Source: a virus
Strand: one strand, 5' to 3'
DNA length: 24,703 bases
Virus record (IMG/VR): IMGVR_UViG_3300011113_000224
Coordinates: 1-24,703 of that record
Shown: positions 1 through 24,703 of the stretch, in pieces
Layout of the letters: each line of letters opens with the position of its first letter
Numbering within the stretch: the first letter of the stretch is position 1
Program-made: the position numbers and the translations under genes
Notes under the pieces: generated by a model
Told to the model about the DNA's origin: nothing
The model's input: the letters and a program-made list of their open reading frames with translations, nothing else
The model's database searches: none

Positions 1-43
1 TTACGCTGGTTTCTTTTACCCTGTCTTTAAGAACCAGCGGCAT
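1..43 (-). CDS. Partial structural protein, cut by the left edge (N-terminal 14 residues)
   Basis: An ATG at 43-41 is preceded on the minus strand by AGGGG six bases upstream. The frame stays open to the window edge and begins MPLVLKDRVKETSV. From memory, this start resembles the opening of a large virion protein common in environmental tailed phages, where the next residues are usually Thr- and Gly-rich. It is the next gene of the leftward tail module, 12 bases after the stop of the 191-aa gene. Only the first 14 codons are visible, so the function cannot be stated; a tail or fibre-associated structural protein is a guess from position. Confidence 0.6.
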   Translation of the reverse strand, partial: MPLVLKDRVKETSV

Positions 44-55
44 CAGAGGCCCCTA

Positions 56-631
56 TTAAACAGCGTCGAGACTGAACGTGTAGGTTACATTCAACGTATC
101 GCCAGATACCACAGTCCTGTCTCCGGGTGACTGAAAATCAGAAGCCGAGAACAAGATTCCTGCGGTGCCCGTTGCTACACTCGCCAAAAATGCACCAGCC
201 ACAACACCGCCAGCACCAGAAATGCTGAAAGATGCAGGAGATGCGCTGTTGTTAATAACAGAAGGATCAGCCGTGGTGGCAGTACCAAACGTGGCGGTCT
301 TGCGATTTCCGGTGTAGTTGGTGAACTCTGTCCATGCTTTAGATGCAAGCGTATCTGTGGCTGCAATCGTGGTCCCCGATCCCGGCCCAGTAATCAGACC
401 CAGATACCAAACAGTAGTCTGCGTGGCTGCATCCAAATAGGCTGCAACCATATCTTGAAGACCTTGATTAACCACAAGGTTGTTGGACTCTTCAGCCCAT
501 TTAACCTTACCGTCGGCCCCGACACACTCAACACGATAAACACCACCAGCCCGCGCTTTAGCAAAAGGGCGAGTGCCAGCAATCATGCCAGCGGTCACGG
601 TGTCGGTGGATTTTGCCAATTCTTTGGACAT
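56..631 (-). CDS. Hypothetical phage structural protein (tail module)
   Basis: This 191-aa protein starts at an ATG with a good ribosome binding site (AAGGAG, five bases before ATG). The first 30 residues look flexible and basic. The remainder is rich in Thr, Ser, Ala and Gly with alternating hydrophobic residues, as in beta-sandwich virion proteins. The stretch WAEESNNLVVNQGLQDMVAA, followed by WYLGLITG, recurs, as I remember, in uncharacterised proteins next to tail genes of many tailed phages. It has no Cys and no membrane segment. It lies ten bases from the preceding 140-aa gene, probably in the same transcript. A virion surface or tail-associated role is inferred from composition and position only. 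Confidence 0.75.
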   Translation of the reverse strand: MSKELAKSTDTVTAGMIAGTRPFAKARAGGVYRVECVGADGKVKWAEESNNLVVNQGLQDMVAAYLDAATQTTVWYLGLITGPGSGTTIAATDTLASKAWTEFTNYTGNRKTATFGTATTADPSVINNSASPASFSISGAGGVVAGAFLASVATGTAGILFSASDFQSPGDRTVVSGDTLNVTYTFSLDAV

Positions 632-640
632 GATTACTCC

Positions 641-1063
641 TTAAACAAGTCGAATTAAAGCAGAAGTCGCGGTGTTTGCGGGCATCTGCACGGTGAAAGA
701 TGTGGTTGAAGTTTTGTCAGACCCAAAGTCCAACACGCAGACAGCGCCATTGTCACCCGGCGTATAGATCAGCGCACCACGAGCAGTGATGGCCCCCGTC
801 CACGCTGGGGATGAAAAGTTAACATACGTGGTGCTGCCTGTTGATGTGGTTTGACTTGCGATGGTGGCAGTGATTATCTGCCCACCAGCAACATAATTGC
901 CGCCAGTAGCCTCGCCCGTGGTGCTGTACGCCGTAGTTGTTTGATCCAGCGTAGCTGAGTTGGTGTACAGCGCCAAGTAAAACGTGTCCGTGGCGAAGTT
1001 GATCGTGCCGTTGGCAAGACCAGACCGCAGCGTATTGCAGGAATAATTTCCTGTAAGAGCCAT
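641..1063 (-). CDS. Hypothetical beta-rich phage structural protein
   Basis: This 140-aa protein has an N-terminus MALTGNYSC and a long Thr/Ser/Gly-rich body with motifs such as ITARGALIYTPGDNG and VLDFGSDKTSTTSF. That pattern is seen in small virion proteins near tail genes of other phages, and the function is not established. I chose the ATG at 1063 rather than the in-frame GTG one codon earlier because it overlaps the TGA of the upstream adaptor gene by one base (TGATG), a coupling used throughout this operon. There is no signal peptide or membrane helix. It sits between the adaptor and the 191-aa structural protein. Confidence 0.72.
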   Translation of the reverse strand: MALTGNYSCNTLRSGLANGTINFATDTFYLALYTNSATLDQTTTAYSTTGEATGGNYVAGGQIITATIASQTTSTGSTTYVNFSSPAWTGAITARGALIYTPGDNGAVCVLDFGSDKTSTTSFTVQMPANTATSALIRLV

Positions 1064-1785
1064 CACCGGACCCCGTTATTCTGCGGCAAAGGTGCAAGAC
1101 GGTTTTGGCCCGACCTATAAGCATCGGACCTTTCGAGGCCATCACCAAGCCTAGATGCAAGCATGAGCGCTTCTTGATATTTTTGATTGTAGAGCGCCAC
1201 TATGTCTTGCTCCGCTTTCATAAATGTAGCAGCCTCTACCAACGAGCCATAGAGCAACACTGAGTCAAAGTTATCACCCAGCCAAGTGCGGCCATCTGCT
1301 GCCACCGTGATCGACTCAGGGTAATAGAAATAGTGCAGCTCAACGCTATACACCGCATCGGGTGTAGGGCCAAGAATAAATGACAGCTCATCCGAGATTG
1401 TTACTCCGGATACCGTCGGGCCAAACAGCGCGTAGTACTTAGGGATCGCTGTGTCTGTTGGTTGCGGGTATGCCTGCCGGATGAAATTAACATCCTTGTT
1501 GAGCAGGTACTCGTACGCCCCCGTAGCATCAATTACGGCCATTGAATACACAGCCAGAAAATCTCCGGGACAGCTCAAATATTTGTTGTTTGTAGAAGTT
1601 GAGCCCGTGACGTTCTTGCGCAGCGATGGAAACTGCACCGAGTTGAAAATGCGCTGCTCTGCCTGCGTAATGAATGTATTGAGCTGTGTCGTGGGTGACA
1701 CAGAACTTCCATCAGCAAGATACGTAGCCGGAAATTGGTTTTCCGTATACGACTGAATAGACGCAATCAACTCGGCGTAAGTCAT
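1063..1785 (-). CDS. Head-tail adaptor-like protein
   Basis: This 240-aa protein begins MTYAELIASIQSYTENQFPA and continues with a helical segment containing FITQAEQRIFNSVQFPSLRKN (residues about 37-57), then a beta-rich region (YLSCPGDFLAVYSMAV), and ends with a helical tail around SLVEAATFMKAEQDIVALYNQ. This layout matches the phage adaptor family described for SU10-like podoviruses, which joins the portal to the tail nozzle. The family match is from memory. Its ATG overlaps the stop of the preceding small gene as ATGA, and its own stop overlaps the next gene. Its place in the tail module supports a connector role. Confidence 0.72.
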   Translation of the reverse strand: MTYAELIASIQSYTENQFPATYLADGSSVSPTTQLNTFITQAEQRIFNSVQFPSLRKNVTGSTSTNNKYLSCPGDFLAVYSMAVIDATGAYEYLLNKDVNFIRQAYPQPTDTAIPKYYALFGPTVSGVTISDELSFILGPTPDAVYSVELHYFYYPESITVAADGRTWLGDNFDSVLLYGSLVEAATFMKAEQDIVALYNQKYQEALMLASRLGDGLERSDAYRSGQNRLAPLPQNNGVR

Positions 1786-1982
1786 GCCATTGGACCTCTA
1801 GCCATCACGCCTTTAGTGGCGCAGCCGGTGCCACGAATCTTAATGCCGCTGGTTTTCATGGGCGGGTAATCTTGACTGCGTGTGTTGGCCACGTTCACAT
1901 TGGCCTTGCGCATCGTCTCTTTAGCAGACTCTTCGCCCACTACAACAGATGCGACCTTTTTGGGCATTTTGCTTGTAGCCAT
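1782..1982 (-). CDS. Small basic protein with GxATKG motif
   Basis: This 66-aa Lys-rich protein begins MATSKMPKKVASVVVGE and ends with GIKIRGTGCATKGVMARGPM. The open frame extends further upstream, but the ATG at 1982 is preferred: it lies one base after the stop of the preceding gene, and the upstream extension runs antisense-like through that gene. The C-terminal GCATKGVMARG is a variant of the GKT[KR]G motif seen in the proteins at 4630-5013 and 5626-6072. The function is unknown. Similar small proteins occur in uncultured phage genomes, as I recall. The basic charge and late-operon position suggest a virion or DNA-associated protein, which is inference. Confidence 0.68.
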   Translation of the reverse strand: MATSKMPKKVASVVVGEESAKETMRKANVNVANTRSQDYPPMKTSGIKIRGTGCATKGVMARGPMA

Positions 1983-1983
1983 G

Positions 1984-2184
1984 TCAGACCCCTTTTTGCT
2001 TGCGACCGGGCGACTTTTGGTTGGCAATCTTGGCCATGTTACGCCCCATTTTAAGCATGTCGCTGTTGGTCTTGCCACCAGCACGCATTTTGGTCATTGG
2101 CTTGCCGGGGTGCATTGCAGCCTCGTGCTTGTGCACCGCCCGTGCGGCGGTCTTCTTGTCCTGTGCCAAGTCTTTCTTGTCCAT
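1984..2184 (-). CDS. Small basic protein with AGGKT motif
   Basis: This 66-aa protein is strongly basic and begins MDKKDLAQDKKTAARAVHKH, followed by EAAMHPGKPMTKMRAGGKTNSDMLKMGRN. It has a clear ribosome binding site (AAGGAG, six bases before ATG). The conserved-looking KHEAAMHPGKP stretch is familiar from uncharacterised short proteins of environmental tailed phages. The Gly-Gly-Lys-Thr piece (residues about 36-39) matches the short GG[KSMD][VT] motif shared by several neighbours. No enzymatic residues or membrane segment are visible. It lies between the zinc-ribbon protein and the other 66-aa protein and is presumably co-translated with them. Confidence 0.7.
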   Translation of the reverse strand: MDKKDLAQDKKTAARAVHKHEAAMHPGKPMTKMRAGGKTNSDMLKMGRNMAKIANQKSPGRKQKGV

Positions 2185-2194
2185 GATTGACTCC

Positions 2195-2623
2195 TTATGT
2201 CGTTGCTACCGCTACTGTACCAAGGTTCACTGTTAAAACCAAGTTGTTTGGCGTCAATGCCGCGTCAAAAAAGCTTGAGCCGCCAACTGGATTCCAACCC
2301 CACTGAAAAATCCTGCTACCCCCAGTGGCTGTACCGTCTTCATCCGGGTCTGTGCCACTCGTGTTTGATATCTGCAAGCCGCTGTTACCACCCAACCTGT
2401 ACGTGATGTCTGGCCGAGGGTTGCGCACCGCCTGCGGGTCTTCCACCGGGTACATGCCAAGCTGAAGCTGTGGATGGTCGGGATCCCAGCACGCCGGGCA
2501 GACCAGCATGTTCACGTTCTTGGTCTTGAGCGTGTAGGTCTTGAGTTCCTTGAGCTTGTAGCGAAAGTTGCAGCGGTCACACTGCGCAATCGCATACTTG
2601 CCGGATGAAAAACGATTGGGCAT
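2195..2623 (-). CDS. Zinc-ribbon phage protein
   Basis: This 142-aa protein starts at the ATG at 2623, which overlaps the TAA of the gp4-like gene by one base (TAATG); the longer open frame to 2707 lies inside that gene and is ignored. Residues 15-45 hold two Cys pairs, QCDRC and VCPAC, in a zinc-ribbon arrangement. WDPDHPQLQLGMYPVEDPQA follows directly and is a recurrent pattern, to my memory, in short phage proteins beside tail accessory genes. The C-terminal half is Gly/Thr-rich and probably beta-structured. The zinc site is seen; a structural or nucleic-acid-binding role is inferred. Its position suggests a virion or assembly protein. Confidence 0.72.
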   Translation of the reverse strand: MPNRFSSGKYAIAQCDRCNFRYKLKELKTYTLKTKNVNMLVCPACWDPDHPQLQLGMYPVEDPQAVRNPRPDITYRLGGNSGLQISNTSGTDPDEDGTATGGSRIFQWGWNPVGGSSFFDAALTPNNLVLTVNLGTVAVATT

Positions 2624-3567
2624 TAAAACGCCCCAGCAATGTACTGCCTGCGCGGCACAAACCGCACCGCTGCCTTCTCGTGGTCTTCCTGCGACGCCAA
2701 GTCCCAAGCCTCGTCGTACTGCTGTTTCAGGATGGGCAACCGCTCCATCGCCCCCGGCACCTTGAGCGCCATGTAGTACGACAGCCCAGCAGTCATGCAG
2801 GGAATGAACCGGAAGGGCACGTCCATGACGTTGACACCACCACCGGCATCTTGCACCCGACGCATCCGCCAGTACACAAACTGGTACGTGGGGTTGCCCA
2901 CAGTGCCCTGATCCGGCGTTGGCCAGACGGTAATACGTGGGACGTTGTTGACGTAGACGGCAGTGCCGACAGAGGGGGTTGTTTGCGTTGTGCCGTTTTG
3001 TGCCCGGAACACCCCACCAAGCTGCGTGCCGTTGTTGATCCAGCCGTAGTAGATCGTCTCGGTGCCGATGTTGAGATAGCCCAGCGTTGGCAGGTTCGCG
3101 GTGGACGACAGCGTCAAGGTCTGCGCCCCAGTGTCCGCACTTTGATAGGTGTAGCCTGTGGGAGACACTTGTCCGTCTAAACGCTGCACCCAGACTTGGA
3201 TTGGGCGAGCTTGTGTCAGTTTGTTGGGGATCGTTGCGTAGGTAGAAACACTAATACGCGTGATGGTCAGGTCAGCTTGATTGGACTGCTGGTTGGGCTG
3301 GGTGCGAATCACATGATCCAGCAAATCTACCGTGTCGTTGGGCAGCGTGTAGGTGTTGAGCCCCTGAATGAGCGGGATGGTGCCCTGCTCAAACGTCCAC
3401 ATGTTGATGCCACGGTTGGCCCAGTCAGCAAACATCAGGTTCAGGGAACGACGCGCCGTCTTGAGGTCGTAGCCCGTCCGCATCTCTGAGCCCACGCGCT
3501 CAAACGCCTCCTCGACGATCTCAGTCAGATCGAGGTTGAAACCTGCGGAACCGGATGTGGTTGCCAT
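2623..3567 (-). CDS. P22 gp4-like tail accessory / head-completion protein
   Basis: This 314-aa protein has a helical N-terminus (FNLDLTEIVEEAFERVGSEM, then TARRSLNLMFADWANRGINMW) followed by the TYTLPNDTVDLLDHVIR segment. This is the signature of gp4-type proteins that join the portal to the tail hub in short-tailed phages. The family's usual WPTPD segment is at about residues 215-219. Residues about 135-208 appear to be an insertion, a Thr/Gly-rich beta-like module (TLTLSSTANLPTLGYLNIGT, with YYGW and FRAQNGTT) between the IQVWVQRLDG strand and the VPRITVWP strand. The C-terminus is helical (YDEAWDLASQEDHEKAA). It starts two bases after the Gln-rich gene and is coupled to the zinc-ribbon gene. 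Confidence 0.8.
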   Translation of the reverse strand: MATTSGSAGFNLDLTEIVEEAFERVGSEMRTGYDLKTARRSLNLMFADWANRGINMWTFEQGTIPLIQGLNTYTLPNDTVDLLDHVIRTQPNQQSNQADLTITRISVSTYATIPNKLTQARPIQVWVQRLDGQVSPTGYTYQSADTGAQTLTLSSTANLPTLGYLNIGTETIYYGWINNGTQLGGVFRAQNGTTQTTPSVGTAVYVNNVPRITVWPTPDQGTVGNPTYQFVYWRMRRVQDAGGGVNVMDVPFRFIPCMTAGLSYYMALKVPGAMERLPILKQQYDEAWDLASQEDHEKAAVRFVPRRQYIAGAF

Positions 3568-3569
3568 AG

Positions 3570-4400
3570 TTAGACCTTACCGCCTTTTTTCATGAAGTAT
3601 GTGGGAAGTTCTGAAGCAAACCCACGGGCGTACGGCATATCCATTGACATGTTTGGATTACGCCTTTGAATTTGCTTCTCACGGCGGTCAAAGTCAGCGC
3701 GGGACATGGTTGGCTGTTTAACTTCTTGCGATGCAGAGGCGAGCGCCCTATTGTTGTTGTCAACATATTGCTCGTACGACCCTTGCTGCGGCATTGCCAT
3801 ACCACCCCTGCCGCCCAGCAAACCCATCAATCCCATTGGCTGCTGAAACTGCCCACGGCGAAACGGTGATGGCTGCTGGTAACGCTGCAGCTGTGCCTGC
3901 TGCATTTGTTGCTGTTGATACCGCTGCTGAAACGGGGCCATTTTCCCCTGCAACTCTTGCAACTGCTGATACATCGGCGCTTTACGCATGTACTCATCCA
4001 TCTGCCGCTGTAAATCCTGAGCCTGCGTCTGATACCCTTGATACTCCGGGTCTTGCATGAACGACGGCTGTTGCGGCTGGAAGGGGTTCTGCATTAACTG
4101 GTTAATAGCCTGACCAAACTGATTACCAAAACGCGGCAGACCTTGAGGTTGGTATTGCGGCTCGGGACGATACCGCATGTCAGACATCATCATTTCAGGC
4201 TGTTGCTGTGGGCGGTACTGCATGTCGCCAAAGTGTGACACCGTTGGGTACTCCTCGGCCACCATCGAGGAAGCGGGCTGTTGCTGCGGTGCGGCAAAAT
4301 TGGGCATCTGCGTCTGCTCGCCACTCATCCCACCGCCCGTATTCAACGGCGATGAGCCACCACCCATCGGTGTCTGCGATTGTCCTGTGCCACCAGCCAT
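3570..4400 (-). CDS. Gln/Met/Pro-rich protein with C-terminal KKGGKV
   Basis: This 276-aa protein is dominated by Gln, Pro, Met and Tyr, with repeated MQYRPQQQPE / MRYRPEPQYQPQ units around residues 60-85 and Gln runs near 165-175. The C-terminal 60 residues are more ordered and basic (MSRADFDRREKQIQRRNPNM) and end in YFMKKGGKV, the Gly-Gly motif seen in neighbouring small proteins. It has no Cys and no membrane helix. Low complexity makes homology unreliable, and I do not recognise a family. Its place among virion genes suggests an internal or tail-associated structural protein. The ATG overlaps the TAA of the 77-aa gene by one base. Confidence 0.72.
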   Translation of the reverse strand: MAGGTGQSQTPMGGGSSPLNTGGGMSGEQTQMPNFAAPQQQPASSMVAEEYPTVSHFGDMQYRPQQQPEMMMSDMRYRPEPQYQPQGLPRFGNQFGQAINQLMQNPFQPQQPSFMQDPEYQGYQTQAQDLQRQMDEYMRKAPMYQQLQELQGKMAPFQQRYQQQQMQQAQLQRYQQPSPFRRGQFQQPMGLMGLLGGRGGMAMPQQGSYEQYVDNNNRALASASQEVKQPTMSRADFDRREKQIQRRNPNMSMDMPYARGFASELPTYFMKKGGKV

Positions 4401-4633
4401 TATCTGTACCCCGCCGTCTTCTTCGCTATGCCTTTGGGCTGCGCAACAAACTGCTTGCCTTTAGCTTTACCAGCCCGTTTGGCGCGGGTCGTTGCCGCAT
4501 ACTCAGCAGGGCTGAGCGCCTTGATGGCCTTCTCAGGCAGATACCGCTCCCCCGTCTTGCTTGACGGCTTGCCAGACTTGGTACGCCATTTCTGGTCACC
4601 CCAGTCCTTGAGCGATTGCTGCGGGTCTTTCAT
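4400..4633 (-). CDS. Small basic conserved phage protein
   Basis: This 77-aa, highly basic protein begins MKDPQQSLKDWGDQKWRTKS, and its middle reads GKPSSKTGERYLPEKAIKAL. It ends KGIAKKTAGYR. The TGERYLPEKAIKALSPAEYA block is, to my memory, conserved in proteins of marine phages and some large algal viruses and listed as a domain of unknown function; I could not check the identifier. No enzymatic motif is visible. The ATG overlaps the stop of the 127-aa gene as ATGA. High Lys/Arg content fits nucleic-acid contact or packaging in the virion, but that is inference. Confidence 0.72.
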   Translation of the reverse strand: MKDPQQSLKDWGDQKWRTKSGKPSSKTGERYLPEKAIKALSPAEYAATTRAKRAGKAKGKQFVAQPKGIAKKTAGYR

Positions 4634-5013
4634 CTCATTCGACCACGAGTTTTGCCGCGCTGGGCAATGCCGTCAGCACGTTTGGAGGCTGAACCAACCA
4701 TGCCGCCTTTTTTCTTGGTCTCAGTTTTGTACTCGCCGTCAACTTTTTTAAGTTCCGGGCCAATGGGACGCCCATCCGGACCAATCCGACGCCCAGCGCC
4801 TTCCTTGTCCTGAATCATCGTTGCTGTGCCGCTGGAAAGACTCTTTTTCCACGAATCTGCCAACTCACGGTCAGCTTTACTGGCGGATTTAGACAGGCGT
4901 TCAACTCCTGCCTGTTTGTGCGCTTCGTTGAGTTTCTTCAACTCAAGCGCCAACTTAGCTATGTCGGCTTCTCTGCTCTGCTGAGTTGGCTTTTGTGCTG
5001 CACTATCAGTCAC
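4630..5013 (-). CDS. Small protein with KKGGMV and GIAQRGKTRG motifs
   Basis: This 127-aa protein has a charged helical N-terminus (about residues 10-55, with ADIAKLALELKKLNEAHKQA likely coiled coil), a Gly-rich centre (GRRIGPDGRPIGPE) and a basic C-terminus. The last 28 residues carry KKKGGMV, then GIAQRGKTRGRMR. Both motifs recur in neighbours: KGG in at least six proteins, and GxAx[KR]GKT[KR]G also in the protein at 5626-6072. The function is unknown. The start overlaps the end of the preceding 91-aa gene by eight bases, and the stop overlaps the next ATG as ATGA, so it is translated within the same tightly coupled block. Confidence 0.72.
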   Translation of the reverse strand: MTDSAAQKPTQQSREADIAKLALELKKLNEAHKQAGVERLSKSASKADRELADSWKKSLSSGTATMIQDKEGAGRRIGPDGRPIGPELKKVDGEYKTETKKKGGMVGSASKRADGIAQRGKTRGRMR

Positions 5014-5281
5014 GATAACCTCCGCCTGCTGCTTTGTATTTCTTGGCCACGAGCTGTGCCTTGCGGGCGCTCCACTGGCCTGCTCCAGTTCCGTGCGTTG
5101 CTGCCGCCTTGACTTGGCTCACAATGCGTTTTCTAAGTCCGGGCTTGGTGTAATTGCCTGCCGCGTTTACCTTGCCGCCTTCAGCGTACTGCGTGAAGTC
5201 GGTGTCGTCCCGACGGGGCTTCTTAACCCCGCCGGGCATTTTGGACGGGAGGATCGCCCCCATACCACGACTCGGTCTCAT
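5006..5281 (-). CDS. Small basic protein, GQWSARKAQLVAKKY family
   Basis: This 91-aa protein starts at the ATG at 5281, which overlaps the TGA of the upstream gene (ATGA); the frame is open further upstream, but this start carries AAGGTG about seven bases before it and avoids a long overlap. The N-terminal half is basic with QYAEGGKVNAAGNYTKPGLR. The C-terminus reads AGQWSARKAQLVAKKYKAAG and ends GGGYRD. That C-terminal block is familiar from short proteins of many phages and algal viruses, with no known function. The AEGGKV piece is the shared Gly-Gly motif of this gene cluster. No catalytic residues are recognised. Confidence 0.72.
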   Translation of the reverse strand: MRPSRGMGAILPSKMPGGVKKPRRDDTDFTQYAEGGKVNAAGNYTKPGLRKRIVSQVKAAATHGTGAGQWSARKAQLVAKKYKAAGGGYRD

Positions 5282-5613
5282 CAATACACCTTTGCCTTTC
5301 GCGCACCACGGGCCTTGCCCCACCCTTTAACAGAGCCGCCTTTTTTAAACGGTTCTCGGTTGTCTCGAAACTCATGCGGGATGAATACTCTTGACTTAAC
5401 CTCGGGCTCCACTGTTTGTGTCTTTGGCAGCGCTGGTGCAGGCGCACGCAATCGCGCCAGCCTTTCTTGCAGCTCAGCCTTGTCCCGTGCCGCATCTTCG
5501 GGGTTTACATCAGTTGGACTAACCCCCTCACCAACCGGCAATTTTGAGAGCGCATACATCGCGCCCAAGCCGCCAAGCAGCTTGGAATAGTTTCTCGTTG
5601 ATTTACGGGACAT
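5281..5613 (-). CDS. Small protein with C-terminal KKGGSVKGWGKARG motif
   Basis: This 110-aa protein begins MSRKSTRNYSKLLGGLGAMY, has a charged helix around residues 40-56 (AARDKAELQERLARLRAP), a Pro-rich linker, then ends with FKKGGSVKGWGKARGARKAK. A ribosome binding site (AGGGG) lies about seven bases before the ATG. The C-terminal Gly/Lys/Arg segment is the shared motif of this cluster in its most extended form. The hydrophobic stretch LLGGLGAMYALSKL near the N-terminus could be a short amphipathic or membrane-contacting helix, but it is too short for a confident membrane call. The function is unknown. It follows the 148-aa gene by 12 bases. Confidence 0.7.
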   Translation of the reverse strand: MSRKSTRNYSKLLGGLGAMYALSKLPVGEGVSPTDVNPEDAARDKAELQERLARLRAPAPALPKTQTVEPEVKSRVFIPHEFRDNREPFKKGGSVKGWGKARGARKAKVY

Positions 5614-5625
5614 GCTTGTCCCCTA

Positions 5626-6072
5626 TTAGCAGGTTCTGCCGCCGCTCTTCATGCCAAGCGGTTTGCTGCCGGACATCTTGACCATCGTGCCTTTGGTCTT
5701 GCCCTTGGTAGCCATGCCGTCGCGGCTAGGAGCCGCCGTTTTGACAGCGCCCATCTTGGCCTTGGTGATACCACCGTTGGCCATCTTCTTAGCCGGTGCG
5801 CCTTTTTTCTTGGCCATCATTGCCATAAAGCCTGCGTTCATTTTGGAAGCCATAGTGTCACCACCTTTTGAAAAAACTTCTTGCTTGCCTTGATTGGTCT
5901 TGGGCCGGTTGATTGCTTGCGCATCCGCCCGACCCTTACCAAACTTCCTGCCCCGGTCAGCAGAAACAAAGTCCTGCCCTACACTCTGCGGGACGCCAGC
6001 CTTCTTGGCAAATGCGGGGTTGTTAGCCACCGCCGCCATGAAGTTGTGTTGTTTTTTACTCGTGCTCGGCAC
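5626..6072 (-). CDS. Small basic protein, possible fusion of two short phage proteins
   Basis: I place the start at GTG 6072, not the ATG at 6129, because AGGA lies nine bases upstream and the resulting N-terminus (M)PSTSKKQHNFMAAVANNPAF matches a recurrent phage protein beginning MPSxSKxQ. This gives 148 aa. The first half includes AGVPQSVGQDFVSADRG. After FSKGGDT comes an in-frame ATG at 5853 with AAGGTGG upstream, beginning MASKMNAGFMAMMAKKKG. The second half carries ANGGITK, GMATKGKTKGTMVKM and ends KSGGRTC. The two halves look like two separate small proteins joined or translated from nested starts. It is extremely Lys/Met/Gly-rich. The function is unknown. It overlaps the holin-like gene by 17 bases. 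Confidence 0.7.
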   Translation of the reverse strand: MPSTSKKQHNFMAAVANNPAFAKKAGVPQSVGQDFVSADRGRKFGKGRADAQAINRPKTNQGKQEVFSKGGDTMASKMNAGFMAMMAKKKGAPAKKMANGGITKAKMGAVKTAAPSRDGMATKGKTKGTMVKMSGSKPLGMKSGGRTC

Positions 6073-6259
6073 TTTGTTTTTTCCTGCGAACCAAGTTCGA
6101 GAAAGGTTTGCCCGAGACCATTTCTGCAATCCGCATCAAAGTCCAGATGGCCCCGATTAAACCGAAAACAGGGGTCAACAACTGCAAAAACGCCCCGATA
6201 GCCGCTATGGCAGAAGCGAAATCCAGCACATTTTTAACTGTTTCGTGGTTTTGGCTCAT
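6056..6259 (-). CDS. Putative holin / small membrane protein
   Basis: This 67-aa protein has one long hydrophobic region, about residues 11-48 (VLDFASAIAAIGAFLQLLTP, then VFGLIGAIWTLMRIAEM), long enough for one or two membrane passes with a Pro near the middle. It is followed by a basic tail (SNLVRRKKQSAEHE) that would face the cytoplasm. Size, charge distribution and place among late genes fit a holin, which opens the inner membrane for lysis. No endolysin gene is visible next to it, so the call rests on topology only. The ATG overlaps the stop of the endonuclease VII-like gene as ATGA. It could instead be another phage membrane protein. Confidence 0.5.
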   Translation of the reverse strand: MSQNHETVKNVLDFASAIAAIGAFLQLLTPVFGLIGAIWTLMRIAEMVSGKPFSNLVRRKKQSAEHE

Positions 6260-6681
6260 GTCAGCAGTTCCACGCTCTCATGTTTTTCACGGTACCTGTC
6301 CCAGTTTGGATGATCCGCAGTTGCATATAAATACTGCGCAGCAAATTCAAGTAATGTTGGGTTATCTCGGAAGTGCCCCAAACCCCGGTTGCAATGGTTG
6401 CACAACATGCCACGAACTTTACCCGTTACATGATCATGATCCACAACAAGTGTTTCTGCCGCACCACAAATAACGCACTCATGTGTAGTCGCTTTTATGT
6501 GTGCAAGCTGCTCATCAGAAATAACGTCACGAAACTTTCCACGGCAATTTGCGTTGCGGTATTCAGAACGACAAGCGCGGCACCAACTGTCTAACCCATT
6601 CCGCTTTTTGTTATGCGGGGGGAAAAACTCTGCCGTACCGGGTTTTCCGGCTTTGCAACGTGTGCAGGTTAACAGTTCCAT
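6256..6681 (-). CDS. Recombination endonuclease VII-like (HNH/treble-clef) nuclease
   Basis: This 141-aa protein has two Cys-pair modules. The first, residues 6-37, has CTRC and CRAC around KAGKPGTAEFFPP. The second has CVIC at 69-72 and CNHC at 94-97, flanking the catalytic-type LVVDHDHVTGKVRGMLC (Asp81, His82, Asp83, His84). This second part matches the endonuclease VII family, whose T4 member (gp49) resolves branched DNA before packaging. T4 gp49 is about 157 aa, similar in size. The likely role is trimming junctions in replicated DNA so the terminase can package it. It overlaps the 86-aa gene by 13 bases. A homing HNH role is less likely given its coupled place in the late operon. Confidence 0.85.
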   Translation of the reverse strand: MELLTCTRCKAGKPGTAEFFPPHNKKRNGLDSWCRACRSEYRNANCRGKFRDVISDEQLAHIKATTHECVICGAAETLVVDHDHVTGKVRGMLCNHCNRGLGHFRDNPTLLEFAAQYLYATADHPNWDRYREKHESVELLT

Positions 6682-6929
6682 GCTTTAAGCGACAACGCCT
6701 TGCGGGTCGGTCGTCCTTTTTCGTCCTTCATCGGACCCGGCATTCCAGACATTCTGGCACAGAAGGACGCACGGCGACCTTTGTCTTTCTCTGTTTTTGG
6801 GTTCGGCGCTGGTGGCTTGAGTCCCGGCTTGCCGGGATTGGCTTTGTTGTAGGACGCCCGCCCCTTGGCGTTCAAGCCACCCTTGGGGTTCTTGCCTTCT
6901 TTGCGTTGCCATGCTGGTGTCTTAGCCAT
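6669..6929 (-). CDS. Conserved small basic phage protein (unknown function)
   Basis: This 86-aa protein begins MAKTPAWQRKEGKNPKGGLN, continues AKGRASYNKANPG, then PGLKPPAPNP, and has SFCARMSGMPGP and the C-terminal KALSLKAWNC. The pattern WQRxEGKNPxGGLNxxGRxSYN with a later SFCARMxGM and a final xWNC is one I know as a widespread, highly conserved uncharacterised phage protein; I believe Pfam lists it as DUF6321, unverified. The two conserved Cys could be functional. It is strongly basic. It overlaps the 93-aa gene by eight bases and the nuclease gene by 13, so translation is probably coupled. The role is unknown; a virion or DNA-associated protein is plausible. Confidence 0.82.
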   Translation of the reverse strand: MAKTPAWQRKEGKNPKGGLNAKGRASYNKANPGKPGLKPPAPNPKTEKDKGRRASFCARMSGMPGPMKDEKGRPTRKALSLKAWNC

Positions 6930-7203
6930 AGAACACCGTAATTTTTGCAGCGGTGGGGAGCGTCACATGCATATCGGTGTTAAACAAGATGCCTTCACCG
7001 GGTATGGGCAGTCCGAACGCCACCAAGTTGGTAGAAATGTTGAATTGCAAGAGGATTGGACCGCTTGCGCCACCATCCCGAATGATCACATCGCCCGCCG
7101 TACCACCAGACAAGCACTGGTAGCCTTTCAAGCGGTTGCGCCCAGACACAATCGTGCCTGTCGCCTCCGCATGTGCGGCTTTAACGTCATACTGCATCGT
7201 CAT
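6922..7203 (-). CDS. Hypothetical small structural protein
   Basis: This 93-aa protein begins MTMQYDVKAAHAEATGTIVS, has a GG-rich middle (SGGTAGDVIIRDGGASGPIL) and a hydrophobic beta-like C-terminus ending KITVFYG. A good ribosome binding site (AGGAG, seven bases before ATG) sets the start. The pattern, with alternating hydrophobic residues and no charge clusters, fits a small beta-barrel or virion decoration protein. I do not recognise a named family. It is 12 bases after the 134-aa gene, second in the transcript segment that starts after the capsid terminator, and overlaps the following gene by eight bases. Confidence 0.7.
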   Translation of the reverse strand: MTMQYDVKAAHAEATGTIVSGRNRLKGYQCLSGGTAGDVIIRDGGASGPILLQFNISTNLVAFGLPIPGEGILFNTDMHVTLPTAAKITVFYG

Positions 7204-7215
7204 GATGCGCTCCTA

Positions 7216-7620
7216 TCAGGTCGTAGTTGCGCCGTTGAGTGCGACGATGTCCCAGCCTGCCGAGGTGTAAATCAACATTGCCGTATCGCCTGCGTTGGTA
7301 AACACGATGGTGGCGTAGCTACCAAGGCGAGTCGTGGGGGTCAGAATTGCCGAGCCGCCATCCACGGTGTGCGTAATGATTTTGATCTCACCGACAACAC
7401 CGTCAGCCAGCGTCAAGGCTTGCGACGGGCCAGTGGTGGTCAGCGAGGTAAAAGCATTGGTAACGTCAACTGCGCCAGCGCCAGACAGGTTCTGAGCGCC
7501 CAGCACAACATCAGTGCCAAAAGAAGAGTTGACCGTGACAGCGCCAGTGGTGCTGTTGGTGGTGATGGACTGGAAGCCGTTCTGCGAACGAACCGGGCCG
7601 TTGAAGGTGGTGTTTGCCAT
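7216..7620 (-). CDS. Hypothetical beta-rich structural protein
   Basis: This 134-aa protein begins MANTTFNGPVRSQNGFQSIT and is very rich in Thr, Ser, Gly and Ala with repeated hydrophobic-polar alternation (VDVTNAFTSLTTTGPSQALT, then AGDTAMLIYTSAGWDIVALN). It has no Cys. GAGGATCAAATG provides the ribosome binding site. Similar proteins beginning MANTTFxGPVRS occur, as I recall, beside capsid genes of uncultured phages without known function. It is the first gene after the capsid terminator and would be the first read from the candidate promoter at 7712-7740. A capsid-decorating or fibre role is a guess. Confidence 0.72.
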   Translation of the reverse strand: MANTTFNGPVRSQNGFQSITTNSTTGAVTVNSSFGTDVVLGAQNLSGAGAVDVTNAFTSLTTTGPSQALTLADGVVGEIKIITHTVDGGSAILTPTTRLGSYATIVFTNAGDTAMLIYTSAGWDIVALNGATTT

Positions 7621-7711
7621 TTGATCCTCACAAGCGAGTTAACTGTGGGCGCTCTGTCTGCTTGTCGTCAGCCGGGACTGTCAGAAACGCCGGGAACCCC
7701 GGAATGAAAGC

Positions 7712-7740
7712 AATATACACCAAAAGAAAAGGGGGCACAA
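7712..7740 (-). promoter_or_regulatory. Candidate promoter for the tail module
   Basis: On the minus strand TTGTGC (7740-7735), 17 bases, then TATATT (7717-7712) form a sigma70-like pair, with five of six matches in the -10 box and three of six in the -35 box. The -35 box lies inside the terminator hairpin, so transcription ending there could restart for the 134-aa gene 90 bases downstream. This is pattern matching only. Confidence 0.33.
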
Positions 7741-7752
7741 GGCCCCCTTTTC
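7721..7752 (-). terminator. Rho-independent terminator after the major capsid gene
   Basis: An 11-bp perfect stem, GAAAAGGGGGC pairing with GCCCCCTTTTC, has a five-base loop (CTTGT on the minus strand). Continuing leftward it is followed by TTTTCTTTTGG, the U-rich tail expected for termination of the leftward transcript. It lies eight bases after the stop of the capsid gene. On the plus strand the run after the stem is shorter, so the leftward direction is the natural reading. Confidence 0.85.
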
Positions 7753-7760
7753 ATGCTCAA

Positions 7761-8690
7761 TTAAGAGCCTTGCGAACCCCACATACCGAGGGGATCAGAC
7801 CAGCCGAACGAATAACGCTCGCGGGCCTTGTAGCGCACGTTGCCGGTGTCGAAGTCACCGTCCATCGAGTTAGCCAGAGGCATACGCTCGAAATGCTTCA
7901 TGCCGTTGGGAACGTCGGTGGTCAAATACCAGCCGTTCGGGTCGGTCAAGAAGTGGTTGACGGTGTAGCCTTCGGGGATGGCACCCATCTGCTTCAACGC
8001 GTTAATGTCGTTGTCAGCAGTCTGAACACGCAGCTCGGTGTCAAGCAGACGCTTGGCAACGAACATCAGTGCTGGGGGGATCACCATCTTGCGAGGCTTG
8101 GCAGCGATCAGCAGCCCGCGCTCATCGGTCCACGCAGCGATTTGAATCACGGCGTTTTCCAGAGCGGTCTCGTTCAGATCAACGCCCGTTGCTGGGCTGT
8201 TGAAGTTGACGCCGCCGCCAACGAGCGGGTGGCCAACACGAGTGCTGGAGCTGTTGTTGCCAAACAGAGTGACACCGTCACCGCCGAGATACGCGCCGTT
8301 GAAGCCGTTGTTGATGACGGCTGCAGCTTTGACCTGCTTGGTGTAGGCCATAGCGCGGGCCAGTGCTTTGGTGTAACGAGCAGACAGGCTGTCGTACAGG
8401 TTGTCCTCAACCGCCTCTTCGGTGATCGAGAAGCCCAGAGCAATGGTCTCGTGGGTGTAGCGAGCGGTGAACGCTTCCTGCGCGTTGTCGTAAGCGATGG
8501 CGGAGCCCTCGTTCTTGACAGGTGCAGCAGCGAAACCAGCCAGCTTGGTCTCTTCTTCAAAGCTACGCTCCGATTTCTCGGTCTCGTAGATTTCCTTGTG
8601 CTCTTCGCCGTAGCGGGCGTACTCCATGCCGAACAGGGCGTTCAAACCGGGGAGCAGCTCTTTGAGCAGTTGTGCGCGTGAAATAGCCAT
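7761..8690 (-). CDS. Major capsid protein (HK97-fold type)
   Basis: This 309-aa protein has a charged N-terminal helix (MAISRAQLLKELLPGLNALF), then the acidic E-loop-like region around residues 30-55 (EIYETEKSERSFEEETKLAG). The body contains TARYTHETIALGFSITEEAVEDN, LARAMAYTKQVKAAAVINNG and LFGNNSSSTRVGHPLVGG, and the C-terminal part has PNGWYLTTDVPNGMKHFERM and RYSFGWSDPLGMWGS. Together these match the major head subunit family with the HK97 fold, of usual length near 300 aa. A strong ribosome binding site (AAGGAG) precedes it and a strong terminator follows, consistent with very high expression. It would assemble around the scaffold-like protein at 9758-10720. Confidence 0.88.
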   Translation of the reverse strand: MAISRAQLLKELLPGLNALFGMEYARYGEEHKEIYETEKSERSFEEETKLAGFAAAPVKNEGSAIAYDNAQEAFTARYTHETIALGFSITEEAVEDNLYDSLSARYTKALARAMAYTKQVKAAAVINNGFNGAYLGGDGVTLFGNNSSSTRVGHPLVGGGVNFNSPATGVDLNETALENAVIQIAAWTDERGLLIAAKPRKMVIPPALMFVAKRLLDTELRVQTADNDINALKQMGAIPEGYTVNHFLTDPNGWYLTTDVPNGMKHFERMPLANSMDGDFDTGNVRYKARERYSFGWSDPLGMWGSQGS

Positions 8691-8706
8691 TTTTCAATAC
8701 TCCTTA

Positions 8707-9294
8707 TTACGCGACACCAAGGCCGGTATTGTAGGCATGGGAGCCCACGTTGAATTTCACCAGCACGTCAGTGAACTGATCGCCCACAGTCGAGGTGGTG
8801 CTCTCGACAAAACCAATAACCTTGAAGGCAATGGTTGCCGTAGGAGCCAGCGTGGTGCTGATAGCCGTGGTCGAGTTACCAGTCGAGGTCGAGCCGGTTT
8901 GAGCGGCAGCGAACACAACGTTGGCACCCAGAGCGGTTTGCCCCAACGAGCCATTGGCTTGCACTTGGAACACTGCGCGGTCATCGTCGATGACGTAAGC
9001 AATTGCGCCGGTAGTGCCGGTGGGGTAGTACTGAGCGTAGATCGTCTGACCCTGCGCGTTCACATAGGTGCAGCCGACGAAAACGCCGACAACGCCTGCA
9101 GGGAACGGGTCAGCATTAGAGCCAACATTGGTCACCAGAGTCAAAAGACCGCTGGTGTTAACCGCCACAACGGAACCGTTGTAGATGTTGGCAGACGCCG
9201 AGCTGATGGGGAACTGGCGGGTGCTGCCCGCGTAGGGCAGTCCGCCAAGCTCATTGACGGCCCGCAGGCCGTAAGGTGCTTGTACAGCAGACAT
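8707..9294 (-). CDS. Putative head decoration / structural protein
   Basis: This 195-aa protein begins MSAVQAPYGLRAVNELGGLP and is Thr/Ala/Val/Gly-rich, with beta-like alternation and an acidic turn AYVIDDDRAVFQVQANG near the middle. It ends KFNVGSHAYNTGLGVA. It has no Cys in the second half and no membrane helix. A gene of this size directly upstream of the capsid gene is often a capsid stabilising or decoration protein, and the PxGLRxVxxLGG start is one I associate with such phage proteins, unverified. AAGGAG seven bases before ATG gives a strong start. It lies 16 bases before the capsid gene and is probably expressed at a similar level. Confidence 0.7.
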   Translation of the reverse strand: MSAVQAPYGLRAVNELGGLPYAGSTRQFPISSASANIYNGSVVAVNTSGLLTLVTNVGSNADPFPAGVVGVFVGCTYVNAQGQTIYAQYYPTGTTGAIAYVIDDDRAVFQVQANGSLGQTALGANVVFAAAQTGSTSTGNSTTAISTTLAPTATIAFKVIGFVESTTSTVGDQFTDVLVKFNVGSHAYNTGLGVA

Positions 9295-9306
9295 AAAAAC
9301 TCCTTG

Positions 9307-9765
9307 TTACTTTGAACCAGAACCAAACCCGGCACCCCGTGTCGTGGAGGATTTCTTCTCCGAGAACAGCGGCATACGCGGGTCATTGTTACGCAAAAAG
9401 TGGTTATCCACTGAGTCCATCTGTCCCTGAGCTTGACGGTTGTAGTACTCCTGACGGGCGCGGAAACGCTCGGTCGGCATTTTGCAAAGCATCAAGCCGC
9501 CAATTTCCACGTTGCCAGTTTTCTCATTACCCACAAGCATCAGCTCTGGATGGTCTGTTGCCTTGACCGGCTCCCAACCTTCCCGCATCTTCTGAGATAC
9601 GTTGGTGGGATTTGCCTGCCCGAGGATATGAGTACCAACCCAATGGTAAACCCACCCCGGCTCAGGTGTTGGATCAGGCAAGTTGCTCGGCGGTGTATAC
9701 ACAGCGCGAGCGGATTTATCGCGTGACTTCAGGTCACGGGCGGTGCGATCTTGAGCTTCAACCAT
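9307..9765 (-). CDS. Hypothetical head-module protein
   Basis: This 152-aa protein starts with a charged region (MVEAQDRTARDLKSRDKSAR), then PDPTPEPGWVYHWVGTHILG, REGWEPVKATDHPELMLVGN and GLMLCKMPTERFRARQEYYN. The C-terminus is flexible and basic (SEKKSSTTRGAGFGSGSK). I know a similar pattern (YxWVRxxxxG...REGWEPV...GGLxLxKxPxExxxxRxxYY) from uncharacterised proteins between scaffold and capsid genes in uncultured phages. The function is unknown; assembly co-factor or minor head component is possible. The ATG overlaps the stop of the scaffold-like gene by eight bases, which suggests balanced synthesis of the two. Confidence 0.72.
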   Translation of the reverse strand: MVEAQDRTARDLKSRDKSARAVYTPPSNLPDPTPEPGWVYHWVGTHILGQANPTNVSQKMREGWEPVKATDHPELMLVGNEKTGNVEIGGLMLCKMPTERFRARQEYYNRQAQGQMDSVDNHFLRNNDPRMPLFSEKKSSTTRGAGFGSGSK

Positions 9766-10720
9766 TTTGGGCCTCCAGTTTCAAAACTTCCTGTGCATAC
9801 TTTTGCGGATCGAGATTGAACTTCTTAACCAACGCAGCTTGCGTAGGCGTAAGCGCAACCTTTCTCGGGCCGGTCGAACGACTAGCCGGAGCCACAACAG
9901 ATGCAGGTTTTCTCGCCGGTGCCGTGGAAGAACCTTGCGACCGTTGTTTTTCTTCCGCGCCCCCAAAAAGCTCTGGGAACTTGGAATGTACGCGAGCATC
10001 TATTTGCTCGAAATATTCATCCGTTCGCGGGTCATACCCGTTTGCAACTAGCTTTTGATGCAGCCCTAGTGCGTAGCTGGTAATTTCCTCAAACCCGTCG
10101 GAGCCGAACCACTGGTTTTTTGCCTGCCAGCGCAGTGTTTTCTCGTCGGCGCGTACCGTTTCAGGTTGCGGTTGTTGCCTTTGTACATCTTCTTGCGGCG
10201 GTTGTAAAGTGGGTGGGCGCATATTTTTTGCGCTTTGAGATTCCCACTTGGCTTCAGCCAATGCTTCTTGGGCAGCAATAATCGCGTCGGTATCAAACGC
10301 TTCCTGCGCCGCTTTAAGGTCTCGCCGGGCTTTCTCCAACTTGGCCTCTGCCGCTTGTTGCGCCATCGAGACATACTGCTGGGTGCCGTTGTGCACATAT
10401 TGCTTGAGTCGATTATTTTCGTCGACCATAGCCTGCGCCAACCGCTCAAGCTCCGCTTTCTCCCGCGCCAGTGCTTCTTTGGCACGGCGCTCATCGTGAC
10501 GGGCGTGGGTCAGCTCTTTGAGACGTTTTTTAACGCCGTCTGTATAGGTATCCAGTTCGTCGTCAGTTGGGTCCGCTACCTCCCGCTCAAGGGGCCTGCG
10601 GCCTCTATCGCGCTCGGGGGTATCGTCAACAATCTCAATTTCGACCTCGTTTTCTGTGGACGTAATCTCAATCTTGGAGTCGTCTTCTTTTTCGTCTGGA
10701 AACTTAAATTCGTTGGCCAT
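9758..10720 (-). CDS. Putative capsid scaffolding protein
   Basis: This 320-aa protein is highly charged. Residues 1-45 are acidic (with ENEVEIEIVDDTPERDRGRR). Residues about 55-165 are a long predicted coiled coil (RRAKEALAREKAELERLAQA, then AEAKLEKARRDLKAAQEAFD). A Gln/Pro linker follows (about 170-190), then a folded-looking segment near 195-250 (WFGSDGFEEITSYALGLHQK), another flexible linker, and a helical basic C-terminus (TPTQAALVKKFNLDPQKYAQ). This design and its place just upstream of the capsid genes fit a scaffolding protein, whose C-terminal helix usually contacts the capsid. AAGGAG precedes the ATG. No protease motif is visible. Confidence 0.72.
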   Translation of the reverse strand: MANEFKFPDEKEDDSKIEITSTENEVEIEIVDDTPERDRGRRPLEREVADPTDDELDTYTDGVKKRLKELTHARHDERRAKEALAREKAELERLAQAMVDENNRLKQYVHNGTQQYVSMAQQAAEAKLEKARRDLKAAQEAFDTDAIIAAQEALAEAKWESQSAKNMRPPTLQPPQEDVQRQQPQPETVRADEKTLRWQAKNQWFGSDGFEEITSYALGLHQKLVANGYDPRTDEYFEQIDARVHSKFPELFGGAEEKQRSQGSSTAPARKPASVVAPASRSTGPRKVALTPTQAALVKKFNLDPQKYAQEVLKLEAQNG

Positions 10721-10729
10721 GATTGCTCC

Positions 10730-11164
10730 TTAGGCGCGGGTAACACCGCGAGGGTCTTGCACCACTGCATCCACCTGATCGTCGTTGATCAGACGAAACT
10801 CTTTGCCAAAAATCTTGAACCGCGTACCGGAATAAGTACGCACCAAGATGAAATCGCCCTTTTTGCACCAAGCGCCGTTGGGGAACTTAGATTGGTCTTT
10901 GTATGCATCAGGGCCAATATCCAAGACGAACAGCACGGTGGTTGCGTGTTCTTCCTGTTTGAGTAAAGACGTGGGTTTAACCAAGTCTAGGTCCGTACCA
11001 TCGAGTTTTTCAGATACATCTGGCACGATACACAGCAGTTTCCAGCCGGTCGGACGGGGCAAACTCGTTGCCTTTTCCTCTGGCGCGGCCTCGGGTGCAG
11101 GCGCGTGTTTTGGCTGGATGGTGGGCGGCAAACTAATGCCGGGGGGCAAGAGGATTTCACTCAT
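10730..11164 (-). CDS. Phage GroES-like co-chaperonin
   Basis: This 144-aa protein has a Pro/Ala-rich N-terminal extension (residues 1-38), then a GroES-like core: PTGWKLLCIVPDV (38-50), a flexible segment (about 52-75) where the GroEL-binding mobile loop should be, VLFVLDIGPDAYKD (77-90), KKGDFILVRTYSGTRFKIFG (101-120) and EFRLINDDQVDAVVQDP (122-138). The order and spacing follow Cpn10 proteins, which cap the GroEL folding chamber. T4 gp31 is the known phage example and is needed to fold its capsid protein. The start at 11164 overlaps the 64-aa gene by eight bases (the upstream TTG is not used). Its position between portal and scaffold genes fits a capsid-folding role. Confidence 0.78.
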   Translation of the reverse strand: MSEILLPPGISLPPTIQPKHAPAPEAAPEEKATSLPRPTGWKLLCIVPDVSEKLDGTDLDLVKPTSLLKQEEHATTVLFVLDIGPDAYKDQSKFPNGAWCKKGDFILVRTYSGTRFKIFGKEFRLINDDQVDAVVQDPRGVTRA

Positions 11165-11351
11165 CGGATTCTTCAACTTTCTTTGCAAGGTCAAGGAGGT
11201 GACGCTCTGCGGTGGCTAGACCTTGAATAACACCACAGAGTTTTTGGTACTCGTCAAAACTGCGACATGCTCCGCCTGCCAAGTCATCGGCGTAGTTGTT
11301 CATGTCGGTGCGTAACTTCTCGCGCAGTACGCGTGCGAAATCTTGGATCAT
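11157..11351 (-). CDS. Small helical protein of unknown function
   Basis: This 64-aa protein begins MIQDFARVLREKLRTDMNNY, has CRSFDEYQKLCG in the middle and a charged C-terminal helix (AERHLLDLAKKVEESDE). It appears all-alpha, with two Cys and no membrane segment. The ATG overlaps the stop of the portal gene as ATGA, so it is probably coupled to portal translation. Small helical proteins at this place occur in other phages with a similar gene order, but I know of no assigned role. A portal- or scaffold-interacting factor is only a positional guess. Confidence 0.68.
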   Translation of the reverse strand: MIQDFARVLREKLRTDMNNYADDLAGGACRSFDEYQKLCGVIQGLATAERHLLDLAKKVEESDE

Positions 11352-13867
11352 TTAGTTGGTTTCTCCTTTTGTTGTTGCTGCATACGCTGCTGCGCCCGTT
11401 GCGCGGCAATTTGATCTCTGCTCTTGGCAATATCGACACCCATTCGAGCGCCATCACGTTGCTGCTCGGCAGCAAGCCGCTCAGTGTCGTAGCGCATCTT
11501 GGCCGCAACTTTCGTACCCTCAAGCTGCATACGGGTGGTAAGTTCTTCGCGTTTAAGCGCCAACTCATCCGCTTTGGCAGCAGCCTCAATGGCCATCTGT
11601 TTTTCTTTTAGCTGGGCTTCCTGCATCTTGATCTGCACCTCTTGGGCGCGAATCTGAAGCTCTTGCTGCTGCATTTGAACAAGCGGGTCTTGCGCCTGCT
11701 GCTGGGCTTGCTGCTGCGCGGCTTGTTGCTGACTTTGCTGGAGCACCTGCTGCGCAGCCTCGGCCATCATGGCGCTGAGCTGCAGCTCGATCTGCGGCGG
11801 AAGCTTTTCGTCCTGCGGCGGCAGAGGCATACCCAGTCTCTGCTCGATCTTTTGACGATAGGCAAACCCAACGTGCTCTGCAATGTGCGCTGTCATTGCT
11901 GCCTGAATCTGCGGCGCTCTAGGGTTCTGGCCCACGAGCTGCATGATGATTGGGTCTTGCATCGCCGAGGTATGCACCTTGATATGGGACTCATGATCTT
12001 GGTACTGGAACGCCTTGAGCGGCTCCCCCTTGAGCGCAGCCATGTTCTCCGAGACCGGGTCTTTGGGTTTCTGGTCGTCCTCCAGCGGCACCAGCTCAGC
12101 GGCATTCTTTATGCCCAGCACCTCCAGCATCCCCCTGTGCAGCTTGGGCAGGTCGTAAATGTCCGGTGCCATCTGCGCCATCTGTATCACGGCTTGGTAC
12201 TGGACAACGCGCTGGCTCATGGTGGCCGCGTTGGGATCGCTGACCGGGATGATTTCTACGTGGCTGTAGTCTTCCTTCTTGGCCTTGCGTGGCGCGTCGA
12301 CCGGGTCGTAGTCGTAGTCCTCGTCCGTGTAGTCGCGGATCAGCCCTGCCAGGAGTTTTAACTCTTGTTTGAACGAGAAGTGCAGGCGGGCAGAGACTGC
12401 CGTCATGACCTTAAGCTGCCGCTCCAGCAAGGCCAGCGTTGTGCCCACGGGTGCCTGCGCCGACATGTCGCTGACCTTCATATCCGCCGTTGCGGCAAAC
12501 CTGCGGCCCTCCTCGACAATCTTGTCCATAAGCGCGGCCAAGACGGAGCTGGGCTCTTTGTACGGCAGGGGCAAGATGTTGTCGCGCAACGCTCCGGAGC
12601 CGATATCTACATCCCTAAACTCGCCCGGAGCGATGGGGGTGTCATCGCCTTTGATCCGCAAACCACGGGTTTTGAGCCCACCGGGCAGGTTCGACAGCGT
12701 CCCGGCGTCCACCAACTGGCGCATGATGCTCGTTGCGCTCTTGGCGTAGCCACCAATCAGGTGAAACAGCCCAAACCCGTACGCCCCGAAGCCCGGAATG
12801 TACTGGTAATGCACAAAATGCTGTCTTTTTAGGCACAGTTTGTCGTCTTGCGCCCAATTTCTGCGGATGGCCAGCACGTCGTTGCTGCCTTTTAGCACCG
12901 TCATCACGTACGGCAGCGTGATTTCAAGCGGACGCCCATCCTCGTCGACCTGTGTGTGCTCGTCGCCCTTAATTACAAGGTCAACATGGCTTTCGTATAG
13001 GGTGTAGCGGTCGTCATTGAGGTCGGAAAAGCCCGTTTCCTTGTCCTTGGCCTGCTGAATGTCGGTCTTGCTCTTGTCTGGGTCTGGCAGCTCGATGTCG
13101 CGGTAGAACCCAGCTTGCTGCAGCTTGATGATCTCGCTCTTGGTCTTGCGCAGGACGTGCGTTACCCGGTAGCAGGTGTCCAGATCAGTCGTCCCGTAAG
13201 GCAATATGATGTCCTCGGCGGGCACAAACATGCTGACCTGACGCCCGAGGTTGGGGTCGTAGTAGACTTTCTTGAACGCCGAGCCCGTTGCCGGGAGGCT
13301 CCACAGCATCCGCTCGTGTTCTGGCCGGAACTCGCGCATGACCTCGGTCAGCTCGTAGTTCATGTCGTCCTGCACCCGATCTGCAGCCTCATTTTTCTCT
13401 GGCGTCTGCTGGCCAAGAATCTTGGTCTTTACGGGGCCCTGTGCTGGAAAGGTTTCTGTAATAGATTCACTTTGGAAGCGCACAACCGCCTCCGTGATCA
13501 TCGGGTGAAACACCCCACACGCGCCGTCCCACGGCTCAGTTCTTTCTTCATATTGCAACCCAAGCAGTTTCAATCCTTGCACGTAGGACTTCTCCCACTC
13601 TGTGCGTGAGCCAAGGTCGTTTTTAATATTCTCAGACAGCTCGCCCGCCAGCGTGGCCAGCTCCCCCTCGTCAAGCTCCTCGGCAAGATTGACTCCAAAC
13701 GAGTCCTCGTCCTCCTCGCCCGGGCGTATGGACAGCTCCATGTCCCCCGCGTTGATGTTGACCTCCTCCGGGTCAATGATCTCAATCTCGATGGGCTCCT
13801 CGTTTTGTGCAAGCTCCTCGATGCCGGTGGGGGCGCTATAAAGCGCCTTGTCGATGTTTGTGGCCAT
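11348..13867 (-). CDS. Portal protein (long, P22-like type)
   Basis: This 839-aa protein has an acidic N-terminus (about 1-75), then a portal core with WEKSYVQGLKLLGLQYEERT, EPWDGACGVFHPMITEAVVR and FQSESITETFPAQGPVK, followed by SLPATGSAFKKVYYDPNLGR. These are typical of long portals in short-tailed phages. Past about residue 695 it is a Gln/Ala-rich helical region (AQQVLQQSQQQAAQQQAQQQ onward), expected to form an extended barrel inside the capsid. Twelve copies should form the DNA channel, contacting the terminase outside and gp4-like and adaptor proteins on the tail side. The ribosome binding site is AAGGACACAAAATG. It lies nine bases after the terminase gene. Confidence 0.88.
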   Translation of the reverse strand: MATNIDKALYSAPTGIEELAQNEEPIEIEIIDPEEVNINAGDMELSIRPGEEDEDSFGVNLAEELDEGELATLAGELSENIKNDLGSRTEWEKSYVQGLKLLGLQYEERTEPWDGACGVFHPMITEAVVRFQSESITETFPAQGPVKTKILGQQTPEKNEAADRVQDDMNYELTEVMREFRPEHERMLWSLPATGSAFKKVYYDPNLGRQVSMFVPAEDIILPYGTTDLDTCYRVTHVLRKTKSEIIKLQQAGFYRDIELPDPDKSKTDIQQAKDKETGFSDLNDDRYTLYESHVDLVIKGDEHTQVDEDGRPLEITLPYVMTVLKGSNDVLAIRRNWAQDDKLCLKRQHFVHYQYIPGFGAYGFGLFHLIGGYAKSATSIMRQLVDAGTLSNLPGGLKTRGLRIKGDDTPIAPGEFRDVDIGSGALRDNILPLPYKEPSSVLAALMDKIVEEGRRFAATADMKVSDMSAQAPVGTTLALLERQLKVMTAVSARLHFSFKQELKLLAGLIRDYTDEDYDYDPVDAPRKAKKEDYSHVEIIPVSDPNAATMSQRVVQYQAVIQMAQMAPDIYDLPKLHRGMLEVLGIKNAAELVPLEDDQKPKDPVSENMAALKGEPLKAFQYQDHESHIKVHTSAMQDPIIMQLVGQNPRAPQIQAAMTAHIAEHVGFAYRQKIEQRLGMPLPPQDEKLPPQIELQLSAMMAEAAQQVLQQSQQQAAQQQAQQQAQDPLVQMQQQELQIRAQEVQIKMQEAQLKEKQMAIEAAAKADELALKREELTTRMQLEGTKVAAKMRYDTERLAAEQQRDGARMGVDIAKSRDQIAAQRAQQRMQQQQKEKPTK

Positions 13868-13876
13868 TTTGTGTCC

Positions 13877-15412
13877 TTAGTAATACGCCCGCGCCCGGCG
13901 TTTAAAAAACCGAGGCTCGTCTCTCTCGTCGCTGTCGAGCGCGATAAAGCCGCCTTGCCTAAATCGTAGCAGTGCCTGTGAGGTAGTGTCTACGTAATCG
14001 TCATTGTCTCCGTTAGGAAACGATGCAACCTCCTCAATGACCTCCCGCGCCCAGCGGGTGTCCGGGGCCCACACCATGCCCGAAGCAAATAAGTCCGCTA
14101 TGGCGTTGACCCGAGAAATCTTGTCGTTGCCTCGGCTTGGGTTTGTCTCCTGCGCAGGTATACCCATCTTGCGCAACTCTTGAATCAGCGGTGCCCCGGC
14201 AGCTTTTTTCTCAATAATGAACGCGTCAGGCTCCCACTCTTTGTAGTGCTTGAGTGCCACGGCTTTAAGCTCGGGAAACGCCATTCTGTCTTTAAACGCA
14301 TCCAAAAGAATCACCTGCGCCTTGTCGCCTTCTTCCTCGTTATAGAACACGCCCCATGTGGTGCACGCACTGTAGTCCGCGCTGGTTTTAGCCTCAAAGG
14401 CTGTATCCCAGCTTTGAATTATGTAGTCACACCGAGGCGGCTCGTCCGGCTCCCATATGCGCCAGAGCTTGCGGCTAATAATAGCGGCATTATTTGAGAC
14501 CGGGTTTTGCATGTACTGGGCGTTCCAATACTGCGGGTCCAGCGCGGCTTTCTTCTGCTTGAGCGTCTCCAGCGGCCACTGCTCTGGCCAGAGGGATTTC
14601 TCGTTCTCTGTATCTTCGTGGAGAATAGCTGGAAGCTCTACAACCTCCCACGGGTCAGACTCTGGGTTTTTTGTCTGGTAATCAAGCAAACGCCCGGTCA
14701 AATCCAGCTTTCCCCACCGGGTCATGATGATCAATATCGCACCATTGGGCATCAGGCGCTGCAGAGGGCCGGTTTGAAACCACGACCACGCAGTGTCGAA
14801 CGCCAGCCGGGAGTTTGCCTTTACATCCTGCTCTGAGTGGGGGTCGTCAATCACAAACAAATCAGCACCCCGTCCTGCCAAAGCGCCCCCAACGCCTGCG
14901 GCGTAGTATTGCCCGCCCGCGCTTGTCGACCATTTACCCGCAGCTTTCTGGTCGTCGGCAATCTTGGTCTGCGCAAACAGCTCTTTATAGTCATCGCTGT
15001 CGATCAAGTTCCTGACCCGGCGTCCAAAGTCCTCGGACAGACCTGCCGTGTGCGTGCCCATGATGATTTTCTTTTCCGGGAAGTTGCCAAGAAAAAACGC
15101 AGGAAACAAGTAGGATGAAAACTCAGACTTGCCCATACGCGGCGCGATGTTGATGATCACGCGCTTCTTTTCACCCCGAATAACTTGCCCAAATATTTTT
15201 GCCAGCTTCCTGTGGTGGGGCCCCACCTTAAAGCCCGGATACACCGACTTTGCAAACTCAATCATGTCGGTTCGCGCCAGCGTACGCTTCTTGTGCTCCT
15301 CTGACTTGTTGAGCAACTCCAACGCCTCAAGCTTCTCCTCAAGGGAGAGCTTGCTCATATTCATGAGCAGCGCCTTGGCCTGCTCAGGCGTCAGTGGTGG
15401 GTTCGTCGTCAT
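13877..15412 (-). CDS. terL: Terminase large subunit
   Basis: This 511-aa DNA-packaging motor has an ATPase domain with a Walker A-type loop APRMGKSE (90-97), Walker B LFVIDDPHSE (185-194) and coupling motif IIMTRW (228-233). The C-terminal RNase H-like nuclease has IIQSWDTAFE (Asp336), DAFIIEKKAAG (Glu401) and NDDYVDTTSQA with Asp472 and Asp475 as likely metal ligands. The protein cuts concatemeric DNA and pumps it into the prohead through the portal. Length is normal for the family. The ATG at 15412 overlaps the small-terminase gene by 29 bases with only a weak ribosome binding site, so coupling with that gene is likely. Confidence 0.92.
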   Translation of the reverse strand: MTTNPPLTPEQAKALLMNMSKLSLEEKLEALELLNKSEEHKKRTLARTDMIEFAKSVYPGFKVGPHHRKLAKIFGQVIRGEKKRVIINIAPRMGKSEFSSYLFPAFFLGNFPEKKIIMGTHTAGLSEDFGRRVRNLIDSDDYKELFAQTKIADDQKAAGKWSTSAGGQYYAAGVGGALAGRGADLFVIDDPHSEQDVKANSRLAFDTAWSWFQTGPLQRLMPNGAILIIMTRWGKLDLTGRLLDYQTKNPESDPWEVVELPAILHEDTENEKSLWPEQWPLETLKQKKAALDPQYWNAQYMQNPVSNNAAIISRKLWRIWEPDEPPRCDYIIQSWDTAFEAKTSADYSACTTWGVFYNEEEGDKAQVILLDAFKDRMAFPELKAVALKHYKEWEPDAFIIEKKAAGAPLIQELRKMGIPAQETNPSRGNDKISRVNAIADLFASGMVWAPDTRWAREVIEEVASFPNGDNDDYVDTTSQALLRFRQGGFIALDSDERDEPRFFKRRARAYY

Positions 15413-15992
15413 CTGTCTGTGGCTTTTCTTCCACGTCGGTGTAACTGGCGTCGGTCACACCCATGAACTTGGCCAGCTTCTCCTTGAGCTTTTTATCAAT
15501 CTCGTCTTCTGTCAGGTCTGTTTTCTTGACCTCAATCTTTTCCGTGAACAGCCCCACCTCTGTCACTTTACCCAAAAGCCCAAGAGCTTTAAGACGTATG
15601 TTGGCGTTGGGGTTTTCTGTCTCTTCCAGCAGCTTTGCCACCGTGTACCCACGAAGCTCCTTTGCTTGCTGTACAAATTCCCAGTCATACGCCGTGAGCA
15701 TACCCACCAGCCGCTGCACAGCAACGGGCGTCTTCATGGAGGTTAGCGCGGTTTGGATGTTGGCCGGGGTAGTGCCGTTGGTCAATGCCGCAAAAGCATT
15801 GCGGGCTGTGGCCGCTGCTGCCTGATCGTCCACCTTTGAGTCAGTGAGCCCTAACTCATTTAACCACTGCGTGGTCTCGGCCTGTGCGTCGATGAGTTGC
15901 TCGGGCGTGGCTTTATCCAAAGCAGTAAAGCCGGTGGGGGGACCATCAAATATGGTCGGGTCTAGATCGTCACTGATCAGGTGTTCAAGCAT
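15384..15992 (-). CDS. Putative terminase small subunit
   Basis: This 202-aa protein has an N-terminal segment with FTALDKATPEQLIDAQAETT, a mostly helical centre (AATARNAFAALTNGTTPANI; VAKLLEETENPNANIRLKAL) and a segment ending DEIDKKLKEKLAKFMGV, then an acidic tail (EEKPQTDDDEPTTDA). No helix-turn-helix is obvious by eye. Helical composition, acidic tail, size and position immediately before the large terminase all fit a small terminase, which recognises the packaging site. Similar proteins are so annotated in related-looking phages, to my memory. The start ATG overlaps the stop of a 27-aa Cys-rich ORF by eight bases. It could be an unrelated protein. Confidence 0.55.
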   Translation of the reverse strand: MLEHLISDDLDPTIFDGPPTGFTALDKATPEQLIDAQAETTQWLNELGLTDSKVDDQAAAATARNAFAALTNGTTPANIQTALTSMKTPVAVQRLVGMLTAYDWEFVQQAKELRGYTVAKLLEETENPNANIRLKALGLLGKVTEVGLFTEKIEVKKTDLTEDEIDKKLKEKLAKFMGVTDASYTDVEEKPQTDDDEPTTDA

Positions 15993-16068
15993 GTGCGGGT
16001 TTAGGCGTGAGCCCTTGCTTACCGATGCTTCGTAATATACACTTGTTTTGGCAGTTGTCGCAAGTCAT
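15985..16068 (-). CDS. 27-aa Cys-rich mini-protein leading the late operon
   Basis: This very short ORF starts at ATG 16068-16066 with a strong site (AAGGAG, six bases before ATG) and begins MTCDNCQNKC, giving CxxCxxxC at Cys3, Cys6 and Cys10. It ends GLTPKPAHA. Its stop overlaps the ATG of the putative small terminase (ATGCTTGA, eight bases shared), as for real coupled genes here. Three Cys in the first ten residues could bind zinc or an iron-sulfur centre if a fourth ligand (His26, or a partner) is supplied. It may act as a translated leader that delivers ribosomes to the terminase gene. No homolog is known to me. Confidence 0.5.
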   Translation of the reverse strand: MTCDNCQNKCILRSIGKQGLTPKPAHA

Positions 16069-16099
16069 CTGCTTCTCCTTGGGTTGCAAAGACCCATTT

Positions 16100-16132
16100 A
16101 GCCCCTCGGCACGCGCCGGGGGGCTTTTTTTA
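16100..16132 (+). terminator. Rho-independent terminator, plus strand, in the divergent region
   Basis: The stem AGCCCCTCGGC pairs with GCCGGGGGGCT over 11 positions (one T-G pair), with loop ACGC, and is followed by a run of seven T. The minus-strand reading has no T run. No plus-strand gene lies upstream, so it probably stops antisense or short rightward transcripts entering from the late operon. Confidence 0.8.
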
Positions 16133-16140
16133 TTTGGGCG

Positions 16141-16156
16141 TGTCTAAGATTAGACA
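16141..16156. promoter_or_regulatory. Operator-like palindrome TGTCTAA-N2-TTAGACA
   Basis: Two perfect 7-bp arms flank a GA spacer in the divergent intergenic region, ten bases after the plus-strand terminator. The right arm supplies the -35 box of a candidate plus-strand promoter. On the minus strand it lies upstream of the late operon. A dimeric regulator binding here could control both directions; no repressor gene is identified in the window. Confidence 0.45.
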
Positions 16157-16180
16157 AGGGTTATGCAGAATTTTTATAGA
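16151..16180 (+). promoter_or_regulatory. Candidate rightward promoter ahead of the 31-aa ORF
   Basis: TAGACA (16151-16156, five of six to the -35 consensus), 18 bases, then TATAGA (16175-16180, four of six to -10). The -35 box is inside the palindrome at 16141-16156. It sits just downstream of a terminator and 42 bases before an ORF with a perfect ribosome binding site. This is a pattern match only. Confidence 0.35.
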
Positions 16181-16221
16181 AATTTGTGGGGAGGGTGAGA
16201 AGTAGTAAGGAGGTATTACAG

Positions 16222-16317
16222 ATGTGGTGGGAGTGGGTGCAAAACAGTGTTCATGTCATGTCGTCATGCCGCCGTCAATTTAGGGGGGGTGGGGGTACGG
16301 TGGGGTCAGCAGGATAG
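16222..16317 (+). CDS. Possible 31-aa leader peptide / mini-protein
   Basis: ATG 16222 is preceded by AAGGAGGT with seven bases of spacing, the strongest Shine-Dalgarno match in the window. The peptide begins MWWEWVQNSVHVMSSC, with three Trp in the first five residues, and ends in a Gly-rich tail (FRGGGGTVGSAG). The tail codons run through a G-rich stretch that may be non-coding in character. It has no overlap with a following gene; the next coding start is 127 bases downstream. It could be a leader peptide sensing translation, a real micro-protein, or a chance ORF behind a chance AGGAGG. I recognise no family. Confidence 0.38.
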   Translation: MWWEWVQNSVHVMSSCRRQFRGGGGTVGSAG

Positions 16318-16320
16318 CCC

Positions 16321-16344
16321 ATAACCCCTACCGCTAGGGCTTAT
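16321..16344. promoter_or_regulatory. Operator-like inverted repeat ATAACCCCTA-N4-TAGGGCTTAT
   Basis: Two 10-bp arms, nine of ten matching, surround a CCGC spacer immediately upstream of the candidate early promoter. The right arm with its preceding C (CTAGGGCTTAT, 16334-16344) recurs exactly at 23232-23242, where it forms half of a perfect palindrome before another gene. This suggests a shared regulator binding both places. Confidence 0.5.
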
Positions 16345-16349
16345 AAAGT

Positions 16350-16371
16350 GCCTCTGTGCTAAAATAGAGGC
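16350..16371 (+). promoter_or_regulatory. Candidate early promoter with extended -10, inside an inverted repeat
   Basis: TGCTAAAAT (16357-16365) is an extended -10 (TGN plus TAAAAT, five of six). It is framed by GCCTCT (16350-16355) and AGAGGC (16366-16371), a 6-bp inverted repeat. No good -35 box is visible, which extended -10 promoters can tolerate. Transcription would begin near 16372, about 70 bases before the first early gene. Confidence 0.45.
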
Positions 16372-16408
16372 ATCGGTTGGGGATTGGCCCCAGTCGATAT
16401 CGGCAACC

Positions 16409-16425
16409 GGGGAGAAACCTCCCCC
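16409..16425 (+). repeat. Intergenic hairpin element, copy 1
   Basis: GGGGAG-AAAC-CTCCCC hairpin, followed after 11 bases by the ribosome binding site of the 130-aa gene. It is also enclosed upstream by CGGTTG (16374-16379) pairing with CAACCG (16404-16409), so the leader could fold into a larger branched structure. It has no U run, so it is not a terminator. Confidence 0.7.
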
Positions 16426-16443
16426 ACACATAGGAGAAGCAAC

Positions 16444-16836
16444 ATGAAAGACGTTACCCTCACATACGCAGCCTTTGCTCACGATCTTGGTGCACACGAT
16501 CAGCTTACGTTATCGGTGTCACTTGTGTGGCATCGTGAGTACCTCAAGGCAGACGCGGCAACGCGCACGGCACGGCGCGATGAGTTCATCCTGCACTTCA
16601 TGATCGGGGCCAAAGTGCCCGAGGCCAAGGCTAAGAAGATCATGGCGCAATCACGCACAGACCGGACAACCGAAGCGCAGCAGCTTTACGACCGGGCCCG
16701 CGCCAAGTTCACCTACCACATCGTGCGACCCGTCAAGAAGCCCAGCTCGGGCAAGGCTGACATCGTGGCTCAGGCGCTGGCTTTGATCGCACAGATGGAC
16801 GCAGCACAGAAGCGCAAGGTTCGCGCTGCGCTGTAA
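16444..16836 (+). CDS. Early phage protein of unknown function (helical, 130 aa)
   Basis: The start is ATG 16444, preceded by AGGAGAAGCAAC; the open frame upstream runs through the hairpin leader and is not used. The protein begins MKDVTLTYAAFAHDLGAHDQ and is mainly helical and basic, with ATRTARRDEFILHFMIGAKV, KKIMAQSRTDRTTEAQQLYD and a C-terminal helix (VAQALALIAQMDAAQKRKVR). I do not recognise a named family, although the RTxEAQQLYDRARAKFxYHIVRP region seems familiar from other uncultured phage contigs. It is the first substantial gene of the rightward module, followed directly by a GGGGAG hairpin. A DNA-binding or regulatory role is possible but not shown. Confidence 0.75.
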   Translation: MKDVTLTYAAFAHDLGAHDQLTLSVSLVWHREYLKADAATRTARRDEFILHFMIGAKVPEAKAKKIMAQSRTDRTTEAQQLYDRARAKFTYHIVRPVKKPSSGKADIVAQALALIAQMDAAQKRKVRAAL

Positions 16837-16840
16837 TCTC

Positions 16841-16899
16841 GGGGAGACTTTCTCCCCCACATTTTTCGCAGCGGCTTTGTCCGAGAGGGCGGGCCGCTG
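16841..16899 (+). repeat. Intergenic double hairpin, copy 2
   Basis: First hairpin GGGGAGA-CTT-TCTCCCC (16841-16857), four bases after the stop codon. Second hairpin CAGCGGC (16869-16875) pairs with GCCGCTG (16893-16899) around a 17-base loop. The ribosome binding site of the next gene follows after CAAACCCA. A short T run (16862-16866) separates the two, so weak termination cannot be fully excluded. Confidence 0.65.
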
Positions 16900-16931
16900 T
16901 TCTGTTTCTTGTCAAACCCAAGGAGAAAAAA

Positions 16932-17102
16932 GTGCTTCAACTCAACCTCACGCAAGGACGCGCTGCGCTCTACCGCAAAGAGTCCTACAACCACCGAACC
17001 ACGCCGCGCATTGAGTGGATCGTGAAAGTCGGCGACCAGATCGTCCGCGAATGCAGCACCCGCAGGGAAGCCCTGACGTGGCTCAACATCTACAGCAAAT
17101 AA
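16932..17102 (+). CDS. 56-aa early protein, GTG start
   Basis: The ORF starts at GTG 16932 with AAGGAG seven bases upstream and ends at TAA 17100. The protein begins MLQLNLTQGRAALYRKESYN and has TPRIEWIVKVGDQIVRECST followed by a short C-terminal helix (RREALTWLNIYSK). The pattern of a beta-hairpin (WIVKVGDQIV) and helix suggests a small folded domain. It has basic charge and one Cys. The stop is followed immediately by the ribosome binding site of the next gene. I recognise no family. Confidence 0.65.
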   Translation: MLQLNLTQGRAALYRKESYNHRTTPRIEWIVKVGDQIVRECSTRREALTWLNIYSK

Positions 17103-17112
17103 GGAGATCATC

Positions 17113-17325
17113 ATGCGTCAAGAAGTCATCAGCACCGGCACGTTCAACATTCATGGCCGCGAGTACCACACACAAACCATCTACCCAATGGGACGACAGC
17201 GCCCTCAATACCAAATGTGGTACGTCTGGCAGAAGCACCAGACCGGGACTGTGTTCGCCTCTGAGCGCGGCTTTGAACGCTGGCTCGCCAGCATGATGCA
17301 GCCCACGCAAGCGAAGCTGTTCTGA
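17113..17325 (+). CDS. 70-aa early protein of unknown function
   Basis: ATG 17113 follows AAGGAGATCATC. The protein begins MRQEVISTGTFNIHGREYHT, with aromatic-rich beta-like segments (YQMWYVWQKHQTGTVFASER) and a C-terminal helix (FERWLASMMQPTQAKLF). It is basic, without Cys or membrane segment. It resembles the preceding 56-aa protein in layout (strands, then a helix with a W-L core), so the two might be diverged relatives; that is speculative. It ends eight bases before hairpin copy 3 and closes the first early cluster. Confidence 0.7.
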   Translation: MRQEVISTGTFNIHGREYHTQTIYPMGRQRPQYQMWYVWQKHQTGTVFASERGFERWLASMMQPTQAKLF

Positions 17326-17333
17326 CTCAGGAT

Positions 17334-17351
17334 GGGGGAGAAACCTCCCCC
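17334..17351 (+). repeat. Intergenic hairpin element, copy 3
   Basis: GGGGGAG-AAAC-CTCCCCC, a 7-bp perfect stem with a four-base loop, begins eight bases after the stop of the 70-aa gene. It is followed by GTTTCACTAATG rather than a U run. Unlike the other copies there is no gene close downstream; a 400-bp gene-poor region follows. Confidence 0.7.
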
Positions 17352-17398
17352 GTTTCACTAATGAACCAAAAAAATGGCATCAGACAATAGTCCAACAG

Positions 17399-17436
17399 AC
17401 CTGCGGGCTAGCAATCGCCCGCTAACCCGCATGAAT
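17399..17436 (+). repeat. Left arm of a 38-bp inverted repeat
   Basis: ACCTGCGGGCTAGC (17399-17412), 11 variable bases, AACCCGCATGAAT (17424-17436). Both conserved blocks recur in reverse complement, in the same spacing, at 17629-17666. The left arm can also fold alone, GCGGGC with GCCCGC. Confidence 0.75.
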
Positions 17437-17628
17437 GCTAGCGTTCCGGCCCCACTCAATAACTACTAATCTATCTAATAGATATACTTATATATAGGAG
17501 CTTGTGTTTTTATTAGGGGGTGAGCTAACCCCTTTATTTAACTAACCCCTCGTTTAAAAATAAGCCGGCGCTATATAGTATTTCCATCAGCACAACTATT
17601 GATTGTTGACCCATACCGCAAGCCCTGT

Positions 17629-17666
17629 ATTCATGCGGGTTCCAGCCCAATCGCTAGCCCGCAGGT
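17629..17666 (-). repeat. Right arm of the 38-bp inverted repeat
   Basis: ATTCATGCGGGTT (17629-17641), 11 variable bases, GCTAGCCCGCAGGT (17653-17666). The outer 14 and inner 13 bases match the left arm perfectly in reverse complement; the middle 11 bases match at only about four positions. Confidence 0.75.
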
Positions 17667-17750
17667 ATGCCGGACTTTTTGGACGCAACACGCTATCCTG
17701 CGAATTATTGCCGTGTTACACTGCACGTTTTCAACCACTCGGAGCACAAA

Positions 17751-18647
17751 ATGCAGCCAACATACCCTGAAAAACGCACGTTCAACTGGGAGGAGAAAGA
17801 CCGACTACCCTTCCACTGGGCCATCGACATGTGCAGCCACGCCCTCAAACAGCGTGGGACTGAGCCACGCAAGGCTACATACATTGCCGTGTTACAGGCA
17901 TTGGAGGCCATCGACCACATGCATGAGCCGCAGTACATATCCACGAAGAAGCTCAAGTCCATGCTCGTTGCTGCTGCGCAGGAGCATGGTTGGTACATGA
18001 AAGACCCGGCCACATTGCCTAGGCCCAAGGCACCGGAGGGTGTACCGCCTGACATGAAGTGGTGCCGCAGGTGTCAGGAGATCAAGGCCATCGATGGGTT
18101 CATGACGACGCCCACGCCAGCCAAGGCTCGCACGTATGGGTGGAAGGAGGACACGACGATCAAGGTCGTGGGGCATCTGTGCAAGGAGTGTCGCAAGGCC
18201 AAGCAGCAGCAGGGTGCACGCAAGACACGCAGGCGCAGTGGTAAGGACAAGCTGTCTGATCTGGCACGCAGGGTCAACCCCGCCGAAGCAAAGCGTCACG
18301 ATACCTACGCTAAATTGATGGGTGAGTTGAAAGTACATGCCGCTCGTATCCGGGCGGCATACAGTAACGTGAAGCGTACTTTTGCCACACCCGAAGGGGT
18401 ATACCACGAGTATCAGTTCAAGACGGACGAGCTGCGCCAGTTTTACGAGTCGAAGAAAGTCCTCGTCTCTGCAGCGATGGACAGGCTCGACGCCAAGCTG
18501 GGCGAGACCGCGCCTCTTCCCGACACTTGGGGCATGTTGCTGACCCGCGACGAGCAGACGGAGCTTGCCAACCTGCACGCTCAAGCGATCCTGTCCTCCA
18601 CATCCAACCGCAAGCCTGTGCTGTGGACATTGGAGTTGAAAGAGTAA
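17751..18647 (+). CDS. Zinc-finger protein, early module (298 aa)
   Basis: I chose ATG 17751 (GGAG seven bases upstream) over the earlier in-frame ATG at 17667, which abuts the inverted repeat and lacks a good site. Residues 1-85 are helical (PFHWAIDMCSHALKQRG; TKKLKSMLVAAAQEHGWYM). Residues 105-147 form a four-Cys zinc module, WCRRCQEIKAIDGF then LCKECRKAKQQ. It resembles the first zinc module of the endonuclease VII-like protein of this phage (CTRC, then CRAC), but no DHDH or other catalytic motif follows. A basic linker (GARKTRRRSGKDK) and a helical C-terminal half complete it. DNA binding is plausible; the function is unknown. Confidence 0.75.
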   Translation: MQPTYPEKRTFNWEEKDRLPFHWAIDMCSHALKQRGTEPRKATYIAVLQALEAIDHMHEPQYISTKKLKSMLVAAAQEHGWYMKDPATLPRPKAPEGVPPDMKWCRRCQEIKAIDGFMTTPTPAKARTYGWKEDTTIKVVGHLCKECRKAKQQQGARKTRRRSGKDKLSDLARRVNPAEAKRHDTYAKLMGELKVHAARIRAAYSNVKRTFATPEGVYHEYQFKTDELRQFYESKKVLVSAAMDRLDAKLGETAPLPDTWGMLLTRDEQTELANLHAQAILSSTSNRKPVLWTLELKE

Positions 18648-18648
18648 C

Positions 18649-18700
18649 GGGGGAGAAACCTCCCCCACCGACGCCGGGCGGTACCCGGCTATTCAAGCAA
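18649..18700 (+). repeat. Intergenic double hairpin, copy 4
   Basis: First hairpin GGGGGAG-AAAC-CTCCCCC (18649-18666), directly after the stop codon. Second hairpin GCCGGG-CGGTA-CCCGGC (18673-18689). Then TATTCAAGCAA and the ribosome binding site. The second hairpin and the TATTCAAGCAA tail recur in copy 6 with compensated stem changes. Confidence 0.78.
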
Positions 18701-18711
18701 GGAGAAAGCAA

Positions 18712-18915
18712 ATGATGGAAATCGAGTACACGATAGGCGCATGGGCGCTGCCTTACCTCGTCAACGGTGACGCGTCTGGGCTGGACGACGCAGAGCACGC
18801 GCTGCTAGACAGGTGGCTTGACGACGCTGTGTCTGCATTCAAAGACGACGATGGCCAGCGCTGGGAGTTTTCCCACGAGGTGATCGACACCGACTCGCGC
18901 CTCGACGCAGGTTGA
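18712..18915 (+). CDS. Small acidic protein (ALPYLVNGDASGL family), possibly truncated
   Basis: This 67-aa protein starts at ATG 18712 after AAGGAGAAAGCAA. It contains WALPYLVNGDASGLDDAEHA and LLDRWLDDAVSAF. The xLPYLxNGDxSGLxxxE pattern is one I know from short uncharacterised proteins of phages and plasmids, possibly Pfam DUF6926, unverified. Known relatives continue past the WEFSHEV-like region. Here the frame stops after DTDSRLDAG, but the +1 frame reads on for another 17 codons from the stop (EGSFVLAEVEKKPRVKR) to a TAA at 18965, so a frameshift or sequencing indel may have shortened it. It is acidic, with no Cys. The function is unknown. Confidence 0.72.
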   Translation: MMEIEYTIGAWALPYLVNGDASGLDDAEHALLDRWLDDAVSAFKDDDGQRWEFSHEVIDTDSRLDAG

Positions 18916-18988
18916 GGGCAGCTTCGTGCTGGCCGAGGTTGAGAAAAAACCAAGGGTCAAACGGTAAGAACATAGAAGGAGAAAGCAA

Positions 18989-19192
18989 ATGAAGTTTGTA
19001 TATCACGACACGGGCGACTGGGTTCGCTCTGACTGCAACACCGCAGCTACCCGCGACCGACCGACGGTTGAGGAGTACAACACGCTCGACGAGATTGGCA
19101 ACGCTTGGCTACGCCAGACGTTTGAATGGATGCTGAGAGAAGGCATGGCCGTAACGAACACCGGCTCAAGTGTGTTCCAAATCCGTAACTAA
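18989..19192 (+). CDS. 67-aa early protein of unknown function
   Basis: ATG 18989 follows the same leader as the previous gene (AAGGAGAAAGCAA). The protein begins MKFVYHDTGDWVRSDCNTAA, has a charged middle (TVEEYNTLDEIGNAWLRQTF) and ends GSSVFQIRN. The predicted order is a short strand pair, a helix (NTLDEIGNAWLRQTFEWMLR) and a final strand. It has one Cys and no membrane segment. I recognise no family. It is 16 bases before the 172-aa gene, and the two probably share a transcript. Confidence 0.7.
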   Translation: MKFVYHDTGDWVRSDCNTAATRDRPTVEEYNTLDEIGNAWLRQTFEWMLREGMAVTNTGSSVFQIRN

Positions 19193-19208
19193 ACCAAGGA
19201 GTAAGCAA

Positions 19209-19727
19209 ATGAAAGACGCATTCAAAACCAAAGCACGCGACGCAGCCAAGAGCTACCACATCGAGAACGCCATACGCCAGATCAGGCCGACGCTGCTCAA
19301 GCAGCCGGTGGTGGCTCGCACGTTTAACCTGCTGCCCCCAGCACTGCGTGCCAAAGCTAACCTGATGCTGGCATACAGCGGCAACTCGGTGATCATCTAC
19401 TGCAACATCTTTGATCTACCATCGTTCAAGGATGCCAAGCTGTTGAGCATACTGGAGAAGTTCGCTGACTGGCAGGCCAACACGACTGACTACACGTACA
19501 ACATGCCCAACCGTGATTTCACATTCACACGCAAGTGCACATGGGATCACGACGAGCGTAGCATCGCGTACAAGAAGCTGGCCAAGGAGGATGTAGTGCC
19601 GACCACGTTTGAGTTGTGCATCAAGCTCAGCGCGTACGTCAAGCAAGACAGCGCCACATGCAGGATCATCACCAAGACCCACGAGGAGGTGATCACCAAA
19701 GAAGAACGCATCATCGTGTGCGACTAA
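19209..19727 (+). CDS. 172-aa early protein of unknown function
   Basis: The start is ATG 19209 after AAGGAGTAAGCAA; the longer frame reaching 19170 overlaps the previous gene and lacks a site. The basic helical N-terminus (MKDAFKTKARDAAKSYHIEN) leads to a mixed alpha/beta body with ANLMLAYSGNSVIIYCNIFD, FADWQANTTDYTYNM and YKKLAKEDVVPTTFELCIKL. The C-terminal half alternates strands (CRIITKTHEEVITKEERIIV). I do not recognise a named family. Hairpin copy 5 follows six bases after the stop. Confidence 0.72.
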   Translation: MKDAFKTKARDAAKSYHIENAIRQIRPTLLKQPVVARTFNLLPPALRAKANLMLAYSGNSVIIYCNIFDLPSFKDAKLLSILEKFADWQANTTDYTYNMPNRDFTFTRKCTWDHDERSIAYKKLAKEDVVPTTFELCIKLSAYVKQDSATCRIITKTHEEVITKEERIIVCD

Positions 19728-19733
19728 GTATCC

Positions 19734-19777
19734 GGGGGAGACTTCTCCCCCAAGCGTGGGGACTGCGCTTCAGTCCC
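19734..19777 (+). repeat. Intergenic double hairpin, copy 5
   Basis: First hairpin GGGGGAG-ACTT-CTCCCCC (19734-19751). Second hairpin GGGACTG-CGCTT-CAGTCCC (19759-19777), then a TTCAAG-containing tail and AAGGAAG before the DUF932-type gene. The second stem differs in sequence from those of copies 4 and 6 yet keeps perfect pairing and a five-base CGNTN loop. Confidence 0.78.
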
Positions 19778-19811
19778 AGTGTGTTTGTTCAAGTAATCAA
19801 GGAAGTAAATC

Positions 19812-20786
19812 ATGGCTCATCAAATCGCATTCAAGAACGGTATCGCTCAGTACGCATCCACCCAGCGTGAGTGGCATGGCCTCGGGCAGCTCATGCCCAT
19901 CGGGGCAACTGTCGAGGAGTGGCAGAAGCAAGCAGGCATGGACTACGCTATCAAGCGTGGTCGCATCCGCTTCGCTACTCAGCCCCTCTCCCCCACCGAC
20001 TACGTCGGCAACCTCCAGACTGTGGACGACAAGGTCGTGCTGTTCCGCAACGACACCTTCGCCCCGCTGGGTGTGGTCTCTGACTCTTACAAGGTGGTGC
20101 AACCCGCCGAGGTGCTTGAGTTCTTCCGTGAGTGGGCCGACAAGGGTGGCGTGACCATCGAGTCGGCTGGCGTACTCTTCGGTGGCAAGCGGTACTTCGC
20201 AACCGCTAAGCTTGCCGACGCTGTGTCTGTCGACGGTGGGCGTGACAAGGTCGTGCCCTACGCGCTGCTCTCTACATCTGCTGACGGTTCCCTTGCCACG
20301 GAATGCCGCTGGACTACGGTGCGCACGGTGTGTAACAACACGCTGAGCATAGCGCTCAAGGGCAAGTCCGCCTTCAAGGTATCGCACCGCTCAGTCTTTA
20401 ACCCAGACGACGCACGCGACGCAGTCGAGGCAGCCAACGAGGAGTTCCAATCGTTCATGACGATGGCCCGTGACTTGGCAAGGGTGAAGATGGAGCAGGA
20501 CATTGCGGAAGCAATGACGGTGAAACTGCTGGCGAAAGCCAGCGAAGAAGTGGCCCGCGAGTCTGCTGCGTTCGGCAAGATCATGGCGCTATTCAACGGC
20601 GAGGCCAAGGGCAGCAACTTCGAGACGGCACACGAGACCGCATGGGGCTGGCTCAACGCTGTGACGGAGCACTTTGATCATCATGTCCGGGCACGCACCG
20701 ACGAGAACCGTCAAGCTGCAGCCTTGTGGGGTAACGGGGCAGCAATGAAACATAAAGCTGTGGAGTTGGTGACGGCACTCATTTGA
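19812..20786 (+). CDS. DUF932 / TIGR03299 phage-plasmid protein
   Basis: This 324-aa protein begins MAHQIAFKNGIAQYASTQRE and continues WHGLGQ. It has FRNDTFAPLGVVSDSYKVVQ, EVLEFFREWADKGGVTIESA, GVLFGGKRYFATAKL, VPYALLSTSADGSLATECRW and TVRTVCNNTLSIAL in the order expected for the DUF932 family of phage and plasmid proteins (TIGR03299 type), whose members are usually 300-400 aa. The C-terminal third is helical. The biochemical role is not established; family members are often in early or replication regions and have been linked loosely to DNA metabolism. AAGGAAG ten bases upstream sets the start. It ends in an 8-bp overlap with the convergent HNH gene. Confidence 0.88.
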   Translation: MAHQIAFKNGIAQYASTQREWHGLGQLMPIGATVEEWQKQAGMDYAIKRGRIRFATQPLSPTDYVGNLQTVDDKVVLFRNDTFAPLGVVSDSYKVVQPAEVLEFFREWADKGGVTIESAGVLFGGKRYFATAKLADAVSVDGGRDKVVPYALLSTSADGSLATECRWTTVRTVCNNTLSIALKGKSAFKVSHRSVFNPDDARDAVEAANEEFQSFMTMARDLARVKMEQDIAEAMTVKLLAKASEEVARESAAFGKIMALFNGEAKGSNFETAHETAWGWLNAVTEHFDHHVRARTDENRQAAALWGNGAAMKHKAVELVTALI

Positions 20787-21306
20787 GCGACCGCAGGTAC
20801 GACGCAATCTTTTCCAACTCGGCAAGGGTTGCGTCGTTCTTTATCCGGTTCGCCCGTCGAGAGATGACATGCACATTGCCCAGCACATACCCCTTACGGT
20901 TGTTAATACGATCAAGCTCAGGCGAGTTGTCGTTAGCAGTTCCGTCACCAACAACCAAGGGTATGCCAAGGATGGGGCAGCGCTTTGGGATTGTGATGTC
21001 TTCAGCCGTGAGATTGAACGCCAAACCTTTAGCTTTTGCCCTAGCTCTGATCCGCGCCAGCATGTGGACTTCAGGACGAGCACGCCGTGCTTCCCGCATA
21101 TATGCAGCCATCTGTTCGTTGTATGCAGCGCGCCCCTCGGCGGTACTGAGTACACGGTTTTGGTTTTGCCGACGAAGCTCGTTGATCTTCTTGCGTCTGC
21201 GCTTGTACGACTCAGCAGAAACCCAGTGCTCAAGCAACCCTTTGGCACCCTTGCGGTATCCGCGAAAGATCATGCCGTCTGCACGCACATCACCAACTTT
21301 ATACAT
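20779..21306 (-). CDS. HNH homing-type endonuclease inserted on the opposite strand
   Basis: This 175-aa protein starts at ATG 21306 (GGAG six to seven bases upstream; a longer TTG-started frame is not used). The basic N-terminal half (YKRRRKKINELRRQNQNRVL) is probably DNA-binding. The C-terminal half has ARAKAKGLAFNLTAEDITIP, CPILGIPL, SPELDRINNRKGYVLGNVHV and SRRANRIKNDAT, which match HNH endonucleases of phage self-splicing or free-standing type. It is the only minus-strand gene in the early module and overlaps the end of the DUF932-type gene by eight bases, as expected for a mobile endonuclease gene. Its target site is unknown. Confidence 0.85.
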   Translation of the reverse strand: MYKVGDVRADGMIFRGYRKGAKGLLEHWVSAESYKRRRKKINELRRQNQNRVLSTAEGRAAYNEQMAAYMREARRARPEVHMLARIRARAKAKGLAFNLTAEDITIPKRCPILGIPLVVGDGTANDNSPELDRINNRKGYVLGNVHVISRRANRIKNDATLAELEKIASYLRSLK

Positions 21307-21357
21307 GAGGAACTCCACAATTAACAAAGTACAATTTTAACCCATCCCCAGAAGATC

Positions 21358-21411
21358 GGGGAGGTTTCTCCCCCAACCGTTGCCGGTGCGGTTCACCGGC
21401 TATTCAAGCAA
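21358..21411 (+). repeat. Intergenic double hairpin, copy 6 (first hairpin inverted)
   Basis: First hairpin GGGGAG-GTTT-CTCCCC (21358-21373), the reverse complement of the AAAC-loop copies. Second hairpin GCCGGTG-CGGTT-CACCGGC (21382-21400), then TATTCAAGCAA (21401-21411), identical to copy 4. It is separated from the DUF932-type gene by the HNH gene. Confidence 0.75.
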
Positions 21412-21428
21412 ACCCAAGGAAGTAAATC

Positions 21429-21860
21429 ATGATCGAAGTAGTTAACACCCCCGCCACCATCGAAGCAACCACACAGGAGAACCAAATGAACGAAGCAACC
21501 AACACCTTCACCCTTACCACCCCCCAACCCTCTGACCTGCTGCAAAGCCTGATGAAGCTGCTCGACGAGCACATCGAGAAGAAGGTAGCCGAGGCGCTGA
21601 CCAAGCACGTTGAGGCCCTGCGCGATATCGCCACAGAGATCGCAGAGGAGGTGGTGCAGAGCGCAATGGAAGACCACACCACCAGCTACGACCACGACGA
21701 CTACGACAACGTGTCCAACAACCTCGACGACAGGATCAACGATGCCATCTATGACTATGACTTCGACGACAAGATCGAAGAGGCGATCCGCAGCTACGAC
21801 CTTGAGGACAAGATCAAGGACACCATCCGCGACATGTCGTTCACCGTCAGCGTGGACTAA
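21429..21860 (+). CDS. Acidic helical protein with C-terminal repeats and two possible starts
   Basis: The 143-aa form starts at ATG 21429 (AAGGAAG site); a 124-aa form could start at ATG 21486, which has its own AGGAG seven bases upstream. Residues about 35-80 form a long helix (LLQSLMKLLDEHIEKKVAEA, then IATEIAEEVVQSAM). After an acidic stretch (YDHDDYDNV) come three tandem repeats: LDDRINDAIYDYDF, DDKIEEAIRSYDL and EDKIKDTIRDMSF. It is very acidic. Such acidic, repeat-bearing early proteins are sometimes DNA mimics or inhibitors of host proteins, but nothing proves this here. I recognise no family. Confidence 0.72.
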   Translation: MIEVVNTPATIEATTQENQMNEATNTFTLTTPQPSDLLQSLMKLLDEHIEKKVAEALTKHVEALRDIATEIAEEVVQSAMEDHTTSYDHDDYDNVSNNLDDRINDAIYDYDFDDKIEEAIRSYDLEDKIKDTIRDMSFTVSVD

Positions 21861-21874
21861 TTAGTTGTGTAACC

Positions 21875-21890
21875 GGGGGCTTCGGCCCCC
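21875..21890 (+). repeat. UUCG-capped intergenic hairpin (relative of the GGGGGAG elements)
   Basis: GGGGGC-TTCG-GCCCCC, a very stable stem with the C(UUCG)G loop known from T4 intercistronic regions. It lies 14 bases after the stop of the acidic protein and 18 bases before the next ATG, with ATCTTT after the stem, so weak termination is possible but the next ribosome binding site follows at once. Confidence 0.7.
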
Positions 21891-21908
21891 ATCTTTAGGA
21901 GAAGCAAG

Positions 21909-22079
21909 ATGATTTATACAGTTGAGTTGAAGAGGGTCTCATACGAGAACATGCGTATTGAGGCAAACAGTCCAGAGGAAGCAGAGCAGTTGGCTTGGAA
22001 AGAACTGGAGTCCGACGGTTCGTACGGGATGAAGTACGCCGATTGGGAATGCTGCGGTATCTACGAAGACGAGGAGTAA
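21909..22079 (+). CDS. 56-aa acidic protein
   Basis: ATG 21909 has AGGAG six bases upstream. The protein begins MIYTVELKRVSYENMRIEAN and continues SPEEAEQLAWKELESDG, ending in ECCGIYEDEE. A first strand, then an [IV]EAxSPEEAExLA helix start, is the layout of small DpnD/PcfM-like domains, but the match is loose. It has two adjacent Cys near the end. Its last codons supply the ribosome binding site of the next gene (GAGGAG). Confidence 0.68.
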   Translation: MIYTVELKRVSYENMRIEANSPEEAEQLAWKELESDGSYGMKYADWECCGIYEDEE

Positions 22080-22083
22080 ATAC

Positions 22084-22287
22084 ATGAAACGACCGGACAA
22101 CATCAATGACGCGCTGCGTCAACTGCATCACCTGACTATGGCGGTGGCTGAGGACTTGCGGCGGTACATGGACGACGACCAAATGCAGTACAGCGCCGAG
22201 TACTTTGAGGATGTTGAGGCAGCAGCCCTCGACGCACATCTGTTAGTGACATGGATCAAGGACAACATCAAGGAGATGCAGCAATGA
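22084..22287 (+). CDS. 67-aa helical protein of unknown function
   Basis: ATG 22084 is seven bases after the GAGGAG that ends the previous gene. The protein begins MKRPDNINDALRQLHHLTMA and appears all-helical (VAEDLRRYMDDDQMQYSAEY; ALDAHLLVTWIKDNIKEMQQ). It is acidic, without Cys. Its stop overlaps the next start as ATGA. I recognise no family. Confidence 0.68.
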   Translation: MKRPDNINDALRQLHHLTMAVAEDLRRYMDDDQMQYSAEYFEDVEAAALDAHLLVTWIKDNIKEMQQ

Positions 22288-22436
22288 CCGAGCAACAACT
22301 GAGATACAAACTGATGGAGCGCCACGACATGACATGGGAGGAGGCAGAGGATCACTTGCGTGACCTTGCCGAGGACGAGTACGACCGTGAGCAAGACCGC
22401 AAAGCAGAGGAGTACTTCAATGCTAAACAGAGCTGA
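22284..22436 (+). CDS. 50-aa acidic helical protein
   Basis: The start is ATG 22284, overlapping the TGA of the preceding gene; the earlier in-frame ATG at 22251 lies within that gene and is not used. The protein begins MTEQQLRYKLMERHDMTWEE and is almost entirely charged helix (DHLRDLAEDEYDREQDRKAE). It could be a small protein inhibitor or adaptor, but no family is recognised. The overlapping 29-aa membrane ORF begins before it ends. Confidence 0.65.
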   Translation: MTEQQLRYKLMERHDMTWEEAEDHLRDLAEDEYDREQDRKAEEYFNAKQS

Positions 22437-22509
22437 GATAGTGGAGCGCGTGGTGCTGCTGATCGCAGTCGTCGTGCTGATGTTGGACGTTTTATTTTGG
22501 AGGCCATGA
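22420..22509 (+). CDS. 29-aa single-span membrane mini-protein
   Basis: ATG 22420 has GAGGAG eight bases upstream. The protein begins MLNRAEIVERVVLLIAVVVL, and about residues 8-26 form one strongly hydrophobic helix, ending in LDVLFWRP. A charged N-terminus and short Trp/Arg/Pro end are typical of a single-pass inner-membrane peptide. It overlaps the previous gene by 17 bases, and its TGA overlaps the ATG of the Gp88-like gene. It would be missed by most gene callers. It may alter the membrane or a host membrane protein, or couple translation of its neighbours. Confidence 0.5.
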   Translation: MLNRAEIVERVVLLIAVVVLMLDVLFWRP

Positions 22510-23216
22510 TGCTAAGTATCGACACCAACGCCAAGACCATCAAGGGTCAACAGTATGGATACCTCACGGGTGTCCTGTATCTTGCGCCCTACGATCTGTC
22601 GGGCTACCAAGTGTGCGCTATGGCGCACATCGCCGAGTGCCACGGGCCATGCCTCAACAGCGCAGGCCGGGGCGCATTCAACAGCGTTCAAGCTGCACGC
22701 ATACGCAAGACCAAGCTGTTCTACGAGGATCGTGACGCGTTCTTCGCTGAGTTGGTTCCATCTATCCGCCTGCTCATCCGCAAGGCTCGCAAGCTCGGGC
22801 TCATCCCTGTGTGCCGCTTGAATGGGACTTCCGATATACGCTGGGAAAGCGTAGCGTTTGAGTATGAGGGTGTGTACTACGAGAACATCTTCGCCATGTT
22901 CCCCGACCTGCAGTTCTACGACTACACCAAAATGGCCAACCGCAACGTCGACCACATACCCAACTATGACCTGACGTTCTCGTACTCCGGTGTGCCTGCG
23001 TTCCAGCCCTATGTGCAGCGTGCTGCCCGTGACGGGTATCGTGTAGCCGTTGTGTTCAGGCGCAGGGAGGACATCCCTTCTACATTCTTGGGCACCACCT
23101 GTGTCGACGGCGATGACTCAGACCTGCGCCATGAAGACCCGCCCGGTGTGGTCGTTGCGCTGTATGCCAAGGGCAAAGCCAAGCGCGACACCTCTGGTTT
23201 CGTTGTGGATATTTAA
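22509..23216 (+). CDS. Gp88-family phage protein
   Basis: This 235-aa protein matches the Gene product 88 family first named from mycobacteriophages. Visible motifs are GYLTGVLYLAPYDLSGYQVC (17-36), CHGPCLNSAGRG (44-55), ARIRKTKLF, RLNGTSD (103-109), FYDYTK (136-141), LTFSYSG, then VDGDDSDLRHEDP (199-211) and YAKGKA (219-224). The several Cys and Asp motifs suggest an enzyme or a metal-binding fold, but the activity is unknown. I prefer ATG 22509 (GGAGG five bases upstream) to the ATG at 22506, where spacing is only two bases. It ends the cluster before the palindrome at 23223. Confidence 0.85.
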   Translation: MLSIDTNAKTIKGQQYGYLTGVLYLAPYDLSGYQVCAMAHIAECHGPCLNSAGRGAFNSVQAARIRKTKLFYEDRDAFFAELVPSIRLLIRKARKLGLIPVCRLNGTSDIRWESVAFEYEGVYYENIFAMFPDLQFYDYTKMANRNVDHIPNYDLTFSYSGVPAFQPYVQRAARDGYRVAVVFRRREDIPSTFLGTTCVDGDDSDLRHEDPPGVVVALYAKGKAKRDTSGFVVDI

Positions 23217-23222
23217 CCCCTT

Positions 23223-23250
23223 GCATAAGCCCTAGGGCTTATGCTAATCT
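23223..23250 (+). promoter_or_regulatory. Promoter with a perfect 22-bp palindromic operator
   Basis: GCATAAGCCC-TA-GGGCTTATGC is a perfect palindrome (23223-23244). Its right end merges into TGCTAATCT (23242-23250), an extended -10-like element; TTGCAT at 23221-23226, 18 bases before TAATCT, is a possible -35. CTAGGGCTTAT (23232-23242) is shared exactly with the operator-like site at 16334-16344. The gene it would control starts at 23282. Confidence 0.5.
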
Positions 23251-23281
23251 TCGTGTTCCCCTTTTATTTTTGGAGAAGCAA

Positions 23282-23818
23282 ATGAGTCTACAAGAAGCTT
23301 TAAGAGAAGCCTTGGCCCGCAAGTGGGCAGAGGATGACGCCGCGCACAAACAGATGGAGGAGGCCAAGCCCGATGGACGCAGGTTCTTTTCCGTCACCAA
23401 CAACGTGAGCCGCGTCACGTTTGATTACATCAAGGCCAACCCCACCACCCGCATAGAGGCGACCAAGGCATTGGTAGCCAGGGGGTTCAAGGACAACTCG
23501 GTCACTGCGTTGATTGGGCAAATGCTTCGGGCTGGGATGATGGTGACTGATACATCGGGAGTGCTTAGGGTTACGCAGCCAGAGTACACCCCTATCCCGC
23601 AATCACACAAGCAAGCTAAGCACAGCAAGAAAGTAAAGAAAGTAACCATGACCAAACGACCAGTGTCTTCTGACTCCGCACCCCCTCCCGTGCCTGCACC
23701 CGTGCCTACTCCTGCGGTCATCACCAACGAGGTCGAGCACATCCTCAACACGCTGCCGATCAAGCAAGCACGCGCCTTGTACGACGAGCTGCACAAAATC
23801 TTTGGAGTCGCACGATGA
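23282..23818 (+). CDS. Winged-helix-like protein with Pro-rich linker
   Basis: The start is ATG 23282 (GGAGAAGCAA upstream; the earlier TTG frame is not used). Residues 1-30 form a charged helix (SLQEALREALARKWAEDDAA). Residues about 38-105 look like a winged helix: SVTNNVSRVTFDYIKANPTT, EATKALVARGFKDNSVTALI, MLRAGMMVTDTSGVLRVT. A basic segment (KQAKHSKKVKKVTMTKR) and a Pro/Val-rich linker (PPPVPAPVPTP) lead to a short C-terminal helix pair (VEHILNTLPIKQARALYDEL, then HKIFG). The likely role is DNA binding by the wing domain; the C-terminal module may bind a partner. It sits just after the palindromic operator and could be autoregulated, which is inference. Confidence 0.75.
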   Translation: MSLQEALREALARKWAEDDAAHKQMEEAKPDGRRFFSVTNNVSRVTFDYIKANPTTRIEATKALVARGFKDNSVTALIGQMLRAGMMVTDTSGVLRVTQPEYTPIPQSHKQAKHSKKVKKVTMTKRPVSSDSAPPPVPAPVPTPAVITNEVEHILNTLPIKQARALYDELHKIFGVAR

Positions 23819-24000
23819 ACGCACGACGGTCTGACCCGTGGATTCCTGTTGGGCATCCTGACTTCAAATGGACAAGCGGCTCAGACGTACAGGCGCTGTG
23901 GCGCAAGTATGGCTGGGTGCCACCAAGCGAGCAGCGGCAAGCTCCACCGCCAGAGGTGGTTAAAGAGCCAGATTGGATCACTGCACGGAGGAAGCAATGA
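23815..24000 (+). CDS. 61-aa protein of unknown function
   Basis: The ATG overlaps the stop of the winged-helix-like gene (ATGA). The protein begins MNARRSDPWIPVGHPDFKWT and has SGSDVQALWRKYGWVPPSEQ, then a Pro-rich, basic tail (VKEPDWITARRKQ). The DVQALWRKYGWVPP segment resembles a short phage pattern I have seen in early small proteins, with no known function. It is Trp-rich for its size. Its own stop overlaps the next ATG. Confidence 0.7.
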   Translation: MNARRSDPWIPVGHPDFKWTSGSDVQALWRKYGWVPPSEQRQAPPPEVVKEPDWITARRKQ

Positions 24001-24197
24001 GCTGGAAGCTTATCGGATTCATATCCGATGCGGGCAACTTTGTGCAGCACATCGTGCCGGTCAATGACACATACGAACACGAGCTGATGCCAACCTGCTG
24101 GTGTAAACCAACGATTGACGATGCGGATTTCACTGCCATCCATAACAGCGCAGACCAGCGTGAGAAGTTTGAACGTGGAGAGAGGAAACCATCATGA
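23997..24197 (+). CDS. 66-aa protein with CWC motif
   Basis: ATG 23997 overlaps the preceding stop (ATGA), with GGAGGAAGCA upstream. The protein begins MSWKLIGFISDAGNFVQHIV, followed by PVNDTYEHELMPTCWCKPTI and a C-terminus with HNSADQREKFERGE. The PVNDxxEHE...CWCxP...HxSxDxRE pattern is one I recognise from widespread short phage and bacterial proteins of unknown function; the Cys, His and Asp residues could bind a metal. It is coupled to both neighbours by ATGA overlaps. Confidence 0.72.
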   Translation: MSWKLIGFISDAGNFVQHIVPVNDTYEHELMPTCWCKPTIDDADFTAIHNSADQREKFERGERKPS

Positions 24198-24421
24198 CTG
24201 ACCGCGAACTGATGCAGCAGGCGCTCGAGGCGCTGGAGAGATACGGCGGCGTCGATCAGCGTGCCTGTGACGCTGAAGAAGCCCTGCGCGAGAGGCTGGC
24301 GCAGCCAGAGCGCATTCAACTAACCGCCCGTGACTTTGTGGTCACCGTTGGCGGTATAGAAGACGCTGTAGGCACACCGATGTACTGGGCCGAGTGGCCG
24401 AACAAGGAGAAAAACACATGA
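24194..24421 (+). CDS. 75-aa protein, first of a tandem related pair (MTDRELMQQALEALE)
   Basis: The start overlaps the previous stop (ATGA). Residues 1-15 read MTDRELMQQALEALE, and ALRERLAQPE follows about 15 residues later, forming an N-terminal helical hairpin. After it comes ERIQLTARDFVVTVGGIEDA and MYWAEWPNKE. The N-terminal module is repeated in the next gene, so the pair arose by duplication. Short proteins with this start are common, to my memory, in phages of Burkholderiales, often in several copies with different C-termini. The function is unknown. Confidence 0.75.
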   Translation: MTDRELMQQALEALERYGGVDQRACDAEEALRERLAQPERIQLTARDFVVTVGGIEDAVGTPMYWAEWPNKEKNT

Positions 24422-24703
24422 CCGACAGAGAACTGATGCAGCAGGCGCTGGAGGCGCTGGACCTTCACGCCAAGCAGTACCCGCACATGGTCAAAGGCTA
24501 CACCGCAGATGCTGCGTCAGCCCTGCGCGAGAGGCTGGCGCAGCCTGAAATACAACCATGCGCCGGACGCAACTGCGGCAGCACCAACCCCAACCTGCAC
24601 TCGGCTGAATGCTTCGAGGACTACGAGAAGGTGACTGGCATGAATCAGCGCAAGCCGCTGCCGCCTCAGTCACCGTGCGAGATGACGCAAGCCGAAGGCA
24701 AGA
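24418..24703 (+). CDS. Second protein of the tandem pair, cut by the right edge
   Basis: ATG 24418 overlaps the TGA of the preceding gene (ATGA). The first 14 residues (MTDRELMQQALEAL) and ALRERLAQPE repeat those of the preceding protein, with an insert (DLHAKQYPHMVKGYTADAA) between. After the repeat the C-terminus is different: CAGRNCGSTNPNLHSAECFE, a possible zinc site (Cys, Cys, His, Cys), then YEKVTGMNQRKPLPPQ. Ninety-five codons are visible and the frame is open at the window edge. A common N-terminal module joined to different C-termini suggests a modular family. Confidence 0.72.
   Translation, partial: MTDRELMQQALEALDLHAKQYPHMVKGYTADAASALRERLAQPEIQPCAGRNCGSTNPNLHSAECFEDYEKVTGMNQRKPLPPQSPCEMTQAEGK

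Follow-up and report, generated by a model that had tools for sequence, protein, structure and literature searches.

Intercistronic RNA hairpins and pseudoknots lie between early genes in an uncultured freshwater phage family

In malE-malF, puf and E. coli polycistronic mRNAs, stable and conserved hairpins without a U tract lie close to where the upstream gene ends; protected mRNA segments in E. coli operons end in such hairpins, and 5' structures lie below RNase E cuts (PMC5927463). In the gene 32 mRNA of phages T4, T2 and RB69, an H-type pseudoknot lies upstream of the ribosome binding site (RBS). The T4 pseudoknot nucleates cooperative gp32 binding (PMC3014915; PMC535899), and a 2010 review noted that the T4-type structure may be the only viral pseudoknot in translational autoregulation (PMC3014915). 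Early transcripts of phage HK022 carry the put antiterminator RNAs, each with two adjoining structures. In cluster K mycobacteriophages, short repeats called start-associated sequences (SAS) precede many non-structural genes in numerous copies; half of them are extended SAS with an inverted repeat, and the consensus differs between subclusters (PMC3203893).

We analyzed a window (the whole stretch of DNA, 24,703 nt, of IMG/VR virus record IMGVR_UViG_3300011113_000224) from a phage of an uncultured freshwater family, for which a terminase search returned at least 600 matching stretches. A repeated RNA structure lies between the early genes, and its shape is kept across family relatives while its letters change (Table 1). 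Consistent with the original prediction of six hairpins with a constant (G)GGGGAG/CTCCCC(C) stem, the pattern GGGGAG-N(3-5)-CTCCCC occurs exactly six times in the window (at 16409, 16841, 17335, 18650, 19735 and 21358) and never in 100 dinucleotide-preserving shuffles. A seventh G-C pair extends three copies of this hairpin, HP1 (starting at 17334, 18649 and 19734). Three loops are AAAC and the others ACTT, GTTT and ACTTT. These match the prediction, except that ACTTT had been given as CTT, the reading obtained when one counts an additional A-T pair. All six had been placed in intergenic gaps; this is true of copies 2–6, while copy 1 belongs to the leader that precedes the first rightward gene; a TAAAAT sequence (16360–16365), a putative early promoter box, lies ~43 nt upstream of this copy. 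A search for a sigma-70 or promoter consensus gave no match in the region.

Table 1. Structured RNA features in the window
Feature	Position	Strand	Structure	Context
Leader hairpin	16372–16398	+	11 pairs, predicted fold of 16361–16446	Between putative early promoter box and HP1 copy 1
HP1 copy 1	16409–16424	+	GGGGAG-AAAC-CTCCCC	5' leader of first rightward gene (start codon 16444)
HP1 copy 2	16841–16857	+	GGGGAG-ACTTT-CTCCCC	4 nt past stop codon of 130-aa gene
Second hairpin of copy 2	16869–16899	+	AGCGGC/GCCGCT type	Longer, unlike other second hairpins; partly T-rich stretch behind
HP1 copy 3	17334–17351	+	GGGGGAG-AAAC-CTCCCCC	8 nt past stop codon
HP1 copy 4	18649–18666	+	GGGGGAG-AAAC-CTCCCCC	1 nt past stop codon
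Pseudoknot of copy 4	18667–18689	+	ACCG (18667–18670) with loop CGGT; stem GCCGGG/CCCGGC	Start codon 18712, 22 nt on
HP1 copy 5	19734–19751	+	GGGGGAG-ACTT-CTCCCCC	6 nt past stop codon
Pseudoknot of copy 5	19752–19777	+	AAGCG (19752–19756) with loop CGCTT (19766–19770); stem GGGACTG/CAGTCCC	5' of DUF932 gene (19812)
HP1 copy 6	21358–21373	+	GGGGAG-GTTT-CTCCCC	Loop is reverse complement of AAAC
Pseudoknot of copy 6	21375–21400	+	AACCG (21375–21379) with loop CGGTT (21389–21393); stem GCCGGTG/CACCGGC	5' of 143-aa gene (21429)
Seventh intercistronic hairpin	21875–21890	+	GGGGGC-TTCG-GCCCCC	Same placement, other stem; just 5' of RBS of 56-aa gene (21909)

Copies 4, 5 and 6 are followed by the second hairpins that had been described, with the expected stems, CGNTN loops (CGGTA, CGCTT and CGGTT), TTCAAG and RBS. 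The first and second hairpins had been treated as one element, and reading the second as a plain hairpin captured its stem and missed a further helix: the 5'-flanking bases are complementary to the hairpin's own loop, and the hairpin forms just one of the two stems of a pseudoknot. Its layout is of the H type, with a loop-to-flank helix S1 of 3–5 pairs, a linker of 2–3 nt, a stem S2 of 6–8 pairs and 0–5 remaining loop bases that are often U-rich. The pseudoknot, found at a subset of junctions, follows HP1 by 0–4 nt – the two could stack end to end – and itself usually ends 17–30 nt 5' of the next start codon.

Relatives in the family supply the evidence for the loop-flank helix. It is present in 27 of 27 junctions with a long-looped leader hairpin, picked by protein homology (8/8, 6/6 and 13/13 by orthologous junction), and is built from about nine different base triplets. 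Among 134 unique hairpins, we counted 47 three-pair matches at one register versus 1–20 at the others and 0–4 in a mirror control; the signal is strand-specific and lies at that single register. Loop-flank pairing was found in 72 of 165 cases, compared with a permutation mean of 17.6 and maximum of 34. Helix S1 had a covariation score of 0.379 versus 0.113 when shuffled, in an alignment of 25 rows hand-trimmed from 42 hairpins by leaving out HP1-like or unrelated-looking ones; because trimming leans this alignment towards structure, our claims rest on the untrimmed tests. A MAFFT alignment of whole junctions lost register in the HP1 loops, and no counts were taken from it. The element is thus an H-type RNA pseudoknot: its loop pairs with the adjacent flank, and covariation backs the pairing.

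Pseudoknot sequences differ even among copies inside the window genome; shape is conserved and letters are not. The pseudoknot stands 5' of ~25 unrelated protein clusters, and therefore is not gene-specific. Upstream of the DUF932 gene it is retained where a promoter-like stretch takes HP1's place, and in one relative (L327) the order is swapped to stop–pseudoknot–hairpin. A pattern scan with AACCGNNGCC-N4-CGGTT-N4-GGC returned 43 stretches; the stem is truly paired in 13 of the new loci, nine of which are almost identical versions of a single junction that a U-rich stretch follows. The strict form of the pseudoknot was not found in stretches of ~49–50 kb from each of four named relatives, Phage DSL-LC04, Pelagibacter phage HTVC027P, MW202621 and Variovorax phage V45v66. 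In Pseudomonas phages PAK_P3 and KPP10, DNA similarity to one of the junctions spans the RBS only, and the pseudoknot is absent there.

HP1 without a pseudoknot is far commoner than the pseudoknot. A hairpin is present in 328 of 551 unique co-directional gaps versus 65 in shuffles (about five times commoner), and HP1 starts 0–8 nt past the stop codon in 132 of 195 unique stop-proximal hairpins. Its stems, mostly of 6–9 pairs around loops of 3 to 6 nt, vary among genomes with pairing kept (GGGGAG, GGGGAC, GAGGAC, AGAGAG). The same is seen at orthologous junctions, paired throughout both before the DUF932 gene (GGGGAG, GAGAGAG, GGGAC, GGGGGAC) and after it (GGGGAG, GGGGAC, GAGAGA). On the coding strand near stops, G-U pairs outnumber A-C mismatches (26 versus 8), so selection acts on the RNA. 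Selected RNA structure, as originally predicted, is thus strongly supported; the prediction would have failed without covariation or without copies in related genomes, and both were found.

No Rfam 15 covariance model matched at gathering score, and positions 16200–22000 gave no match up to E = 5; a plasmid search gave no match, and matches in a genome search were two distant MAG contigs only. In a scan of viral contigs for GGGGGAG-N4-CTCCCCC, the matches listed were mostly single copies between genes; these resemble ordinary terminators or chance occurrences, and we excluded them from the family set.

Compared with the known systems, HP1 resembles the protective hairpins of the malE-malF type in being stable, without a U tract and at the upstream cistron's end; it differs in occupying most early phage gaps, in lying near the stop codon, in its changing stems and in often adjoining a pseudoknot. 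The gene 32 pseudoknot occurs once per genome, at about −67 of one gene and with an A+U-rich run behind, whereas here up to three are recognized per contig, before unrelated genes, with a short S1 and usually ending 17–30 nt short of the start codon. In SAS, a 13-bp sequence, GGGATAGGAGCCC, is fixed and the repeats are imperfect 17-bp arms; HP1 does not share this motif, and the excerpted description mentions no pseudoknot (PMC3203893). Allowing up to three mismatches, GGGATAGGAGCCC has six matches where chance predicts 5, and none of the six lies where the genes concerned begin.

The analysis shows the structures, where they lie, how widely they occur and that selection acts on them as RNA; from these we infer each step of a function. 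The original prediction had listed mRNA processing, 5' stabilization and binding by a phage protein as alternative roles. The best-supported reading is that the hairpin and pseudoknot are a new structured RNA element that would act like known intercistronic protectors. Tentatively, and with somewhat less confidence than would make it probable, we propose that these elements are intercistronic barriers or insulators that protect and insulate segments of the early polycistronic mRNA. HP1, a short and very stable hairpin starting a few nt past the upstream stop codon, would act in tandem with the pseudoknot to halt 3'-to-5' exonucleases entering from a cut further downstream, giving the upstream cistron a protected 3' end, as in malE. 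The tandem would also hold the untranslated gap folded and supply a structured 5' boundary for the downstream RBS, as in papBA. A general barrier would allow the swapped order in L327. Some observations weigh against a barrier: a plain GC hairpin would suffice to block exonucleases, so that conservation of the costlier pseudoknot suggests a more specific role; the pseudoknot's closeness to the RBS fits translational control equally; a U run directly behind 12 of 71 pseudoknots suggests that some of them may help to terminate transcription; and the likeness of HP1 stems within one genome (0.32 versus 0.22 expected) could reflect sequence-specific recognition.

The main rival, which we consider unlikely, is a translational operator. 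A phage protein would bind the pseudoknot by shape and spread over or block the RBS, shutting down several early genes together in the way that T4 gp32, the phage's single-strand DNA-binding protein, represses its own gene through the mRNA, with HP1 only separating the site from the upstream cistron. The location just upstream of the RBS, as in T4 gene 32, agrees with this, as do the conservation of shape among differing copies in the same genome and the ability of the pseudoknot to sit near a transcript 5' end, below a promoter-like stretch. An operator is harder to reconcile with the ~25 unrelated protein clusters downstream, with the excess of HP1 alone and with L327, where the pseudoknot adjoins the stop codon instead.

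We regard as quite improbable an action on transcription, in which HP1 and the pseudoknot would be pause, attenuation or antitermination signals (a put-like RNA, or Rho protection of untranslated gaps). In three relatives (L223, L240 and L295), some orthologous leaders consist of the pseudoknot, directly followed by TTTTTCTTTT and then the RBS, an arrangement that amounts to an intrinsic terminator preceding the first early gene. The HK022 put RNA is likewise a two-structure element below early promoters (PMC9378689), though the put RNAs are ~70 nt, with two long stem-loops, two copies per genome and no stop-codon placement, while the elements here are short, follow stop codons and reach up to seven copies within a few kilobases. 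Most copies also lack a U run. The prediction that none follows is borne out for five copies, which therefore do not pair a GC-rich hairpin with a U run as intrinsic (Rho-independent) terminators do; copy 2 is followed by CACATTTTTC and was flagged as borderline by a loose terminator scan. The related view that these are not ordinary terminators is right for most copies – a T-rich tail follows 36 of the 293 stop-proximal hairpins of the family – and has to be relaxed for copy 2 and for some same-position members with a U run. A hairpin as near the stop codon as HP1 would be covered by a trailing ribosome, a poor arrangement for a terminator.

Very doubtful is a processing site at which RNase III or another endonuclease would divide the early transcript into monocistronic mRNAs, as happens in T7. 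The intercistronic position is repeated and the RNA is double-stranded, but stems of mostly 6–9 pairs in HP1 and 6–8 in S2 are short for RNase III. With 0–4 nt between the structures there is no single-stranded site between them, which argues against the simplest processing model, a cut between the hairpins; a cut may still fall just downstream of the pseudoknot, and this would merge with the barrier model. Least probable by our reckoning is that HP1 is a DNA palindrome, either a stoperator-like site bound by a phage protein dimer or a linker for recombination, with the RNA hairpin incidental: HP1 is an inverted repeat with its loop in both orientations (AAAC/GTTT, AAAT/ATTT), its stems resemble each other more within a genome than across genomes and an HNH gene is inserted directly beside copy 6, but its loop length varies, its stems covary with more G-U than A-C on the coding strand, its position is tied to the stop codon and it adjoins a pseudoknot that only RNA can form.

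The stop-codon hairpin stacked on a compact pseudoknot, several per genome, may plausibly be a new phage RNA class: a ribonuclease-resistant or protein-bound boundary for gene-by-gene transcript handling. If so, phages would have their first known family of intercistronic pseudoknots present in multiple copies, and pseudoknots before unrelated genes would widen the picture drawn in the 2010 review. The RNA covaries strongly, has no Rfam match and belongs to a freshwater phage family that is abundant and uncultured. Since both parts are short and reporter-ready, they make it testable how phages obtain differing protein amounts from one polycistronic mRNA, and could themselves be put to use as compact insulators.

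Other hairpins of the window recur in relatives. Leaders of the ATCGG...CCGAT type are found again, and terminator-like hairpins similar to the second hairpin of copy 2 come after HP1 in L011, L014 and L021. The seventh intercistronic hairpin is also present in L194, L196, L201 and L207. Its UUCG loop is shared with the intercistronic CUUCGG hairpins of T4, which lie between a stop codon and the next RBS, as here; HP1 differs from these T4 hairpins in its loops and in adjoining a pseudoknot.

In copies 4, 5 and 6, the bases immediately upstream of the second hairpin complement that hairpin's loop (ACCG/CGGT, AAGCG/CGCTT and AACCG/CGGTT), so a loop-to-flank helix (S1) and the hairpin stem (S2) together describe a pseudoknot. 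We assembled an unselected set of every hairpin with a 5-9 nt loop located 10-70 nt upstream of a predicted start codon, and inspected the flank afterwards. Three-pair complementarity between the flank and loop position 1 occurred 46 times at a 2-nt linker, against 1-20 times at other linker lengths. For linkers of 1-3 nt, 72 of the 165 hairpins were complementary (permutation mean 17.6, maximum 34, 5000 permutations); with the commonest loop class removed, 35 of 128 were, against 7.1 by permutation (maximum 17). A second register scan placed 36 fully Watson-Crick triples at a single distance, no other distance having more than 8. The mirror-image control, pairing the 3' flank with the loop 3' end, gave 0-4 matches, indicating that the S1 signal is strand-specific.

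We observed S1 in 8/8, 6/6 and 13/13 junctions picked solely by downstream-protein homology, counts that take in only junctions with a long-looped hairpin (homologues without one also exist). The first two families have the loop triplets CTG, GGC, GCG, CCC, GGT, CGG, CAG, CAC and CCG, with the complement in the flank each time. In an alignment of 25 gapless sequences S1 paired in 91% of cells, with a covariation score of 0.379 (0.113 shuffled, at most 0.127 slid), a supporting count only, since rows were hand-trimmed and some are close relatives. Genes were called mechanically with a simple codon-usage finder, which reproduced the window's plausible genes. Many contigs are related, so sequence counts are not event counts; independent-looking changes are visible directly in the lists of orthologous junctions.

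The commonest pseudoknot geometry (26/71 cases) has a 2-nt linker, seven S2 pairs and a 5-nt loop. S1 spans 3-5 pairs and leaves 0-5 nt of loop, often U-rich. The first hairpin (HP1) ends 0-4 nt before S1, a spacing at which HP1, S1 and S2 could stack. In co-directional gaps, a hairpin lies at most 16 nt upstream of 31 of 60 pseudoknots; the corresponding figure for the other long-looped hairpins is 10 of 51. Genes preceded by a pseudoknot fall into about 25 unrelated protein clusters. Before the DUF932 gene, which follows copy 5 in the window, one clade keeps the pseudoknot and has a promoter-like stretch at the HP1 position. Upstream of this gene in seven loci (L202-L206, L209, L213), palindromes such as TTCCCACATCCCTGGGAA adjoin TGATACAGT/TGTACAAT boxes, an arrangement resembling an operator overlapping a promoter.

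The six GGGGAG/CTCCCC-type hairpins of the original prediction were present exactly as described and absent from 100 shuffles. Scanning one hairpin sequence across viral contigs returned 71 stretches, and 32 contigs carry the GGGGAG form in at least two copies. Relative to predicted genes, HP1 typically starts 0-8 nt past the upstream stop codon (132/195 unique cases). Of 551 unique co-directional gaps measuring 25 nt or more, 328 contain a perfect hairpin of at least 6 pairs, against 65 in shuffled gaps. A T-rich tail follows only 36 of 293 HP1-type hairpins near stops.

Depending on the phage, the HP1 stem before the DUF932 gene reads GGGGAG, GAGAGAG, GGGAC or GGGGGAC, paired every time; at the junction that follows this gene it is GGGGAG, GGGGAC or GAGAGA. 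In near-stop hairpins with one irregular pair, that pair reads G-T in 26 cases and A-C in 8 on the coding strand (35 and 20 in hairpins elsewhere), an asymmetry expected of coding-strand RNA and not of a DNA palindrome.

HP1 loops occur in either orientation (AAAC/GTTT, AAAT/ATTT, GAAT/ATTC; window 16409, 18650 and 21358, L019 8437, L044 4048). At an apparent single orthologous junction the loop is AAAC in the window and L044 and GTTT in L019, as if at times inverted inside the palindrome. In L196, the junction homologous to the HNH-bearing one (gcgaccgcaggtacgac...agatcgggga) is uninterrupted, so the HNH gene looks like a mobile-endonuclease insertion directly adjoining the element.

Features in the window and one related locus
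Source	Position	Strand	Feature
Window	20779-21327	minus	HNH/endonuclease VII-like gene between DUF932 gene and HP1 copy 6
Window	21875		Seventh hairpin, GGGGGC-TTCG-GCCCCC; other sequence, same placement as HP1
Window	23223-23244		Perfect hairpin GCATAAGCC-CTAG-GGCTTATGC, 6 nt past GP88-family gene stop; same in L200
Window	24193-24237 / 24417-24461		45-nt repeat, 91% identical, at starts of two neighbouring tandemly related small genes
Window	24269 / 24508		Second repeat of those genes
L327	about 2722	minus	Reversed order: stop codon, pseudoknot, GGGGGAAC-type hairpin, ribosome-binding site

We infer that the element is most likely an intercistronic barrier, as the hairpin lies near where the upstream coding region ends, the pseudoknot borders the next ribosome-binding site on its 5' side, and shape counts more than letters. 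Precedent for both sides comes from Escherichia coli operons (PMC5927463), in which some protected upstream segments terminate in hairpins lacking a U tract (malE type) and some downstream segments owe their protection to structures below RNase E cuts (papBA type). The strongest rival is a translational operator of the T4 gene 32 kind (PMC3014915, PMC535899), given that the pseudoknot keeps a fairly constant position ahead of the ribosome-binding site.

No Rfam family matches the element. Closest in layout are the start-associated sequences of cluster K mycobacteriophages (PMC3203893), but the window shows no enrichment of their 13-bp motif, and the part of the published account considered describes no pseudoknot. 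The put RNA (PMC9378689) differs in size, number and place.

The window is a single 24.7-kb virus record with structural genes (terminase, portal and capsid families) on the minus strand at left and small early-type genes running rightward from 16.4 kb. It is related to uncultured contigs, most of them apparently from freshwater. Among named phages, Phage DSL-LC04, from a lake (terminase 54% identical), and Pelagibacter phage HTVC027P (51%) are nearest. The strict-form pseudoknot is absent from the examined stretches of named relatives, which on present evidence confines it to the uncultured clade. In five relatives (L223, L238, L240, L291, L295), the leader of the first early gene runs from a pseudoknot-forming hairpin directly into a U run and then the ribosome-binding site. 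This pseudoknot joined to a U run makes a transcriptional role likely there; it looks like a terminator whose pseudoknot helix covaries, and may be an attenuator.
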